Shown here piece after piece: positions 1-64,000 of a stretch of DNA of 64,000 nt. Within the stretch, counting starts at the first letter, position 1; each line of letters starts with the position of its first letter. This DNA comes from an uncultured Opitutia bacterium (GTDB taxonomy: Bacteria > Verrucomicrobiota > Verrucomicrobiia > Opitutales > Opitutaceae). The notes beneath the pieces are model-generated. The model made no database searches. It was not told the DNA's origin and saw nothing but the letters and a program-made list of their open reading frames with translations. The DNA lies in the NCBI GenBank assembly GCA_903825285.1, contig CAIJZY010000017.1, positions 167,405 to 231,404 on the forward strand. Direction: 5' to 3'. A program made the translations under genes and the position numbers.

Positions 1-1158
1 CCAGCGCGCCAGCCGGGGCAGGTCGCGGAACGAGGGATAGCCCCCGAACAGCTCGTCGCCCCCGAGCCCTGACAGCGCGACGGTCACGCCGCCGGCGCGC
101 GCGGCGCGGCTCACGTAATAGGTGTTCACGCCATCCCCGGTCGGCTGGTCAAGGGCGCCGAGCAGCGCGTCGAGGTCGCGCGCCACCATGGCGCCGGTGA
201 GGATGCTGGCGTGGTGCTGTGCGCCGCAGAACCGCGCGGTCGCCGCCGCGGCGACCGCCTCGGAGTAGCCGGCCTCGTCGAACCCGAGCGAGAAGGTGCG
301 CAGCGGCGCGCCGCCCGCCCGGCTCATGAGCCCGACCACGGCGGCCGAGTCGAGTCCGCCGGAGAGGAAGGCCCCGACGGGCACGTCGGCCACGACATGG
401 GCGCGAATCGTGTCGTCGAGCTGGTGGCGCAGCGCGCGGATGAACTCGGGCCGGCTGCCGGCGACGGGCAGGTCGCGCGGCACGGCGGCGAAATTCCAGA
501 ACGTGCGCGGCTCAAGGCGGCCCGCGCGGAACCGGGCGCACTCGCCGGGCAGCAGGCTGCGGATGCCCCGGTAGATCGTCCGCGGGGCGGGCACGGCGAA
601 CCACGCGAGGTAGTCGGCGACGGCGACGGGATCGATCTCGCCCGCGGCGAAGCCGGACGCCAGCAGGGCGTTCAGCTCCGAGGCGAACAGCAGCCGGCCG
701 CCGTCCTCGCGGACGTAGAGCGGCTTGATGCCCAGCGGGTCGCGGGCGAGGAAGAGGCTTTGCTCCGCGCAGTCCCAGACGGCGAAGGCGAACATGCCCC
801 GCAGCCGCGGCAGGCAGGCCTCGCCCCAGCGGGCGTAGGCGGCCAGCAGCACCTCCGTGTCGCACTGCGTGCGGAACACCCAGCCGCCCGCGGCCAGCTC
901 GTCGCGCAGCGCGCGGAAGTTGTAGATCGCCCCGTTGAAGACGAGGTGGAAGCGCCCGTCGTCCGTGACCATCGGCTGGTGGCCGTGGGCCGGATCGAAA
1001 ATCGCCAGCCGCCGCATGCCGATCGTGGCGTCGCCGTGCGACACGAGTCCGTCGTCATCCGGGCCGCGGTGCCGCATGGCATCGCACATCCTCCCGACGG
1101 CCGTCGTGCGGGCCTCCAGGGAATCACGGGCACTGACCACTCCGGCTATGCCACACAT
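1..1158 (-). CDS. asnB: asparagine synthase (glutamine-hydrolysing), 5' part
   Basis: Makes asparagine from aspartate, ATP and glutamine-derived ammonia in the cytoplasm. The ORF track misses it because it runs off the left edge; I read it on the minus strand. It starts MCGIAGVV, so Cys2, the glutaminase nucleophile, is exposed once Met is removed. The glutaminase domain continues with RHRGPDD and FNGAIYNF, and the synthetase PP-loop motif SGGLDS lies near codon 350. 386 codons are inside the window and the C-terminal part is missing. The start is fixed by the MCGI motif. The family also includes paralogues in polysaccharide or amidation clusters, so a role beyond asparagine supply cannot be excluded. 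Confidence 0.9.
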   Translation of the reverse strand, partial: MCGIAGVVSARDSLEARTTAVGRMCDAMRHRGPDDDGLVSHGDATIGMRRLAIFDPAHGHQPMVTDDGRFHLVFNGAIYNFRALRDELAAGGWVFRTQCDTEVLLAAYARWGEACLPRLRGMFAFAVWDCAEQSLFLARDPLGIKPLYVREDGGRLLFASELNALLASGFAAGEIDPVAVADYLAWFAVPAPRTIYRGIRSLLPGECARFRAGRLEPRTFWNFAAVPRDLPVAGSRPEFIRALRHQLDDTIRAHVVADVPVGAFLSGGLDSAAVVGLMSRAGGAPLRTFSLGFDEAGYSEAVAAAATARFCGAQHHASILTGAMVARDLDALLGALDQPTGDGVNTYYVSRAARAGGVTVALSGLGGDELFGGYPSFRDLPRLARW

Positions 1159-1435
1159 CGCGGAAAGTTGGGAAGGCTTCGCCCCGTCACTTCCCGTGGG
1201 AAGGGACCGGCCGGATGGCCAGACGGGCACAAAGCCATGACGGCGCAGTTTAGGGCTAAACCGCTAATAATAAGAGGCCAACGCTAACCCGAGATGATGG
1301 CAATAGCGGGCTTATTCCCTATCGGACGGAGTAAACGGTGCCTGAAGTCGGACTACGGGAGGGAAATTTCCCCGTTCAACGGCTTCCATCACCCAATCTA
1401 GCTGTCATTTCTGCTGTCCGCGGCGTCCGGGGCAC

Positions 1436-1984
1436 TCAGGCGCAGATCGAGCGGGCGATCTCGGCGGACTTCCCGGGCGAGAACAGCCGCTCGACCAGCA
1501 ACAGGCCAAAATCCACCGCGGTGCCGGCGCCGCGGGAGGTCAGGATGCGGCCGTCGGTGACCACACGCTGGTCCGCCAGGATGTGGGGCAGTTCGCCCGC
1601 CACGGAGAAATGCGCGGTGTAGCGGCGGCCGGCGAGGAGCCCGGCGTCGTGGAGCACGGTGGGCGCGGCGCAGATGGCGGCGAGCCAGCGCCCGTCGGCG
1701 TGCTGGCGGCGCACGAGCTGGGCCACGCGCGCATCGGCGCGCAGCCGGGCCACGCCTGGTCCGCCGGGCAGGAAGAGGCAGTCGAACGTGCGGGCGGGAT
1801 CCGCCAGCACCGCCGCGAGGGTGGTGTCGGCCCGCAGGGTGAGCCCGCACCGGCCCGTGACGTGGAGGCTCTCGGCCAGCGCGGCCACGGTGACCTCGGC
1901 GCCGGCGCGGCGCAGCAGGTCGATCGGGGTGGTGGCTTCGATTTCCTCAAAACCTTCCGCGAGGATTGCGAGGACGGTGGACAT
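1436..1984 (-). CDS. DJ-1/PfpI family protein
   Basis: A 182-residue cytoplasmic protein of the DJ-1/PfpI (class I glutamine amidotransferase-like) superfamily. The start MSTVLAILAEGFEEIEA is typical: the conserved Glu follows the first strand. The nucleophile-elbow Cys lies in AAICAAPTVL and is followed by LLAGRRYT. Such proteins act as chaperone/deglycase-like stress proteins or in thiamine-related functions (ThiJ); substrate cannot be inferred. The track extends the ORF far upstream, but homology begins at this ATG. It is divergent from the epimerase with only 18 bp between the start codons. Confidence 0.85.
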   Translation of the reverse strand: MSTVLAILAEGFEEIEATTPIDLLRRAGAEVTVAALAESLHVTGRCGLTLRADTTLAAVLADPARTFDCLFLPGGPGVARLRADARVAQLVRRQHADGRWLAAICAAPTVLHDAGLLAGRRYTAHFSVAGELPHILADQRVVTDGRILTSRGAGTAVDFGLLLVERLFSPGKSAEIARSICA

Positions 1985-2002
1985 GGTGTGAGCTTGGCAC
2001 GC

Positions 2003-2920
2003 ATGCACGCCGAAGCCGAAGGAATATTTGCGGGGAAACGCCTGGTGGTGTTCGGCGCCGGCTACCTGGGCGGAGAGTTCGCCCGGCAGGCCCGGGGGCG
2101 CGGGTTGCGCGTGACGGCCCTGACGCGCAATCCCGTCGCGGCAGCCGCGCTGGCGGCGGCGGGCGTGGAGCCGGTGGTGGGTGACCTGGCGGACGACGGC
2201 TGGCACGCGGCGATCCCGGGCGCGGCGGATTTCGTGCTCAATGCCGTGGGCTCCGGCGGCGACGGCCTGGCCGGTTACCGGCGGAGCTATCACGACGGCA
2301 TGCGTTCCATCCTCGCCTGGGCCCGGGCCCGCGGCGCGGCCGGCGTGATGGCCTACACCAGCAGCACCTCGGTCTATCCCCAGGACGGCGGCGTGCGGGT
2401 GGATGAACTGGCCGAGGTGTCGCCGCGCGACGAGCGGGCGGCGGTGCTGATCGAGACCGAGGGACTCCTGCGTGACGCCCTCGCGGGCTCGGGCGGCGCC
2501 CCGGTCGCCGCGCGGGCCTACCTCCTGCGGCTCGCGGGCCTCTACGGGCCGGGGCGGCATTTCCTGCTGGACCAGATTCGGCGCGGGGAGGTGGCGGGCA
2601 GCGGGGAGCATCACCTGAACCTCATCCACCGCGACGACGCGTGCGCCGCCGTGTGGGCGGTGTTCGGTGCCACGGGGCACGCGGGCCCGACGGTGTTCAA
2701 CGTTGCCGACGACACGCCGCTGCGGAAGGCCGAGGCGGTGGCCTGGTTGGCGGCGCGGATCGGCGTGCCGGCGCCGCGCTTCTCGGGGCTACCCGTGACG
2801 GGGCGGCGGGCGGCGACGCCGGACCGGATCATCCTGAACGCCCGCCTGCGGACTTCGCTGCCCTGGGTGCCGCGCTTTCCGAGCCTGCGGGAGGGCTACG
2901 CAAATTTGTTGGCAGGCTAG
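2003..2920 (+). CDS. NAD(P)-dependent epimerase / SDR-family protein
   Basis: A 305-residue extended short-chain dehydrogenase/reductase-like protein (YeeZ-like). The N-terminal Rossmann motif GAGYLGGEFA is followed by a YTSSTSVY segment and a LAGLYGPGRH segment, as in NAD-dependent epimerases. The canonical YxxxK is not obvious, so catalysis may differ from sugar epimerases. The start was chosen at the ATG 11 codons before the Rossmann strand; an upstream TTG in frame at 1994 is possible. The very short spacer to the divergent DJ-1 gene implies overlapping promoters. Confidence 0.75.
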   Translation: MHAEAEGIFAGKRLVVFGAGYLGGEFARQARGRGLRVTALTRNPVAAAALAAAGVEPVVGDLADDGWHAAIPGAADFVLNAVGSGGDGLAGYRRSYHDGMRSILAWARARGAAGVMAYTSSTSVYPQDGGVRVDELAEVSPRDERAAVLIETEGLLRDALAGSGGAPVAARAYLLRLAGLYGPGRHFLLDQIRRGEVAGSGEHHLNLIHRDDACAAVWAVFGATGHAGPTVFNVADDTPLRKAEAVAWLAARIGVPAPRFSGLPVTGRRAATPDRIILNARLRTSLPWVPRFPSLREGYANLLAG

Positions 2921-2982
2921 GCGGGCGGCCTCAACGTCGCGCTCAACTCCTCGGCAACCCGAACCTCAAACCCTCCCAACCC

Positions 2983-3291
2983 ATGGCCGGCGTCGGCACC
3001 CTTCTCAAACAAGCCCAGAAAATGCAGCGCGGCATCGAGGCGCTCCAGGCCCAGCTCGAGGCCAAGGAGCTCGAGGTCACGAGCGGCGGCGGCGCGGTGA
3101 AAATCAAGGTCACCGCCGCGGGCAAGTTCCTCTCGCTCGCCCTCGATCCCGAGTTTCTCAAGGAGGACGCCAAGACCGTCTCGGACGCCGTGCTCGCCGC
3201 GGTCCAGGACGCCGCGCAGCAGGCCAAGGCGCACCACGACGCCGAGATGGAGAAGGTGACCTCCGCGTTCAAGCTGCCGGGCGGATTCTAG
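2983..3291 (+). CDS. ybaB: YbaB/EbfC nucleoid-associated protein
   Basis: A 102-residue DNA-binding protein of the YbaB/EbfC family, which binds DNA as a dimer and is usually encoded beside recR. The sequence shows the family pattern: an N-terminal helix LLKQAQKMQ..., the central VTSGGGAVKIKVTAAGK strand region, and the acidic C-terminal helix with LAAVQDA. It stands 68 bp before recR on the same strand, the conserved ybaB-recR order. The start MAGVGTLLKQAQKMQ was chosen by homology; the track ORF begins too early. Confidence 0.92.
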   Translation: MAGVGTLLKQAQKMQRGIEALQAQLEAKELEVTSGGGAVKIKVTAAGKFLSLALDPEFLKEDAKTVSDAVLAAVQDAAQQAKAHHDAEMEKVTSAFKLPGGF

Positions 3292-3359
3292 CCCGGGCCA
3301 GCGTGCTTTTTCAGCCGGAGCGACGCCTGCGTCGGCCCGGCCACCGTCCCACGTACCCG

Positions 3360-3959
3360 ATGACACCCGCCTTCGAGAAACTGCAGAAGCACCTGAAGCA
3401 GTTGCCCGGGCTGGGCTATCGTTCCTCGGAGCGCATCGCACTGCACCTGCTGGTGGAGAAGCCGGAGCGGTTGCCGGCGCTCGTGACGGCCCTGGAGGAA
3501 GCGGCGAAGGCGGTGCGGCGCTGCACGCGGTGCGGCAACCTTGCCGAGGGTGAGCTGTGCGACATCTGCGCGGATGCCCGGCGCGACACCGCGGTGGTCT
3601 GCGTGGTCGAGCAGGTGCCCGACCTCGTGGCCGTCGAGCGAAGCGGCGCGTACCGGGGCGGTTACCATGTGCTGCACGGCAAGCTCTCGCCGATCCACGG
3701 CGTGGGTCCCGGCGATCTTAATTTTGCGACGCTGCTGGCCCGGTTGGAATCGGGCGAGGTGCAGGAGCTGATCCTCGCGCTGTCGAACGACGTCGAGGGC
3801 GAGGCGACGTGCCATTACCTCACGGAGCGGCTGGCCGCGCTGCCGCGGCCCGTGAAGGTGACGCGCATCGGCTTCGGCCTGCCGAGCGGCGGCGGCGTGC
3901 TGTATGCCGACTCGGTGACGCTGAAGAGCGCGCTCGAGGGCCGGCGCGCGTATTCCTGA
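3360..3959 (+). CDS. recR: recombination protein RecR
   Basis: RecR acts with RecO (and RecF) to load RecA on SSB-coated gaps. The 199-residue length is typical. An N-terminal helix-hairpin-helix region (LKQLPGLGYRSSERIA) is followed by a four-Cys zinc finger with Cys at residues 55, 58, 67 and 70 (CTRC...CDIC), and by a Toprim domain (VVCVVEQVPDL, LALSNDVEGEAT). The ATG at 3360 gives the normal N-terminus. It is co-directional with ybaB. Confidence 0.95.
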   Translation: MTPAFEKLQKHLKQLPGLGYRSSERIALHLLVEKPERLPALVTALEEAAKAVRRCTRCGNLAEGELCDICADARRDTAVVCVVEQVPDLVAVERSGAYRGGYHVLHGKLSPIHGVGPGDLNFATLLARLESGEVQELILALSNDVEGEATCHYLTERLAALPRPVKVTRIGFGLPSGGGVLYADSVTLKSALEGRRAYS

Positions 3960-4047
3960 GCGGCGTCAGGTCCGGGGGCGCGGAGTATGCTGCGCGCTCA
4001 TGGGGTCGTTCGGGATGAAGCGGTGGCGGGAGCGTTGGATGACACGC

Positions 4048-4449
4048 CTAGCCCTTCTTTGCCGGCGCGTTCGCGTCGGGTTGCAGCTTCAGCCACCGCA
4101 GCGCCGTGGCTGCGTTGCGAAAGACCGCGACCTCGGTGTCCCGCTGCTGGTTCAACAGCTCGAACATGCGGGCCATGCCATACTGCTCGTTGGTCTCCGC
4201 GACGACGGCGGTTTTCACCCGATTCTTCAACTTCACCTTGGCGCGCTGGGTTGAGAGCTCGTGGAGATCGCGGAAGTTGACCTGCATCTCCTTGACGGCG
4301 GCCACATCCACGTAGCGGTGCAGCGACGCCTTGGACGTCCCTTCCAGCTTCGTCAGGAAGGCCGCAATTTCCGCCACGTCCTTGACGGTGACATTACCAG
4401 AGAGGACCAGGCTTACATGATCAGGGTAGATTTTGGCCGTATGGGGCAT
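4048..4449 (-). CDS. STAS/SpoIIAA-like hypothetical protein
   Basis: A 133-residue soluble protein with alternating strand and helix pattern (VSLVLSGNVTVKDVAEIAAFLTKLEG, RYVDVAAVKEMQVNFRDLHEL, KTAVVAETNEQYGMARMFELLNQQ) resembling STAS/SpoIIAA-like proteins. The C-terminal NAATALRWL helix is common in that group. No enzyme motif is visible. The function is unknown; a role in protein-protein signalling is only suggested by the fold guess. It ends 88 bp from recR, convergent to it. Confidence 0.6.
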   Translation of the reverse strand: MPHTAKIYPDHVSLVLSGNVTVKDVAEIAAFLTKLEGTSKASLHRYVDVAAVKEMQVNFRDLHELSTQRAKVKLKNRVKTAVVAETNEQYGMARMFELLNQQRDTEVAVFRNAATALRWLKLQPDANAPAKKG

Positions 4450-4607
4450 GGGGATAATTCCACCGTGTCAACAGCAGGGCCCGCGCCAGCGCCGCCGCGC
4501 CCAAGTTACAACTTCCGGCAGATTTCGGATTCGCCCAGGGATCCGCCGCGCTCGGCGGCTGGGGGAGATCAAAGTCATGTGGGCGTGGCGGGGGGAGCCT
4601 TGGTGGC

Positions 4608-4682
4608 TGGTGCGGGCGGAGGGAGTCGAACCCTCCTCTCATGCTTGGGAAGCACACATAATAGCCGATATACTACGCCCGC
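4608..4682 (-). tRNA. tRNA-Gly(CCC)
   Basis: Read on the minus strand, a complete cloverleaf: acceptor GCGGGCG paired with CGCCCGC, T arm GAGGG-TTCGACT-CCCTC, and anticodon loop TTCCCAA on a 5-bp stem (TGTGC/GCATG, two wobble pairs). The loop places CCC at positions 34-36 with A37, so it reads GGG codons. The CCA end is encoded. The alternative register giving TCC would leave C at position 37 and break the stem. Confidence 0.93.
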
Positions 4683-4781
4683 GACGCAACCAACAGGTCT
4701 GGGAAGTAGCCGCCTCGCCCCGCGCCGGTCAAGCCCGCAGGAAATCGTGCAGCGGACCGGGCCGCCGAGGGGGCGCCCGGG

Positions 4782-5885
4782 TCACGGCGCGATGGCGGGC
4801 ACGAAGGGCGGGGCCGAGTGCGCCTTGGCGGTGACGGGCAGCTCGAACCAGAAGCGGGCGCCGGTGCCGGGCGTGCTTTCAACGCCGGCCGTGCCGTCGA
4901 GCCGTTCGGCGATGCGCCGGACGATGGAAAGCCCGAGGCCATGGCCGCCGGCGCGCACGGAGGAGATCCGCGTGAAGGGGACAAACATCTTCTGCTGGGC
5001 TGCGGCATCCAGGCCCGGACCCTCGTCCTGCACCCAGAAGCGCGCGGTGCGGCCGTCGGGGCGGGTCTCGCCGCCGAGGGTGATGCGGGCGTGGGGCCCG
5101 CCGTATTTCACGGCATTGCTCAGGTAGTTGACCCAGATCTCGACCACCCACGGGCCGTGGCCGACGGCCACGGGCCAGGTCGCGGAGGTCTTGATCGTGG
5201 CGCCGTGGCGCTGGATCAGCTGCTCGATCCGCGCGGTGGCCTCGGTGACGATGGGCGCCATGTCGAGCGGCAGGGAGTCCACCCGTTGGCGGCGCACCCC
5301 GGCGAGGACCAGCAGTTCGTCGATGATGTTGTTGAGCCGGGCGGCCGCATGGATCGCCTCGCCCACAGTGCGCTTCATCCGGTCGGTGTCGCCCTTGTCG
5401 ATGGCCGAGGACAGCATCTCGAGGTGCATGTACAGCGTGCTGAGCGGATTTCGCAGGTCGTGTGCCACGGTGTGGGAAAAGGCGTCAAGCTCGTCGACCA
5501 GGGCCTTCTTTTCCAGTCGGGCCATGACCGACCGGAGCACCTCGTCCTCGGTGAACGGCTTGGTGATGTAGTCGTCGGCGCCGAGTTCCATGCCGTGCCG
5601 CGACGCGAGCCGGTCGGCCTTGGCGGAGAGGATGATGACGGGCACGGAGCGCAGGGCGGCGTCAGCGTGGAGCTGCTCGATGAGCCCGTAGCCGTCGAGC
5701 CCGGGCATGGCGATGTCAGTCAGGATGAGCGTGGGCGGGTTGCGCCGCGCGGCGGCAAGGGCCTCGTCCCCATTTGTCGCGGCGACGGCGGTGTAGCCGT
5801 TCAGTTCGAGCAGGTCCACCAGCGTGCGGCGGACCGCCTCGTCGTCCTCGGCGACGAGGACGGTGACTCCTTCGTGGTTAAGCAT
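4782..5885 (-). CDS. receiver-histidine kinase (REC-HisKA-HATPase)
   Basis: A 367-residue cytoplasmic signalling protein. An N-terminal receiver domain (VLVAEDDEAVRR, phosphoacceptor in LILTDIAMPG, conserved Lys in YITKPFTEDE) is followed by a HisKA helix with the H-box FSHTVAHDLRNPL and by an HATPase_c domain with an N box (YLSNAVKYG), DEGPGL and GGHGLGLSIV. The MLNHEGVTVLVAEDD start was preferred to the track start. The start overlaps the end of the upstream kinase by 8 bp, so the two are translationally coupled; the upstream sensor could phosphorylate this receiver. No transmembrane segment is seen. Confidence 0.88.
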   Translation of the reverse strand: MLNHEGVTVLVAEDDEAVRRTLVDLLELNGYTAVAATNGDEALAAARRNPPTLILTDIAMPGLDGYGLIEQLHADAALRSVPVIILSAKADRLASRHGMELGADDYITKPFTEDEVLRSVMARLEKKALVDELDAFSHTVAHDLRNPLSTLYMHLEMLSSAIDKGDTDRMKRTVGEAIHAAARLNNIIDELLVLAGVRRQRVDSLPLDMAPIVTEATARIEQLIQRHGATIKTSATWPVAVGHGPWVVEIWVNYLSNAVKYGGPHARITLGGETRPDGRTARFWVQDEGPGLDAAAQQKMFVPFTRISSVRAGGHGLGLSIVRRIAERLDGTAGVESTPGTGARFWFELPVTAKAHSAPPFVPAIAP

Positions 5886-6423
5886 GGGGTGCGGCAGTGG
5901 GTGCCACTGCACGATACGGCAGTTCGACCACAAAGCGAGTGCCCGCGGCAGACAGCGATTCCACGGACACCGCCCCGCCCAGCAGGTCGATCATGCGCTT
6001 CACGATGTTGAGGCCGAGGCCGGTGCCCTTGATGTGGCCGACGTTCGAGCCGCGCTCGAAGGGCTCGAAGATGCGGGCGAGGTCGGCGGCTGGCACGCCG
6101 ATGCCGCGATCCTCGACCGTGATCCGCACGTGCTGGGCGTCGGCCCGGACCGAGACGGTGATGGGGGCGCCGGCGGGGGAATAGCGCACGGCATTGCTGA
6201 GGAGGTTGGAAAAGATGTGGTGCAGCAGCCCGGCGTCGCTGGTGATCGGACCAGCCAGGTCGGCAACCTGCAGCTCGATGGGGTGGGCGCTGCGGTCGCC
6301 CATGCGGATCTCGTCGATGACGGACCGCAGGTGCCCCGCCAGGTCGAGGGAGGCGAGCTGCAAGGTGAGGCGGTGGGCCTCCATGCGGTTCAGGGTCAGG
6401 AGGTCGTCGAGCATCTCGGTCAT
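5878..6423 (-). CDS. large sensor kinase, C-terminal catalytic part (separated by a frameshift)
   Basis: This is the remainder of the HisKA helix pair and the HATPase_c domain of the large kinase encoded just upstream. Motifs: N box FSNLLSNAVRYSP, G1 DRGIGVP, F/G2 region FEPFERGSN and GTGLGLNIVKRM. Homologous sequence continues upstream of this Met in the same frame (KRHELLARTSGSLRR), which shows that it is not an independent gene but part of the same protein shifted by one base. As sequenced, the sensor and the ATPase domain are not in one reading frame. Confidence 0.75.
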   Translation of the reverse strand: MTEMLDDLLTLNRMEAHRLTLQLASLDLAGHLRSVIDEIRMGDRSAHPIELQVADLAGPITSDAGLLHHIFSNLLSNAVRYSPAGAPITVSVRADAQHVRITVEDRGIGVPAADLARIFEPFERGSNVGHIKGTGLGLNIVKRMIDLLGGAVSVESLSAAGTRFVVELPYRAVAPTAAPHA

Positions 6424-9400
6424 GCGCCGCAGGGAACCGCTGGTGCGCGCGAGCAGTTCGTGCCGCTTGCGGGACTCAGCCGGTCGAAGTGGTTGGTCAG
6501 GAGCTCCACCGAGCCGATCGCGGCGGCCATGGGCGTGCGGAATTCATGCGAGGTCACGGAAATGAAGCGCGACTTCATCTCGGAGACCTGGCGCTCCCGC
6601 TCGAGCATCGCGGCGGCCTCGGCCTCCAGGCGGCGGCGCTCGGTGATGTCGCGCACGAACACGACGAACTCCTCGGTTCCGCTCGGCGCGACGCGCAGCT
6701 CGACCGCGACGGTCCCGCCAGGGATGTCCAGTTCGCTCTCTGCGGTGAGGGTGCGGTTTTCCCGCAGGGCGCGGCGCCCGAGGGGCAGGCTCAGGTCCAC
6801 CAGCGAGGCGGGCGCGGCGGCGGCGGAGGGTGCGCCACGCTCGCGGTCGAGGGCGATCAGGCCCGGCGAATCGTGGGCCCGCTGGTAATGGAGCACCGTG
6901 CGGTCGCCGCGCAGGCGCATCACGATGTCAGGGATCGACTGCAGCAGCGCCTGCACCTCCTGGTTGCGGCTGGCGAGCTCGGCGGTGCGCAGGGTGACTT
7001 GCGACTCAAGCTCGGCGTTGAAACGGACCAGGGTCTCGCGGGCGTCAACCTGGGCGGAGATGTCCTGAAGAATGCACAGGTGGCCCAGCGGCCGCCCGGC
7101 GGCATCGGTTTCGAGCTTGCTCGCAATCAGGCCCCAGAAGCCGCGCCCGGCGGCGTTCACGAAGCGCACCTCCTGCGGGGTGACCGGCGGTGGCGCGACT
7201 GGCTGGGATGGCCGTCCCGGAGTGAATTCCTGCCAGTGCCGGCCGTTCAGGGCGTCGACCGGCTGGTCCAGCATGGCGGCGAGGAAGCGGTTGGCGTGGA
7301 TCAGGCGGCCGTCGAGCGTGGTCTCGAACATGCCCACCTCAGCGTGATCGAAGATCGCCCGGAAGCGCTCCTCGCTCTGGCGGAGGGCGACCTGCACGCG
7401 GCTGCGCTCGGTGATGTCCTCCTTCAGCGCGACGTAGTGGCTTGCCTTCCCGGTGGAATCGAGGATGGGCGCGATGATGGCCAGCTCCACGTAGACCTCG
7501 CCGTCCTTCTTCCGGTTGTGGAGCTCGCCGCGCCAGACCCGGCCGTCGACCAGGGTGCGCCACATCTCGGCGTAGGTCTCGGGTGGGGTGAGGTTGGCCT
7601 TGAGCATGCGCGGGTTCTGGCCCCGCACCTCATCAAAGGCGTAGCCCGTGATGTGGGTGAAATAGGGGTTCACGTATTCGATCCGACCATTGAGGTCGGT
7701 GATCACGATGGAGACCGGAGCCTGCTCGAGGGCCCGGGACATTTTGCGCAGCTCCGCCTCGGCCCGCCGGCGTTCGCTGATGTCGCGGGTGATGCCGAGC
7801 AGGCGGGTGTAGCGCCCATGCTCATCAGGCATCAGCGTCGAGACGACCTCGGTGTCGAGCAGCGAGCCGTCGCGCCGCAGGAATGCAACTTCGTCGACCT
7901 GATGGCGCGCGGACTCGTCGCCGGACACGAGGGCGGCCACGCGGCTGGCGATCTGGCTGGTCAAGTGGGCCTGGGTCTCCGGGGGCTGAAATTCCAGCAT
8001 CGGGTGGCCGATCATCTGATCCGGAGTGAAGCCGCGCTGCTTCAGGGACGAGGGGCTCACGTAGGTGAAGAGGCCGGTGGACAGGTCGCCGAGCCAGATC
8101 ATGTCCGGCGTGTTGTCCGCGATGAAGCGGTAGCGCTCCTCGCTGTCACGCAGCGCCTGCTCCATCCGCTTGCGTTCCGTGACTTCCGACCAGTAGCCCA
8201 CGATGGCGAGGGGGGCTCCCAGGTCGTCATGGACCAGCCGAATCTCGTCGTGCATCCAGCGATAGGTGCCGTCGCCGTGATGGAAGCGGTATTCGCGGAC
8301 CAGGCCGCCGGAGGAAGCCAACTCGCTCATCCCGGCGTCGAGCGCATGCAGGTCATCGGGGTGGACGTGCTTGCGCCAGTGGGCGGAGTCGGAGTGAAAG
8401 TCCTCCGAAGTGTAGCCGAGGAGATCGTGGACATTCTGGCTAATAAACGTCACGTCATAGGGCGCGGTGGGCCGCAGTGAAAAGATGACCGCGGGACTGG
8501 CGGTCAGCAGGAACTGCATCCGGCTCTCGCTGGCGCGCAGACCGGCCTCCGCGGTCATGCGCTGATTGTCTCGGGCAATGACGTCGAGGGCGAACGACAC
8601 CTCGTTGGCGGCCTCGTTGAGGAGCGAGATCTCGGACGGGCCGAAAAACCCGGCCTCGGAGGCGTAGACGGTGAGCACGCCCACGGTGACGCCGTCCCGC
8701 CGCAGGGGCAGGGCAATCGAGGAGCGGATGCCGCTGCGCGCGGCCCGGACCCGCCAGGGCTGGGTGCCGGGGTCGGTGAAAAAGTCATTGGCCACGTAGA
8801 TCCGCCCTTCGCGGAAGGCCGTGCCGGCGGGTCCGTGGCCATCCAGGGTGTTCGGATCGACGGAGATGCGGATGCCCTCGACGTAGCGGTATTCGTCCCC
8901 GGCCGTCGCCTGGGGCACCAGCAGCTTGGTCGCCGGGTCGGGGCAGCCGATCCAGGCCACGGTGAAGCGGCGAAAGTCGGTGAGGTCGCGGCAGATTTGC
9001 GCGAACAGCTCGGACTCGGTTCGCGAGTGCGCGACGGTCTGGCTGATCCGGGTGAGCACCTGGTACATGCCGCTCAGGCGCTCGATCTCGTTCTCGTGGG
9101 CCTTGCGCACGGAGCTGTCGCGCACGAGGGAGAGCACGTGGCGCCGACCCTCGAGCTGCACCGCCCGGGCGCTGATCTCGACGGGGAAGACGGTGCCATC
9201 CTTGCGCCGGTGGATAGCCTCGAACACATGCGCGCCGATGGTGATGACCCGGCTGAAATCCTCCATGGCCCGGTCAGCATCCCCGCCCCGGAGGTCCCGG
9301 GCCTTCAGCTGGAGCATCTCCTCCATCGAGTAGCCGTAGGTGGCCACGGCGCGCTCGTTGGCCTCGACGATTCGCATCTCCTCGTCGATCAAAAAGATCG

Positions 9401-11141
9401 AGTCATTGGCATGCCGCAGGACGAGGGCGAGGCGCTCGACCGCCGCCACGCGGGCGTGCTCGGCCTGCTGCTCGCGCTGCTGCAGTTCGCGCTGCCTCCG
9501 GCGCCAGAGCATGCCCAGAAGCGAGCCGGCGGAGACGACGAGCAGGCCGAGCACGAGGCTGAACTTGAACACCTCGTTCAGCATCGGCGCGTACGCCTCG
9601 TTTCGGTCGAGCTTCGCGACCAGCACCCAGGGCAGGCCGGCGACGGGACGGGCCACGGCAAAGACGGGCACGTTGCGGTAGTCGAGTCCCTCGGATAGGT
9701 CGTAGGTTTGCTCTTGCACGGCACGGAGGCTGATCGAGTCGGTCTGGTACTTAGTGACGCGGTGCACCGCGGACGCATCGTCCACCGCAAAGCGCCGCTC
9801 GTTGAGCAGCACCACAGGCGAGGCGGAGCTGTCGAAGAGGAGAATCTCGCCGGACTCTGAGTGCCCCGGCCACTGTTGGATGGAAGAGAACAGCTGGCCA
9901 AAGACATCGATGCGCACCTGGATCGCCCCGGCAAAGGTGTCGTGCTCCGGCAGGAGGATCGGCGCGAACAGGTCGAGCCGGGGCTCATTCGCCACGTTGC
10001 GCTCCAGGCTGCCCAACAACGCGCTGTGGGACTGCGGCAGATCCCGGGCCACCTCCGGCGGGACGGGCAGAGTGGTGCTGCCCGCAGGCAGGATCAGGCG
10101 TGGGGACAACTGCGCGTCGAGGAGGACCAGGCGCCGGTAGCCGTGGCTGCGGACGATGTTCTCGAAGTAGGGGATGAAGCGAGACCGGTCGCTGTCGTTG
10201 AGCCCCCGGGCGAGCGCGGTCGCGAGGAACGGGGTCTGCGTGAAGGCCGTGATGTCGGCCAGCCGCTCGTAGCGCCACGAGGTGATCTGGGCGACCTTGA
10301 GGTTCGCCACGCCGATGAGCTCATCGGCGATCTCCTCCCGGCGCTGCTCGCGATGGTAGCTGAGATAGGCGTAGCTCGCCACGCCGAGCAGCGCCGCGGC
10401 GATCACGACCACCAGGTCCACGTTGCGCCGCAGGTGGCGATCGCGCAAGTCAACCGATCCCTCGTCGAGGGGATTGAGGTCCAGCAGGAGGCGGTGCAGG
10501 CGGGGTCGCAGCCCGAACCCGAGTGCGAGGGCCAGGCTCAGGCAGCCGATGGCGGCAGCGGTGTAGGGGGCCACGTGCGCGCGCGAGTCGCCGAGCAACA
10601 GCGGCACGCCGGCCGCCTGCCCCAGGATGCTGACCGCGCACAGGACCAGCAGCAGGGTGGCAACGGCAAACCCGACGGTGCGCCAGGGCCGGCCGGCAAA
10701 CCTGACCGTGGCCAGCATGGCGAGATCGGAGGCCAGGATGATCAGCAGCGTGCCGGAGGCCGACGACATGTGCGTCGCGAAAGGCAGGAGGGGCGTGAGA
10801 TCCCAGAGCGGCACCTGCGCCGGAGTTTTGGTCAGGCCCAGCGCGAGGCACCAGAGGATCGTGATGCCGGCGAGGAGGTGAGACGTGCAGCGGGCCCAGA
10901 ACCGCTCACCGCGCAGCAGCCAGAAGAGCAAGGAGCCGCTCAGCACCAGCAGCGCCACCGCGACACTGGGGGCCATGATGGCCGAGCCGCGGTCGTACCA
11001 GTCCTGCGGCAACAGATGCGCACGGACGGCCGCGCCGCGGAGCGCCAGTCCGAGGGCGACGATCACGGCCACCACCATGGTCCGGCGTTCGCCCGGCGAG
11101 GGTGTCAGAGGAATGGCGGGTGGGGACGGCGACGGGGTCAT
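6420..11141 (-). CDS. membrane multi-PAS/GAF sensor histidine kinase, frameshifted before its ATPase domain
   Basis: A very large sensor. The N-terminus has about seven hydrophobic segments (to residue 260), then a roughly 240-residue extracytoplasmic region (HREQRREEIADELIG... to LDRNEAYAP) and another membrane segment (FKFSLVLGLLVVSAGSLLG). The cytoplasmic part carries about six PAS domains and one GAF domain (MYQVLTRISQTVAHSRTESELF), each PAS ending in the usual ITERR-like linker. It then reaches the H-box SHEFRTPMAAA with the phospho-accepting His. After NHFDRLSP the frame is lost near 6470-6476; adding one base would restore KRHELLARTSG and give about 1754 residues. The start MTPSPSPPAIP was preferred over the track start. 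Ligand unknown. Confidence 0.8.
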   Translation of the reverse strand: MTPSPSPPAIPLTPSPGERRTMVVAVIVALGLALRGAAVRAHLLPQDWYDRGSAIMAPSVAVALLVLSGSLLFWLLRGERFWARCTSHLLAGITILWCLALGLTKTPAQVPLWDLTPLLPFATHMSSASGTLLIILASDLAMLATVRFAGRPWRTVGFAVATLLLVLCAVSILGQAAGVPLLLGDSRAHVAPYTAAAIGCLSLALALGFGLRPRLHRLLLDLNPLDEGSVDLRDRHLRRNVDLVVVIAAALLGVASYAYLSYHREQRREEIADELIGVANLKVAQITSWRYERLADITAFTQTPFLATALARGLNDSDRSRFIPYFENIVRSHGYRRLVLLDAQLSPRLILPAGSTTLPVPPEVARDLPQSHSALLGSLERNVANEPRLDLFAPILLPEHDTFAGAIQVRIDVFGQLFSSIQQWPGHSESGEILLFDSSASPVVLLNERRFAVDDASAVHRVTKYQTDSISLRAVQEQTYDLSEGLDYRNVPVFAVARPVAGLPWVLVAKLDRNEAYAPMLNEVFKFSLVLGLLVVSAGSLLGMLWRRRQRELQQREQQAEHARVAAVERLALVLRHANDSIFLIDEEMRIVEANERAVATYGYSMEEMLQLKARDLRGGDADRAMEDFSRVITIGAHVFEAIHRRKDGTVFPVEISARAVQLEGRRHVLSLVRDSSVRKAHENEIERLSGMYQVLTRISQTVAHSRTESELFAQICRDLTDFRRFTVAWIGCPDPATKLLVPQATAGDEYRYVEGIRISVDPNTLDGHGPAGTAFREGRIYVANDFFTDPGTQPWRVRAARSGIRSSIALPLRRDGVTVGVLTVYASEAGFFGPSEISLLNEAANEVSFALDVIARDNQRMTAEAGLRASESRMQFLLTASPAVIFSLRPTAPYDVTFISQNVHDLLGYTSEDFHSDSAHWRKHVHPDDLHALDAGMSELASSGGLVREYRFHHGDGTYRWMHDEIRLVHDDLGAPLAIVGYWSEVTERKRMEQALRDSEERYRFIADNTPDMIWLGDLSTGLFTYVSPSSLKQRGFTPDQMIGHPMLEFQPPETQAHLTSQIASRVAALVSGDESARHQVDEVAFLRRDGSLLDTEVVSTLMPDEHGRYTRLLGITRDISERRRAEAELRKMSRALEQAPVSIVITDLNGRIEYVNPYFTHITGYAFDEVRGQNPRMLKANLTPPETYAEMWRTLVDGRVWRGELHNRKKDGEVYVELAIIAPILDSTGKASHYVALKEDITERSRVQVALRQSEERFRAIFDHAEVGMFETTLDGRLIHANRFLAAMLDQPVDALNGRHWQEFTPGRPSQPVAPPPVTPQEVRFVNAAGRGFWGLIASKLETDAAGRPLGHLCILQDISAQVDARETLVRFNAELESQVTLRTAELASRNQEVQALLQSIPDIVMRLRGDRTVLHYQRAHDSPGLIALDRERGAPSAAAAPASLVDLSLPLGRRALRENRTLTAESELDIPGGTVAVELRVAPSGTEEFVVFVRDITERRRLEAEAAAMLERERQVSEMKSRFISVTSHEFRTPMAAAIGSVELLTNHFDRLSPASGTNCSRAPAVPCGA

Positions 11142-11276
11142 GGCCAAGGTTCGAACGCACCCAGCATAGTGATACAGCCGGTGCCACACCACGCATTTCT
11201 TGCCTCATGACGTGCGTAAAGTGCGGGCCCGGCGATCGGGTCGAAGGTAACGCACCCGCCCGTCAGGATCCTAGCT

Positions 11277-11882
11277 TCAGGCGGCCTGGCGCCGGATGAC
11301 GCCGACGACCACGCCCTGCGACTCGAGGCGCGCGGGCACGATGTCGGCGTAGCGCGGGTTCGCGGCGCGGAGCAGGGTGCGGCCCTTTTCGCGGAGATAG
11401 GTCTTCAGTGTGGTGGTGGTCTCGTCCACCAGCGCGGCGACGATCTCGCCCGGCCGGGGGTCGCGGCGCACGAGCGCGACGAGATCGCCGTCGAGGATGT
11501 GGGCTCCGATCATCGAGTCGCCGGTCACGCGGAGAAACCACAGCTGGCCCGGCCGGACGCGCCGGAGGCCGAAGATCGCGGGGTCAAGGGTGATCAGGTC
11601 CTCGGGCGCCTGCTCCTGCTGGGCGGGGAGGCCGGCGGGGATGGCGCCGTAGACGGGCGCGGTGAAGAGGTGGCCCTGGACCTGCGTGGCCTTGGAGCCC
11701 CACTTGCCGTCGGCCATCTTGTCCAGGTGCGACTTGCGGGCGAGGGCCTGCAGGTGCTTGTGGATCGTGGGCTGGCTGCACTGGAAGGTGCGCGCGATCT
11801 CCCGCGTGGAGGGCGGCACGCCCTGGCTGCGCTGGTACTCGTGGACGAAGTCGAGCACCTCTTCCTGGCGTTCGGTGAGCAT
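11277..11882 (-). CDS. lexA: LexA SOS repressor
   Basis: Represses DNA-damage genes and self-cleaves when stimulated by RecA. 201 residues: N-terminal winged helix (MLTERQEEVLDFVHEYQRSQGVPPSTREIA, recognition region CSQPTIHKHLQAL) and a C-terminal S24 peptidase domain. The likely scissile bond is Ala83-Gly84 in AIPAG, the catalytic Ser is in VTGDSM (Ser123), and the general base is Lys160 in TTTTLKTY. All parts needed for autocleavage are present. A 15-bp tandem repeat directly precedes the start codon and may be involved in autoregulation. Confidence 0.93.
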   Translation of the reverse strand: MLTERQEEVLDFVHEYQRSQGVPPSTREIARTFQCSQPTIHKHLQALARKSHLDKMADGKWGSKATQVQGHLFTAPVYGAIPAGLPAQQEQAPEDLITLDPAIFGLRRVRPGQLWFLRVTGDSMIGAHILDGDLVALVRRDPRPGEIVAALVDETTTTLKTYLREKGRTLLRAANPRYADIVPARLESQGVVVGVIRRQAA

Positions 11883-11883
11883 G

Positions 11884-11913
11884 GGCTGTCGGGTGATAGG
11901 CTGTCATCTGATA
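11884..11913 (-). promoter_or_regulatory. two 15-bp tandem repeats upstream of lexA (candidate operator)
   Basis: On the plus strand GGCTGTCgggTGATA is followed immediately by GGCTGTCatcTGATA; 12 of 15 positions match. The pair begins 2 bp upstream of the lexA start codon, in the leader/RBS position. A LexA box or translational control element is an inference from position only. A TGTTC-N4-GAACA type box was looked for between lexA and pfk and not seen. Confidence 0.35.
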
Positions 11914-12015
11914 GCCGTTCGGCGGGCCCGCAAGCTCATTCCGCGCGCGCCGCACCCCAAGAAATGCGCAGCGCCGGAGGTCGACACGCGCCGGGGCGCG
12001 ACGCAGACTCGGGCC

Positions 12016-13098
12016 ATGAAGACCCGCATCGGCATCCTCACGGGCGGCGGAGACTGCCCCGGTTTGAACGCGGTGATCCGCGCCGTGGTGAAGTCGGCCG
12101 CCAAGCGCGGCTGGGAAACCCTCGGCATCTACGGCGGCTTCGAGGGCCTGCTGCGGCCGACGAACACCAAGGTGCTCGACTACACCCAGATGGACGGCCT
12201 GCTGTACACCGGCGGCACGATCCTCGGCACGTCGAACAAGGGCCGGTTCTCCGCGAAGGCCGGCCACGGCGAGTCGCGGGCGATCGACCCGGCGATCCTC
12301 GCCGAGGCGCGCGCCGGCTTCGAGGAGCTCGGCCTGCGGGCGCTCGTGGTCGTCGGCGGCGACGGCTCGCTCAGCATCGCGCAGCAGTGCCTGGAGGCCG
12401 GCATCCCCGTCGTCGGCGTGCCGAAGACCATCGACAACGACATCGAGGGCACGGTGGTCACGTTCGGCTTCGACAGCGCGGTGGCGTTCGCGACCGACGC
12501 GCTCGACCGCCTGCGCTCGACGGCGCAGAGCCACGACCGCGTCATGGTCGGCGAGGTCATGGGCCGCTACGCCGGCTGGATCGCCGCGCATGCCGGCATC
12601 GCGGGCGGCGCCGACGCCATCCTGATCCCCGAGATTCCCTTCAGCTACGAGGCGGTCTGCAAGGTCGTGCGGGACCGCGAGGCCCTGGGCAAGCGCTTCT
12701 CGCTCGTGGTCGTGGCCGAGGGCGCGCGCGAGGCGGGCCGCGGCTATGTCACGCTCGGCGAGACCGGCGCGATCCGCGAGGCGCGGCTCGGCGGCATCGG
12801 CGCGGTGGTGGCCGACGAGATCGGCCGCCGCACCGGCAAGGAGACGCGCGTCTGCGTGCTGGGCCACCTCCAGCGCGGCGGCGCGCCGACGACGTTCGAC
12901 CGGCTGCTCTGCACGCGCTTCGGCGCGGGGGCGGTGCGGCTGATCACGGAGGAGAAGTACGGCTACATGGTCGCCCACAGCCCGCCGGACACCTCGTGCG
13001 TCCCGATCAAGCAGGCGGTCGGCCGCCTGCGCACCGTGCCGCTCGACTGCGACATCATCCGCACCGGCCGCGAGCTGGGGATCAGCTTCGGCGACTAG
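12016..13098 (+). CDS. pfkA: 6-phosphofructokinase
   Basis: Phosphorylates fructose 6-phosphate in glycolysis. 360 residues. N-terminal ILTGGGDCPGLNAVIR, phosphoryl-donor loop GGDGS at 114-118, catalytic PKTIDND at 136-142, and substrate-binding EVMGRYAGW. Gly in GGDGS favours ATP as donor, whereas Lys137 in PKTIDND is found in PPi-dependent and trypanosome-type ATP enzymes (E. coli has Gly). The combination places it outside the E. coli type; ATP use is the better guess. The start MKTRIGILTGG is the only sensible one. Its 3' end overlaps the convergent usp gene by 17 bp. Confidence 0.9.
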   Translation: MKTRIGILTGGGDCPGLNAVIRAVVKSAAKRGWETLGIYGGFEGLLRPTNTKVLDYTQMDGLLYTGGTILGTSNKGRFSAKAGHGESRAIDPAILAEARAGFEELGLRALVVVGGDGSLSIAQQCLEAGIPVVGVPKTIDNDIEGTVVTFGFDSAVAFATDALDRLRSTAQSHDRVMVGEVMGRYAGWIAAHAGIAGGADAILIPEIPFSYEAVCKVVRDREALGKRFSLVVVAEGAREAGRGYVTLGETGAIREARLGGIGAVVADEIGRRTGKETRVCVLGHLQRGGAPTTFDRLLCTRFGAGAVRLITEEKYGYMVAHSPPDTSCVPIKQAVGRLRTVPLDCDIIRTGRELGISFGD

Positions 13099-13546
13099 CC
13101 GGCGCGCCGGCCGTCTTGGCCGGGACGACCACCACCGGGCACGGCGCCTTCAGCAGGATGCCGTGCGTGGTGCTGCCCACGAGCAGGTCGTAGAAGGCAG
13201 TGTGGCCGTGCGAGCCGAGCACGAGGTAGTCGGCCTTGACCTGCTCGGCCTGCGCGAGGATCTCCGTGACGGGCACGCCGTTCAGCTGGACGGTCTCCAC
13301 GGCGACGCCCGCCTGCTGCAGGCGCTCCGCGAGCCGGTTGAGCTGCTTGGCGGAGGCCTTCTCGCTCACGGCGGCGATCTCGCTGATGTTCTCGAGGTAG
13401 GGGGCGTACTCGCTGGTGATGATCGGGGGCTGCGAGACGTGGAGCAGCACCACGCGCCCCTCCTGCGTGCGGGCGAGGGTGGCGGCCGCGGCCACCACCG
13501 CGTCGGTGATGCCGGAAAAATCAATCGGGGTAAGAATCGTCTTCAT
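13082..13546 (-). CDS. universal stress protein (UspA family)
   Basis: A 154-residue single UspA domain. It begins MKTILTPIDFSG and has the ATP-binding pattern GSHGH (LVLGSHGHTAFYDLLVGSTTHGIL) followed by CPVVVVP, matching ATP-binding Usp proteins (G-2x-G-9x-G-S/T). Function is stress survival or energy sensing in general terms; nothing links it to a specific partner. It overlaps the end of pfkA by 17 bp in convergent orientation. Confidence 0.88.
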   Translation of the reverse strand: MKTILTPIDFSGITDAVVAAAATLARTQEGRVVLLHVSQPPIITSEYAPYLENISEIAAVSEKASAKQLNRLAERLQQAGVAVETVQLNGVPVTEILAQAEQVKADYLVLGSHGHTAFYDLLVGSTTHGILLKAPCPVVVVPAKTAGAPASRRS

Positions 13547-13667
13547 GGACGCAGTTTAGCACCAAACGCCCGTTTGCGCACCGCGTCTGTTGCGGTCGGT
13601 TGGGCGGATTTTGCCCTGACATCGGGATTGCCCGGCCGCCGCAGCGGGCCTTGAGTGCGGTCACCCC

Positions 13668-14822
13668 ATGAGTTCCCTGACCCGGCGCGAGATGATCAAG
13701 AGCACGGCGGTGGCGCTGGCCGGCACGGCGGCGTGGCGCGCGGTGGCGGCGGAGCCCCCGGCGTCCGCGGCCAGCGGACGCATTCCCCTGGTCCATGTCG
13801 CGGACCTGTACCACCCGCCGCAGGACCCGGACGACCACATCGACCTCGCCACGGCGGCGGCGCTGCCGGAATTCGACCTGCGCGGGGTGCTGCTGGACTG
13901 CTCGCGCAAGTTTCTCGAGCCGGCGCCGGCGGGCTGGGATGTGGCGCGGGATCCCGGCTTTGTGCCGGTGGCGCAGCTGGCCTGGCTCACCGGCCGCGCG
14001 ATCCCGGTGGCGGCCGGACCGTTGGACGCGCTGCGCAGTCCCGCGGACGACGCCCGCGACCGCCCGGCGCGCGAGCAGGCGGCCATCACGCTGCTCCTCG
14101 ATCTCCTCGCGCAGAGCCATGAGCCCGTGGTGCTGTTCCTGACCGGCTCGGCGCGGATCGTGACCGCGGCCTACAACCGCGATCCGGCCCTGCTGCGGGC
14201 CAAGACGCGCGCGGTCCTCCTCAACGCCGGCGCGACCGGCGGCCCGAAGCGCGAATGGAACGTGCAGCTCGACGCGGCGGCGTTCGTGGGGCTGTGGCAA
14301 TCGGGCCTGCCGATCCACTGGTATCCCTGCGCGACGGAATCCGGGGCGTTCGACCCCGCGGCGGAGCGCGGCACGTTCTGGCGCGCGGCCCACGCCGACC
14401 TGTTCCGCGATCTCCCGGCGCCGCTTGCGCGCTGGTTTGCCTATGCGATCTCCGGCAGCGGCCGCGGCGACATCCTGCATGCGCTGACCGACGGGCCGAG
14501 CGGCGCGCCGGTGTGGGACCACGCCCTCGCCGGCCCGCGCAACCTCTGGTCCACCGCCTCCCTGGTGCTGGCGGCCGGGCGGCGGCTGGCCCGGACCAAG
14601 GATGGCTGGCGCTTCCTGCCCGCCGCCGCGGTGGGTGATCAGCCGACCTGGCCCCTGCACCTCGATCCGATCAACGCCACCGTCAACGAACAAGGCGCGG
14701 TGGCCTGGCAGCTCACGTCCGCGCCCACGCCTTGCCGCCTGTTCGGCCGCCAGTCTGGCGCCGATTATGCCCGGGCGATGGCCGAGGCGCTCAACGCGCT
14801 GCTGCGGGATTTCCCCGGGTAA
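13668..14822 (+). CDS. Tat-exported nucleoside-hydrolase-like protein
   Basis: 384 residues. The N-terminus SLTRREMIKSTAVALAGTAAW is a twin-arginine signal, so export in folded form is likely. The mature part resembles inosine/uridine-preferring nucleoside hydrolases: DPDDHIDLATAAAL in place of the DTDPGxDDA calcium loop, and LLNAGATGGPKREWNVQLDAAAF in place of the GG...EFN.x.D region. The first aspartates are shifted, so metal binding may be altered. No lipobox is seen. Enzymatic activity is uncertain; a secreted hydrolase-fold protein of unknown substrate is the safe description. Confidence 0.6.
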   Translation: MSSLTRREMIKSTAVALAGTAAWRAVAAEPPASAASGRIPLVHVADLYHPPQDPDDHIDLATAAALPEFDLRGVLLDCSRKFLEPAPAGWDVARDPGFVPVAQLAWLTGRAIPVAAGPLDALRSPADDARDRPAREQAAITLLLDLLAQSHEPVVLFLTGSARIVTAAYNRDPALLRAKTRAVLLNAGATGGPKREWNVQLDAAAFVGLWQSGLPIHWYPCATESGAFDPAAERGTFWRAAHADLFRDLPAPLARWFAYAISGSGRGDILHALTDGPSGAPVWDHALAGPRNLWSTASLVLAAGRRLARTKDGWRFLPAAAVGDQPTWPLHLDPINATVNEQGAVAWQLTSAPTPCRLFGRQSGADYARAMAEALNALLRDFPG

Positions 14823-14837
14823 GGCCGGAGCAGCGTC

Positions 14838-17063
14838 CTACGCGTCGTACAGCGCGCGCAGCTCGGCGTCGGTCCGGCGGAGGCGCAGGGCGAGCGCGCG
14901 TGCGAGGCGGGCGAAGACCTTGACCCCGACCACGGGATGCGCCCGGGACATCTCGTCGAAGCGCGCCCGGGAAATGACGAACAGGTCCGCGGCCGCCGTG
15001 GCCGTGGCGGTGGCGGAGCGCTGGCCCCGGTCGAGGAACGCGACCTCGCCGAAGAAGTTCCCGCGGCCAAACGAAGCGATGTTGTGGTAGTTGCCGCCCC
15101 GCAGTGGCAGGGTGATGCGCACCACGCCGCGGCGCACGAGGTAGAGCTCGTCCGCCGGCGCGCCGCTCTGGAAAATGACCTCGCCGGCCCGGTAGCTGCG
15201 CGCCTCGGCGCAGGAGGCCAGCGCCTCGAGCGCGTGCTCCGCGGAGAAGTCGCGGCAGAGGTCGAACTCCGCCAGCGCCAGCGGCGGCCCGTCCGCGGCG
15301 CGGTCGGGCAGCTTCTCGGCCAGCAGCCGGTCCTCGGTCCAGCGCAGCGCATCGTCGAGCGTCTCGAAGCGGCGCCCGCCCGCCGGGCCCGTCATCAGGC
15401 CGAGCTGCGTGAGATACTCCTGCAGCTCGTGCCGCGGCGGCAGGCGGCTGAAGATGAGGCACCCGCCGCGCTCGGCCAGCACGGCCTCGAACTGCTGGAA
15501 GAGGTGCACCGCGGTGTAGTCCATCGCCTGCACGCGGCGCAGGTCGAGGATCAGGTAGCGGCACGCCGCCAGGTCCGCCGCCAGCTCGGTGCGCAGCTGG
15601 TCGGTGGTGCCGAAGAACAGGCTGCCCTGCAGCTCGCACACGACCGTCTGCCCGCCGAACTCGTGCAGCACGGCCTGCTCGGCCGCGAGGTGGTGCTGGG
15701 TGGAGGAGAGGACGTTGCCGGCCGATTTGCGGCGGATGACCGACCCGTGGATCTGCTCGCGGATGAACAGGAGCATGGACAGCGCGACGCCGGCGCCCGC
15801 CGCGGCCATGAGGTTGGCGCCCACGGCGACGACCACGACGGTGGCGACCACCGCGAAGTCGAGCTGGGTCGCGCGCCACCGCAGCAGGCGGAACGAGTGC
15901 CAGTCCACCATGCGGACCGCGACGACCAGCAGGATGCCGGCGAGGGCCGCCACCGGGACCCACGCGATGAGGTTCCCGAGGAGGAGGGCGGCGACGAGCG
16001 TGAATGCGCCGGCGAGCATGCCGGACAGGCGCGTGCGGCCGCCGCTGTCGATGCTGACGAGGGTCGCGCCCATCATGCCCGCGCCCGGCATACCGCCGAG
16101 CAGCGCCGAGACGAGGTTGCCCGCGCCCTGGCCGACGAGCGTGCGGTCCGAGTTGTGCCGGCTGCGCGTGAGGGTGTCGACCACCACGCAGGTCTTCAGC
16201 GTGTCCACGGAGAGCAGGACGGAGAGGGTGAGGGCCGGGACGAGCAGCGGGCGGAGGTCCGCCAGCCGGAGGCCGGCGAGGGCCGCGCCGGCGCCGAACA
16301 CGCCGCTGAAGAGCCCGCCGCCCCCGCCGCCCACCGGGCCGATCACGAGCGGATTGCCGGCCAGCCGGAGCAGCTCCGGCCGGAAGGCGCCGAGCGCGAA
16401 ATAGGCCACCAGGCCCGCGAACAGGCCGAGGATGGTGGCGGGCACCGCGCGGGTGAGCTTGGGGCCGAGCAGCATGGCGGCGACGGTGGCCCCGCCGACG
16501 ACGATGGCGGGCAGCTGCCACTGGGTGAAGTCGGCCAGCCCGGCGCCCGTCCCGAGAAACTTCGGGAGCTGGCTGAGGAAGATGAGCACGCCCACGCCGC
16601 TCAGGTAGCCTGAGACGACCGGGTAGGGGATGTACTTGATGAGCCGCCCGCCGCCGATGAGCCCGTAGGCCAGCTGCAGCGCGCCCGAGAGCACGGCGAT
16701 CACCAGCAGCAGGACGATGATGCGGTCGGGCGCGACCGGTCCGCCGGGCGCGGCCAGCAGCCCGGCGGCGAGCGAGGCGAGCACGGCGCCGGCGGGTGCG
16801 CACGGCGCGGAGATCAGGCGCGGCGCGCCGCCGAACGCGGAGGCGATCACGCCCAGCACCACCGCGCCCACGAGCCCGGTGCGGACGCCGTAGGCCGCGT
16901 AGTCCGGGCCCAGCAGCGTGTAGACCGCCAGGCCGTAGGCGATGGACGACGGCAGCGCGACGAGCATGGCCGCGAAGCCGCCCCAGATCTCGCCGGCGAG
17001 GGGGAAGCGGGGCTGGGCCGGGGGTGGCGGCATCGGCGGCGAGCTTGGCACGGGCGGGGGCAT
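14838..17063 (-). CDS. SulP-family anion transporter with STAS and cyclic-nucleotide-binding domains
   Basis: 741 residues. A SulP membrane domain of about 10-12 segments occupies residues 20-440 (LPSSIAYGLAV..., GGMPGAGMMGATLVSIDSGGRTRLSG is the typical SulP signature). A STAS domain follows (VVCELQGSLFFGTTDQLRTEL, YLILDLRRVQAMDYTAVHLF), then a cNMP-binding/CRP-like domain (YRAGEVIFQSGAPADELYLVRRG, FGEVAFLDRGQRSATATA). The phosphate-binding cassette FGEVAFLDRGQRSAT keeps Glu and Arg, so cAMP or cGMP binding is plausible. Substrate may be sulfate, bicarbonate or another anion. The ATG at 17063 is preferred over a TTG 6 bp upstream. It is the last gene of an apparent adk-ppk2-sulP operon (31 bp after ppk2). 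Confidence 0.85.
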   Translation of the reverse strand: MPPPVPSSPPMPPPPAQPRFPLAGEIWGGFAAMLVALPSSIAYGLAVYTLLGPDYAAYGVRTGLVGAVVLGVIASAFGGAPRLISAPCAPAGAVLASLAAGLLAAPGGPVAPDRIIVLLLVIAVLSGALQLAYGLIGGGRLIKYIPYPVVSGYLSGVGVLIFLSQLPKFLGTGAGLADFTQWQLPAIVVGGATVAAMLLGPKLTRAVPATILGLFAGLVAYFALGAFRPELLRLAGNPLVIGPVGGGGGGLFSGVFGAGAALAGLRLADLRPLLVPALTLSVLLSVDTLKTCVVVDTLTRSRHNSDRTLVGQGAGNLVSALLGGMPGAGMMGATLVSIDSGGRTRLSGMLAGAFTLVAALLLGNLIAWVPVAALAGILLVVAVRMVDWHSFRLLRWRATQLDFAVVATVVVVAVGANLMAAAGAGVALSMLLFIREQIHGSVIRRKSAGNVLSSTQHHLAAEQAVLHEFGGQTVVCELQGSLFFGTTDQLRTELAADLAACRYLILDLRRVQAMDYTAVHLFQQFEAVLAERGGCLIFSRLPPRHELQEYLTQLGLMTGPAGGRRFETLDDALRWTEDRLLAEKLPDRAADGPPLALAEFDLCRDFSAEHALEALASCAEARSYRAGEVIFQSGAPADELYLVRRGVVRITLPLRGGNYHNIASFGRGNFFGEVAFLDRGQRSATATATAAADLFVISRARFDEMSRAHPVVGVKVFARLARALALRLRRTDAELRALYDA

Positions 17064-17094
17064 AATCAATCCTCGCGGATTGCCGCGTGACGGC

Positions 17095-18561
17095 TCAGAG
17101 CGCCGCGGTCAGGCGCTCGACGATGGTGCGGAGGATCTGGACGCGGGCGAATTTCTTGTCGTTGCCCGCGACGAGCGTCCAGGGCGCGAACTCCGTGCTG
17201 CACTTCGCGACCATCGTGTCCACGGCCCGCGCGTATTCCGGCCACTTCTCGCGGTTGCGCCAGTCCTCCTCGGTGATCTTGTACTGCTTGTAGGCCACGG
17301 CCTGGCGCTCGCGGAAGCGGCGGAGCTGCTCGGCGGGGCTGAGGTGCAGCCAGAACTTGTGCACGATCACGCCGTGCTCGGCGAGCTGCTCCTCGAAGTC
17401 GACGATCTCGCCGTAGGCGCGGCCCCACTGCTCGGGCGTGGCAAAGCCCTCGACGCGCTCGACCAGGACGCGGCCGTACCAGGAGCGGTCGAAGAGCGTG
17501 GCCTGGCCGGCCCGCGGCAGGTGGCGCCAGAAGCGCCACAGGTAGTGCTGCGCGCGCTCCTCGTCGGTCGGCGCCGCGATGCCCACCACCTGGTAGAGTC
17601 GTGGGTCCATCGCCTGCGTCACGCGCCGGATCGCGCTGCCCTTGCCGGCGGCGTCCCAGCCCTCGAAGACGAGCACCATGGAGCGGCGCTGCTCGTGCAG
17701 CGCCCACGCGAGCTTGGCGAGCCGGCCCTGCTCCCGGGCGAGGGCCTTCTCGTACTCGCGCTCGGTGAGCTTCCGGGTGAGATCCACCTTCGCGAGCACC
17801 GAGGAGGCGGACGGCGCGGGGGCCGCGGACGCGGCGCGGACCGGCGCGGACGGCGGCGGCGGCGCGGCCGTGAGCCGCGCGGTGAGGGCGTCGAGGAGGA
17901 CCTGACCCGCGGTGAGCTCCCGGAAGCGGCGGTCCGTCGCCTCGATCAGGTGCCACGGCGCGGCGGGCGTGTCGGTGCGCCGCAGGGCGCGGCCGGAGAC
18001 CTTGATGAAGCGGTCGTAGAGCTTGAAGTGCTTCCAGTCGTCGGGCGCGAGGCGGCCGTCGCGCTCGAGCTGCCGCAGCCGCTCCTTCTGCCCGGCTTTC
18101 GGCAGGTGGAGCCAGAGCTTCACGATCAGCGCGCCCTCGGCGGACAGCATCTGCTCGAAGGCGACGATGCGGTCGAGGGCCGTGTCGAACCGGCTCGCCT
18201 TGGTCTCGTGGCGGACGCGCCGCAGGATCGGCTCGGTGTACCAGGAGCCGAAGCAGATCGCCATCCGGCCGCGGGCCGGCAGCGCGCGCCAGAAGCGCCA
18301 GTACGGCGGGCGCTCGCGCTCCTCGTCGCTCGGGTTCCAGAACGCGTGCGTGCTCACGCCGCGGGGGTCGAGCCACTCGTTGAGCCGGTGGACCAGCTCG
18401 CCCTTGCCGGCGCCGTCGGCGCCGGAGACGATGACGATCACCGGGAATTTTCGCGTGCGGAGCTCGAAGTGCGCCTGGAGCAGCCGGGTGCGCAGCTTCG
18501 GTGCCGCGGTCTCGTAGCGGGCCGGGGTGATGGTGCGGCCGAGTTCGGCAGCAGCAAACAT
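17095..18561 (-). CDS. ppk2: polyphosphate kinase 2, two-domain
   Basis: 488 residues with two PPK2 domains. Domain 1 (20-250) has VIVSGADGAGKGELVHRL and WYTEPILRR; domain 2 (270-488) has FEGWDAAGKGSAIRRV, DRSWYGRVLVERVEGF and KFWLHLSPAEQLRRF. Two-domain PPK2 proteins of class II phosphorylate AMP to ADP with polyphosphate; by that precedent this is a polyphosphate:AMP phosphotransferase, with the second domain most likely catalytic. Both Walker A-like loops look intact here. The start MFAAAELGRTITP was chosen; the track start adds 34 proline-rich residues read through the end of adk. It begins 4 bp after the fused adenylate kinase. Confidence 0.9.
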   Translation of the reverse strand: MFAAAELGRTITPARYETAAPKLRTRLLQAHFELRTRKFPVIVIVSGADGAGKGELVHRLNEWLDPRGVSTHAFWNPSDEERERPPYWRFWRALPARGRMAICFGSWYTEPILRRVRHETKASRFDTALDRIVAFEQMLSAEGALIVKLWLHLPKAGQKERLRQLERDGRLAPDDWKHFKLYDRFIKVSGRALRRTDTPAAPWHLIEATDRRFRELTAGQVLLDALTARLTAAPPPPSAPVRAASAAPAPSASSVLAKVDLTRKLTEREYEKALAREQGRLAKLAWALHEQRRSMVLVFEGWDAAGKGSAIRRVTQAMDPRLYQVVGIAAPTDEERAQHYLWRFWRHLPRAGQATLFDRSWYGRVLVERVEGFATPEQWGRAYGEIVDFEEQLAEHGVIVHKFWLHLSPAEQLRRFRERQAVAYKQYKITEEDWRNREKWPEYARAVDTMVAKCSTEFAPWTLVAGNDKKFARVQILRTIVERLTAAL

Positions 18562-18565
18562 GGGA

Positions 18566-19984
18566 TTAGGCCGGGGTGTTGGCCTCGGCGGGGGTGGGGG
18601 TGCGGATGGCGGCGAGGCAGCGGGCCGTGATGTTGGCCACGGAGCCCTCGCCCTCGATCTCATGCAACAGGCCGGCGCGGCGGTAGTAGGCGATGAGCGG
18701 CTCGGTCTGGCGGTGGAAGGTGGCGAGGCGGGCGCGCACGGTGTTCGGGTTGTCGTCGTCGCGCTGGTAGAGCTCGCCGCCGCAGGTATCGCATTTTCCG
18801 GTCTGGCGCGGCGGCTGGAAGTCGACGTGGTACGGCGCCTGGCAGTCGCGGCAGATCAGCCGGCCCGAGAGCCGGCGGACGATGGCCTCGTCGGTCACCT
18901 TGATGTAGAGCACGTGGCTGAGCCGGCGGTTGAGCCGCGACACCATCTCCATCAGCGCCGAGGCCTGCGGCAGCGTGCGCGGGAAGCCGTCGAGCACGAA
19001 GCCCGGGTGCGTGTCGGGCCGCGCGAGGCGCTCCTCGACCATGGACTCCGTGACGTCGTCCGGGACCAGTTCGCCGCGGTCCATGTACGTGCGGGCCAGC
19101 CGGCCCAGTTCGGTGTGGCGCTTGAGGTTGTCGCGGAAGAGGTCGCCGGTGGCGAGGTGCGGGAGCTTGAGCACGGCGCAGAGCCGCTCGGCCTGCGTGC
19201 CCTTGCCGGAGCCGGGGCCGCCGAGCAGGACGAGGTCGAGGCTGGGCCGCGCGAGGTGCGCGGGCAGCTGCGCGAGGCGCTCGGTGGCGATGATCCCGGC
19301 GGCCTGGGCCCGCGTGGCGAACGGCGCATGGCCGTCCTCGAGCGCGGCGAGGAACTCGGTGAGCCGGCCGCCGACCTCGGCGGGCGTGCCCTCGCCGTTG
19401 ACGATGGCGAGGTGGCCGCTGTCGGTGTAGTGCTCGAGCAGCGGGCCGGTGGTGCGGTGGAACACGCGCAGGCGCGTCTCCACCAGCGCCGGCGTGTCGT
19501 CGGGCCGCGGCAGGAGGTCGCCGTGGCAGAGGTCGCAGTACCCGGCCTGCAGCGGCGGGTGCAGCGTGCGGTGCCAGGGAGTGTTGCAGTGGCGGCAGAT
19601 CACGCGCCCGGCCAGCCGCCGGGTGATCTCGGCGTCCGAGGCGCGCAGGTAGATGACGGCGTCGAGCGGCAGGTTGAAGCGCTGGAGCAGCCCGTCGAGG
19701 AACCGCGCCTGCTCGACCGTGCGGGGGAAGCCGTCGAACAGGATGCCCTGCCACGGCGGGTGCTGCTCGCACCACTCCTCGATCATGGCGTCGACGACCT
19801 CGTCGGGCACGAGCTCGCCCTGCTCCATGTACCGGCGGGCGAGGAGGCCGAGGGCGGTGCGCGACTGCAGGTGCTCGCGGAACAGCTCGCCGGTGGCGAT
19901 GTGATGGAGGTCAAAGCGCGCGCAGAGCGCGGCGGCATGGGTGCCTTTGCCGACACCCGAGGGTCCGATGAGCGCAAGGTTCAT
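18566..19984 (-). CDS. fused tandem adenylate kinase (Adk-Adk)
   Basis: 472 residues made of two complete adenylate kinase domains. Domain 1 (1-215): GPSGVGKGTHAA, FDGFPRTVEQA, zinc LID CRHC...CDLC. Domain 2 (about 247-460): GGPGSGKGTQAE, LDGFPRTLPQA, zinc LID CRDC...CDTC. The nucleotide-contact arginines (FPRT, RxDD, the RL...H region) appear in both halves, so both may be active: 2 ADP to ATP plus AMP. Normal Adk is about 215 residues, so this is a true duplication-fusion. It is the first gene of the adk-ppk2-sulP set. Confidence 0.9.
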   Translation of the reverse strand: MNLALIGPSGVGKGTHAAALCARFDLHHIATGELFREHLQSRTALGLLARRYMEQGELVPDEVVDAMIEEWCEQHPPWQGILFDGFPRTVEQARFLDGLLQRFNLPLDAVIYLRASDAEITRRLAGRVICRHCNTPWHRTLHPPLQAGYCDLCHGDLLPRPDDTPALVETRLRVFHRTTGPLLEHYTDSGHLAIVNGEGTPAEVGGRLTEFLAALEDGHAPFATRAQAAGIIATERLAQLPAHLARPSLDLVLLGGPGSGKGTQAERLCAVLKLPHLATGDLFRDNLKRHTELGRLARTYMDRGELVPDDVTESMVEERLARPDTHPGFVLDGFPRTLPQASALMEMVSRLNRRLSHVLYIKVTDEAIVRRLSGRLICRDCQAPYHVDFQPPRQTGKCDTCGGELYQRDDDNPNTVRARLATFHRQTEPLIAYYRRAGLLHEIEGEGSVANITARCLAAIRTPTPAEANTPA

Positions 19985-20183
19985 GACCGGGAGTTTTGGT
20001 GGTTACGGGCGGGAAGACCGGCCGGGAGGCGCAAGATCCCTGCCAGCCCCCGTCCACGGGACGGGAGGCAACGGCTCACGGAGAAACGGTGTCCGGGGAA
20101 GTTCGTTGGCCCCGGGAGTATCGCACATCGCCCCGCGCCGGGCTTCGCATTTCTTGGCAAAAGCGGCGCGGCGGTTGGGCGCC

Positions 20184-21035
20184 TCAGCGCGCCGCCCGCG
20201 GTCGCGCGACCCAGACCGCCAGGCCCATGACCGCGCCGCCAAGCAGGAGCCGCGGCAGGTTGGCGTGCTCGCCGAAGAACAGGAGGGAGCAGACGACGCC
20301 GAGGGGGACCTTGGCATTGTTGAAGACCGCGAGGGTGCCGACGTTCACCTGGGTGGCGCCGCGGTTCCACCCGAAGAAGCAGGCGCCCGAGGCGATGACG
20401 CCGAGGTAGGCCAGCACGCCCCACTGCGTCGCCGTCACGTGCACGGCGCCCCAGTCGGTCAGCACCAGCGAGCCCGCGGCGCAGACCGCGAGCGCGCCGG
20501 CGCAGGGCAGCGCGAAGAGCGCGGTGTCCGGGATCCCGGCCGGCAGCCGGGCCCGCTCGCGCCGCCAGGCGAGCTGGCCGGCGGCGAAGCAGAGGTTGGA
20601 GGCCTGCAGGAGCATGAAGCCGCGGAACAGCGGGCCCTCCGGCGGGGCCTGGTACCAGACGGCGGCGGAGCCGAGCAGCGCGAGCAGCGCCGCGAGCAGG
20701 TGGCGCGGGGCCCAGCGCCGCTCCATCGCGGCGGCCAGCAGCGCGACATAGAGCGGCGTGGTGAGCGTGAAGAGCACCACCGCGTAGGCCGGCAGGTAGC
20801 GGTACGAGCGCTGGTAGAGCAGGTACATCAGCCCGAACTGGGCCGCGCCCACCAGGGCGAGCCGGGCCATGGCGCGCGGGCTCAGGCCGCGCGTCCGCAG
20901 CCACGGCAGGAAGACCAGCAGCGCCAGCGCGAGGCGCAGGGTCGCGACCGCGGTGCTGTCGATCCCGGCCAGCTGGCCCTTGATCAGCCCGAAGGAGAAC
21001 GCCCAGACCAGCGAGACGAGGAGAAGGAGCGGCAT
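20184..21035 (-). CDS. DMT-family permease (EamA)
   Basis: 283 residues with about ten transmembrane segments in two EamA repeats (LLLLVSLVWAFSFGLIKG at the N-terminus; YLGVIASGACFFGWNRGATQVNVGTLAVFNNAKVPLGVVCSLLFFGE in repeat two). Drug/metabolite transporter family proteins export amino acids or metabolites. Substrate unknown. It begins 13 bp after the fused ABC permease and is probably co-transcribed with it. A 199-bp gap without obvious features separates it from the adk start. Confidence 0.82.
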   Translation of the reverse strand: MPLLLLVSLVWAFSFGLIKGQLAGIDSTAVATLRLALALLVFLPWLRTRGLSPRAMARLALVGAAQFGLMYLLYQRSYRYLPAYAVVLFTLTTPLYVALLAAAMERRWAPRHLLAALLALLGSAAVWYQAPPEGPLFRGFMLLQASNLCFAAGQLAWRRERARLPAGIPDTALFALPCAGALAVCAAGSLVLTDWGAVHVTATQWGVLAYLGVIASGACFFGWNRGATQVNVGTLAVFNNAKVPLGVVCSLLFFGEHANLPRLLLGGAVMGLAVWVARPRAAR

Positions 21036-21048
21036 GGCGGGATGCGGC

Positions 21049-22743
21049 TCAGACCCGGAACAGGGCGCCGAGCTTCCGGCCCAGCAGCGCGCTCAGGGCG
21101 GCGATCGTCAGGCCGAGGAACAGCATGGCCCAGACACCGAGGGCGCTGGCGATGAACTTGCCGTCGCCGAGGAGCTGGAAGAGCTCCATGATCGCCTTCG
21201 TGATCGGGTAGAACGCCTGCTTCTGCGCGAGCACGAGCGAGTCGCTCACCTCCAGCATGGCGAAGGAGAAGGCCAGCAGTCCGCCCGCGATGAGGTTGGC
21301 GGCGATCAGCGGCAGGGTGACCTTGACCATCGCCTTGAGCGGCGGGCAGCCGAGGTTTTGCGCGGCCTCCTCCAGCGTCTCGCTCGTCTGCTGGAACCCC
21401 GCCGCCGCGGCGCGGACCACGTAGGGCAGCCGGCGCACCGAGTAGGCGAGGATCAGCAGGATCGTGGGGTTGCGCGCGGGGTTGAGGAACGCGAAGAACC
21501 GCCCCTCCTGCGCCATGGCGAGGTAGCCGAACGCGAGGACCAGCCCCGGCACGGCGAGCGGGAGCATCGCGAGGAAATCGAGGATCTGGCGGCCGGCGAG
21601 GCGGGAGCGGACCACGACGTAGGCGATGGCGATGCCAAGGACCACGTCCACGACGGTGGAGAGGCTCGCGAACTTGAGGCTGTTGGCGATGGCCGGGACC
21701 GTGAGGTCGTGCCCGAGCGCGAGCCGGAAGTTGTCGAGCGTGTAGGCCGGCGGCAGGATCGTCGCGTACCACTCGCGGGAGAACGCGACGAGGACGACGC
21801 CGGCGTGGGGGAGGATGGCGAGGCCGATGACGCCCGCAAACGCCGCGGTGCAGAGCCAGGCCCGGCCCCGCGGCAGCGCGCGCGGCCCGCCGGTGCTCGT
21901 GGCGCGCGCGAGCATGGCGTGGCCCTCGCGGCCGAAGAGGCCCTTGCCGACGGCGTAGATCGCGACCGAGCCGGCGAGCATGAGGGCGACCAGCGCGTAG
22001 GGGAACGGGTTGCCGCCGATGTCGCGCAGGCCGTAGTAGATCTGGACGCTCGTCACGCGCGAGTAGTCGAAGATGAGCGGCGTGCCGAGCTCGGTGAACG
22101 CCCAGATGAACACGATCGTGCCGCCGGCGAACAGGCCGGGCTGGATGAGCGGGAGGGTGATCCGCCGGAAGCGCCGGAAGCCGGTGCAGCCGAGGTTCTG
22201 CGCCGCCTCCTCCATCGCGGGGTCGATGTTGGCGAGGGCGGCGACGGCGTTGAGGTAGATGATGGGGTAGAGCGCGAGCGCCTCGACGAGCGCGACGCCC
22301 CAGAACTGGTGCGCCGCGAGCCAGTCGAAGGTCCAGCCGGTCGGCCGCAGGCCCAGGTGGATGATCAGGGCGTTCAGCGCGCCGTACTGCCCGAAGATCT
22401 GCCGGATGCCGATGGCACCGACGAAGGGCGGGAGGATCATCGGCACGAGGACCAGCGCGCCGAGCAGCGCCTTGCCGGGGAACAGGAAGCGGTCGCTGAG
22501 GAACGCGAGCGGCAGCGCCAGCAGCAGCGCCAGCGTGGTGGCGGCGCAGGCGAGCAGGAAGGAGTTGACCAGGCCGTCGCGGTACGTCGGGTCGGCCAGC
22601 AGCGCGGTCAGGAAGGAGGCCGTGAAGTGGCCGTCCGCATCGAGGAAGCCGCCCTGCAGGATCTGCGCGATCGGCCAGACGAAGAACACCGCGAAGAAGG
22701 CCGCGGTGCAGGCGAAGACGACGCGGGCGAGCGTATGCGACAT
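21049..22743 (-). CDS. ABC transporter permease, two fused permease domains (FbpB type)
   Basis: 564 residues, about twelve transmembrane segments in two BPD_transp_1 units, each with an EAA loop: EEAAQNLGCTGFRRFRRITLPLIQPG and EEAAQNLGCPPLKAMVKVTLPLIAANL. This layout is typical of iron(III)/thiamine/phosphonate-type importers (FbpB, ThiP). The ATPase and binding protein are not adjacent, so they must be elsewhere or left of the known operon. Co-directional with the DMT permease downstream. Its start lies 79 bp from the end of mntR on the same strand, so the metal context is suggestive only. Confidence 0.85.
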   Translation of the reverse strand: MSHTLARVVFACTAAFFAVFFVWPIAQILQGGFLDADGHFTASFLTALLADPTYRDGLVNSFLLACAATTLALLLALPLAFLSDRFLFPGKALLGALVLVPMILPPFVGAIGIRQIFGQYGALNALIIHLGLRPTGWTFDWLAAHQFWGVALVEALALYPIIYLNAVAALANIDPAMEEAAQNLGCTGFRRFRRITLPLIQPGLFAGGTIVFIWAFTELGTPLIFDYSRVTSVQIYYGLRDIGGNPFPYALVALMLAGSVAIYAVGKGLFGREGHAMLARATSTGGPRALPRGRAWLCTAAFAGVIGLAILPHAGVVLVAFSREWYATILPPAYTLDNFRLALGHDLTVPAIANSLKFASLSTVVDVVLGIAIAYVVVRSRLAGRQILDFLAMLPLAVPGLVLAFGYLAMAQEGRFFAFLNPARNPTILLILAYSVRRLPYVVRAAAAGFQQTSETLEEAAQNLGCPPLKAMVKVTLPLIAANLIAGGLLAFSFAMLEVSDSLVLAQKQAFYPITKAIMELFQLLGDGKFIASALGVWAMLFLGLTIAALSALLGRKLGALFRV

Positions 22744-22822
22744 CGGCGCGGAGTGTGGTTGGCGCGTGTCGGGCCCGGCAAGGCGGAATTCGGCTCCGGC
22801 GGCGGACCGTCCCGCGCGGCCG

Positions 22823-23311
22823 TCAGCGCCGAGTCGCCCGACGCAGGTGACGCTCGAAGGCGGCGAGCGTCTCGGTGCTCACGTGATGCTCGATGCCCTC
22901 GGCGTCGATCTCGGCGGCCTTCTCCGCGATGCCCAGGGACCGCAGGAAACTCACCACCGTCGCGTGCCGCCGCTGGCAGGTGTCCGCGAGCGCGTGGCCC
23001 TGGGCCGTCAGGAAAATGGCCCGGTAGGGACGGGCGGTCACGTAGCCGTCGCGCTGCAACCGGGCCAGCGTGCGGTTGACCGTCACATGGGTGACACCCA
23101 GCCGCCGCGCCAGGTCCACCACGCGGGCCTCGCCCTGCGCCAAGGCCAGGTCGGCGATGGCCTCGACGTAATCCTCGGCAATCTCCGAGGCGTGCTCGCG
23201 CCGGGTCTGCTGCAGGCTCTCCGCCTGCAGGGCGGACGGACGAACGGGTTTCTTGGGGTGGCGCGGGGACGGCTGCACGTGCGGGTATCGAAGCAAGGTT
23301 TCGATTGACAA
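22823..23311 (-). CDS. mntR: manganese-responsive regulator MntR (DtxR family)
   Basis: 162 residues. The helix-turn-helix is RVVDLARRLGVTHVTVNRTLARLQRDGYV, preceded by ASEIAEDYVEAIADL, typical of E. coli-type MntR. Metal ligands are provided by the Asp in EDYVEAI, the HATVVSFL and EGIEHHVS segments. The protein represses manganese uptake when Mn(II) is ample. No ATG is near: the track start is a TTG at 23311; a GTG at 23278 is an alternative. It is divergent from the mntH operon with a perfect palindrome between. Confidence 0.9.
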   Translation of the reverse strand: MSIETLLRYPHVQPSPRHPKKPVRPSALQAESLQQTRREHASEIAEDYVEAIADLALAQGEARVVDLARRLGVTHVTVNRTLARLQRDGYVTARPYRAIFLTAQGHALADTCQRRHATVVSFLRSLGIAEKAAEIDAEGIEHHVSTETLAAFERHLRRATRR

Positions 23312-23325
23312 GTCGAGCCGGCAAA

Positions 23326-23343
23326 ATGTAGCACATGCTACAT
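23326..23343. promoter_or_regulatory. perfect palindrome, candidate MntR operator
   Basis: ATGTAGCA-CA-TGCTACAT is an 8+2+8 inverted repeat in the 33-bp spacer between mntR and the mntH operon. Its TAGC/GCTA half-sites resemble the E. coli MntR box. On the minus strand a TACAAT sits at 23349-23344, and on the plus strand TTGACA at 23305-23310 precedes it, so a bound protein would cover promoter elements of both directions. Confidence 0.75.
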
Positions 23344-23344
23344 A

Positions 23345-24178
23345 TTGTATAAAACTCTACCAATCACGCGCGTCCTGCTGCTGGCCCTGGCCGGGTGCTG
23401 GGCCGGTCCCGCGGGGGCGGCGGATGACGCCGGGACGGGGTCGCCCCCGGTGGCGGGGCGGCTGCGCGAGCTGTCGACGGACCGGCCGGATGTGACTGAA
23501 AGCCCGTACACGATCGACGCGGGGCACAGCCAGGTGGAGCTGGACTTTGCCAACCTCACGCAGGATCGCGCGGAGGGGGAACGGTCGACGGCGTGGGAGG
23601 CGGCGCCGTGCAATCTCCGGCTGGGAGTGACGGACGACCTGGAGGTCGGGCTGTTTTTGACGCCGTACCGCCGCGTGGAGGAAAAGAACGCGGCGGGCGC
23701 CACCCGGACCCGGTCGGGGACCGGCGATGTCGTTTTACGGGGCAAATGGAATTTCACGGGCAACAACGGCGGCACCGCGGTCGGACTGATTGGTGACATC
23801 AAGCTGCCGACCGCGACCGCAGGCCTGGGCAATGGCGCGGTGGAGGGGACCGTGCTGCTGCCAGTGAGCTGGGAGCTCGGGGACGGATGGGGGCTTGCCG
23901 CGATGACGGGGGTGGATCTCCGCCTCCGGCAGTCCGGCCACGGGCGCGAGGGCGCCTGGATCAACAGTTTCTCATTCGAGCGGGAGCTCACGCCGCATCT
24001 CGCAGGCTATCTGGAGCTGGCTGCGGAGAGTGCGGCGGGTGCACCGACGGTGACCTTGGACGCGGGCCTGATGTACAAGCTTGATGCCAACACTCAGCTG
24101 GATGGCGGCGTGCAGCGCGGCCTCTCCCGCGCGGCGGACGACCTGCATGTCTTTGCCGGGCTCAGCCACCGACTCTGA
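23345..24178 (+). CDS. secreted outer-membrane-type protein (phenol MetA-like transporter fold)
   Basis: 277 residues. A signal peptide (RVLLLALAGCWAGPAGAA) is followed by a beta-rich sequence with repeated short strands (LRELSTDRPDVTESPYTIDAGHSQVELDFA, ...GDVVLRGKWNFTGN, LSWELGDGWGLAAMTGVDL, AGLSHRL at the end) like Phenol_MetA_deg family outer-membrane proteins. It may be a channel for the metal imported by MntH; that is inference from the overlap of its stop with the mntH start (TGATG). The start codon is TTG one base after the palindrome, without a clear RBS, and is uncertain. Confidence 0.65.
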   Translation: MYKTLPITRVLLLALAGCWAGPAGAADDAGTGSPPVAGRLRELSTDRPDVTESPYTIDAGHSQVELDFANLTQDRAEGERSTAWEAAPCNLRLGVTDDLEVGLFLTPYRRVEEKNAAGATRTRSGTGDVVLRGKWNFTGNNGGTAVGLIGDIKLPTATAGLGNGAVEGTVLLPVSWELGDGWGLAAMTGVDLRLRQSGHGREGAWINSFSFERELTPHLAGYLELAAESAAGAPTVTLDAGLMYKLDANTQLDGGVQRGLSRAADDLHVFAGLSHRL

Positions 24179-25593
24179 TGGACGACGCGCCGAAACAAGA
24201 CATTGCCCCCGACCCGGCGCCCGGCCAAGGCGCCTGGCGGCGCGTCGCGGCAGGCCAGAGCCTACCCGAATCCCATGGCACCATTGCGGTGCCGGTCGGG
24301 GCCGGCTTCTGGCGCAAGGTGCTGGCGTTCTCGGGCCCCGGGTTCCTGGTGGCGGTCGGTTACATGGATCCGGGCAATTGGGCCACGGACCTGGCGGGCG
24401 GGGCGCAGTTCGGCTACACGCTCCTGTCGGTCATCATGATTTCGAATCTGATGGCCATCCTGCTCCAGCACCTGTGCATCAAGCTGGGAGTGGTCACCGG
24501 GCGGGATCTCGCGCAGGCCTGCCGCGACCATTATTCCCGGCCCACCGTCTGGTTCCTCTGGTTTCTCTGCGAGCTGGCCATCGCCGCGTGCGATCTCGCC
24601 GAAGTCGTCGGCTCGGCGATCGGCCTGCAGCTCCTGTTTGGCCTGCCCCTGGTATGGGGCTGCGTCATCACGGCCTTCGACGTGTTGATCGTGCTGCTGC
24701 TCCAGCACCGCGGCTTCCGCTACATTGAGGCGCTGGTCATCACCCTCATCCTCACGATCGGCGGCTGCTTCGCGGTCGAGCTGTTCCTGGCGAAGCCCGA
24801 CTTCGGCGCGGTCGTCGGGGGCTTTGTGCCCCGGCTCGAGATCCTGCGCCGTTCGGAAATGCTGTACGTGGCCATCGGCATCCTCGGGGCAACCGTCATG
24901 CCCCACAACCTCTACCTGCACTCGTCCATCATCCAGACCCGGAAGTTCCTCAAGAACTCCGCCGGCAAGGCCGAGGCGATCAAGTTTGGCACGATCGATT
25001 CCACGTTCGCGCTCATGTTCGCCCTCTTCATCAACGGGGCGATCCTGGTCCTGGCGGCGGCGGCGTTCCATGGGTCGGGCCATGAGCAGGTCGGGGAGAT
25101 CCAGGAGGCCTACCACCTGCTGGATGGCGTGCTGGGCGTGACCTTTGCCGGCGGCCTGTTCGCCCTCGCGCTCCTGGCCTCCGGGCAGAATTCGACCCTG
25201 ACCGGGACGCTGGCCGGGCAGATCGTGATGGAGGGCTTCCTCGACCTGCGGCTGCGTCCGTGGCTGCGGCGCCTGATCACCCGGGCGATCGCCATCGTGC
25301 CCGCCGTCGTCGTCATCGGCGTGTTTGGCGAGAAACAGAGCACGCAGCTGCTGGTGGCCAGCCAGGTGTGCCTGAGCATGCAACTGGGCTTTGCCTGCTG
25401 GCCGCTCATGCGTTTCACCGGCGAGCGGGCCAAGATGGGGGAGTTCGTGAACTCCTGGTGGATCAAGCTGCTGGGGTGGACCGTTACGCTTGTCATTATC
25501 CTCCTGAACGTGAAACTCCTCATCGACACCCTACTGCCTGAGTCGTGGACCCGCTGGCTGTACGGCCTGATCGGCATGCAAGCTCCCGGCTGA
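24178..25593 (+). CDS. mntH: Nramp manganese/iron transporter MntH
   Basis: 471 residues, about eleven transmembrane segments. Proton-coupled Mn(II)/Fe(II) importer of the inner membrane. The metal-binding motifs are intact: DPGN at 64-67 (GYMDPGNWATD) and MPH at 241-243 (GATVMPHNLYLHSS). The start ATG overlaps the stop of the upstream outer-membrane gene (TGATG), so translation is coupled. Regulation by the adjacent MntR is expected. Confidence 0.95.
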   Translation: MDDAPKQDIAPDPAPGQGAWRRVAAGQSLPESHGTIAVPVGAGFWRKVLAFSGPGFLVAVGYMDPGNWATDLAGGAQFGYTLLSVIMISNLMAILLQHLCIKLGVVTGRDLAQACRDHYSRPTVWFLWFLCELAIAACDLAEVVGSAIGLQLLFGLPLVWGCVITAFDVLIVLLLQHRGFRYIEALVITLILTIGGCFAVELFLAKPDFGAVVGGFVPRLEILRRSEMLYVAIGILGATVMPHNLYLHSSIIQTRKFLKNSAGKAEAIKFGTIDSTFALMFALFINGAILVLAAAAFHGSGHEQVGEIQEAYHLLDGVLGVTFAGGLFALALLASGQNSTLTGTLAGQIVMEGFLDLRLRPWLRRLITRAIAIVPAVVVIGVFGEKQSTQLLVASQVCLSMQLGFACWPLMRFTGERAKMGEFVNSWWIKLLGWTVTLVIILLNVKLLIDTLLPESWTRWLYGLIGMQAPG

Positions 25594-25605
25594 GGCATCC
25601 TCACC

Positions 25606-26052
25606 ATGTACCGCAAAATTCTCGTCGCGCTTGAGAACGGCCCCGCTGACGAGGCGCTGGTGCCGCATGTCGCCGAACTGGCCCGCCGGCTCGGATCAGA
25701 GCTGCTGCTGGTGCACGTGGCCGACGGCTGGGCCGCGCGCAACTTCGACCAGCTCAAGCTGGCGGAGTCCGCGGAAATGAAGGCCGACCAGGACTACCTC
25801 GATCGCACCGCGCAGCGTCTGCGGGACGCCGGGCTCAAGGTCTCGGCCGAGCTGGCCCTGGGCAATCCACCCACGGAGATCCTCAAGACCGCCGCGCGCC
25901 ATGCCTGCGACCTGATCGCCATGACCTCGCACGGCCACAAGATCATCGGCGACATCTTCCTCGGCAGCACGATCGATAAGGTGCGCCACAACACGATGAT
26001 TCCGATCCTCGTGGTTCGCGCCGGCACGGGAACCGCCGCTGCGGCCAGCTGA
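25606..26052 (+). CDS. universal stress protein, mntH-linked
   Basis: 148 residues, single UspA domain: MYRKILVALENG at the N-terminus and MTSHGHKIIGDIFLGSTIDKVRHNTMIPILVV with the G-x-x-G-x9-G-S ATP-binding pattern partly kept. It starts 12 bp after mntH and is the third gene of the operon. Usp proteins linked to Nramp transporters are seen in other bacteria, presumably as modulators; the role is unproven. It is convergent with the amidase gene (9 bp between stops). Confidence 0.88.
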   Translation: MYRKILVALENGPADEALVPHVAELARRLGSELLLVHVADGWAARNFDQLKLAESAEMKADQDYLDRTAQRLRDAGLKVSAELALGNPPTEILKTAARHACDLIAMTSHGHKIIGDIFLGSTIDKVRHNTMIPILVVRAGTGTAAAAS

Positions 26053-26061
26053 GCCCGCCGC

Positions 26062-27309
26062 TCAGGCGCTGAGCGACGTCAGGACCCAGTCCAGCACGGG
26101 ACTGGCGGTGTCCGCCACGACGACCTGCAGGCCCGTGGTCAGGCCGGAGGGCAGGGGCACGGGCACGGTCAGGACCGGACGCCCGCCGATGCTCGCCGGG
26201 GCCGTGAGGGCCAGGATCCGCAGGCGGTTGGCGAGCGTGCAATCCGCCTTGCGGAGCGCGCCGCAGGGCGAGGCCGGCAGCACGAGAAAATCGAAGCGGC
26301 GGAAATACTCGGTCCACACGCCGCGCAGGGCGTGGGCGGACCGGTCGGCGGCCGCGCGTTGATCCGCGGTCTGCGCGGGTCCGCGCTGGAGCCTTTGCCA
26401 AACGTAGGGATCGTATCGCGCCGCAAAACGCTCGGCCCAGGCCCGGTGGACCTGCCAGGCCTCGTCCGCCACGATGGTGTTGTACGCCTCGACCGCGCCG
26501 GCAAAGGCGGCGCGCAGGGTGTCCCGCGTCACGGCGTCGGCGGGCGGTGCCAGCCGGGCCGCGGCGATGGAGAGGGCCGCCGCGACCTCCGGGTCGAGCC
26601 CCGGCAGCTCGAGATAGCAGCCGGCGGGCGGGCGGGCCGCCGGGGTGAGCCCGATCAGCGCGCGCGTGGCGGTCGCGAGGTCGGCGGCGTTGGCGGTGAA
26701 CCAGCCGGCGGTGTCAAAGCTCGGGGCGAGCGGAAAGGCGTCGGCGATGAAGGCATCGCGCGGCGTGAGCCGGAGGCCGAACAACCCGCAGAAGGCGGCG
26801 GGCAGGCGCACCGAGCCGCCCGTGTCGGTGCCGATGGCCAGCGGGACAATCCCGGCGGCAACAGCCGCGGCGGAACCCGAGCTGGAGCCGCCGGTGGTGC
26901 GGCCCGGGAAACGGGGATGCTCGCAGTCGCCGTAGTGCGGGTTCTCGCCGGTGATGCCATAGGCGAACTCGTGCAGGTGCGTGCGTCCCGCATAGGCCGC
27001 GCCGGCGGTGGCCAGCCGCCGGACCAGCGCGCTGTCCGCCGTCGGGGTGGGGTGCACCTCGGGCAGGAAGGCGGAGCCGGCGAACATGGACTGACCGGCG
27101 ACGGGATAGAGGTCCTTGAGCAGGTAGGGCACGCCGGCCAGCGGGGCGGTGCGGTCCGCCGCGGCGAGGGCCTGGGCGAGCGGGGCCTCGTCCACGAGCG
27201 AGGCGAGGGCGGCGCGCTGCTGGGCCGGCGAGAGGCGGGTCCGCGCGCGGTCGTGCACGGCGCGGGCGGCCGCACCCGGGGCGAGCTGCTGCCAGTCGCG
27301 GAAGGTCAT
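26062..27309 (-). CDS. amidase (amidase signature family)
   Basis: 415 residues. Hydrolyses an unknown amide. The Ser-cisSer-Lys triad is visible: Lys in PYLLKDLYPV, cis-Ser in TTGGSSSGSAAAVAAG, nucleophile Ser in GTDTGGSVRLPA. The relation to GatA is distant; AtzF/allophanate hydrolase-like or nylon-type amidases fit as well. The start MTFRDWQQLAPG is preferred; the track ORF reads 353 codons further upstream through a neighbouring gene. Divergent from the NMT1-type binding protein (84 bp between starts), which may supply its substrate. Confidence 0.85.
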   Translation of the reverse strand: MTFRDWQQLAPGAAARAVHDRARTRLSPAQQRAALASLVDEAPLAQALAAADRTAPLAGVPYLLKDLYPVAGQSMFAGSAFLPEVHPTPTADSALVRRLATAGAAYAGRTHLHEFAYGITGENPHYGDCEHPRFPGRTTGGSSSGSAAAVAAGIVPLAIGTDTGGSVRLPAAFCGLFGLRLTPRDAFIADAFPLAPSFDTAGWFTANAADLATATRALIGLTPAARPPAGCYLELPGLDPEVAAALSIAAARLAPPADAVTRDTLRAAFAGAVEAYNTIVADEAWQVHRAWAERFAARYDPYVWQRLQRGPAQTADQRAAADRSAHALRGVWTEYFRRFDFLVLPASPCGALRKADCTLANRLRILALTAPASIGGRPVLTVPVPLPSGLTTGLQVVVADTASPVLDWVLTSLSA

Positions 27310-27393
27310 GCGGCGAGGATCGGCGAAGGCGCGGCCGGAGGCAATCCCGGCGGCGTCCACTTGGGGCTCGCCCTGCGCGGCGGGCAGTTTCCA

Positions 27394-28392
27394 ATGGCGG
27401 GAATGAAACGCGCCTGCTGGTCGATTACCCTCGTGCTGGGACTCCTGCTTGGGTCCGGCTGCGCCCGGGAGCATCCGGCGGCGGCGCCCGGCGCGCTGCG
27501 CAAGGTCGTGCTGCAGTCGGACTGGTTTCCGCAGGCGGAGCACGGCGGGTTCTACCAGGCGCTGGCGAAGGGCTATTATCGCGAGGCCGGGCTCGACGTG
27601 GAGATCCTGCCGGGCGGACCGGGCGCGACGATCAAGCTGAACGTGGCGAAGGGCGTCGCGGACTTCGGACTTTACCGCAGCGACGACGTGATCGTGGCAT
27701 CGAGCCGCGGGCTCCCGCTGATCATGGTCGCGGCGGTGCTGCAGCACGACCCGGAGGCGCTGCTCGTGCACGAGGCGAGCCCGGTGCGGACGCTGGGCGA
27801 CCTGGCCGGCCGGAGCGTGATCGCGCCGCCGAGCATGACCTGGATTCCCTACGTGCAGAAGCGGTACGGCATCAAGTTCGACCTGCGGCCGCTCAACTAC
27901 GGGCTGGCGATGTTCCTCAGCGACCCGGATGCGATCCAGCAGTGCATGCTCACGAGCGAGCCGTTCTTCGCCCAGCAGCACGGGGTCCGCGTGCGGACGG
28001 TGCGGCTGGCCGACTCCGGCTACGATCCCTACCACACGATCATCTGCCGGCGGGAGCTGGTCCGGACGAGCCCCGAGCTGGTCCGCGCCTTCGTCGCGGC
28101 TTCGATCCGGGGCTGGCGCGACTACCTGACCGGCGACCCGGCGCCGGCGTTCGCGCTGATCCGCCAGTGCAATCCGCAGATGTCGGCCGAGCAGCTGGTG
28201 TATTCCCGCGCCGCGCTGATCGCGAACGAGCTCGTGCGTGGCGACCCGGCCAAGGGCGAGGACATCGGCCAGATCTCGATCGAGCGCATCCAGCACCAGA
28301 TCGCGGCCCTGGGTGAGTTCAAGATCATCGCGCAGCCCGTGAACACGGCCAGTGTCGTCACGCGTCAATTCCTGCCGCCCGCGGTCCGCTGA
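27394..28392 (+). CDS. NMT1/THI5-type substrate-binding lipoprotein
   Basis: 332 residues. The N-terminus KRACWSITLVLGLLLGSGC ends in a lipobox-like GSGC, so a lipoprotein is likely. The mature part begins VVLQSDWFPQAEHGGFYQALAKGYYREAGLDVEILPGG, the signature of NMT1/SsuA/ThiY-type ABC binding proteins for pyrimidine, riboflavin or sulfonate-like compounds. No permease or ATPase lies beside it, so it is an orphan in this window. ATG at 27394 or 27403 are both possible. Divergent from the amidase. Confidence 0.85.
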   Translation: MAGMKRACWSITLVLGLLLGSGCAREHPAAAPGALRKVVLQSDWFPQAEHGGFYQALAKGYYREAGLDVEILPGGPGATIKLNVAKGVADFGLYRSDDVIVASSRGLPLIMVAAVLQHDPEALLVHEASPVRTLGDLAGRSVIAPPSMTWIPYVQKRYGIKFDLRPLNYGLAMFLSDPDAIQQCMLTSEPFFAQQHGVRVRTVRLADSGYDPYHTIICRRELVRTSPELVRAFVAASIRGWRDYLTGDPAPAFALIRQCNPQMSAEQLVYSRAALIANELVRGDPAKGEDIGQISIERIQHQIAALGEFKIIAQPVNTASVVTRQFLPPAVR

Positions 28393-28440
28393 CCCGGTTT
28401 GGCTTTGTCACGGTCCGGATTTGTCCCCAACCCTTGCCCC

Positions 28441-28902
28441 ATGAATCCTGAAGCCAAACTGGCCGAGCTCGGCCTCACGCTCCCGAATCCGCCCGCGGCC
28501 GCGGGCAGCTACGTGCCCACCGTGCGCACGGGCCACCTCCTCTACTGCGCCGGCACGATCTGCATGGTCGGCGGGCAGATGACGCACACCGGCCAGGTGG
28601 GCAAGGAGCAGACGGTGGCGACGGGGGCGAAGGCGGCGGAGGTCTGCGCGCTCAACACCCTCGCCAACATCAAGGCGGCGGTCGGCTCCCTCGACCGCGT
28701 GGCCCGCATCGTGTTCGTCAGCGGCTTCGTGAACGCCATCGACGGCTTCGCCGACAGCCCCGCGGTCATCAACGGCGCGAGCGATCTCTTCCTCAAGGTC
28801 TTTGGCGACGCCGGCAAGCACGCCCGGGCCGCCGTGGCCGTGAACGGCCTGCCCAAGGGCTCCACCGCCGAGGTGCAGGTCGTGGTCGAGTTGAAGCCCT
28901 AG
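28441..28902 (+). CDS. RidA-family protein (YjgF/YER057c)
   Basis: 153 residues. RidA proteins deaminate reactive enamine/imine intermediates. The sequence shows the family pattern (GHLLYCAGTI, GKEQTVATGAKAAEVCALNTLANIKAAVGSLDRVARIVFVSGFVNA, AVNGLPKGSTAEVQVVVEL). The catalytic Arg of classic RidA, normally in the ARxAVxVAxLP segment, appears as ARAAVAVNGLP, so it seems kept. This longer subtype (YjgH-like) may differ in activity. Start MNPEAKLAELGLTLP. Confidence 0.85.
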   Translation: MNPEAKLAELGLTLPNPPAAAGSYVPTVRTGHLLYCAGTICMVGGQMTHTGQVGKEQTVATGAKAAEVCALNTLANIKAAVGSLDRVARIVFVSGFVNAIDGFADSPAVINGASDLFLKVFGDAGKHARAAVAVNGLPKGSTAEVQVVVELKP

Positions 28903-28964
28903 GCCGCCGGAAAGTTTGGCGTTGTGACCGGTTCCGGGGTGTGGATGGTGGCATCCCACACCCC

Positions 28965-29939
28965 ATGAAACGGCTTCTTGCCCTGTTCTGTGCCTCGGCG
29001 CTGGCGGCGATGGCGGCGGCGCCCACCTACGAGATCGCGGTCATTCCCAAGGGAACGACCCATGAATTCTGGAAGGCGATCCACGCCGGGGCCATTGCCG
29101 CCTCGCGCGAGCTGCAGGCCGAGGGCGCCACGGTCAACATCATCTGGAAGGGCCCGCTGCGCGAGGATGACCGCGAGCAGCAGGTGCAGGTCGTGGAGAA
29201 CTTCACCGGCCGGCGCGTCAGCGGCCTGGTGCTGGCCCCGCTCGACGCCCGCGCCCTCGTCGCGCCGACCGAAGCGGCCGTGCGGGCCGGCATCCCCGTC
29301 GTGGTGATCGACTCCGCCCTCAACTCGACGGCGCCCGTCAGCACGGTCTCGACCGACAACTACAAGGGCGGCGTCCTCGGCGCGAAACGGCTCGGCGGGC
29401 TGCTCAACGGCAAGGGCCGCGTGATCCTCCTGCGCGTGCTCGCCGGCTCGGCCAGCACGGAGCAGCGCGAGGCGGGCTTCCTCGACACCCTGGCGAAGGA
29501 GTTTCCCGGCATCCGCGTGGTGTCGAGCGACCAGCACGCGGGGCCCACGCGCGACACCGCCTACCGGACCGCGCAGAACCTCCTCAACCGCTTCGGCCGC
29601 GACGTGGACGGCATCTTCGCCCCCAACGAGTCCTCGGCCACCGGGATGCTGCTCGCGCTGCGCGATGCCGGCCTGGCGGCGGGCCGCATCAAGTTCGTCG
29701 GCTTCGACAGCGGCAGCCAGATCAACGCGGCGCTCAAGTCGGGCGACCTGCAGGGCATCGTGGTGCAGAGCCCCTTTCGCATGGGCTACCTTGGCGTGCG
29801 CACCATGGTGGCCGCGCTCCGCGGCGAGAAGGTCGAGCGCGTGATCGACACCGGCTGCGTGCTGGTGACGCGGGAGACGATGGACCAGCCGGCGATGGCC
29901 GACTTGCTCCATCCGCCGCTGGACAAGTACCTCAACTGA
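28965..29939 (+). CDS. ribose-type sugar ABC transporter binding protein
   Basis: 324 residues. Signal peptide MKRLLALFCASALAAMAAA, then a periplasmic binding protein type 1 domain: EIAVIPKGTTHEFWKAIHAGA, GLVLAPLDARALVAP, GRVILLRVLAGSASTEQREAGFLD, VDGIFAPNESSATGMLLAL. It is followed by the matching ATPase (22 bp) and permease genes, making a complete importer. The ligand is likely a monosaccharide or a similar polar solute; it cannot be named from sequence. Confidence 0.9.
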   Translation: MKRLLALFCASALAAMAAAPTYEIAVIPKGTTHEFWKAIHAGAIAASRELQAEGATVNIIWKGPLREDDREQQVQVVENFTGRRVSGLVLAPLDARALVAPTEAAVRAGIPVVVIDSALNSTAPVSTVSTDNYKGGVLGAKRLGGLLNGKGRVILLRVLAGSASTEQREAGFLDTLAKEFPGIRVVSSDQHAGPTRDTAYRTAQNLLNRFGRDVDGIFAPNESSATGMLLALRDAGLAAGRIKFVGFDSGSQINAALKSGDLQGIVVQSPFRMGYLGVRTMVAALRGEKVERVIDTGCVLVTRETMDQPAMADLLHPPLDKYLN

Positions 29940-29961
29940 CCGGGAACCCGGCGAATTGCCC

Positions 29962-31476
29962 GTGACGCCGGCCGATCCAATTCCCGCGACCCCGCGCCTC
30001 CGGCTGACCGGCGTGCGCAAGGCCTTCGGCGCCACGCAGGCGCTGCGGGACGTGTCGCTGGCGGTCGCCGCCGGCGAGGTGCATGCGGTCGTGGGGGAGA
30101 ACGGCGCCGGCAAGAGCACGCTGATGAACATCCTCAGCGGGGCGCTGGCGCCGGACGCGGGCCAGCTCGAGCTCGACGGTGTGCGGTACCGGCCGGCGGA
30201 CACGCTCGACGCCGGGCGGCACGGCGTGGCGATGATCCACCAGGAGCTCAGCCTTGCCCCGCACCTCAGCGCCGCGGAAAACATCATGCTCGGCGCCGAG
30301 CCGCAGCGCGCCGGGTGGCTGCGCCGCGCGGAGGCGCGGGCCCGCGCGCGGGCGGCGCTGGCCCGGCTCGGGCACGAGCACCTCGACCTCGACCGGCCTG
30401 CCGGCTCGTTTTCCATCGCCGAGCAGCAGCTCATCGAGATTGCCCGCGCGCTGCGCACCGAGCCCCGCGTGCTGATCATGGACGAGCCCACGAGCAGCCT
30501 GGCGCAGGCGGACACCGAGCGCCTCTTCGCGGTGATCCGCCAGCTGCGCGACCGCGGCGTGAGCGTGATCTACATCAGCCATTTCCTCGAGGAGGTGAAG
30601 CGCGTGGCCGACCGCTACACGGTGATCAAGGACGGGCAGAGTGTCGGCTCCGGGCCGATCACCGGCACCACGCAGGCGGAGCTCGTGCGGCTCATGGTGG
30701 GCCGCGAGGTCACCGAGCTGTACCCGGCGCGGTCGCCGCGGCCGGGGAAGACGCTGCTCACGATCGACCGGCTGCAGTCCGGGCCGCGCCTGGCCCGGGC
30801 GGATCTCTCCCTCGCGGAGGGCGAGATCGTGGGCGTCGCCGGCCTGATCGGCGCCGGGCGCACGGAGCTTGTGCGGGCGGTGTTCGGCCTGGATCGCTGC
30901 GCGGGTGGCGTGGTGGCGCTGGAGGGCCGGGCGGTGACGGGCCGGGATCCGCGCGGCTGCTGGCGGGCGGGCCTGGGATTTTTAAGCGAGAACCGCAAGG
31001 AGGAGGGCCTGATGCTGCCGCTCTCGGTGGCGGAGAACTCCGCGCTCCCCAAGCTCGCGAGTTTCGGCCGGCTCGGCTGGCTGCGTCGCGGCGCGGTGGA
31101 TGCGGCGGCGCGCGAGTGGATCGGCCGCCTCGGCATCAAGGCCCGCGAGCCGGGCCAGCGCGTGGCCGAGCTGTCCGGCGGCAACCAGCAGAAGGTGGCG
31201 CTGGCGCGGCTGCTCGCGTACCCGGCCCGGATCTTCCTCCTCGACGAGCCGACCCGCGGCATCGATGTCGGCAGCAAAGCCCAGATCTACGAGCTCGTGG
31301 CCGGCCTGGCGCGCGAGGGACGGTCGGTGCTGCTGGTCAGCTCGTACCTGCCCGAGCTTTTCGGCATGTGCGACCGCATCGCGGTGATGCGCCGCGGCGA
31401 GCTGGCCGAGTGCCGGCCGACGGCCGCGTGGACCGAGGCGACGCTCATGGCCACGGCGATCGGCACGGCGGCCTGA
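29962..31476 (+). CDS. ribose-type ABC transporter ATPase (two ABC domains)
   Basis: 504 residues, two fused ABC domains as in RbsA/MglA. Domain 1: Walker A GENGAGKST, signature-like FSIAEQQLIEIAR, Walker B VLIMDEPTSSL. Domain 2: degenerate Walker A GLIGAGRTE and signature LSGGNQQKVALARLL with FLLDEPTRGIDVG. The second Walker A lacks the Lys, as is usual for this family. The GTG at 29962 is chosen; a TTG at 29956 is possible. It lies between the binding protein and the permease. Confidence 0.93.
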   Translation: MTPADPIPATPRLRLTGVRKAFGATQALRDVSLAVAAGEVHAVVGENGAGKSTLMNILSGALAPDAGQLELDGVRYRPADTLDAGRHGVAMIHQELSLAPHLSAAENIMLGAEPQRAGWLRRAEARARARAALARLGHEHLDLDRPAGSFSIAEQQLIEIARALRTEPRVLIMDEPTSSLAQADTERLFAVIRQLRDRGVSVIYISHFLEEVKRVADRYTVIKDGQSVGSGPITGTTQAELVRLMVGREVTELYPARSPRPGKTLLTIDRLQSGPRLARADLSLAEGEIVGVAGLIGAGRTELVRAVFGLDRCAGGVVALEGRAVTGRDPRGCWRAGLGFLSENRKEEGLMLPLSVAENSALPKLASFGRLGWLRRGAVDAAAREWIGRLGIKAREPGQRVAELSGGNQQKVALARLLAYPARIFLLDEPTRGIDVGSKAQIYELVAGLAREGRSVLLVSSYLPELFGMCDRIAVMRRGELAECRPTAAWTEATLMATAIGTAA

Positions 31477-31483
31477 CTTTCCC

Positions 31484-32434
31484 ATGAACCTGAAAACGCT
31501 CCTGACGCGGCTGGGACCCTTCCTGGGACTGCTCCTCGTGATCGCCCTCTTCTCGATCCCGGCGGAGGTCCGCGGCTATTTTCTCACCTACGCCAACTTC
31601 AAGATCATCCTCACCCAGACCGTGATCGTGGCGATCGGCGCACTCGGCATGACGCTCATCATCGTGAGCGGCGGCATCGACCTCAGCGTGGGCTCGAGCA
31701 TCGCGTTCACGAGTGTCGTCGGCGCGCTGCTGATCCAGCGCGGCTGGCCGGCCGCGGCGGTGGTCCTGGCCGTGATCGCCGCCGGGGCGGTCATCGGCCT
31801 GTGCAACGGCGCGGCCATCGCGGGCCTGCGGATGATGCCGTTCATCATCACCCTCGGCATGCTCGGGGTGGTGCGCGGGGCGGCGAAGTGGCTCGGGAAC
31901 AACGAGACCGTCAACTACGACACCTCGGTGATCAACGGCTGGATGACGACGCCCGATCCCTTCGGCTGGTCGCTGCCGGCGGGCGCGTGGGTGGCGCTGG
32001 CGGCGGCGGCGGGCACGGCGGTGCTGCTGCGCCAGACCGTGTTCGGCCGGCACATCTTTGCCCTTGGCTCGAACGAGGCGACGGCGCGGCTGTGCGGCGT
32101 GCCGACCGCGCGGACCAAGATCCTGATCTACACCGTGGCCGGCGCGTTCTTCGGGCTGGCCGGGCTGATGCAGCTCTCGCGGCTGCGGCAGGGCGACCCG
32201 ACGGTGGCGGTCGGGCTGGAGCTCGACATCATCGCCGCGGTGATCATCGGCGGCGCGAGCCTCAGCGGTGGCGTCGGCACGGTGCTCGGCTCGATGATCG
32301 GCGCGCTCATCATGGCCGTGCTCCGCAATGGCTCGCAGCAGATGGGCTGGCCGACATACTTCCAGGAGATCATCATCGGCCTCGTGATCATTGCCGCGGT
32401 GTTCCTCGACCGCGTGCGGTCGCGGACGAGCTGA
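31484..32434 (+). CDS. ribose-type ABC transporter permease
   Basis: 316 residues, about ten transmembrane segments. RbsC family pattern: ALGMTLIIVSGGIDLSVGS, RHIFALGSNEATARLCGV, IIGGASLSGGVGTVLGSMIGALIM. It starts 7 bp after the ATPase stop and completes the transporter. A long inverted repeat follows and separates it from convergent argA. Confidence 0.93.
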   Translation: MNLKTLLTRLGPFLGLLLVIALFSIPAEVRGYFLTYANFKIILTQTVIVAIGALGMTLIIVSGGIDLSVGSSIAFTSVVGALLIQRGWPAAAVVLAVIAAGAVIGLCNGAAIAGLRMMPFIITLGMLGVVRGAAKWLGNNETVNYDTSVINGWMTTPDPFGWSLPAGAWVALAAAAGTAVLLRQTVFGRHIFALGSNEATARLCGVPTARTKILIYTVAGAFFGLAGLMQLSRLRQGDPTVAVGLELDIIAAVIIGGASLSGGVGTVLGSMIGALIMAVLRNGSQQMGWPTYFQEIIIGLVIIAAVFLDRVRSRTS

Positions 32435-32445
32435 AAGTCGAGGGG

Positions 32446-32501
32446 TGAAAGTTGAAAGATTCTGACGCGCGGTCGGTGCCGGGTCGGCCTTTCAACTTTC
32501 A
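32446..32501. repeat. intergenic inverted repeat between rbsC-like and argA
   Basis: TGAAAGTTGAAAG at 32446-32458 and its exact complement CTTTCAACTTTCA at 32489-32501, with further imperfect matching outside. It can form a 13-bp or longer stem in RNA from either direction. No T-tract follows. A bidirectional 3'-end structure or a dispersed REP-like repeat are the two readings. Confidence 0.7.
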
Positions 32502-32535
32502 ACTCGCCGCTTTCATCCCGCAATGGTGAGCGCGC

Positions 32536-33876
32536 TCACAATTGCTTCAGCAGCACCTTGGCGTTGCGGCCGCTTTCCTCGTAGAGCTTCAGGCGGGCCT
32601 CGGGCAGGACCTCCTTGGTTGCCTCCTCGAAGCCGCAGACATTGGTGAAGAAGCCGAAGCTCTGGGTCGAGAGGGCGATCACGCGCACGGCGCCGCGCTC
32701 CTTGGCCATGAGGCAGGCGTACTCGACCATTTTCTTGCCGATGCCCCGGTTATGGTAGAACGGCAGCACGTAGAGCGAGCCGACCTCGGCAAGGTCGGTC
32801 ATGTCGGGGTAGAAATAGAGCGTGACGCAGGCGATGATGTTCTCGTCGATCTCGAACACGAAGAACTGGTCGATGTTCTTCTCGATCGCCTGCTGGGTGC
32901 GGTGGATGAGCTCCTCGCGCCGGACGGCGTTGCGGGTGAGGTTGTAGATCAGCCGCACGTCGCTGCGCTTGGCCTTCCGGATCTGCTGGTAGTCGTTGCC
33001 GTAGACCAGGGAGCCGACGCCCTCGCTCGAGAAGATCTCGTTGATGAGGCCGTCAAAGATGCGGCCGTCCACGATGTGGACACGCGGGGTGCCGGTCTCG
33101 ATGGCCTTGACCGCGTGGGCGGCCTTGCTGCGGGAGGGCTCGGCGATCCGCTCGGGCTTGTCCGACAGGATGGCCCGGAGGGCGTCCACCGAGATTTCCC
33201 GGCGGACCTCGCCGTCGATCTCGAGGCCGCCCTGGTTGGTAAGGTAAATGATCTTCGTGGCGTGCAGCGACTCGGCCAGCTCGGCGGCGAGGAGGTCGGA
33301 GTTGACGCGGAGCGACTTGCCGTCGGGCCCGAAGGCGACGGGGGAGACGATCGGCACGGCCTGCTGGTCGATCAGCGAGGTGATGAAGTCCTTGTCGATG
33401 CGCTCGACGCGGCCGGTGAACTGCTGGTCCACGCCCTTGATGATGCCGACGGGCAGGGCGCGGATGGAGTTCGTGAGCGCGCACTTCAGGCTGTTCTGCG
33501 TGAGGCCCTCGAGGATGACGTGGGAGACGCGCGACGACGCCCGGATGGCGAGGTCGAGGGTGGGGGCGTCGGTGATGCCGGTGCCGAAGGCGTCGGTGAT
33601 GGCGACATTGCGGAGCGCGGCGAGGTCGATCAGCTGCTGGCCGATGCCGTGCACGAGCACGACCTTGATGCCGAGGCTGCGGAGCACCGCGATGTCGACG
33701 AGGAGGTTGCCGAGGTTCTCATCGGCCACGATGGCGCCGTCGATCGCAATGATGAAGATCTGCCCCTGGAAGCGCGGCACGTACTTCAGGATGCCCCGGA
33801 GGTCCGTGGGCTTGATCGTGGTCGCAATCGCGCTGGTGGCGGGAGGCGGGGTGGGCTGGCCGTTGCCGGTACTCAT
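32536..33876 (-). CDS. argA: amino-acid N-acetyltransferase (N-acetylglutamate synthase)
   Basis: First step of arginine synthesis: acetyl-CoA plus glutamate to N-acetylglutamate. 446 residues: amino-acid-kinase-like domain (25-295: QIFIIAIDGAIVADENLGNLLVDIAVLRSLGIKVVLVHG) and GNAT domain (300-446: VGSLYVLPFYHNRGIGKKMVEYACLMAKERGA). The order AAK-GNAT is that of E. coli ArgA. The Gly-rich LVHGIGQQ replaces the kinase catalytic site, as expected for a regulatory arginine-binding domain. The ATG at 33876 is used rather than the TTG before it. Confidence 0.92.
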   Translation of the reverse strand: MSTGNGQPTPPPATSAIATTIKPTDLRGILKYVPRFQGQIFIIAIDGAIVADENLGNLLVDIAVLRSLGIKVVLVHGIGQQLIDLAALRNVAITDAFGTGITDAPTLDLAIRASSRVSHVILEGLTQNSLKCALTNSIRALPVGIIKGVDQQFTGRVERIDKDFITSLIDQQAVPIVSPVAFGPDGKSLRVNSDLLAAELAESLHATKIIYLTNQGGLEIDGEVRREISVDALRAILSDKPERIAEPSRSKAAHAVKAIETGTPRVHIVDGRIFDGLINEIFSSEGVGSLVYGNDYQQIRKAKRSDVRLIYNLTRNAVRREELIHRTQQAIEKNIDQFFVFEIDENIIACVTLYFYPDMTDLAEVGSLYVLPFYHNRGIGKKMVEYACLMAKERGAVRVIALSTQSFGFFTNVCGFEEATKEVLPEARLKLYEESGRNAKVLLKQL

Positions 33877-33916
33877 CAAGGTGGGACCGATGTTCTCGAC
33901 GATGCGGCGCGGCGCG

Positions 33917-34495
33917 TCAATGCACTTGCAGCGACCAGCTCCGCGAGCCGTGCGCGCCGACCAGCGTCACGTGGTAGTGGCCGGGCTTGAGCGAACCGGC
34001 CGGGATGGTGACCCGCACGAGGCTCTCGCGGGACCGGGAGAGCAGGCCGCCGGACAGCCGGTCGAAGCTGGGCGCGACGACGATCTCGTCGCCGCGGACG
34101 TAGAGGTTGGCGCCGGCGAGCTGCTGCTTGTTGTCGGCCAGCGTGCACCGGAAGCCGATGGCATACCCGAGCAGGGCGTTGGCGGCGGGCGCGGCGGAGA
34201 CGCTGACGATCTCGGCGGGCAGGGCGGGCGAGTCTACGAGGGTGTCGCGGAGCGGCGCGGGCAGGCCGGCGCCGGCGGTGGCCGTCGGGGCGGTCTCGCC
34301 CGGGGCCGGCGGATCGGCGGGCAGTTCGGCCTCGAGGGCGATGCGCTGGTAGCCGGCGCCGAGCAGTCGCTGGGTGTTGGCGCGGTCCTTCAGGTCCGCG
34401 TACGGCTGGAAGGCGCGGCCCGGCTTGCGGTAGTGCAGCGTGAGGAAGGTGTACGCGCCGATGCCCAGGATGATCGCGAGGACGATCCATTTCAT
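33917..34495 (-). CDS. membrane-anchored hypothetical protein
   Basis: 192 residues. One N-terminal membrane segment (MKWIVLAIILGIGAYTFLTLHY), a proline/alanine-rich linker (PADPPAPGETAPTATAGAGLPAP) and a C-terminal beta-rich region (GYAIGFRCTLADNKQQLAGANLYVRGDEIVVAPSF, GHYHVTLVGAHGSRSW). No known domain recognised. The downstream Met (MKWIV) is taken as start; an ATG 9 codons upstream (34522) is possible, and neither has a clear RBS. It lies 40 bp from argA on the same strand, upstream of it. Confidence 0.55.
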   Translation of the reverse strand: MKWIVLAIILGIGAYTFLTLHYRKPGRAFQPYADLKDRANTQRLLGAGYQRIALEAELPADPPAPGETAPTATAGAGLPAPLRDTLVDSPALPAEIVSVSAAPAANALLGYAIGFRCTLADNKQQLAGANLYVRGDEIVVAPSFDRLSGGLLSRSRESLVRVTIPAGSLKPGHYHVTLVGAHGSRSWSLQVH

Positions 34496-34631
34496 GGGCC
34501 AGGGTTGGCGGGCGGCGGGCATGGGCTGCAGTTGTAGGTCGAATGGCGCGGGAGGAAAGCCGGATCTGCGGGCCGGCCGGGGCGCAAATAAATTTGCGCC
34601 GGTGCGCGCGGGCTGCTTCGTTCCGCCCTCC

Positions 34632-36398
34632 ATGAAACTCTGGTCGCAGTACTTCATCCCCACGCTCAAGGAAAGCCCGGCCGATGCCGAGATCCCGTCG
34701 CACAAGCTGCTGATCCGGGCCGGCCTGGTCCGGAAGCTGGGGGGCGGCCTCTATACCTACCTGCCGCTCGGCCTGCGCGTGATGCAGCGGCTGAGCCAGG
34801 TCTGCCGCGAGGAGCTGGAGCGCGCCGGGGCGATCGAGCTGGCGATGCCGCACCTGCACCCGGCCGAGAACTGGCAGCAGGGGCCGCGCTGGGCCGCGGC
34901 GCGCGAGATCATGTTCCGGGCCGACAGCGCGGGCGACGGCCGGCGCGGGCCGCGCGAGCCGGAGTACGTCCTGGGGCCGACCCACGAGGAGGTCATCACG
35001 CCGCTCGTCCGCGCCGAGATCACCAGCTACCGCGACCTGCCGAAGAACTTCTTCCAGATCGGCACCAAGTTCCGCAACGAGATCCGGCCGCGGTTCGGCC
35101 TGATGCGCGCGCGGGAGTTCGTGATGATGGACGCGTACTCCTTCGACGCCACCGACGAGGGCGCGATCCGCAGCTACCACGCGATGAAGGCCGCGTACGA
35201 GGCCTTCTTCCGCCGCATCGGCGTGACCGCGATCGCGGTCGAGGCCGACACGGGCGTGATGGGCGGCAGCTTCTCGCACGAGTTCATGGTCCCGGCGGAG
35301 GTCGGCGACGACGACGTGATCTACAACGAGGAGAGCGGCTATGCCGCGAACCGGGAGAAGGCGACCAGCGCGCTGGTGCCGGCCGACCTGGCCGACGCGC
35401 CGCCCGCGGGTGCGGTGGAGGAATTTCCGACCCCGGGCGTGGTGACGATCGCCGCGCTCGAGGCCGCGCCGTACGCGGTGCCGGCCGACCGGCAGTTCAA
35501 GACCCTGGTCTATGTCGGCGACGGCAAGCCCTTCGTCGTGATCCTGCGCGGCTGCGACGAACTCGAGGAGGCCAAGCTCGGCTCGCTCGGCTTCACCGTG
35601 TTCCGCCCGGCCACCGCCGAGGAGATCGAGCCGGTGCTCGGCGCGAAGCCCGGCAGCCTGGGCGCGGTGCGCGGCACGATCCGCAACCCCGACGCGCTGG
35701 CCGGCGTGTTCGCCGACCATGCCATTCGCCTCGTGGGCAACGGCGTCACCGGGGCGAACCGGGACGGCTTTCACCTGCGCCACGTCAACATTGGCCGCGA
35801 CCTCGCGCTCACGCGCTTCGGCGATTTCCGCCGCGTGCGCCCGGGTGAGCCGGACCCCAAGTCGGGTGCGCCGCTCAAGGTCCGCCGCGGCATCGAGGTC
35901 GGGCACATCTTCAAGCTCGGCACCAAGTACTCCGACAAGTTTGGCGCGGTCTACACCGACGACCAGAAGCAGAACCACCCGATGGTGATGGGCTGCTACG
36001 GCATCGGCATCAGCCGCACGCTGCAGGCGGTGATCGAGCAGGGCCACGACGCCGACGGCATCATCTGGCCGTGGGCGGCCGCGCCGTTCCAGGTGCTGGT
36101 CTGCGTGCTGGACCCGCAGCTGCCCGAGGCGATGGACCTCGCGCGCGCGCTGGCGACGGCCGCGGAGCAGGCCGGCGCGGAGGTGCTGATTGACGACCGG
36201 GCCGAGCGGCCCGGCGTGAAGTTCAAGGACGCCGACCTGATCGGCTTCCCCCTGCGCCTCACGATCGGCGGCCGCGGGCTCAAGGAAGGCATCCTCGAGC
36301 TGAAGTGGCGCGCGCAGAAGGACATCATCAAGGTTCCCGTGGCCGAGGCAGCCGCGCGGGTCGCCGCAGCCGTGAAGGAGGCGTGGGCCAAGGCATGA
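34632..36398 (+). CDS. proS: prolyl-tRNA synthetase (bacterial type)
   Basis: Charges tRNA-Pro. 588 residues. Class II core: motif 2 region KFRNEIRPRFGLMRAREFVMMDAYSF and motif 3 region YGIGISRTLQAVIEQ. An editing insertion domain (YbaK-like, about 225-370: FKTLVYVGDGKPFVVILRGCDELEEAKL, FADHAIRLVGNGVTGANRDG) and a C-terminal anticodon-binding domain are present, which is the bacterial three-domain form. The start MKLWSQYFIPTLKESPADAE is canonical. It overlaps clpS by 4 bp (ATGA). Confidence 0.96.
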   Translation: MKLWSQYFIPTLKESPADAEIPSHKLLIRAGLVRKLGGGLYTYLPLGLRVMQRLSQVCREELERAGAIELAMPHLHPAENWQQGPRWAAAREIMFRADSAGDGRRGPREPEYVLGPTHEEVITPLVRAEITSYRDLPKNFFQIGTKFRNEIRPRFGLMRAREFVMMDAYSFDATDEGAIRSYHAMKAAYEAFFRRIGVTAIAVEADTGVMGGSFSHEFMVPAEVGDDDVIYNEESGYAANREKATSALVPADLADAPPAGAVEEFPTPGVVTIAALEAAPYAVPADRQFKTLVYVGDGKPFVVILRGCDELEEAKLGSLGFTVFRPATAEEIEPVLGAKPGSLGAVRGTIRNPDALAGVFADHAIRLVGNGVTGANRDGFHLRHVNIGRDLALTRFGDFRRVRPGEPDPKSGAPLKVRRGIEVGHIFKLGTKYSDKFGAVYTDDQKQNHPMVMGCYGIGISRTLQAVIEQGHDADGIIWPWAAAPFQVLVCVLDPQLPEAMDLARALATAAEQAGAEVLIDDRAERPGVKFKDADLIGFPLRLTIGGRGLKEGILELKWRAQKDIIKVPVAEAAARVAAAVKEAWAKA

Positions 36399-36700
36399 CG
36401 CGGGTCCAGTCCAGGACGCAGACCACCCCCGCGGCGCAGCGCGAGACCGAGCTCGCGGTGCAGGGCCAGTGGCGCGTGGTGGTCCTGAACGACCCGGTCA
36501 ATCTCATGTCCTACGTGGTCCTCGTCTTCAAAAAGGTCTTCGGCTTCAACGAGTCGACGGCGCGCCGGCACATGCTCGAGGTGCACGAGCAGGGGCGCTC
36601 GGTGGTGTGGACGGGCCTGCGCGAGAAAGCGGAGGCGTACGCATTCACCCTGCAGCAGTGGCATCTCACAACCGTACTGGAGGTCGATGAAGCGCATTGA
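36395..36700 (+). CDS. clpS: ATP-dependent Clp protease adaptor ClpS
   Basis: 101 residues. Delivers N-degron substrates to ClpA/ClpC. The core WRVVVLNDPVNLMSYVVLVFKKVFGFNESTARRHMLEVHEQGRSVV contains the conserved NDxxN-type binding pocket and the ...HMLEVH helix. Its ATG overlaps the proS stop. The next gene starts inside it (14-bp overlap), forming the common clpS-DUF2017 style pair. Confidence 0.93.
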   Translation: MTRVQSRTQTTPAAQRETELAVQGQWRVVVLNDPVNLMSYVVLVFKKVFGFNESTARRHMLEVHEQGRSVVWTGLREKAEAYAFTLQQWHLTTVLEVDEAH

Positions 36701-37148
36701 GGTCAAGCTGGCCCTGCCGGTCGTCGCGCCGCTGCTCGACGTGATCAAGGGCATGGTGGACAGCCTGCAGCAGAGCCTCGCGGCGCCGCTGGGTGTGCGG
36801 GACCTTGAGCCGGAGTTCGGCGCGAGCTGGACGGACGAGCTGGTCGCGTCGCAGAACGCGGACCTGCGCGTGCTGCTGGCGCTGTTCAACGACGAGTTCT
36901 TCACGGAAGGCGTGGTCGCGTTCGACGCCGACAACGCCGAGCCGATCGTGCGGGCGACGGCGGCGGTGCGACTGCGGCTGCGCGAGCAATTCCTCCGTCA
37001 GCTCGGCGACGAGACGCTGGAGAGCGGCAGCGTCGAGCTGGAGCAGCTGAACGAGCCGGTCCGCAAGGCCTTTATGTGTTATCTGTTCCTCGCGACGGTG
37101 CAGGAGCTCATCATCCAGCACCTCGACTCCACGATCCTGGAGTCGTGA
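36687..37148 (+). CDS. ClpS-linked hypothetical protein, DUF2017-like
   Basis: 153 residues, mainly helical (VVAPLLDVIKGMVDSLQQSL, WTDELVASQNADLRVLLALFNDEFF, VRKAFMCYLFLATVQELIIQHL). Position directly after clpS and the general pattern recall DUF2017 proteins that accompany clpS in actinobacteria; this is a resemblance, not a verified match. A GGAGG RBS lies within the 3' end of clpS. It probably works with the N-degron pathway, but nothing in the sequence shows how. Confidence 0.6.
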   Translation: MKRIEVKLALPVVAPLLDVIKGMVDSLQQSLAAPLGVRDLEPEFGASWTDELVASQNADLRVLLALFNDEFFTEGVVAFDADNAEPIVRATAAVRLRLREQFLRQLGDETLESGSVELEQLNEPVRKAFMCYLFLATVQELIIQHLDSTILES

Positions 37149-37175
37149 GGATCGGCGCCCTGGGGTGATTCGCAT

Positions 37176-37203
37176 TTGACGGCAGGGTAGTCCGACCTAC
37201 CGT
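37176..37203 (+). promoter_or_regulatory. sigma-70-type promoter of the candidate 6S RNA
   Basis: TTGACG at 37176-37181, a 16-bp spacer, and TACCGT at 37198-37203. The predicted start, about 7-9 bases later, falls at the 5' end of the candidate 6S RNA. Confidence 0.5.
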
Positions 37204-37212
37204 CCCTCCCGA

Positions 37213-37388
37213 CACCCTGCAGTGTTCGAGGTGCTTTCAATAACTGCTCTTTGCCTTGAAATTATCCCGGGAGCTGAACCCGCCGCGGAAGATGCTAGGC
37301 CGTAAATCGGAAAGCAGACGCTACGGAGGAGGCGCCCACCTTAACATAAAAAGGTCCTGAGCCTTTGGGCATACGGCACAGGCGGGGC
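37213..37388 (+). ncRNA. ssrS: candidate 6S RNA
   Basis: About 175 nt without coding potential. The 5' end CCCTGCaGTGTTCG can pair with the 3' end CGGCACaGGCGGGG as a closing stem. The 3' half has CCACCTTaacataAAAAGGTCCTGAGCC, resembling the 3' side of the 6S central bubble. Length, closing stem, GTGTTCG start and upstream promoter fit 6S RNA, which traps sigma-70 RNA polymerase. The usual ygfA neighbour is absent; a small membrane protein gene follows. I have not scored it against a covariance model. Confidence 0.6.
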
Positions 37389-37401
37389 GTCACTCTTTCC
37401 C

Positions 37402-37746
37402 ATGAACCCGGCATACTACTACATCCTTCACGTCTTCGCGCTGCTGGTGCTGACCGCGCAGACGTTTTCCGCCTTCGCCAACCCGGCGCCGGAGAACCGC
37501 AAGCAGACGATGATCATCACGGGCGTCGCGGGGCTCCTCATGATCTTCGCCGGCTTTGGCCTGATCTCCAAGGTCTATGCGAACCACTTTGCCGGCTGGA
37601 TGTTCGTGAAGATGGCCTGCTGGCTGGTCTTCACCGCGCTCGGCGGCCTGGCCTACCGGCGCCCGCACCTGCGCGGCAAGCTCGCCTTCACCGCCTTTGC
37701 CGTCCTCCTCATCGCGCTGGTCATGGTGTACGTGAAGCCGTTCTGA
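37402..37746 (+). CDS. small four-helix membrane protein (SirB-like)
   Basis: 114 residues with about four membrane helices (YYYILHVFALLVLTAQTFSAFA, TMIITGVAGLLMIFAGFGLIS, FVKMACWLVFTALGGLAY, LAFTAFAVLLIALVMVYVK). The pattern resembles SirB/YpgQ-like inner-membrane proteins. No catalytic residues. It starts 14 bp after the end of the candidate 6S RNA and lies 13 bp before the DNA polymerase gene, so both may share a transcript. Confidence 0.65.
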   Translation: MNPAYYYILHVFALLVLTAQTFSAFANPAPENRKQTMIITGVAGLLMIFAGFGLISKVYANHFAGWMFVKMACWLVFTALGGLAYRRPHLRGKLAFTAFAVLLIALVMVYVKPF

Positions 37747-37759
37747 GGCGGCTGCGAAC

Positions 37760-39937
37760 ATGCCGGACGCGATCTGCGGACTCTGGATCGCCGATGACGG
37801 CCAGGCGCACCTGACCGTCGCGACCCCCGACGGCGGCCGCACGGACCGCGTGGACCGATTCCGGCCCTTTGCCTGGCTCAATGACACGCCCGCGGCGGCG
37901 AACCTGCACCTGGTCACCCTCGAGCGGCTGAACGGGGAGGGGACCTTCGACCGCCTGGTCCACGCGGACAGCCTCGCCGCCTACGACGCGTTTTTGAAGG
38001 AGGCGCGGACGTCGGTGACGGTCGACGCGATCCGCCCGCTCGAGAGCCAGTACCTGCTGCAGCACCGGCAGCGGCTCTTCGGGGAGATGTCCTTCGGCCA
38101 CGTCCGGCGGCTCCAGCTCGACATCGAGACCGGCTCGGAGAGCGGCGACTTCAGCGATCCCACGCAGCCGGGCGACCGCGTGCTGGCGATCGGGCTGAGG
38201 CTGGGCGGCCGCAACCAGCTGCTCCTGCTGGAGGCGATGTCGGATGCGGCGGAGAAGCGGCTGCTCGAGTCGTTCAACGCCGCGCTGCAGGCGGCGGATC
38301 CCGACGTGATCGAGGGCCACAACCTCCACAAGTTCGACCTCGACTACCTGCGCCAGCGCTGCCGGCGGTTCAAGGTGCCCTGCGCCTGGGGACGGTACGG
38401 CCAGCGCGCGTCCTTCCGCCACAGCCGCCTCAAGGTGGCCGAGCGCTGGATCGACTTTCCCCGCTGCGACCTCCCGGGCCGCGCGGTGGTGGACACGTAC
38501 CTGCTCGTCCAGCTCTACGACATCACCACGCGGGAGCTCACGGCCTACGGCCTGAAGGACGTCGCGGTCTATTTCGGCATCACCGAGGAGGCGAGTGCCG
38601 ACCGGACCTACATCGAGGGACCCAAGATTCAGGAGGCGTTCCGGGACGACCGCGATCGGTTCTGCGCGTACCTGGAGGACGACCTGCGCGAGACGCAGGG
38701 CCTGGCCGACCAGCTGCTGCCGACCTACTTCGAGCAGGTGCGGACCTTTCCCACGCTGCTGCAGGAGGCGACGCTCCGCGGCGCGACGTCGAAGATCGAC
38801 CTGCTTTTCCTCGAGGAATACTACCACGCGCGGCAGGCGTGCCCGCTGCCGCCGGAGGTGGCGCCGTTCGACGGCGGCTACACGCGCAGCTTCCAGGAGG
38901 GCGTCTTCCGGGACGTGCTGCACTACGATGTGGCCTCGCTATACCCGAGCCTCCTGCTGGGCATCGGCCGCAATCCGGCGACGGACACCCTCGGCGTGTT
39001 CATCCCGCTGCTGCGGCGGCTGCGCGAATACCGGCTGAAGTACAAGCTGCTCGCGCGGACGGCGCCCGACGAGGAGGAGCGCGCCGAGGCGCAGGCGCGG
39101 CAGGCGAGCTTCAAGATCCTCATCAATTCCTTCTATGGCTACCTCGGCTTTTCCGGCGCGCGCTTCGGCGACGGCGAGCTGGCGGCGGAGGTGACGCGCC
39201 GCGGCCGCGAGCTGCTGCAGGCGCTGATCGCGGAGTTCGCGAAGCACGACTGCACCATCCTCGAGGCCGACACGGACGGCATCTACCTTGCCTCCGCCAA
39301 GTTTTACTCCCGGCCCGACGATCTGCTGGCGGAGGTGGCGCCGATCCTGCCGGCGGGCATCGAGCTGGAGTACGATGGCAAGTACGAGGCCATGTTCTGC
39401 TACAAGATGAAGAACTATGCCCTGTATGACGGCCGGAAGGTGACGCTGCGCGGCAGCGCGCTCCGGTCGCGGGGCATGGAGCCCTACCTGAAACGGCTCA
39501 GCAACCAGCTCATCGCCTTCCTGCTCGGCGTGTCGCCCGAGTCGCCGCTCGCGCTGATCGAGGACTACCGGCGGCGGCTGGCGGACCGCAGCCTGCCGGT
39601 GACGGACCTGGCGAAGAGCGAGACGCTGAACCAGAACCCGGAGCTGTACGAGCGGCTCATGGCGGAGGGCGGCAAGCCGCGGCGGGCCTCGGCCGAGGCG
39701 GCGCTCCAGCTGACGCCCCGGCCCCGCATGGGCGAGCGCGTCAGCTACTACATCACGGCCAAGGCCAAGGGCCGCACCAGCGACTGGCAGCGGGCGCGGG
39801 CGCTGGCGTTGTATGACGCGGCGGCGGCGCCGTACGACCCGGCCTACTATGCGGCCAAGCTGGACGACTGGCTTGAGCGTTATGGGACTTTTCTCGGCGT
39901 GAAGCCCAGCCCGGCGCCGCAGGGGGAGTTGTTCTGA
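37760..39937 (+). CDS. family B DNA polymerase with 3'-5' exonuclease
   Basis: 725 residues. Exonuclease motifs: Exo I LQLDIETGS (DIE at 121-123), Exo II EGHNLHKFDLDYL (185-197), Exo III region YLEDDLRETQGL (304-315). Polymerase motifs: A YDVASLYPSL (389-398), B KILINSFYGYLG (452-463), C EADTDGIYL (502-510) with the catalytic Asp pair. All are intact, so proofreading synthesis is expected. It is close to Pol II in size and motif style; whether it belongs to classic PolB2 or to the shorter DNA polymerase elongation subunit group is unresolved. A role in repair or translesion synthesis is inference. Confidence 0.88.
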   Translation: MPDAICGLWIADDGQAHLTVATPDGGRTDRVDRFRPFAWLNDTPAAANLHLVTLERLNGEGTFDRLVHADSLAAYDAFLKEARTSVTVDAIRPLESQYLLQHRQRLFGEMSFGHVRRLQLDIETGSESGDFSDPTQPGDRVLAIGLRLGGRNQLLLLEAMSDAAEKRLLESFNAALQAADPDVIEGHNLHKFDLDYLRQRCRRFKVPCAWGRYGQRASFRHSRLKVAERWIDFPRCDLPGRAVVDTYLLVQLYDITTRELTAYGLKDVAVYFGITEEASADRTYIEGPKIQEAFRDDRDRFCAYLEDDLRETQGLADQLLPTYFEQVRTFPTLLQEATLRGATSKIDLLFLEEYYHARQACPLPPEVAPFDGGYTRSFQEGVFRDVLHYDVASLYPSLLLGIGRNPATDTLGVFIPLLRRLREYRLKYKLLARTAPDEEERAEAQARQASFKILINSFYGYLGFSGARFGDGELAAEVTRRGRELLQALIAEFAKHDCTILEADTDGIYLASAKFYSRPDDLLAEVAPILPAGIELEYDGKYEAMFCYKMKNYALYDGRKVTLRGSALRSRGMEPYLKRLSNQLIAFLLGVSPESPLALIEDYRRRLADRSLPVTDLAKSETLNQNPELYERLMAEGGKPRRASAEAALQLTPRPRMGERVSYYITAKAKGRTSDWQRARALALYDAAAAPYDPAYYAAKLDDWLERYGTFLGVKPSPAPQGELF

Positions 39938-39967
39938 ACTTTTAGGCAAACACCAAAGGCCAGGGTC

Positions 39968-40076
39968 CAAACGTCAAACAAGGTTCATGGCGTGCAACCT
40001 GCGTGACGAGTCTGGGAAAGCAGTTTCCCGTCGCTGCAGCTAGGGCACTGGAGGCTGGAACCTTGTTTGGCGTTTG
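39968..40076. repeat. intergenic inverted repeat between the DNA polymerase gene and the DUF5069 gene
   Basis: CAAACGTCAAACAAGGTTC at 39968-39986 and GAACCTTGTTTGGCGTTTG at 40058-40076 are reverse complements with one mismatch, separated by 71 bp. It lies between convergent genes. No T-tract adjoins either arm. Confidence 0.7.
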
Positions 40077-40121
40077 TCGGGTGGGTCGTACTGAAATTCC
40101 AAGCGAGCACCAAGACGTCTA

Positions 40122-40649
40122 TCATTTCGCGGCGCCGCGCTTCACGACCCAGTCAATGATGGCGGCGTCGTTGTGCTCGTTGCGCCAGACCAGGCTGAGG
40201 AATTCCGCGGGAAGGATGTCGTGAGCGCGAAAAAAGCGCCGATCACCGCCGCAGCTGTACATCAGCGACGCGGGCAGTTCGCCGCGGAGCTTGGCCTTGG
40301 CCTTCGGAATGATGCGCGGGAGCCACTCAATGCCGCGGGTCGCGTCGGTCTTCGCGGGCATCTTGGTTTCGTCGAGGACGGTTTTGGACGGATGGCCACC
40401 CTGGACGTTGAGGAAGTAGTCGCGCCGGATCAGCTCGATCGCGAGGGCGTTGTCCGGGCCGGGCTCGCCGCCGTTGTTGTGATCCTCGGCATAGTCGTAG
40501 AGGGTCTGCGCGGTCAGGCCGTTGGCGGCCAGGAACGCGGTCTGGGCCGGGTCGAAGAACGTGGCGGCGTCACGCTGGCCCTTGGCGTAGAGCGAGACGG
40601 CGTGGTCGTAGAGTGCGCGGAAGCGCGCGGTGAATTCGTAGTGTGCCAT
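40122..40649 (-). CDS. DUF5069 domain protein
   Basis: 175 residues. Recognised as DUF5069 by the RFRALYDHAVSLYAKGQRDAATFFDPAQTAFLAANGL start, the long AVTIELIRRDYFLN-like region (NALAIELIRRDYFLNVQGG), GIEWLPRIIPKAKAKLRGELPASLMYSCGGDRRFFR, and the final WRN...IIDWVV. Function unknown. It is soluble, without a signal peptide, and is common in planctomycetes and verrucomicrobia. 66 bp separate it from the TonB-domain gene on the same strand. Confidence 0.75.
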   Translation of the reverse strand: MAHYEFTARFRALYDHAVSLYAKGQRDAATFFDPAQTAFLAANGLTAQTLYDYAEDHNNGGEPGPDNALAIELIRRDYFLNVQGGHPSKTVLDETKMPAKTDATRGIEWLPRIIPKAKAKLRGELPASLMYSCGGDRRFFRAHDILPAEFLSLVWRNEHNDAAIIDWVVKRGAAK

Positions 40650-40715
40650 GACGCGCTAGTGGATGCAGCTCCGCCGCAAACGCAACCGCCAGCGTGTCAC
40701 GGCGGGCGTGACCCC

Positions 40716-41420
40716 TCAGGAGCGCGCGGGAAAGACGAACTCCTGGCGGGCCGGCACGGCGACGGGCTGGCCGCGGCGGGTGGGCGGCGTGAACTGCCAC
40801 TGCGCGAGGGCGCTGGCGGCGAGCGCGGAGTACTCGGCCGCGGTGGTGCTCACCAGCACCGGCATGCGGGGCTGGCCCTTCTCGTCGATGATGAAGTCAA
40901 TGACCGCCTTGCCGCCGCCGGCCTGGGGTGGGGCAGCGGGGGTCACGACGCGCACCGTGGTGAGCGGCCGGTCCAGCTCGCTGGCGCGGCAGACGGCGCG
41001 GGTGACCTGGTTCTGCCGGGAAAAGGCCGAGAGCGACGTGACGCGCGTCATCTGGTCGAGCGACACCACGGCCCCCGTGGCCTCGAAGCGGATGTGCAGC
41101 TCGGCGCAGGCGCGCACCGCCTGGCCATCGCGACGGGCGGGCTCAAAGCGCCAGCGGCCGACGGCATAGAGCGCCTCGCCCACGAGTTCGCGGTGCGTGT
41201 AGCGGGTCACCAGCGCATCGGCCAGCCGGCCGTCGGCGCCGACGCTGACCAGGACCCAGACGTCGCCCGAGTAGACGGCGTCCAGCAGCAGGCTGGTGGG
41301 AAAGCGGAGCTCAACGGTTTGCTCCACACGGAAGGGCGTGAGAGCGGCGTGGCCCGAGAGCGGCGCGCCGAACAGACACCCGGCTATCGCGCACACGGCG
41401 GCGAGAGGAACAGGTTTCAT
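40716..41420 (-). CDS. exported protein with TonB C-terminal-type domains
   Basis: 234 residues. Signal peptide MKPVPLAAVCAIAGCLFGAPLSGHA. Two energy-transducer TonB C-terminal-like units follow: LLDAVYSGDVWVLVSVGADGRLADALVTRYTHRELVGEALYAVGRWRFEPARRDGQAV and GGKAVIDFIIDEKGQPRMPVLVSTTAAEYSALAASALAQWQFTPPTRRGQPV. No membrane anchor of the TonB kind remains after signal cleavage, so it is probably a periplasmic protein using this fold rather than a functional TonB. Start at 41420. Confidence 0.7.
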   Translation of the reverse strand: MKPVPLAAVCAIAGCLFGAPLSGHAALTPFRVEQTVELRFPTSLLLDAVYSGDVWVLVSVGADGRLADALVTRYTHRELVGEALYAVGRWRFEPARRDGQAVRACAELHIRFEATGAVVSLDQMTRVTSLSAFSRQNQVTRAVCRASELDRPLTTVRVVTPAAPPQAGGGKAVIDFIIDEKGQPRMPVLVSTTAAEYSALAASALAQWQFTPPTRRGQPVAVPARQEFVFPARS

Positions 41421-41495
41421 GGCACGGATGGGTTGCACCCATAGGATGAGCCCTGAAAGCCAAAAGACAAACCCCAAAGCGCCGCCGGCGCGCGG

Positions 41496-43898
41496 TCAGT
41501 CGGCCGGGCGGAAGTCGATCAGGCGCTTGAATCGGTCGACCTGCGCCACGACGACCTCGAGCCGGTCGTTGAGGGCGAAGCGCCGCTTGCTCTTCCGGCC
41601 GACCAGCGCGGTGCCGTCGTCCGTGAGCAGGTAGTGGTCGCTGGGCAGCAGGTCGGCGGAGACGAAGCCGAAGGTCATGGACTCAAGCAGCTCGACGAAG
41701 CAGCCGTTGGCGCGGACGTCGGTGATGACGGCGAGGAAGCGCGTGCGCGGCTGCCGGTCCAGCTCGCGCTCGAAGAACTCGAGGAGCTTGATCTTCACGC
41801 TCTCGCGCTCGGCCTCGGCGCTGCTGATCTCGGTGAGGCTGAGGTGCTCGGCCAGCCGCTCGATGCGGCTGAGGTCGTAGGCGGGAGCCCGGGGGGCGCC
41901 GCTGCGGGCGCCCTCGCGCGCGAGGTAGGTCTCCAGCACCCGGTGGACCACCAGGTCGGAATAGCGGCGGATGGGGGAGGTGAAGTGCGTGTAGTCTTTC
42001 TTGCTCAGCCCGAAGTGCCCGTCCGGCGTGGCGCGGTACGCGGCCTTCTTCAGGCTGCGCAGGAGCTGCGTGCGCAGCGTGTAGCCCTGCGGGTGGGTGC
42101 GGAGGGTGACGAGGAGCTTGACCAGCTCGGCGCGGTGCGTGAGGTCGCCCACGCGGAGGCCGAAGGTGGCGAGCAGCGCGCGGTATTCCTCGAGCTTCTC
42201 GACGTCGGGCTCGTCGTGGACGCGGTAGAGGGAAGGCAGCGAGCGGGTGCGCGTGAGCCGCGCGACCGCCTCGTTGGCGGCGAGCATGAACTCCTCGATC
42301 AGCTGGTGGCTCTCGTCGTGCTCGATCTTCTCCAGCCGGTCGGCGTAGCCCTGCGGGTCCACGAAGATCTTCGTCTCCGGCATGTCGAGGTCGAGGCTGC
42401 CCTCGGCCATGCGGTCGCGGCGGAGCCGGCTCGCGATGCGCCAGAGGGCGCGGATCCACTGCTGCAGGTCGGTGAGCTCGGCGTCGCTCAGGTCGCGCAG
42501 GGCGCGGCCGGTGGAGCCGGTCTGGTGCTTCGGCGGCAGCGGCAGGGAGCGGATGCGGCCGAGGTCGTCCTCGAACATGAACGCATAGGCCTGCTTGTAC
42601 GTGAGGCGCTTGCGGCTGCGGATGACGGTGTTGGCGTAGGTCGTCTCCTTGATCCGGCCGTTCTTCGCGAAGGTGAGGAAGACCGCCTTGCAGAGCCGGT
42701 CCTGCGCCTCGACGAGGGAGCACAGGCCGTTGGAGAGCTTCTCCGGCAGCATGGGGATGACCACGCCGACCAGGTAGGTCGAGTTGCCCCGCCGCTGGGC
42801 TTCGCGGTCGATTGCGGTGCCGGGCAGGACGTAGTGGGAGACGTCGGCGATGTGGATGCCGACGCGGACGTCGCCACCCTCGAGCGCCTCGTAGGACAAC
42901 GCGTCGTCGAAGTCCTTCGCGTCGTCGGGGTCGATCGTGAACACCGGCTGCTCGCGGTAATCGAGGCGGTGGGCGGCGTCACGCGCCGGGACGCGGTCGG
43001 GCAGGGCGGCGGCCTCGCGCTCGACGTCGGCGGGGAACTCGGTGGCGAGCTCGTACTTCGTGAAGATGCCCAGCAGCTCGGCGCGGGGCTCGTGCGTCCG
43101 GCCGAGCCGGGCGGTGAGCGTGCCGCTCAGCGGGTCGCGGCGGTTGTCCCAGGCGGCGAGCTTGACGACGACCTTGTCGCCCTCCTGCGGGACGGGGCTC
43201 AGCCCGCTGCGGGCCGGATCGCCGACGGCGATCTCGTAGCTGAAACGCGGGTCGTCGGGCTGGACCACGAACTCGCGGCGGCCGCGGCGGAGGTTGCCGA
43301 CGATGGTGTCGCGCGAGCGCTCCAGCACGCGGACGATGGCGCCGATCTTCTCGCCGGGGCGACGGCCGCGGCGGCCCGGGACGATGCGGACAATGACGCG
43401 GTCCCCTGGCAGGGCGACGCCGGTGTCCTCGGGGAAGACCTGGATCGACGGCTCGGGCGTGGTGCCCGGGATGGCGTCGCGGATCACGAAGGCCGAGCCG
43501 CCGGCGCGGAACTGGATGCGTCCGGCGACCTCGTTCTTGCCCAGCCGGGGGGCCGACGTGGCAGCCGGTTCGGACGAGCGTGCGGGTGGCGCGGCGGGAG
43601 CAGGGGCGGGCGCGGGCGTCGAGGCGGCGGCCGCGGCGGCGGCGAGTGCGGCGCGGCGCTTGGACGGCACGAAGACGGGCCGGGTGGCCGGGGCAGTTTC
43701 GGGCCGCTCGGCCGGGCGGGTGAGGCGGCCGTTGGGGGCCCGCACAAGCAGGCCGGCCTTGAGCAGCAGTCTCACCTCATGGGCGAGCTGGCCCCGGAGC
43801 TTGTTGGGCAGGGAGAGGCGGCGGGCGAGCTCGTGCTCGTTGCCGGGCGGAAACTGGGGCTCGCGCACATGGGCGAGGAGGCGGTCACGGAGAGTCAT
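41496..43898 (-). CDS. rnr: ribonuclease R
   Basis: 3'-5' exoribonuclease of the RNB family, 800 residues. N-terminal winged helix (MTLRDRLLAHVREPQFPPGNEHELARRL), an alanine/proline-rich insertion (about 80-115), cold-shock domain region (GRIQFRAGGSAFVI), RNB catalytic domain (FTIDPDDAKDFDDALSYE with the metal-binding aspartates, YTHFTSPIRRYSDLVVHR), and a C-terminal S1 domain (RFLAVITDVRANGCFVELLESMTFGFV). RNase R degrades structured RNA and acts in rRNA quality control. Divergent from glgA with 79 bp between. Confidence 0.93.
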   Translation of the reverse strand: MTLRDRLLAHVREPQFPPGNEHELARRLSLPNKLRGQLAHEVRLLLKAGLLVRAPNGRLTRPAERPETAPATRPVFVPSKRRAALAAAAAAASTPAPAPAPAAPPARSSEPAATSAPRLGKNEVAGRIQFRAGGSAFVIRDAIPGTTPEPSIQVFPEDTGVALPGDRVIVRIVPGRRGRRPGEKIGAIVRVLERSRDTIVGNLRRGRREFVVQPDDPRFSYEIAVGDPARSGLSPVPQEGDKVVVKLAAWDNRRDPLSGTLTARLGRTHEPRAELLGIFTKYELATEFPADVEREAAALPDRVPARDAAHRLDYREQPVFTIDPDDAKDFDDALSYEALEGGDVRVGIHIADVSHYVLPGTAIDREAQRRGNSTYLVGVVIPMLPEKLSNGLCSLVEAQDRLCKAVFLTFAKNGRIKETTYANTVIRSRKRLTYKQAYAFMFEDDLGRIRSLPLPPKHQTGSTGRALRDLSDAELTDLQQWIRALWRIASRLRRDRMAEGSLDLDMPETKIFVDPQGYADRLEKIEHDESHQLIEEFMLAANEAVARLTRTRSLPSLYRVHDEPDVEKLEEYRALLATFGLRVGDLTHRAELVKLLVTLRTHPQGYTLRTQLLRSLKKAAYRATPDGHFGLSKKDYTHFTSPIRRYSDLVVHRVLETYLAREGARSGAPRAPAYDLSRIERLAEHLSLTEISSAEAERESVKIKLLEFFERELDRQPRTRFLAVITDVRANGCFVELLESMTFGFVSADLLPSDHYLLTDDGTALVGRKSKRRFALNDRLEVVVAQVDRFKRLIDFRPAD

Positions 43899-43977
43899 GT
43901 ATAGAGGCAGCCCGGCGCGCAGGCCGTGCGTTCTTTCGTAGTTGGCCTCACGAAAGACCCATGTTTTAGTCGGGGCG

Positions 43978-45420
43978 ATGAAAATCGTCCACGTGGCGAG
44001 TGAATTGTTCCCCTACATGAAGACGGGCGGACTCGCGGATGCGGTCTCCTCGCTCGCGGGGGCGCTGGCGGACAACGGCCACGAGGTGGCGGTGTTCCTG
44101 CCCGGCTACCGCACGGCGCTGGAGCACAAGGACGCGGCGGGGGCGGAGCGGCGGATGCGGCTCCGGATCGAGATGGGCGACCAGTATTTGAGCGGCGAGG
44201 TCCGCGTGTTCGCGCCGCGCCGCAACCTCACGGTGTACCTGATCTGCCGCGAGGAGTTCTTCGACCGCCGCAACCCGTACGGCAACGGCGAGCGCGACTA
44301 CGAGGACAACGCGGATCGTTTCATCTTTTTCTGCAAGGGTGTGGTCGAGACCCTCCGCCTGGCCGACCTGCAGGCGGACGTGGTGCACGCGCACGACTGG
44401 CAGGCGGCGCTGGTGCCGCTGCTCGTCCGGGACGCGGAGCGCAAGCAGGGCGTGACCCTCGCGGTGAAGACCGTCTTCACCATCCATAACATCGCCTACC
44501 AGGGCCTCTTCCCCCGCGGCATCTTCGCGCACACGAACCTGCCCGAGGACTTCAACAGCATCGACGGCCTCGAGTACTACGAGCAGACCAACCTGCTGAA
44601 GGGCGGCATCCTGTTCGCCGACCGCGTGACGACGGTGAGCCCGCGCTATGCGCAGGAGATCCAGACCCCCGAGTTCGGCAACGGCCTGGAAGGCGTGGTG
44701 CAGACCCGCGAGCACGACATCGTCGGCCTGCTCAACGGCGTGGACATGGCTGTCTGGAATCCCGGCACGGATGCGCTGCTGCCGGCCCGGTACACGCTCG
44801 CGAACCTGGCGGGGAAGCAGGCGTGCCGGGCGGAGCTGCTCAAGCGCGCGGGGTTTGCCGCAAATTTCCGCGGGCCGATCTTCGGCGTGGTCTGCCGTTT
44901 CGTGGAGCAGAAGGGCGTGGACCTCATCCTGGCGAACCGCGACTTCTTCCTCCGCGAGGACTGCCGGCTGATCGTGCTGGGCTCGGGCGAGAAGCGCTAC
45001 GAGGACGATGTCCGGGCGATGGCGGCGGCGGCGCCGGCCAAGGTCGCGCTCAGCGCGAAGCTCGACGAGGCGATGAGCCACCTGATCGAGGCGGGCAGCG
45101 ACTTCTTCGTGATGCCGTCGCTGTTCGAGCCCTGCGGCCTCAACCAGATGTACTCCCAGGTCTACGGCACGCTCCCGATCGTCAGCCGCGTGGGCGGGCT
45201 GATCGACACCGTGACCGACGTGGATGAATTTCCCGAAACCGGGACGGGCCTGATGTGCGCGCCAACGGCCGCGGGCCTCGGCGAGGTGCTCCCGCGGGCG
45301 CTGCGGCTGTTCGCGGACAAGCCCCGGTACGCGGCCGCCCAGCGGCGCGGGATGATCCGCGACTTCAGCTGGAAGATCGCCGCCGCCGGCTACGAGCGTC
45401 TGTACCAGGAGTCGCTCTAG
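43978..45420 (+). CDS. glgA: glycogen synthase
   Basis: 480 residues, GT5 ADP-glucose-dependent glycogen/starch synthase. N-terminal [25 protein letters not shown] contains the KTGGL loop that binds ADP-glucose. [17 protein letters not shown] and the C-terminal [36 protein letters not shown] are typical. Full length for the family. The start MKIVHVASE was chosen at 43978. It ends 26 bp before the photolyase gene on the same strand. Confidence 0.95.
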
Positions 45421-45446
45421 GCCGCGGCCGAGGGCCCTGCGCACCC

Positions 45447-46922
45447 GTGGCCTTGACCCCCACACTGCTCTGGTTCCGGCTGGACCTCCGCCTGCAGGAC
45501 AATCCCGCGCTGCACGCCGCGTTGGCCCGGGGCGCGGCGATCATCCCGCTGTACATCCTCGACGAGGCCGGTGAAGGCCGCTGGCGGGCGGGCGGCGCGT
45601 CCCGCTGGTGGCGGCACCACGCCCTGGCGGCACTCGACGCGGAGCTGAGGGCCCACGGTTCGCGGTTGGTATTGGCCCGCGGCGACACGCGGGCGGTGTT
45701 CCGCGAACTCGCCGGGTCCACGGACGCCGGGGCGATCTACTGGAACCGCCGCTACGAGCCGGCCGGCATCGCGCAGGACACGGTCATCAAGACCGAGTTC
45801 TCCGCCGGCGGGCTCGACGTGCGCAGCTTCAACGGTGCGCTGCTCAACGAGCCGCACACGGTGCTGAACCGGCAGGGCCGGCCGTTTCAGGTGTTCACGC
45901 CGTATTGGCGGACGTGCCTCGCGCTGACCGTGGCCGCGCCGGTGAAGTTCTCCGCGGCGACGATCCCAGCCCCGGCGAAGTGGCCGCGGTCGCTGGCGCT
46001 GGACGAGCTGGAACTGCGTCCATCGGTGCGCTGGGATGAGGGTCTGGCGGCGGCCTGGACGCCCGGGGAGGAGGGGGCTGCGAAGCGGCTGGCGCGGTTC
46101 GCCGCGCGGGCGCTCGACGCCTACGACGAGGCGCGCGACCGGCCGGATCTGGACGGCACATCGCAGCTTTCGCCTTGGCTCCACAGCGGTGAGATCAGCC
46201 CGCGTCAGGTCTGGGCGGCAGTGAGGGCGCGGTCGAAGGACACGGGAGTTTTTCCGCCCAGCAACGGTGCGCGCGTGTTCCTGGCGGAGATTGGCTGGCG
46301 CGAATTCGCGCATCACCTCCTGTTTCATTTTCCCCACACGCCGGAGCAGCCCCTCCGGCCGGACTTCGGCCGCTTTCCCTGGGCGCAGGACCCGGGCGGG
46401 CGGCAGCTTCGAGCGTGGCAGCGCGGCGGCACAGGCTACCCGATTGTGGACGCGGGCCTGCGCCAGCTTTGGGCGACCGGGTGGATGCACAACCGCGTGC
46501 GCATGATCGCGGCTTCGTTCCTGGTGAAGCACCTGCGGCTGCCGTGGACCGCGGGCGCGGACTGGTTCTGGGACACGCTGGTGGATGCCGACCTCGCGTC
46601 GAACACGCTCGGCTGGCAATGGACGGCCGGATGCGGCGCGGACGCGGCCCCGTATTTCCGCGTGTTCGCCCCGGTGCTGCAGGGCGTCAAGTTCGACCCG
46701 CAAGGCGACTATGTGCGCCGCTGGGTGCCGGAGCTGGACGGGTTGCCGGCAGAGCACATCCATGCGCCCTGGGAGGCACCGCCGGAAGTGCTGGCGGCGG
46801 CGGGGGTGACGCTCGGGAAGAATTACCCGGCGCCGATCGTCGAGCATCGCGCCGCGCGCGAGGCGGCGCTGGCGGCCTTTCGCCAGCTTCGCGCCGGCTC
46901 GGGTCCGGAGGCCCACCCATGA
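45447..46922 (+). CDS. phrB: deoxyribodipyrimidine photolyase (class I CPD)
   Basis: 491 residues. Light-driven repair of cyclobutane dimers with FAD and an antenna cofactor. N-terminal alpha/beta domain [23 protein letters not shown] region [20 protein letters not shown], and [22 protein letters not shown] with [24 protein letters not shown], the photolyase signature. The Trp electron-transfer residues are retained. The start is GTG at 45447 ([11 protein letters not shown]). The stop overlaps the next gene's start (ATGA). Confidence 0.93.
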
Positions 46923-47872
46923 ACCCGGAAACCGCCGGTGCGACCCTGCTCGAGGAAGAGGTCAGGCCGTTGTCCATCGTGGTGGCGGGAGCGTCGGGCC
47001 TGCTCGGGCAGGCGCTCGTGGCGCAGCTTCGCGCGCGGGGCCACCGTGTGCGGCGGCTCGTGCGCCGGGCGCCGCGGCAGGCGGACGAGATCCGCTGGAA
47101 TCCGGCGACTGGTGAATTGGACCCGGCGGAACTCGCCGGGATCGACGCGGCGGTGAACCTGGCGGGCGAGAACATTGCGTCCGGCCGGTGGACCGCGGCG
47201 CGGCGCGAACGAATTCTCCGCAGCCGGGTGGATGCCACGCGCACGCTGGTCGCCGCGCTGGGCCGGCTCGACGGGATGAGTCCGGTGCTGGTGAACGCCT
47301 CGGCCGTGGGGGTCTATGGCGACTGCGGCGACCGGGTGGTGACCGAGGCGAGCCCGGTGGGCGCAGGGTTCCTGCCCGGTGTGGTGCGGGCCTGGGAGGC
47401 GGAGACGGAGCCTCTGGCGCGACAGGGCGGGCGTGTGGTGTTGATGCGGCTTGGCGTCGTCCTGACCCCGGAGGGCGGCGCGCTGGCCAAGATGCTCCCG
47501 GTGTTCCGGCTCGGTTTGGGCGGACGGCTGGGAACGGGCCGCCAGTGGCTCAGCTGGATCACTTTGGAGGACGCCGTGGCGGCGCTGCTTCATGCGCTCG
47601 GGACGCCGGAGATGCGCGGGCCGGTGAATGTCGTGACGCGCGAGCCGGTGACGAATGCGGAGTTCACTTTCACGCTGGCCGGGGTGCTGGGTCGTCCCGC
47701 CTGGTTGCCGGTGCCGGCGGCGGCGCTGCGGCTGATTTTTGGCGAGATGGCCGACGCGACGCTGCTGGCCAGCACGCGGGCTTCGGGCGAGCGACTCCGG
47801 GCGACGGGATTTGAGTGCCGGTGGCCGTGGCTGGGCCCGGCGCTACGGCACCTCCTCGGTCCGGGTTCGTGA
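46919..47872 (+). CDS. TIGR01777-type sugar-nucleotide epimerase-like protein
   Basis: 317 residues. Extended SDR fold: Rossmann motif [16 protein letters not shown], then [51 protein letters not shown], and a C-terminal DUF1731 domain ([27 protein letters not shown]). The catalytic YxxxK pattern is degenerate, as is usual in this family. In E. coli the homologue YfcH has no firmly established role. Coupled to the photolyase gene through a 4-bp overlap, an arrangement also seen with other photolyase genes. Confidence 0.85.
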
Positions 47873-47934
47873 GCGGCGGGGGCGGCCAAATCTAGGCTTT
47901 TCAAACCCACCTCGGGCTGTACGTTGGAACGTTA

Positions 47935-48354
47935 ATGCAAAAAACGTTCGTGATCTTCAAACCCGACTGCATGGAGCAGCGCCATGTCGGCACTGTGCTC
48001 GCCCGCTTCGAAGCCGCGGGCTTCGATGTGATCGGATGCAAAATGACGCGGCTCTCGCCGGCGTTGCTGCGCGAGCACTATGCGCACGTGGCGACCAAGC
48101 CGTTCTATCCCGAGATCGAGCAGTTCATGAGCTCGCGCCCCGTGGTCATCATGGCGCTGCAGGGCGTGGACATCGTGCAGAAGGTGCGCGACCTGCTCGG
48201 GCCCACCGATTCCCGCAAGGCCGCCAAGGGCACCATCCGGGGCGATTTCGGCACCGAGATGATGAAGAACGTGGTCCATGCCTCGGACAGCGACGACAAT
48301 GCCAAGGCCGAGCTGGCCCGCTTCTTCCGTCCCGAGGAGCTGTTCAAGCTCTGA
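47935..48354 (+). CDS. ndk: nucleoside diphosphate kinase
   Basis: 139 residues. Transfers the gamma phosphate between nucleoside triphosphates and diphosphates through a phospho-His. MQKTFVIFKPDCMEQRHVG at the N-terminus and NVVHASDS with the active-site His115. The conserved Lys of KPD and the GTIRGDFG loop are present. Normal length. A strong factor-independent terminator follows. Confidence 0.96.
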   Translation: MQKTFVIFKPDCMEQRHVGTVLARFEAAGFDVIGCKMTRLSPALLREHYAHVATKPFYPEIEQFMSSRPVVIMALQGVDIVQKVRDLLGPTDSRKAAKGTIRGDFGTEMMKNVVHASDSDDNAKAELARFFRPEELFKL

Positions 48355-48380
48355 GAAATTCAGCGGGCTGAACTTTACGA

Positions 48381-48406
48381 GGCGCACCCGTGGGGTGCGC
48401 CTTTTT
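48381..48406 (+). terminator. Rho-independent terminator after ndk
   Basis: GGCGCACCC-gtg-GGGTGCGCC forms a 9-bp GC-rich stem followed by TTTTT. It lies 26 bp after the ndk stop. Confidence 0.92.
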
Positions 48407-48527
48407 GCTGCCACAACGGCCAGGTCAGGCGGCAGGGGAGCGAGAGCGATTTCCGCCGCGGACGCGCCGGGAGCCTTGACTCGAAGTGAATTTACTCCAC
48501 CCTCGGCCTGTCAGTCCCCAAACCCCC

Positions 48528-48884
48528 ATGGCCCGCATCATCATTCTCGAGGACGACGAGGTGTTCCGTGAAACCCTCGAGCGCGTGCTCACTGACGCCG
48601 GGCACAGCGTGAAGGCCGCGGGCAACGGTTTCGATGGCATGGCCCTGTTCCGGGCGGAGCCGGCCGACCTGATCCTCACGGACATCGTGATGCCGCATGG
48701 CGGGCTGCAGACGATCCGGGTGCTGCGGACGGAATTTCCCAGCCTCGCCATCATCGCGATGTCGGGCAGCCACGTGCGCCTCGACATGGCCGGCGGGATC
48801 GGCGCGAACAAGATGCTCGCGAAGCCCTTCACCTCGGAGCAGCTGCTCAACGCGATCGCGGAAGTGCTGCAGCCGAAGGCTTGA
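48528..48884 (+). CDS. single-domain response regulator
   Basis: 118 residues, one receiver domain: acidic pocket RIIILEDDEVFRE, phosphoacceptor Asp in LILTDIVMPHGG, Thr/Ser in IIAMSGSHVR, Lys in ANKMLAKPFTSEQLL. There is no output domain, as in CheY or phosphorelay intermediates. No kinase is adjacent, so the partner is unknown. Start MARIIILEDD at 48528. Confidence 0.88.
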   Translation: MARIIILEDDEVFRETLERVLTDAGHSVKAAGNGFDGMALFRAEPADLILTDIVMPHGGLQTIRVLRTEFPSLAIIAMSGSHVRLDMAGGIGANKMLAKPFTSEQLLNAIAEVLQPKA

Positions 48885-49024
48885 GCAGACCAGGCCGGCT
48901 GGATGCCGGAGTGGCGGGCGGCGGTGGGCTCAAATCCATGCCGCGTTTTTGACAAGAAGTGCGGAGCCGTTCGCGGGCAATCGGACTAAGCTCGGCCAGT
49001 TACCCGAAACAAGGAGCGGGTCCC

Positions 49025-49294
49025 ATGAACATCAAACTCCATCTCGATGAGGCGGAATCCGCCCCCGTCGTGCGCTTGGCCCAGCTGTTGGACGTGACTC
49101 CCGAGGACGTGCTTTATACGGCGCTCAACCGCCTGATGATGCATGCCCGCGAGAACGACATCCAGGGTGAGATTGTCCAGACCCGGCTGGCCCGGTCGAA
49201 CAACCTGCCGCTCTGGGCGGACACGGCCGGCTCGGTGCACAACTACGAGGGGCAGGATCCCTGCGAGCCGGGCAAGAGCAAGTATTCCGTCTGA
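49025..49294 (+). CDS. small hypothetical protein
   Basis: 89 residues. N-terminal MNIKLHLDEAESAPVVRLAQLLDVTPEDVLYTALNRLMMHAREND could form a ribbon-helix-helix-like or other small DNA-binding fold; the C-terminal part (SVHNYEGQDPCEPGKSKYSV) looks unstructured. I do not recognise a family. The start is an ATG at 49025; the track ORF begins earlier without support. Confidence 0.5.
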   Translation: MNIKLHLDEAESAPVVRLAQLLDVTPEDVLYTALNRLMMHARENDIQGEIVQTRLARSNNLPLWADTAGSVHNYEGQDPCEPGKSKYSV

Positions 49295-49354
49295 CGTTGG
49301 TCGACGCCCGTCGCGAACCGCGCAGACCGCGCGGCGGCGGGGGCGTGGCCGCGC

Positions 49355-49825
49355 TCAGCGCGCCGCCGAGGAGCGCGCGGCCTTGCGCCGGCGTCGGACC
49401 GGGGCGCGGCTGCACATCTTGTCAAAGGCGGCGATCTCGCGGCGCGCGATGTGGCGCAGCGTGGCGCAAAGCTCGGTCACCGCGGCGGTGCGCTCCGTGA
49501 CGGCGCTCGGCGACCGTCCGGACTTGGCCGCAGCCTGATCCGCCTGGGCGTGAATGAGGGCTTCCAGCAGGGCCTGCTCGAGCGCGGGGAAATAGGCGCG
49601 CATGGGATTGCTGTCGTAGCGGCAGACCGGCCGCGGTCCGGCGCTGCGCACCGGCCGGCCGGGCAGGGCGGAGAGCACCTCGTCCAGCGTAAGGTCGAAC
49701 ATGAAGACCAGCGTGTCGGGATTGGCCAGGGGCGTGTGCAGGCGCTCGATGCGCAGCAGCGCCTCCCAGCGGGCGCGGATCTGCGGGCGCATGGCCTGGA
49801 GCCGGAGCAGCAGGTCGGGGTTCAT
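49355..49825 (-). CDS. helical hypothetical protein
   Basis: 156 residues, predicted all-helical (NPDLLLRLQAMRPQIRARWEALLRIER, DTLVFMFDLTLDEVLSALPG, YFPALEQALLEALIHAQADQAA, TAAVTELCATLRHIARREIAAFDKMC) with a basic tail RRRRKAARSSAAR. No family recognised; the shape is reminiscent of small signalling helix bundles but no catalytic motif is present. Start MNPDLLLRLQ at 49825. A palindrome cluster lies about 195 bp upstream. Confidence 0.5.
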   Translation of the reverse strand: MNPDLLLRLQAMRPQIRARWEALLRIERLHTPLANPDTLVFMFDLTLDEVLSALPGRPVRSAGPRPVCRYDSNPMRAYFPALEQALLEALIHAQADQAAAKSGRSPSAVTERTAAVTELCATLRHIARREIAAFDKMCSRAPVRRRRKAARSSAAR

Positions 49826-50016
49826 GCGGTCATCCCCTCCTGGGGCGCGGCATGACGTCCTAATCTGTGGGCGGAGCAGAAAACTGGGCGCGACCGGAAA
49901 CCGGTGGCGGGATGGGGGGCTCTTTTGGGCAAAATCAATCTCCTCGGGTAACGAACTTCGTTCATGGAACCTACCCGCAGAGGATGCCGCAAAGCCCCGC
50001 GAGCGGCTACGCAGGC

Positions 50017-50043
50017 GTTGCGCAACATTACGCATATGTTGCG
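50017..50043. repeat. overlapping palindromes upstream of the 49355-49825 gene
   Basis: GTTGCGCAAC at 50017-50026 is a perfect palindrome and CGCAACAT-tacgcat-ATGTTGCG at 50021-50043 is an 8-bp inverted repeat overlapping it. They lie in the 274-bp gap between two minus-strand genes and could be a regulator site. Confidence 0.5.
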
Positions 50044-50099
50044 GATCGGTCAGCCGCGCGCGGCGGAGACCCACGGGCGGAACCGCCAAAGGTCGCGGA

Positions 50100-51308
50100 T
50101 CAGCTCCGCAGGAAGCGGTCGTTGAGCCGGCGGTGCCACCGGACATCGCGCCAGTTCGCAAACTGGGGCTGGGCGTAGTTGTGCGGGGTCCAGCCCCACA
50201 TGCCGGCGGCGATGGCGTCATCGACGCTCCATTCCGCCCACTCCAGGAGCCAGCCCCAGTCGAGCTCGGGGCTGTCGAAGTAATACCAGCTCGACCACGA
50301 TTCGCTGGTGGTCAGCGGCATGCCGCGCTCGGCGGCCCAGCCGGCGAAGCGCATGAGCTTCGCGCGCTGCCGCTGGCGGAGCATCGGCCCGATCGCCGCG
50401 GCGGTTTGCTGGCAGCGGCGGGAGAACTCGGCGTGCCAGTCGTTGCGGGTGAAGAGGTGCGGCATGAGCTCGCCGAACTTCGTGCGCTGCGACCAGCGCG
50501 GGTCGGCGTCGGCGTAGAAGTGCACGTCCAGGCAGTCGAGCTCGAGGGGCACGTCGAGCCAGCGCAGGTCGCCGTGGATGGAGGCGGTGAAACGCAGCTC
50601 GGGAAATTCACGGCGCAGCGCGGCGAGCGGGGGATTGAGCTCGTCGGCGATGACCTGCGCCTGGGCGGGCGTGAAGGCGGCGACCCCCCAGTCAATTCCG
50701 TGCTCCTGCTTCAGGCGATGGAGGAAGCCCGGGAAGAAATAGGGCACCTCGTTGGCGAGGTCGACGTAGACGAGCCGTTCGAAGCCGAAGCGCCGGCGCC
50801 ACTGGCGCAGCTGGACGGCCCACATCTCGGCGCCCTCCGCATGCGTGCGCGGGAGCCGGAGCACCGGCGGGCCCTGCAGCGTTGAGCCGGGCAGGTTGCA
50901 AAACCACCAACAGCTGAGCGTGTAGTGAAGCTCCGGGCGGACGAGCAGCTTCTCCATGAACTCGATCAGCCAGCGCCCGGCCGGCGCGGTGACCGCGGTG
51001 TTCCAGTCCCACGGCAGGTACGGCTGTTTCGGATCGGGCCAGTGCAGCCGGCGCGCAGGGTGGGCGAGGTCGATCCACTGCGGCATGGGGTCGAGGCGCA
51101 CGGTGTTGTAGCCGCGCTCGATGGTCTCGTCCAAGACCCGGTCCCAGTCGGCAAAGCTGCCCCCGCGGCCGTGGCGCAGCAGGTAGGCCTGGTCCCACAT
51201 GGCGAGGGTGAGGCGGCGCGGCGTGAGCTGGTCGCGGGCGTCGAAACCGACGCCGGGCGCGGCGGCGGGCCGGGGGGACGCGAGCGTGACTTGGGCGGGC
51301 ATGTCCAT
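50100..51308 (-). CDS. glycoside hydrolase-like protein (clan GH-A barrel)
   Basis: 402 residues, no signal peptide. Beta/alpha-barrel with the clan GH-A catalytic pattern: acid/base NE at 186-187 (YVDLANEVPYF) and a candidate nucleophile Glu336 (TTSESWSSW). Aromatic-rich regions (WPDPKQPYLPWDWNT, CWWFCNLPG, LDWGWLLEWAEWSV, GMWGWTPHNYAQPQF) suggest a carbohydrate cleft. Family within GH-A (GH5-like or unclassified) is not determined. Start MDMPAQVTLA. Divergent from the URO-D-type gene; cytoplasmic location and the pairing suggest a sugar-conjugate pathway. Confidence 0.6.
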   Translation of the reverse strand: MDMPAQVTLASPRPAAAPGVGFDARDQLTPRRLTLAMWDQAYLLRHGRGGSFADWDRVLDETIERGYNTVRLDPMPQWIDLAHPARRLHWPDPKQPYLPWDWNTAVTAPAGRWLIEFMEKLLVRPELHYTLSCWWFCNLPGSTLQGPPVLRLPRTHAEGAEMWAVQLRQWRRRFGFERLVYVDLANEVPYFFPGFLHRLKQEHGIDWGVAAFTPAQAQVIADELNPPLAALRREFPELRFTASIHGDLRWLDVPLELDCLDVHFYADADPRWSQRTKFGELMPHLFTRNDWHAEFSRRCQQTAAAIGPMLRQRQRAKLMRFAGWAAERGMPLTTSESWSSWYYFDSPELDWGWLLEWAEWSVDDAIAAGMWGWTPHNYAQPQFANWRDVRWHRRLNDRFLRS

Positions 51309-51466
51309 GGTCGTGGGGGGACGGCGCCGGGAGCGGAGCCCAAGGCGCACTCCTGCGTAACGGCGGCACGTGGGGGAGGTCAATCCGATCGCGCCGCCGC
51401 TCGGGTCCGCGTGAATTTCTCCTCGTGAGGCGGCGCGGCGCAGCCTAGAAAGCAGGCAAGTGTCCC

Positions 51467-52621
51467 ATGCGTGAAGCACCCTCCAGCGGCCCCGCCTGTC
51501 AGGCGCGTTGCGCGGCGGCCCTGTGCGCCGGGAAAACGGATCGCGCCCCGGTCTACATCCCGGCCATCGCCTGCGGCGTTTCCTCCGCGCTGCTGGGCCG
51601 GCCGGCGCGCACCGGCACGGGCTCGCTGCGGTTTGCGGAGGTGGCGGCCTGGGCCGACGGCGACGCGGCGCACGCGGAATTTGAGGCGGGCATGATCGAG
51701 GACCTCGTGGCCGTGCATCGGCTCCTCGACGCGGATGTGCTGCGCATGCCGTGGCGGATGAACGAGCGGCCCGATGCGCAGCTCGACGAGCACACGTTCC
51801 GGTTTGGGCCCGAGTCCGGCGAGCACACGATCTGGCAGTACCATCCCGCGGCGGCGGATTTCAGTCCAATGTACCGGTCGCCCCGCGTGATGGCGCCGGA
51901 GGCTCGCCTGCGGCAGGAAATCGCGCAGCTGGAGGCCCTGGCGGCCGACCCGATGCCGGCGGCGCGGGAGTCGATTCAGCCGGCGGTGGACCTGTGGCGC
52001 AGGTTTGGCACCGAGTTCGTCGTGTGCAGCGCCGGCGCGGGCATCGGCGTGGGGCTCGAGCCGGATGACCTGGAACTGCTCGTGACCGCGCCGGATCTTG
52101 TCCGACACAAGATGGCCCTGCAGGGAGAATTCGTGATCGCGGTGGGCCGCGCGGTGAAGGAGGCGGGTTTGCCGCCGGTGATGGCGGGCGGGGGAGACCT
52201 CGCAGGCAATCTCGGCCCCATGTACTCGCCCGCGATGTTCCGCGAGGTGGTGCTGCCGGCCTACGTCCGGTCGGTGGCGGAGCTGAACCGCCTGGGTGTG
52301 CACTACTATTTCCGCAGCGACGGCAATCTGTGGACGCTGATGGACATGCTGTTCACCGAGGCCAACTGCCCGGGCTTCGGCGAGGCCGACCGCGACGCGA
52401 TGATGACGGTGGCTGCGGTGCGCGCGCGGTTTCCACGGCTCGTGATCTGGGGCAATGTCTCGTCTTCGCTGCTGATGTCCGGAAGCGCCGAGGAGGTGGC
52501 GGCCCAGGCGCGCACGGCGGTGTCGGAAGCGGAGCAGCGCGGATATTTTCAGGGCTGCTCCAACGCGATTGTCCAGGGAACGCCGGTGGAAAACGTCTGG
52601 GCAATGATGGCGGAGCGCTGA
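51467..52621 (+). CDS. uroporphyrinogen-decarboxylase-family protein (non-HemE)
   Basis: 384 residues, URO-D fold. The C-terminal HYYFRSDGNLWTLMDMLFTEANCPGFGEADRD and LVIWGNVSSSLL, with VMAGGGDLAGNLGPMYSPAMFREVVLPAYVRSV, match the methyltransferase-like branch (MtaA/CmuA-type) more than HemE. Those relatives transfer methyl groups to or from corrinoid or thiol cofactors. The substrate is unknown; no corrinoid protein is adjacent. The N-terminal KTDRAPVYIPAIACG is family-typical. 158 bp divide it from the divergent GH gene. Confidence 0.75.
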   Translation: MREAPSSGPACQARCAAALCAGKTDRAPVYIPAIACGVSSALLGRPARTGTGSLRFAEVAAWADGDAAHAEFEAGMIEDLVAVHRLLDADVLRMPWRMNERPDAQLDEHTFRFGPESGEHTIWQYHPAAADFSPMYRSPRVMAPEARLRQEIAQLEALAADPMPAARESIQPAVDLWRRFGTEFVVCSAGAGIGVGLEPDDLELLVTAPDLVRHKMALQGEFVIAVGRAVKEAGLPPVMAGGGDLAGNLGPMYSPAMFREVVLPAYVRSVAELNRLGVHYYFRSDGNLWTLMDMLFTEANCPGFGEADRDAMMTVAAVRARFPRLVIWGNVSSSLLMSGSAEEVAAQARTAVSEAEQRGYFQGCSNAIVQGTPVENVWAMMAER

Positions 52622-52725
52622 CCCCGTCGGCGCTGGCGGGAGACCGGCCCGGAAGGCGTGCCGGTCATGAAAGGATTATGAAATCCGCCGCTTCCCGGCG
52701 TGCTGGCACGGCACCCTCGGCGGGA

Positions 52726-52756
52726 TACGTAATTTTTCCGTTAAATGCGTAGTTAC
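52726..52756. repeat. TACGTAATTT...AAATGCGTAGTTAC element
   Basis: TACGTAATTTTTCCGTTAAATGCGTAGTTAC is an imperfect inverted repeat (TACGtAaTTT / AAAtGCGTA) in the 175-bp gap after the URO-D-type gene and 41 bp before the small ORF at 52797. It looks like a regulator or promoter site. Confidence 0.45.
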
Positions 52757-52796
52757 ACAGATCGTGTGAGACCGGTGGTGTCCACAGGGTCGGCGC

Positions 52797-53009
52797 ATGT
52801 ACTCCAGCCGGCGCAGCTTCACCCATTCGAACGGCATCACTTTTGTGGATCGCCGTTACGATTTTCTCAGCCGGGTGATCGTGGGCGTGAGCGTGCAGGC
52901 GGGCGCGGCGGACGCGCAGCTTGATTCCGCGGAGCGGATTGGGGCGCTGGAGGAAGCCGAGCGCCTGCTGCGGGAAGTGACCGAGATGTTCGAGCAGCGC
53001 TTCGAATAA
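52797..53009 (+). CDS. small hypothetical protein
   Basis: 70 residues: a short N-terminal SRRSFTHSNGITFVDRRYDFLSRVIVGV part and a helical, acidic C-terminal part (SAERIGALEEAERLLREVTEMFEQRFE). No family recognised. It ends 16 bp before the end of convergent rpoZ. Existence rests on an open frame with a plausible coding composition. Confidence 0.4.
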   Translation: MYSSRRSFTHSNGITFVDRRYDFLSRVIVGVSVQAGAADAQLDSAERIGALEEAERLLREVTEMFEQRFE

Positions 53010-53025
53010 GCGCCGGTCGGGCGGC

Positions 53026-53244
53026 TTAACGCCGAGCCAATTGCTCCGCGGTCGGCAACTCGTAGCTGATCTTGCCTTCCATGATCTCGCGCAGGGCGGT
53101 GTCCTCGGCCGAGAGTTTCTCGAGCGACTCGACCAGGGGACGATTGCCGTTGCGCAGCTGCTTCACGCGGCGGGACACCACGTTGACCAGGATGTTGGGG
53201 TCGGTGATCAGCTTTAGCGCGGCGTGTAGATAGTCGTCTCTCAT
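53026..53244 (-). CDS. rpoZ: RNA polymerase omega subunit
   Basis: 72 residues. Omega assists folding and assembly of beta-prime. Recognised by NILVNVVSRRVKQLRNGNRPLVE and ALREIMEGKISYEL, the omega pattern (RRARQL...PLV...ALREIxEGxI). Shorter than E. coli omega but normal for small forms. Start MRDDYLHAALKLI at 53244. Confidence 0.85.
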   Translation of the reverse strand: MRDDYLHAALKLITDPNILVNVVSRRVKQLRNGNRPLVESLEKLSAEDTALREIMEGKISYELPTAEQLARR

Positions 53245-53749
53245 GATGAAATGCCGGCAAGCGGCGCTGTGGGTGAAGCCGTTCCGTATAAGAGCGGCTG
53301 AGGCGGACATTTTATGTGGACGGAAGCGCGAAAACGACCCTGATCCGTCGGGTTGCCCGACGTGGGCAGTGAATCGTTTGGGGAGCACCGCCTTAGGTCA
53401 CTCTTAAGACGATGAACCGGCTGCCAGGACTCGCCTCACGAATCCCGGAGCGGGGAGGGCACAATTTGCTTGCCTCGCGGGTCGAAGAGAAGAGATCAAG
53501 AGGCAGAGTCCGGTCAGCATCCAGATGCACGGTTGAGATCGTGGTTTGAGCCAGACAGCAGGACAGCGGTTTTCGCAGGCAGGTTATCTGCAGTGAGCCA
53601 GCTTCGAGTTTTCGGGCAGCGCCAGTGGCATCGAGTCCCAGGGCCTGCCGTCAGCGAGTGATGTCCCTGGCAGTGACGGTTGTCAGCGTGAGGGATGCGA
53701 CCGGATTCATGCCCAGCCTTAACCCAGAACCCATGGATGAAAGGAACCT
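53245..53749. other. gene-free stretch between rpoZ and the 53750 gene
   Basis: About 505 bp. It should contain the rpoZ promoter (minus) and that of the 53750 gene, which has an AAGGA RBS. I see no tRNA, riboswitch or convincing ORF; short frames from the track (53470-53661) show no protein-like features. Confidence 0.5.
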
Positions 53750-54178
53750 ATGAATCTTACCCAACTATTAACTCAGCGTCGGACCCTGCTGCGGCAGGGA
53801 CACCTGGCCAACCTGGCCTTTGCCTATGTGCGGCTCAGCGAATTTACCCAGCGGCTCGACCGGGCGGGGCTGAAAGGGACGGTGCGCCTGCGGCACGCGG
53901 AGACGGAGACCGGGATTGCGTGGCCCACGCTCACCGTGGATGGGGCCAATGCGTCGGTGGTGGAGGAGCACTTCACGGATGAGGACGTGATCGAATGGGC
54001 GGACGTCTTCACCTTCATCACCGCGGAGAACGAGCTCGACCTCGCGTTTTCGCCGGAAGGACTGGCGGAGCGCTTCCTCGTCCCGCTGCGCGCGGAACTG
54101 GAGCACGCCGGCGTGGTGGTTGACCTCCAACCTCCATCCTCCGCGAGCCAGGCTCACCGGACGGCCGGCGAGAGCTAA
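53750..54178 (+). CDS. hypothetical protein
   Basis: 142 residues, soluble, acidic: MNLTQLLTQRRTLLRQGHLANLAFAYVRLSEFTQRLDRAGLKGTVRLRHAE, then a beta-rich middle and EHFTDEDVIEWADVFTFITAENELDLAFSPEGLAERFLVPLRAELEHAGV. The RBS AAGGAACCT sits at normal spacing. No family recognised. Convergent with the OPA transporter gene (28 bp). Confidence 0.6.
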   Translation: MNLTQLLTQRRTLLRQGHLANLAFAYVRLSEFTQRLDRAGLKGTVRLRHAETETGIAWPTLTVDGANASVVEEHFTDEDVIEWADVFTFITAENELDLAFSPEGLAERFLVPLRAELEHAGVVVDLQPPSSASQAHRTAGES

Positions 54179-54206
54179 ACGCAGTGGTCAGGCCGCGGCG
54201 CTCGGC

Positions 54207-55547
54207 TCAGGCCCGGGCGCCGCGGGCCTTGACCGCGGTCTGGCTCCAGGTGAGCGCCAGCAGGGCGCAGCCGATCAGCGCCGACGCGGCGTAGAGCCCG
54301 ATGGCGCCGTTCCAGCCGAACGCGTCCACCAGCAGGCCGGTGCCCACGCCGCAGACCGAGGCGCCGAGGTAGCCCAGCAGGCCGGTGAGTCCCACGGCAC
54401 TGGAGGACGCGGCCTTGGTGGCGAAATCCGCCGCGGCCACGGCAACGAGCATCTGCGGGCCGTACACGAAGAATCCGAGCGCCCCGAACAGCGCGGCCAT
54501 GGTCAGCCGCTGTCCCGCGGGCACGAAGAACATCAGCCCCACCGCGACGAGCAGGAGGAGCATGAAGAACACCGACACCGGTCCGCGCCGGCCATCGAGC
54601 TTGTCGGAGATCCAGCCGGCGGCGTAAGCGCCGAAAATACCCGCGATCTCGAAGACGGACAGCGACACGCCCGCGTCGTTCAGCGTGAAGCCCTTGGCCT
54701 CCACGAGGTATTTCGGCGCCCAGTCCAGCACGCCGATGCGCACGATATAGATGAAGAAATTGGCGAAGCTCACGATCCAGACCCAGGGGTTGGTGAGGAT
54801 GTGCTCCCGGAAGATGCCCCAGAAGGAATCCTCGCGAGCGACCGCCGGCACGGGTGCTGCGCCCTCGCGGAAGACCTCCACGGCCGGCAGGCCCAGCGAC
54901 TCGGGCGAGTCGGTCAGGCGGTTGAACAGCCACGCGGATCCCGCCGCGCAGAGGGCGGCGGGAACCCAGAACGCCGCGCGCCAGCCGTAATAGGTCACCA
55001 GGTAGCCGGCGCCGACGGCGATCATCGCGCCGCCGACCTGGTGCGAGGCATTCCAGACGCCCCAGGCGCGGCCGATTTCCTTCGGGCTGAACCAGTGCGT
55101 GAGCAGCCGGAAGCAGGGTGGGGAACCTGCGCCCTGGAAAAGATTGTTGAGCGCCCAGAGCGCGACGAAGGCGACGAGGCCGGCGCCGAAGCCAAAGCCG
55201 ACATTGACGAGCGCCGAAAGGAGCAGGCCGCCGGCCATGAGGTAGCGCGGGTTGGTCCGGTCGCCGATGATGCCGCTGAGAAACTTGGAGACGGCATAGA
55301 CAATGGTCGCCGTGCTCAGCAGCAGGCCCCACTGCGTATTGGTGAAGCCGAACTCATCGATGATGGACTTGGCGGCCATCGAGAGATTCTTCCGCAGCAG
55401 GTAGTACAGGGCGTAGCCCGTGGTCATCGAATACATGACGCGGAGCCGCCAGTAGCGGTAGAGCCGCCTGACCTCCGCGGGATCCTCGATCGCGGGAGCG
55501 GCCGCCGGGAGTCGGAGCTGGCCTTGGATCGTGCGGAGCAAATTCAT
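54207..55547 (-). CDS. organophosphate:phosphate antiporter (OPA/MFS family)
   Basis: 446 residues, twelve transmembrane segments. YALYYLLRKNLSMAAKSIIDEFGFTNTQWGLLLS, GDRTNPRYLM and ALWALNNLFQGAGSPPCFRLLTHWFSPKEIGRAWGVWNASHQVGGA match the GlpT/UhpT/UhpC branch, with Arg residues kept in the first helices. It takes up glycerol-3-phosphate, hexose phosphate or a similar ester in exchange for phosphate. Start MNLLRTIQG. The left end of the tRNA-Glu repeat (55648) lies 100 bp upstream, so the element may have altered its promoter. Confidence 0.85.
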   Translation of the reverse strand: MNLLRTIQGQLRLPAAAPAIEDPAEVRRLYRYWRLRVMYSMTTGYALYYLLRKNLSMAAKSIIDEFGFTNTQWGLLLSTATIVYAVSKFLSGIIGDRTNPRYLMAGGLLLSALVNVGFGFGAGLVAFVALWALNNLFQGAGSPPCFRLLTHWFSPKEIGRAWGVWNASHQVGGAMIAVGAGYLVTYYGWRAAFWVPAALCAAGSAWLFNRLTDSPESLGLPAVEVFREGAAPVPAVAREDSFWGIFREHILTNPWVWIVSFANFFIYIVRIGVLDWAPKYLVEAKGFTLNDAGVSLSVFEIAGIFGAYAAGWISDKLDGRRGPVSVFFMLLLLVAVGLMFFVPAGQRLTMAALFGALGFFVYGPQMLVAVAAADFATKAASSSAVGLTGLLGYLGASVCGVGTGLLVDAFGWNGAIGLYAASALIGCALLALTWSQTAVKARGARA

Positions 55548-55647
55548 GAAGGCCAGTGAGACCAAAGCCACGCCGTCACGGGGTCAAAACCAGAGTCAGA
55601 AGCAATCGCCTCGCGGCGCGCAACTCGGCCAACATGGCCGTCTAAAG

Positions 55648-55667
55648 TGGTGCCCCCACGGGGAATC
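55648..55667 (-). repeat. attachment-site repeat, left (tRNA-Glu 3'-end copy)
   Basis: TGGTGCCCCCACGGGGAATC is identical to the last 20 nt (with CCA) of tRNA-Glu(CTC) at 63240-63259, in direct orientation. Outside the 20 bp the sequences differ on both sides and no tRNA continues here. Confidence 0.85.
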
Positions 55668-55773
55668 ATTTACCCTCTAAGGCTCCGTCCATTTTCTGAA
55701 ATAGGACATTTATAGGACGTTTTGTTCTCAGTCAGGCTCTGTGGTGGACAGCGCCGCGTCTATTCGAGGCGTT

Positions 55774-56101
55774 TCATTCGGCTTGGACGCGATGGAGTGC
55801 GTAGGGCAATTGCGCAAAGTCTACTCGCAGTTCACGCAATGAACGGTGGTTGATGAATTTCGCCGCTGCGAATACAAGCGCCTGCTTACCCGTGCCCTTG
55901 TTCGCAGCAGCGATTGCCTCGGCATGGGTGCGCGTGAAGGCAGCAGCGGGACTACGCAACCACAACTCGTCTGTCGTCGAGGTCCGGCTGCTTGCCCTCT
56001 GCCGAACAGCTTTTCTCCGGCACCACGAGCAGCTCGCGATACGGCACGCCGAGGTGGTGGGTGTAGATGAAGCTCTTCCCTTTGAAATCGAGTGACGGCA
56101 T
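55774..56101 (-). pseudogene. remnant of a DNA methyltransferase gene (Mod-like)
   Basis: On the minus strand MPSLDFKGKSFIYTHHLGVPYRELLVVPEKSC...PDLDD is the typical N-terminus of adenine-specific site-specific DNA methyltransferases of the type III Mod kind, which normally run on to a (N/D)LIIHGDNL motif. Here the reading ends after LDD (RRVVVA stop). In the next frame a C-terminus-like stretch follows: THAEAIAAANKGTGKQALVFAAAKFINHRSLRELRVDFAQLPYALHRV, stop at 55774. The body (catalytic motifs) is absent. It reads as an internal deletion that fused the two ends out of frame. That the C-terminal piece is from the same gene is inference. Confidence 0.55.
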
Positions 56102-56187
56102 GCCAAACAGCATGCAAAACGGAAACACGGGCGCGAGGGAATTTCCGCCGGCGCGCGGGGAAACCCACACGCCGGTCGCTGTCAGAC

Positions 56188-56206
56188 AAAAAGGGGCCGA
56201 AGCCCC
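56188..56206 (-). terminator. Rho-independent terminator of the DUF6573-type gene
   Basis: On the minus strand GGGGC-ttcg-GCCCC is followed by TTTTT. The UUCG tetraloop stem starts 4 bp after the stop codon at 56211. Confidence 0.88.
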
Positions 56207-56210
56207 GTGG

Positions 56211-56576
56211 TCAGTCCTCGTCGAGTAGCATGAGGGTGAGGACCGGCGCGGGCGTGTCGCCGGGTCCGACGTGAAGTTTCAGGTCGTGGGCGCGATTTCC
56301 GATGATAACCCTGAACGAGATGGTATCCGCTTCCCGGTTTCGTTGGCTTATCATGGTCTTCGCGGCCCAGCTTATGTCGTGGAGGATTCCATCGAGGTCG
56401 GAACCTGATTTGGTCCCTTCCTCGATGATAGACCACACCGTGGCGGTGCAGCAAAAGCTCCGGGACCAGTAGACCCGGATGACTTGAAATTGGGACAGGT
56501 TTACGAGCACGCCGTCGTCGATGGCTTGTTGCCGGCTGTAGGAAAAAATGACTTCTCCGAACGGGTTACTATCCAT
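56211..56576 (-). CDS. DUF6573-type protein
   Basis: 121 residues. MDSNPFGEVIFSYSRQQAIDDGVLVNLS is the recognisable N-terminus of DUF6573 proteins, found on phages, plasmids and integrative elements. The C-terminal half (ISFRVIIGNRAHDLKLHVGPGDTPAPVLTLMLLDED) is family-like. No enzymatic motif; the function is unknown. The start MDSNPFGE at 56576 was chosen over the longer track ORF. Presence here supports mobile origin. Its own terminator follows. Confidence 0.7.
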   Translation of the reverse strand: MDSNPFGEVIFSYSRQQAIDDGVLVNLSQFQVIRVYWSRSFCCTATVWSIIEEGTKSGSDLDGILHDISWAAKTMISQRNREADTISFRVIIGNRAHDLKLHVGPGDTPAPVLTLMLLDED

Positions 56577-57020
56577 GGTTTGCGCCGTCCGGCGGCTCGG
56601 TCGTGTGTGCGTCTTGCACCTTATCGACCTCACTGCCGATTGGCGTTTCGCCTCACCCACGAAAGTCAAAGGGGTGCGGAGCGCCGAGGAGTGGTGACTT
56701 GCTCACCCGACGAGGGGGAAGCGCAGGTTTCCCCGTGGTGGAGGCCCGAAGGGCACGACCTTGACCGTGGGTAAAATGGGAGAAACAGCGGCTGGCAGTG
56801 CGCTAGTAAAAATCGAGTGTTAGCGAGCATCTTTCCTTCCCCTGGGTGCGAGCGCTGCGATGACCCCAAAAGGTCGTAGCAAGCGAGCCGGGCGGGCGGG
56901 AATCTACCCGAGTGGCTGGCAAAGCGGGTCAGCAGTCTCCGAGGACGCGCAGATGAAACGAAACAACGACGGAAGGCAGCGCCGGAGCGCCGGTGCCGAA
57001 ATTGTCCTGGTGTAGCGGAT

Positions 57021-57146
57021 GGGGCGGAAATTCGAGGGGCGGAAATTGGGATTTTACGCCGTATCTGCCCCACGCGCGCCACACCGGCGACGGCAGGGGC
57101 GGAAAGGAATAAGGCAGCCTATAACATAGGCTGCCGTTTCCGCCCC
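57021..57146. repeat. iteron-like GGGGCGGAAA repeats
   Basis: GGGGCGGAAATT occurs at 57021-57032 and 57036-57047 (15-bp spacing), GGGGCGGAAA at 57096-57105, and its complement TTTCCGCCCC at 57137-57146. Four copies in 126 bp upstream of a RepA-like gene suggest binding sites for a replication initiator or repressor. Confidence 0.6.
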
Positions 57147-57153
57147 CTGCCGG
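57083..57153. repeat. large nested hairpin upstream of the RepA-like gene
   Basis: The outer arms CCGGCGACGGCAGGGGCGGAAA and TTTCCGCCCCCTGCCGGTCGCCCGG are reverse complements with three bulged bases. Inside lies a perfect inner hairpin GGCAGCCTAT-aac-ATAGGCTGCC. It sits 87 bp before the ATG at 57240, with an AT-rich stretch (AAATAGTATTTTAAGAAAT) between. Confidence 0.75.
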
Positions 57154-57239
57154 TCGCCCGGCCAACGAGAAATAGTATTTTAAGAAATCTTGCCCCGGCA
57201 CGTTTCGCCTACGTTTACCTGGCGGTATACTGCCTCGTT

Positions 57240-58400
57240 ATGAATCTACTTAACTGTGCTCCAATCATCGAATTTGAAATCGTCCCGCTCTCTATCATTG
57301 AGGGACTTACAGACGAAAAGGTTATCCAGAATCAGCCGCCAAAAAATCCCGCCCCGGCGTCGGGCGAACTCCCGGACATTGTTTCGGGAGACCATTTTCT
57401 CGAAATCAACTACCCACCACGACGGGAGTTGATTGAGGGGCTGTTGCACCAAGGGACCAAGCTCCTGCTGGCCGGCGCGAGCAAAGCGGGCAAGACTTGG
57501 CTGCTGCTTGCGATGGCAATCGCTGTTGCCACCGGCGAGCATTGGCTCGGCCTGGCGACGAGGCAGTCCCGCGTGCTGTTCATCAACCTGGAAATTCTGC
57601 CCGATTTTTTCCAGCATCGCTGCTGGATGGTGAAGGAAAAAATGGGCCTGAATTCACTTGGCTCCCTCACCGTCTGGAATTTGAGAGGCTACGAAGCGGA
57701 CATTGCAGTAATGGTAGACCACATCCTGGCCCGAATCCAAAAGGACGGCGGCTACGACATGGTCGTGATTGACCCAGTTTATAAATGTTATGGCGGAAGA
57801 GACGAGAACAACGCGGGGGATATGGCGAATTTCCTTTCTCACCTCGAACGAATCGCGGCAAACACCGGCGCGGCGGTCGTTTTTTCCACGCACCATTCGA
57901 AGGGAAATCAAGCCGGCAGGAACGTGCTGGACCGCACGTCAGGCTCCGGTGTATTTGCCCGCGATGCCGACACTTACCTGAGTGTCACCGAACACGAGAA
58001 GGACCAGCATTTCTCGGTGGAATCAGTGGTGCGCAATGGGCCTCCCGTGCCCGCGTTCGTGCTGAGGAAGGCGTTCCCATTATTCGTGCGTGACGACACA
58101 ATCGACCCATCCAAACTGAAGCGGTCGAACCGGCGCGCTGCTCCTGCTTCACAAACTTCCGCCCCTCTCGGCAGGAAGCCGAAGTTCACCGATGAAGAAC
58201 TGCTTAATCTGCTGCCGGCGGCGGGGCTTACTTACGGTGAATGGGAGAAAGCCGCGAAAGATGCGCTGGCCTGCTCGGAAACTACATTCAAAGAAAAGCG
58301 CCGGGCACTCATAGGCAATAAAGCCGTCGCCTTGGAAAAATACCGTTACACGCGGCTCGCCGGCCTGGATTCAGGCGCAACCCCGATGACTGAGACCTGA
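57240..58400 (+). CDS. AAA ATPase, RepA-like (RecA-fold helicase/primase-associated)
   Basis: 386 residues. Walker A GASKAGKTW at 79-87, Walker B MVVIDPVY at 174-181, and a TTHHSKG-like sensor (FSTHHSKGNQAG, about 215-224). This is the pattern of RSF1010 RepA and phage/plasmid AAA_25 ATPases. The C-terminal region (KPKFTDEELLNLLPAAGLTYGEWEKAAKDALACSETTFKEKRRAL) looks like a small helix-turn-helix. It probably unwinds DNA for element replication. A -10-like TATACT ends 8 bp before the ATG, so either the transcript is nearly leaderless or the true start is later. Confidence 0.75.
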   Translation: MNLLNCAPIIEFEIVPLSIIEGLTDEKVIQNQPPKNPAPASGELPDIVSGDHFLEINYPPRRELIEGLLHQGTKLLLAGASKAGKTWLLLAMAIAVATGEHWLGLATRQSRVLFINLEILPDFFQHRCWMVKEKMGLNSLGSLTVWNLRGYEADIAVMVDHILARIQKDGGYDMVVIDPVYKCYGGRDENNAGDMANFLSHLERIAANTGAAVVFSTHHSKGNQAGRNVLDRTSGSGVFARDADTYLSVTEHEKDQHFSVESVVRNGPPVPAFVLRKAFPLFVRDDTIDPSKLKRSNRRAAPASQTSAPLGRKPKFTDEELLNLLPAAGLTYGEWEKAAKDALACSETTFKEKRRALIGNKAVALEKYRYTRLAGLDSGATPMTET

Positions 58401-58402
58401 GT

Positions 58403-59092
58403 TCAATTCCCAATGTCCGGAGAACTTCTTCCCAGCCGCTGAACGGCCTTGGCCTGAAACGCTGCGTGGTCCGGATGGCCCCGAAAATCCACCAATGGAC
58501 TTAGCGCGCCCATTGCGTCGGGTCGGTCTGGAATTTCACGGATGCGGTCACAGTGGATACGCTTGGCCGGCAGCCAATCTAGGAATTCACCGGCGGGTCT
58601 GGCTGTGAGATGACAAGACTTGCCTCCATCTGCTATCCGGCGGAGCAATAATCTTAGGTCGGTGCCCGTGGGTGACTTTGCTTGGTATGTGAGAGAGGAA
58701 AACCCGAGAATGAGGTGTTGGCTTCGGCTGATGCCAATGAGTTGGAGCGACGCCCATGGATGGTAATCAGCCCGAAATCCCAAATCCACGATGAACCAAC
58801 CATCACGGGCCGGCGCATTGTCGGGGAGCGGCGCACCGTATTGGCGCGACTGCCGCTTGGACCACACCACCGTCCGCACCCTAGGGGTTAGCGGGCCGAC
58901 GGTGTTGTTTGCATCATCTCGGAAATCGAGCGGTTGACCTGCAACGTAGTCCCGCAGGACGAACGTCGGATAAGTGCACTCCGCCGCCAGATAGCCTTCG
59001 GTCGATACAAAGGTCACCGTCTCTCCCGACAGAGTCGCATAGATGACCGTGTTGGCCGCCAGACACACGTCGTTTGTCTTGATTGTGCTCAA
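58403..59092 (-). CDS. hypothetical protein of the island, coupled to the upstream gene
   Basis: 229 residues with a TTG start that overlaps the upstream stop (TTGA). Mixed alpha/beta, soluble: STIKTNDVCLAANTVIYATLSGETVTFVSTEGYLAAECTYPTFVLRDYVAG, then DGWFIVDLGFRADYHPWASLQLIGISRSQHLILGFSS. No family recognised. It converges on the RepA-like gene with 2 bp between stop codons. The longer track start would require reading through the upstream gene. Confidence 0.5.
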   Translation of the reverse strand: MSTIKTNDVCLAANTVIYATLSGETVTFVSTEGYLAAECTYPTFVLRDYVAGQPLDFRDDANNTVGPLTPRVRTVVWSKRQSRQYGAPLPDNAPARDGWFIVDLGFRADYHPWASLQLIGISRSQHLILGFSSLTYQAKSPTGTDLRLLLRRIADGGKSCHLTARPAGEFLDWLPAKRIHCDRIREIPDRPDAMGALSPLVDFRGHPDHAAFQAKAVQRLGRSSPDIGN

Positions 59093-59412
59093 AGGAAGCT
59101 CCGGCCCGCCATGATGACAGCCACAACAGCAATAACCGCCCAAATCCAAATCAACGCCTTCATGGAGTCTGCGATATCGGTGTTAACTACCAACGCGCGC
59201 TCCGACTGCTGTTTCACGATGCCGAGGTCGTCCCGTTGCGCGCCGTTTGCTCCGTAGAGCGGCTGCACGGACTGCCGGACAACCTCGGCGACCATACCCG
59301 GCATATTGGCCTGAAGTGCGGCCAGTTGTGACTTGGCGTCAAGCAAGACGCGCTGTGTTTCTGCCAGTGTTGAATGCGTCGCCGTGGCGAGGTCGATGGC
59401 TTTCTCCATCAT
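59089..59412 (-). CDS. small membrane protein with coiled-coil-like N-terminus
   Basis: 107 residues. The N-terminal part (EKAIDLATATHSTLAETQRVLLDAKSQLAALQANM...) is helical and coiled-coil-like; the C-terminus has one membrane segment (ADSMKALIWIWAVIAVVAVIMAGRSFL). Such a tail-anchored layout fits many small element proteins but no function is implied. ATG at 59412 or 59409. The stop overlaps the TTG start of the next gene. Its promoter would have to lie in the truncated polymerase DNA. Confidence 0.5.
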   Translation of the reverse strand: MMEKAIDLATATHSTLAETQRVLLDAKSQLAALQANMPGMVAEVVRQSVQPLYGANGAQRDDLGIVKQQSERALVVNTDIADSMKALIWIWAVIAVVAVIMAGRSFL

Positions 59413-59435
59413 CAACCGCGAATCAACCGTGCCCG

Positions 59436-60344
59436 CTGGCGCAGCGGATCGGACCCTGCCTGACGAGTTCCATCGGCATCGCGCCCAACTGGATGCTGGC
59501 GAAGATGGCGGCCGACCTGCACAAGCCGGACGGGCTCACGGTCATTGACGATGCCGACATTCCCGGCCGGCTGCTCGACCTGCCGATCAGCGACTTTCCC
59601 GGCATCGGTTCCCAAATGGAGCTCCGCCTGAAACTGCGCGGCATCGGCACCGTCGAGCAGCTGTACCGGGCGACCAAGTCCCAGCTCCACGGCGCATGGG
59701 GCGGCATTGAGGGCGAGCGCATGTATGAGCGGCTCCGCGGGGCCAGCGTCCCGCTGCCGATTCAGAAGAACCAGACCGTCGGCCATTCGCACGTCCTGCC
59801 GCCCTTCCTGCGCACCCAAGAGAAGGCCCACGCCGTGCTCCACAAGCTGCTCCAGAAGGCCGCCATGCGGCTGCGGGACATCGGCCACTACTCCGGCGGC
59901 CTGACCGTTTGGGTGAGCTACCGCAACGGCGTGAAGTGGTACGACGACCTTCGTTTCAACGAGACGCAGGACACCGTCACCCTGACCGCCGCGCTGAACC
60001 AGCTGTGGCGGCGGCGGCCTTGGGAGCTGCTGCACGCCGAGCCGATGCAGCTCGGGCTGGTCCTGACACACCTGCTCGAGATGCGGGGCCACACCCTCGA
60101 CCTGTTCGAACAGCCCAAGCACGACGCCCGCGAGCGGCTGAACCACGCGGTCGACACGGTCAACCAGACCTTCGGCCACGGCTCGGTCTATTTCGGCGGC
60201 GCCCACGGCGTGATCGAAAACGCTCCGATGCGGATTTCCTTCACCTGCATCCCCAAGCCCGAGATTGAGGAGATCGATCCGAAACGGGAAAGAAGGCTCC
60301 GGCCGCTCCCGCCGAAGCCAGCCGAAGCCGAGTCGCCGGACTGA
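59436..60344 (+). pseudogene. Y-family DNA polymerase, N-terminally truncated
   Basis: Clear Y-family (DinB/UmuC) sequence starts abruptly at about 59440: GPCLTSSIGIAPNWMLAKMAADLHKPDGLTVIDD, then the helix-hairpin-helix DLPISDFPGIGSQMELRLKLRGIGTVEQLY and the little-finger domain to IDPKRERRLRPLPPKP. The N-terminal palm/fingers with the catalytic Asp and the DE pair are missing. The track ORF supplies an unrelated N-terminus from the antisense of the neighbouring gene. So the gene has no intact active site; it is a fossil of an SOS-type translesion polymerase cut by an insertion or deletion. Confidence 0.75.
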
Positions 60345-60365
60345 GCCGGAATCATCCAATCGGAG

Positions 60366-60517
60366 TCAGCCACTGAGAGCACGGATGAACACGGATCGAT
60401 GCCTTGGCAGAAAAGACCAAATACTGTGCGATCCACAAAGCCGGGATGTGTCCGGAAAGGAGTAGGCTCAGGCCGCGACTCTGAAAATCCGTGCCCATCC
60501 GAGTGATCCGTGGCTCA
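60366..60517. repeat. inverted repeat with CACGGATGAACACGGAT arms
   Basis: TCAGCCACTGAGAGCACGGATGAACACGGAT (60366-60396) and ATCCGTGCCCATCCGAGTGATCCGTGGCTCA (60487-60517) are imperfect reverse complements around a 90-bp loop. This lies in the 307-bp gene-free gap 60345-60651. Sequences of this kind recur in verrucomicrobial genomes, to my knowledge. Confidence 0.6.
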
Positions 60518-60651
60518 ATTTCCTGGTTCAAACCGAGCCGTCCGCCGGTTTCGGCACCGCCGTATCCCAGCGGCGGGGCGGAACGACGGATTTTCCAAAA
60601 AAGATGCGCGGAATGGGGGCGGATCGGTGTTATGGACTATCACTCCCCCTC

Positions 60652-61839
60652 ATGCGCCAGTTATTGCTCGCTCTCGCCCTGTCCTTTACCAGCGCGATGG
60701 CCGCCGATTCCCAGATGTTTCGCGGCCATCCCTCCCTTAGCGGTGTGACCCCGCCGCCCGGAAAGCCCTTGGAAGGCAAAATCGCCTGGAGCAGCGCCAC
60801 GATGGGCTGGGAGTTGTACCAGCCGCTGGAGAACATGGACGGTCAGGCCGTGTTCCCCTCCACGCCGGCGGTGGTCGGTGGCCGCATTTATCTCTGCGCC
60901 GGGCCCTACCTCTTCGTGTTCGATGCCGCGGGCCAGCCGGTGTACCATGTGAAGCTCAGCGCCTGCACCTTGGCCAGCCCCACCGTGGTTGACGGACTGG
61001 TGTATGTGTCGACCGATGACGGACGGATGCATGCCGTGGAGGCCAAGGACGGCAAGGAACGCTGGACCGCGGTCATCGGCGCCAATCCGTTCATGAAGCA
61101 GGTGGACAATTGGGATGTGTACCACTCCTCCGCCACGGTCGTGGACGGCGTGCTCTACGTCGGCAGCGCCGACGGCCGGATCTACGCCCTGTCCGCCGCA
61201 AATGGAAAGGAGCTTTGGCATTTTCAGACCGGCCACGTCGTGCGCGCGACGCCCGCGGTGGTGGCGGGCCGGGTGTATTGCGGCAGTTTTGACGGCAAGG
61301 TCTATGCCTTGGACGCGGCCACCGGCAGCAAGCTCTGGGAAGTGGATACCGCGACCAAGGGAACTCCCTGGCACGCCGTGCAGGGTTCCTGCGCCGTCGT
61401 CGACGGGACGGTCTACGTCGGCAGCCGCAGCGGATTCCTGTATGCGATCGACGCGGCCACGGGCAAGGTCCGCTGGCAGGAGAGCCATGACGGCAACTGG
61501 GTTCCCAGTTCGCCGGCGGTGCGCGACGGCATCGCGTATGTCGGCCAGTCTGACGGACACAAAGTCACTGCGGTTTCGCCGGACGGCAAGGTGCTCTGGC
61601 GCATTGACGCCCCGAACGAGACCTTCGCCTCACCCCTGCTGGCCGGGGACATTTTGTATGTGGCCGGCAACGACAACTACAACCAGCAGGGCAAGGGCAG
61701 CCTGTGCGCCCTCGAGGCCAAGACCGGGAAAGTCGTCTGGAAACTGGAGCTGCCCGCCAGCGTGTGGGCTTCGCCCGTGCTGGTGGACGGCACGCTCTAC
61801 GCCGCCTGCGCCGACGGCAAGCTGTACGCGATCCGGTAG
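60652..61839 (+). CDS. secreted PQQ-type beta-propeller protein
   Basis: 395 residues. Signal peptide MRQLLLALALSFTSAMA. The rest is a beta-propeller of repeats with the AxDAxTGxxxW pattern (VFDAAGQPVYH, AVEAKDGKERWT, ALSAANGKELWHF, ALDAATGSKLWEV, AIDAATGKVRWQ, AVSPDGKVLWRI, ALEAKTGKVVWKL), about seven to eight blades. It lacks the PQQ-binding residues of dehydrogenases that I can check by eye, so a binding or scaffold protein is likely (PQQ_2/BamB-like). It is exported; the target is unknown. 114 bp before the DUF2264 gene. Confidence 0.8.
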   Translation: MRQLLLALALSFTSAMAADSQMFRGHPSLSGVTPPPGKPLEGKIAWSSATMGWELYQPLENMDGQAVFPSTPAVVGGRIYLCAGPYLFVFDAAGQPVYHVKLSACTLASPTVVDGLVYVSTDDGRMHAVEAKDGKERWTAVIGANPFMKQVDNWDVYHSSATVVDGVLYVGSADGRIYALSAANGKELWHFQTGHVVRATPAVVAGRVYCGSFDGKVYALDAATGSKLWEVDTATKGTPWHAVQGSCAVVDGTVYVGSRSGFLYAIDAATGKVRWQESHDGNWVPSSPAVRDGIAYVGQSDGHKVTAVSPDGKVLWRIDAPNETFASPLLAGDILYVAGNDNYNQQGKGSLCALEAKTGKVVWKLELPASVWASPVLVDGTLYAACADGKLYAIR

Positions 61840-61953
61840 GCGGCGGCGGACGGGTCGGCGCGGGTTTACTGTATGGAGAAATATCCGGACGCTTTGGCCG
61901 GCGTCCGCTTGTCCCCGGACGCGGGCTCGTCCACGCTGCCTCCACCCCACCCC

Positions 61954-63195
61954 ATGAATGCCCTGTTCCGTTGCGTCCTCCTCCTCGTTTGTTTCCCCGC
62001 GTTTCTCCGCTCAGCCGCCCCGGCCATGTCCGCCGCGCTGACGGCCGGGCAGGCCGAACGCGCGCAGTGGTGCGCGCTGGCCACCAAGCTGGCGGATCCG
62101 ATTCTTGTCTCCCTTTCGCAGCGTCAGCTCAAGCGCGTCATGCCCGTCGAAGCCTTCGATCCGGCCGCCCGCGCCGCCTCGACTCATCTTGAGGCGCTCG
62201 GCCGCCTGCTGGATGGGCTCGCCCCGTGGCTGGAACTGGGCGGCGATGACACGCCCGAAGGCAGGGAGCGCGCCCGGCTCGCGGACCTCGCCCGCCAGGC
62301 CATCGACGCCGCCACGGACCCGGCCTCCCCGGACAAGATGAACTTCACCGAGGGCGGACAGCCCCTCGTCGACGCCGCGTTTCTCTCTCAGGCCATCCTG
62401 CGCGCCCCGCACGAACTGTGGGACAAACTGGACCCGCGCGTCCGTCAGAACCTCATCACCTGCCTCGAATCGACGCGCACGATCAAGCCGCCGGAAACCA
62501 ACTGGCTGCTCTTCTCCTCCACGGTTGAGGCCCTGTTGCACCGCGTCGGCGCGCACCGCGACGAAGCCCGGCTCATGCACGGGTTGGAGCGCTTCCAGCA
62601 CTGGTACGTCGGCGACGGCGTGTACGGCGACGGCGCCGAGTTCCACTGGGATTACTACAACGCCTATGTCATCCAGCCGATGCTGCTCGATATCCTGGCG
62701 GTCGTCGGCGACGAGACCCCGGAGCTGCGGAATTTCCGCACCGAGGTGCACCAGCGCGCGCAGCGCTACGCCGCCATCCAGGAGCGCCTGATCGCGCCCG
62801 ACGGCACCTTCCCCGTGATCGGCCGCTCCATCGCCTACCGGGCCGGCGCCTTCCAGGGACTGGCCGCCGTCGCCCTGCACCACGAGTTGCCCCCCGCGAT
62901 CCGCCCGGGGCAGGCGCGGGCCGCGCTCAATGCCGTCATCCACCGGACGCTCGATGCGCCCGGCACGTTTGACGACCACGGCTGGCTGCGGCTCGGACTG
63001 GCCGGCCATCAGCCCGCCCTGGCCGAGAAATACATTTCCACCGGCAGCCTGTACCTCTGCAGCTTCGCGTTCCTTCCGCTCGGCCTGCCCGCCTCGGATC
63101 CGTTCTGGACCGAACCCGCCACCCCCACCACGTGGCAGCAGGTCTGGTCCGGCGCCGACCTCCCCGCCGACTCCGCGCTGAAGGCCGCGCACTGA
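61954..63195 (+). CDS. DUF2264 family protein (alpha/alpha-toroid, secreted)
   Basis: 413 residues. Signal peptide MNALFRCVLLLVCFPAFLRSAAPA. DUF2264 pattern: LEALGRLLDGLAPWLELGGDD, PETNWLLFSSTVEALLHRVG, GDGVYGDGAEFHWDYYNAYVIQPMLLDIL, PDGTFPVIGRSIAYRAGAFQGLAAVAL, WLRLGLAGHQPALAEKYISTGSLYL. These proteins have an alpha/alpha-barrel as in polysaccharide lyases and unsaturated hydrolases, so an uronic-acid or pectin-type substrate is likely; activity is unproven. Composition is host-like. Confidence 0.8.
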   Translation: MNALFRCVLLLVCFPAFLRSAAPAMSAALTAGQAERAQWCALATKLADPILVSLSQRQLKRVMPVEAFDPAARAASTHLEALGRLLDGLAPWLELGGDDTPEGRERARLADLARQAIDAATDPASPDKMNFTEGGQPLVDAAFLSQAILRAPHELWDKLDPRVRQNLITCLESTRTIKPPETNWLLFSSTVEALLHRVGAHRDEARLMHGLERFQHWYVGDGVYGDGAEFHWDYYNAYVIQPMLLDILAVVGDETPELRNFRTEVHQRAQRYAAIQERLIAPDGTFPVIGRSIAYRAGAFQGLAAVALHHELPPAIRPGQARAALNAVIHRTLDAPGTFDDHGWLRLGLAGHQPALAEKYISTGSLYLCSFAFLPLGLPASDPFWTEPATPTTWQQVWSGADLPADSALKAAH

Positions 63196-63201
63196 GCCAA
63201 A

Positions 63202-63233
63202 ACAAAACCCCTCCCGCCATAGAGCGAGAGGGG
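63202..63233 (-). terminator. terminator downstream of tRNA-Glu
   Basis: On the minus strand CCCCTCtCGC-tctatg-GCGgGAGGGG is followed by TTTTGTTTT. It lies 6 bp after the tRNA 3' end and ends tRNA transcription before the convergent DUF2264 gene. Confidence 0.8.
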
Positions 63234-63239
63234 TGAAAT

Positions 63240-63259
63240 TGGTGCCCCCACGGGGAATC
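63240..63259 (-). repeat. attachment-site repeat, right (inside tRNA-Glu)
   Basis: TGGTGCCCCCACGGGGAATC, the tRNA 3' end from CCA to the T loop, identical to 55648-55667. The tRNA is restored intact here, as after integrase-mediated insertion. Confidence 0.85.
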
Positions 63260-63314
63260 GAACCCCGCTTTGAAGATTGAGAATCTCCTGTCCTAACCGA
63301 TAGACGATGAGGGC
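63240..63314 (-). tRNA. tRNA-Glu(CTC)
   Basis: Minus strand. Acceptor GCCCTCA/TGGGGGC, anticodon stem GGAGA/TCTTC around loop TTCTCAA giving anticodon CTC, T arm GCGGGG-TTCGATT-CCCCG, discriminator A, encoded CCA. Reads GAG. The last 20 nt are duplicated at 55648-55667, marking it as the integration site. Confidence 0.95.
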
Positions 63315-63385
63315 GAAAATCGGAGGGGATAGGGTTCGGTTTTAGCGGCGGGCGTCAAGCGAGAGTTTTCAGCTTCTTCGCATGC

Positions 63386-64000
63386 TCAATAAAACAGGGA
63401 GCGGTCCAGGCTGCGGTACCGGATGGCTTCCAGCAGGTGCGGCGCCTCGATGCGCTCGGCCAGGGCCAGGTCCGCGATGGTGCGCGCGACCTTGAGAATC
63501 CGGTCGTAGGCGCGGGCGGAGAGGCTGAGCTGCTCCATGGCCTGCTGCAGGAGGTCGCCGAGCGCGGGCTCGATCGCGCAGTGCCGGCGGATCTGCGCGT
63601 GGGTCATGCGCGCGTTGGCCACCGTGCGGGTGCCGGCGAACCGTTCCTGCTGGCGGGTTCGGGCTGCCTCGGTGCGGGACCGCAGCGCAGCGGAGGTTTC
63701 GCCCGTCTGCTCAGAGCGCAGCTCGCTGAGCGACAGGGCCGGGGCGTCGATGTGGATGTCGATGCGGTCGAGGAGCGGGCCGCTGATGCGGGCGCGGTAG
63801 CGCTGCACCTGGGTCGGCGAGCAGCGGCACTCGTGCTTCGGGTCGCCGAGGTAGCCGCAAGGGCAAGGGTTCATCGCGGCGACGAGCATGAACGCGCAGG
63901 GGAGCGTGACCTTGCCCGCGCTGCGGGAGATGGCGACCTCGCCGTCCTCCAGCGGCTGGCGGAGCACCTCGAGGGCGGAGCGCTTGAACTCCGGCAGCTC
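63386..64000 (-). CDS. comM: ComM/YifB-type Mg-chelatase-like AAA protein, C-terminal part
   Basis: 205 codons in the window; the gene continues past the right edge. [46 protein letters not shown] is the diagnostic ComM/YifB segment with the Cys-rich insert, followed by the Mg_chelatase_C domain ([36 protein letters not shown]). ComM promotes branch migration during natural transformation. The N-terminal domain and Walker A lie outside the window. Confidence 0.95.

Follow-up and report, generated by a model that had tools for sequence, protein, structure and literature searches.

A probable decayed island at a tRNA-Glu(CTC) gene that serves as an integration hotspot in an Opitutaceae genus

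Features between the two copies of the tRNA-Glu 3′ end

The window, by which we mean the whole 64-kb stretch of DNA analyzed here, makes up the rightmost part of a 231-kb contig, one of 62 in a 3.7-Mb draft genome. Close to its right margin lies a tRNA-Glu(CTC) gene (63240–63314, minus strand), the integration target, whose 3′ end faces left. It is followed by its conserved neighbor comM (Mg chelatase-like; 63386–64000, minus strand), which is cut by the contig end. A 20-bp direct repeat, TGGTGCCCCCACGGGGAATC, occurs in exact copies at 63240–63259, the 3′ end of the tRNA gene, and at 55648–55667 on the plus strand. A scan of the 3.7-Mb genome allowing up to two mismatches returned only these two places, so the repeat is neither a chance match nor present in many copies. 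A preliminary description of this DNA had proposed that a direct repeat of the tRNA 3′ end bounds a segment with the intact tRNA gene at its right, 3′ end toward the interval, and both observations are borne out.

The tRNA gene ends ~700 bp from the contig end, and the arrangement next to it is known from one draft assembly. The comM gene is split across two contigs (window 63386–64000 and G000:C27:45289–45438), the ends of which overlap by ~150 bp with 96% amino-acid identity, which suggests a strain mixture at the contig end.

The left half of the bounded segment is low in GC, as previously described, with 57.9% for 55668–59430 versus 66.7% for 59431–63239 and 70% for the left 49 kb of the window. 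Beginning at the distal repeat copy, it carries a type III methyltransferase relic (55774–56125, minus strand), the N- and C-terminal pieces of which lie in different frames with the middle gone, and a gene for a DUF6573 protein (56211–56669, minus strand; Pfam). These are followed by a gene for an AAA_25 ATPase (57240–58400, plus strand), an orphan gene without family match (58403–59149, minus strand) and a gene for a small orphan protein with a hydrophobic C-terminus and without convincing family match (59089–59415, minus strand). The relatives of the AAA_25 protein are primase-helicases of phages and mobile elements. There was one 27% match among genome contigs, the best match in 388 genomes of the phylum reached ~44% identity over part of the protein, and viral contigs gave none; with such matches, the AAA_25 protein was rejected as a lead to a close relative of the whole element. 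An intact relative combining AAA_25, DUF6573 and a divergent integrase was not found, and the scanned open reading frames of 55648–63239 contained no relaxase or conjugation genes.

At ~59430 the GC content steps from 0.579 to 0.667. This junction (59416–59436) coincides with the start of a dinB-like gene of the Y-family polymerases (59436–60344, plus strand), which is 5′-truncated and lacks its N-terminal part; a full-length paralogue is present on contig C7. Further toward the tRNA follow a gene for a PQQ-type beta-propeller protein (60652–61839, plus strand), with host-like GC and no close relative in 200 genomes of the family, and a gene for a DUF2264 protein (61954–63195, plus strand). 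The latter is common in the family and sporadic in the genus, where it was seen only in this genome and in G011. The GC content from 59431 to the tRNA gene resembles that of the outer block described below. Insertion of an element into dinB was considered and rejected because the missing N-terminal part is found nowhere in the window. No core or arm remains near 59430.

From the truncated dinB, the GC content of 66.7% and the host-like genes of the right half, it follows that the element is truncated near 59430. The element is a ~3.8-kb remnant of 58% GC reaching from 55648 to ~59430, the far end of a former insertion, and the DNA between ~59430 and the tRNA gene probably came from elsewhere. 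The idea that 55648–63239 constitutes one island is not supported, given that at 59430 the GC content steps and dinB begins in truncated form; only the left part of the segment is element-like. Searching with five integrases by tblastn and with a profile built from the divergent integrases at tRNA-Glu described below, we found no tyrosine recombinase in the window, and the open reading frames of 55648–63239 scanned against Pfam included no serine recombinase. The reported lack of both recombinase types thus holds window-wide for the tyrosine type and among the scanned frames of the interval for the serine type.

The outer variable block and the empty site

To the left of the distal repeat copy, the window contains a response-regulator gene (48486–48884, plus strand), which together with ndk adjoins tRNA-Glu in G005 and G011, and then the last gene before the variable interval (49023–49294, plus strand). 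Between this gene and the repeat lies an outer variable block (49295–55647) with cellulase-like, URO-D family, rpoZ-like and MFS genes that are not syntenic in relatives. Its interpretation as one conserved chromosomal segment was rejected, as relatives carry these genes at different loci without common synteny. Near 49295, local alignment to the core scored 16, below the window background of ~24–27, and the idea of a decayed copy there was likewise dismissed. The rpoZ-like gene (53026–53388) shares 81% DNA identity with G000:C17:108913–109098 of the same genome; several members of the genus also have two rpoZ-like copies.

In three genomes of this genus, tRNA-Glu and comM adjoin the DNA that corresponds to the window up to ~48.9 kb. 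The distance from the response-regulator gene to the tRNA is shortest in G005 (~0.5 kb), intermediate in G011 (~1.5 kb) and longest in G009 (~3.2 kb). The tRNA site is empty in G011: only 3 nt separate the tRNA from the end of a small gene, and this end resembles by eye that of the window gene at 49023–49294. Measured against G011, the surplus in the window from 49294 to 63240 amounts to ~13.9 kb rather than 7.6 kb. Because the tRNA in G011 directly follows the counterpart of this gene, the whole of 49.3–63.24 kb is variable hotspot DNA. The clean junction 55647|63240 expected from the preliminary description was not seen, as none of the fetched relatives had the MFS gene adjoining the tRNA; the empty junction of G011 corresponds to 49294|63240.

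The tRNA-Glu(CTC) 3′ side in related genomes

The same tRNA is flanked by an integrase remnant in G005, by a divergent integrase and a DUF5906 primase-like gene in G009, by a 4.8-kb element in G010 that has ~29-bp cores and encodes a canonical integrase of its own, and by tandem cores with remnants in G004, including an integrase remnant at a distal core. The 16–17 kb fetched from G003 and G004 did not contain ndk. Empty in one genome and differently filled in these four, the 3′ side of tRNA-Glu(CTC) is an integration hotspot in this genus. A literature search returned nothing relevant on tRNA-Glu islands in Opitutaceae or Verrucomicrobia. The recurrent use of this site is hereby documented for the genus, and, for a group that has received little study, it appears a good place to seek small mobile elements and defense genes.

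In G004 (locus L048, G004:C111, 998–4834), two more tRNA-Glu cores lie behind the tRNA, at 2654 and 4815, and the stretches between the cores hold a metabolic-type gene and only an N-terminal integrase remnant. This is a second genome with integrase-less decay at tRNA-Glu(CTC).

Two elements with canonical integrases displayed a further peculiarity. Both in G010 at tRNA-Glu(CTC) (L081, G010:C10, 42–1326 and 4689–4915) and in the genome studied here at tRNA-Glu(TTC) (L091, G000:C41, 16207–17491 and 9713–9939), the integrase gene is directed toward the tRNA and has its end within it. When the gene is continued into the sequence beyond the distal core, as it would be in an excised circle, the reading frame extends from 416 to 479 and from 415 to 478 amino acids, respectively, and the extended proteins share a conserved tail (LAKVVAAWPSLRSELKTAIDAIVDA and LAKVVSAWPCLRPELRAAISAIVDA). 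Judged from these reading frames, integration appears to cut a conserved C-terminal tail of ~65 amino acids off the integrase in both elements. The idea is shared with mycobacteriophages with integration-dependent immunity, in which attP lies inside a gene whose product changes upon integration (PMC4557955). Both elements also encode HUH-type-like replication proteins (L081, 3448–4689; L091, 8588–9724 and 9939–11171), which suggests that they are integrated rolling-circle replicons; the G010 protein gave a weak match to PF23343, and those of L091 were judged by eye.

A divergent tyrosine recombinase family and its arm motifs

Directly 3′ of tRNA-Glu(CTC), G009 encodes an integrase of 433 amino acids, and relatives of 58–60% identity occupy the same position in two other genera (G028 and G036). 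The Pfam Phage_integrase model did not recognize the G009 protein and matched only 5 of the 11 family members (E 0.05 or better), a practical warning against calling islands “integrase-less”. R271, K304, R360 and Y392 are invariant across all 11 members, with N in place of the usual first H of the HxxR motif, PHROG integrase families were matched by ten of them, and the G009 protein had weak PDB matches to XerD and integrases. On the basis of the invariant R-K-R-Y residues and these matches, we classify the G009-type integrase by sequence as a divergent tyrosine recombinase.

Attachment sites at this tRNA show a recurring pair of GGAC motifs. On the integrase side, GGAC-N6-GGAC with an AT-rich spacer starts 84–85 nt before the core (six sites: G009, G005, G001, G004c2, G028 and G036). 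The far-side version, GGAC-N7-GGAC, begins 36 nt past the core and was seen at two sites, G004c1 and window position 55648. The arm motif was defined on these eight sites, in part after the window had been seen. In the window the arm pair is GGACATTTATAGGAC (55704–55718, plus strand), with the same offset from the core as in G004, and it is the single occurrence of an AT-spaced GGAC pair in the 64 kb on both strands. Going by sequence and spacing, putative integrase arm-type sites are present at the distal end. The orientation of the pair agrees with the earlier placement of the element to the right of 55648, toward the tRNA. Near 63240, on the 3′ side of the tRNA, there is neither an arm pair nor an integrase. 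The left flank of the 55648 core showed no convincing homology to other integrase-side arms when compared with shuffled sequence. With 20 bp, the core is as short as in the divergent-integrase family (~17–21 bp in G004); the canonical tRNA-Glu integrases of G010 and of the tRNA-Glu(TTC) islands in the genome studied here use cores of ~29 bp. An orphan tRNA repeat can thus be assigned to a specific integrase family by its arm spacing.

Origin of the segment

We consider it likely that the locus is a decayed island: that a divergent tyrosine recombinase integrated an element into the 3′ end of tRNA-Glu(CTC), that 55648 marks the distal attachment site, and that the proximal half of the element was subsequently lost. 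Integration at tRNA-Glu is strongly supported by the integrase family and arms in the relatives together with the arm present at 55648. In the proposed sequence of events, the element would have inserted at the tRNA 3′ end through a recombinase of the kind still found at this tRNA in relatives. A deletion or rearrangement would then have taken away the part nearest the tRNA, including integrase and second arm; the same event may have fused the element to a second, 5′-truncated dinB copy near 59430 and brought the host-like propeller and DUF2264 genes beside the tRNA. The methyltransferase gene would also have lost its middle. The 6.4 kb further to the left would be other variable DNA at the same hotspot, which corresponds to the interval from tRNA-Glu to ndk. 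By itself, the remnant is predicted to be unable to move.

The GC step at 59430 would also fit two tandem islands, a low-GC one (55648–59430) and a cargo one (59430–63239), fused by deletion of the core and integrase between them. Tandem cores exist at tRNA-Glu(CTC) in G004 and at the own tRNA-Glu(TTC), and the G004 segments contain metabolic-type genes without an intact integrase. Yet no core or arm is left near 59430, and the tRNA-proximal end lacks the integrase-side arm, which makes this arrangement unlikely.

The preliminary description had left open whether a helper integrase is used or the integrase was lost. Loss together with the tRNA-proximal half is most likely; a helper integrase is unlikely, as the proximal end consists of the truncated dinB and host-like genes and the genome encodes no close relative of the integrase. 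That all of 55648–63239 is a single integrase-less island, moved via its two 20-bp cores by a helper integrase from another locus of the genome, would agree with both cores being exact and with the several tyrosine recombinases of this genome, among which the one at tRNA-Glu(TTC) shares 59% identity with that of the G010 tRNA-Glu(CTC) element. However, no integrase of the genome belongs to the tRNA-Glu(CTC) clade or is a close relative of the family with matching arms, the related ones use cores of ~29 bp instead of 20 bp, the tRNA lacks an integrase-side arm, and the GC step with the truncated dinB at 59430 speaks against one unit. We therefore regard such an island as quite improbable, and it is very doubtful that the 7.6-kb segment is still a living minimal island, consisting of two 20-bp cores and a distal arm and moved in trans by another tRNA-Glu integrase of the genome.

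That the repeat copy is a stray piece of a tRNA gene or arose by misassembly near the contig end is conceivable for a draft genome in which the tRNA lies ~700 bp from that end, but extremely improbable: an arm pair follows the copy, spaced as in the integrase family found at this tRNA, and a sharp GC change and element genes adjoin it.

Comparison with known systems

The locus resembles islands of the tyrosine-recombinase type at tRNA 3′ ends in its short repeat of the tRNA 3′ end, the intact tRNA on one side with the island on its 3′ side, the low-GC element genes and the recurrent use of one tRNA. Unlike these, it possesses neither an integrase nor an integrase-side arm, and about half of the bounded DNA looks host-like or otherwise acquired. 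With the elements in G009, G028 and G036 it shares the target tRNA and the kind of arm pair; those elements, however, encode the divergent integrase (accompanied in G009 by the DUF5906 primase-like gene), whereas the window has the AAA_25 ATPase.

The nearest named concept is the cis-mobilizable element (CIME), a decayed ICE or IME that has lost its integration and transfer genes and kept attL and attR (PMC5704250, PMC7563491). Here too the integrase is lost and both core copies are kept, and tandem decay at one tRNA site is seen in G004. An origin from an ICE or IME would be conjectural for the remnant, which may never have carried a relaxase or conjugation gene; the window retains only the distal arm, at 55648, and has no integrase-bearing partner in tandem. 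We do not file it as a CIME because only one attachment site is complete. As genome relics go, the locus is ordinary, a decayed tRNA island of a known kind, with unusually clear footprints.
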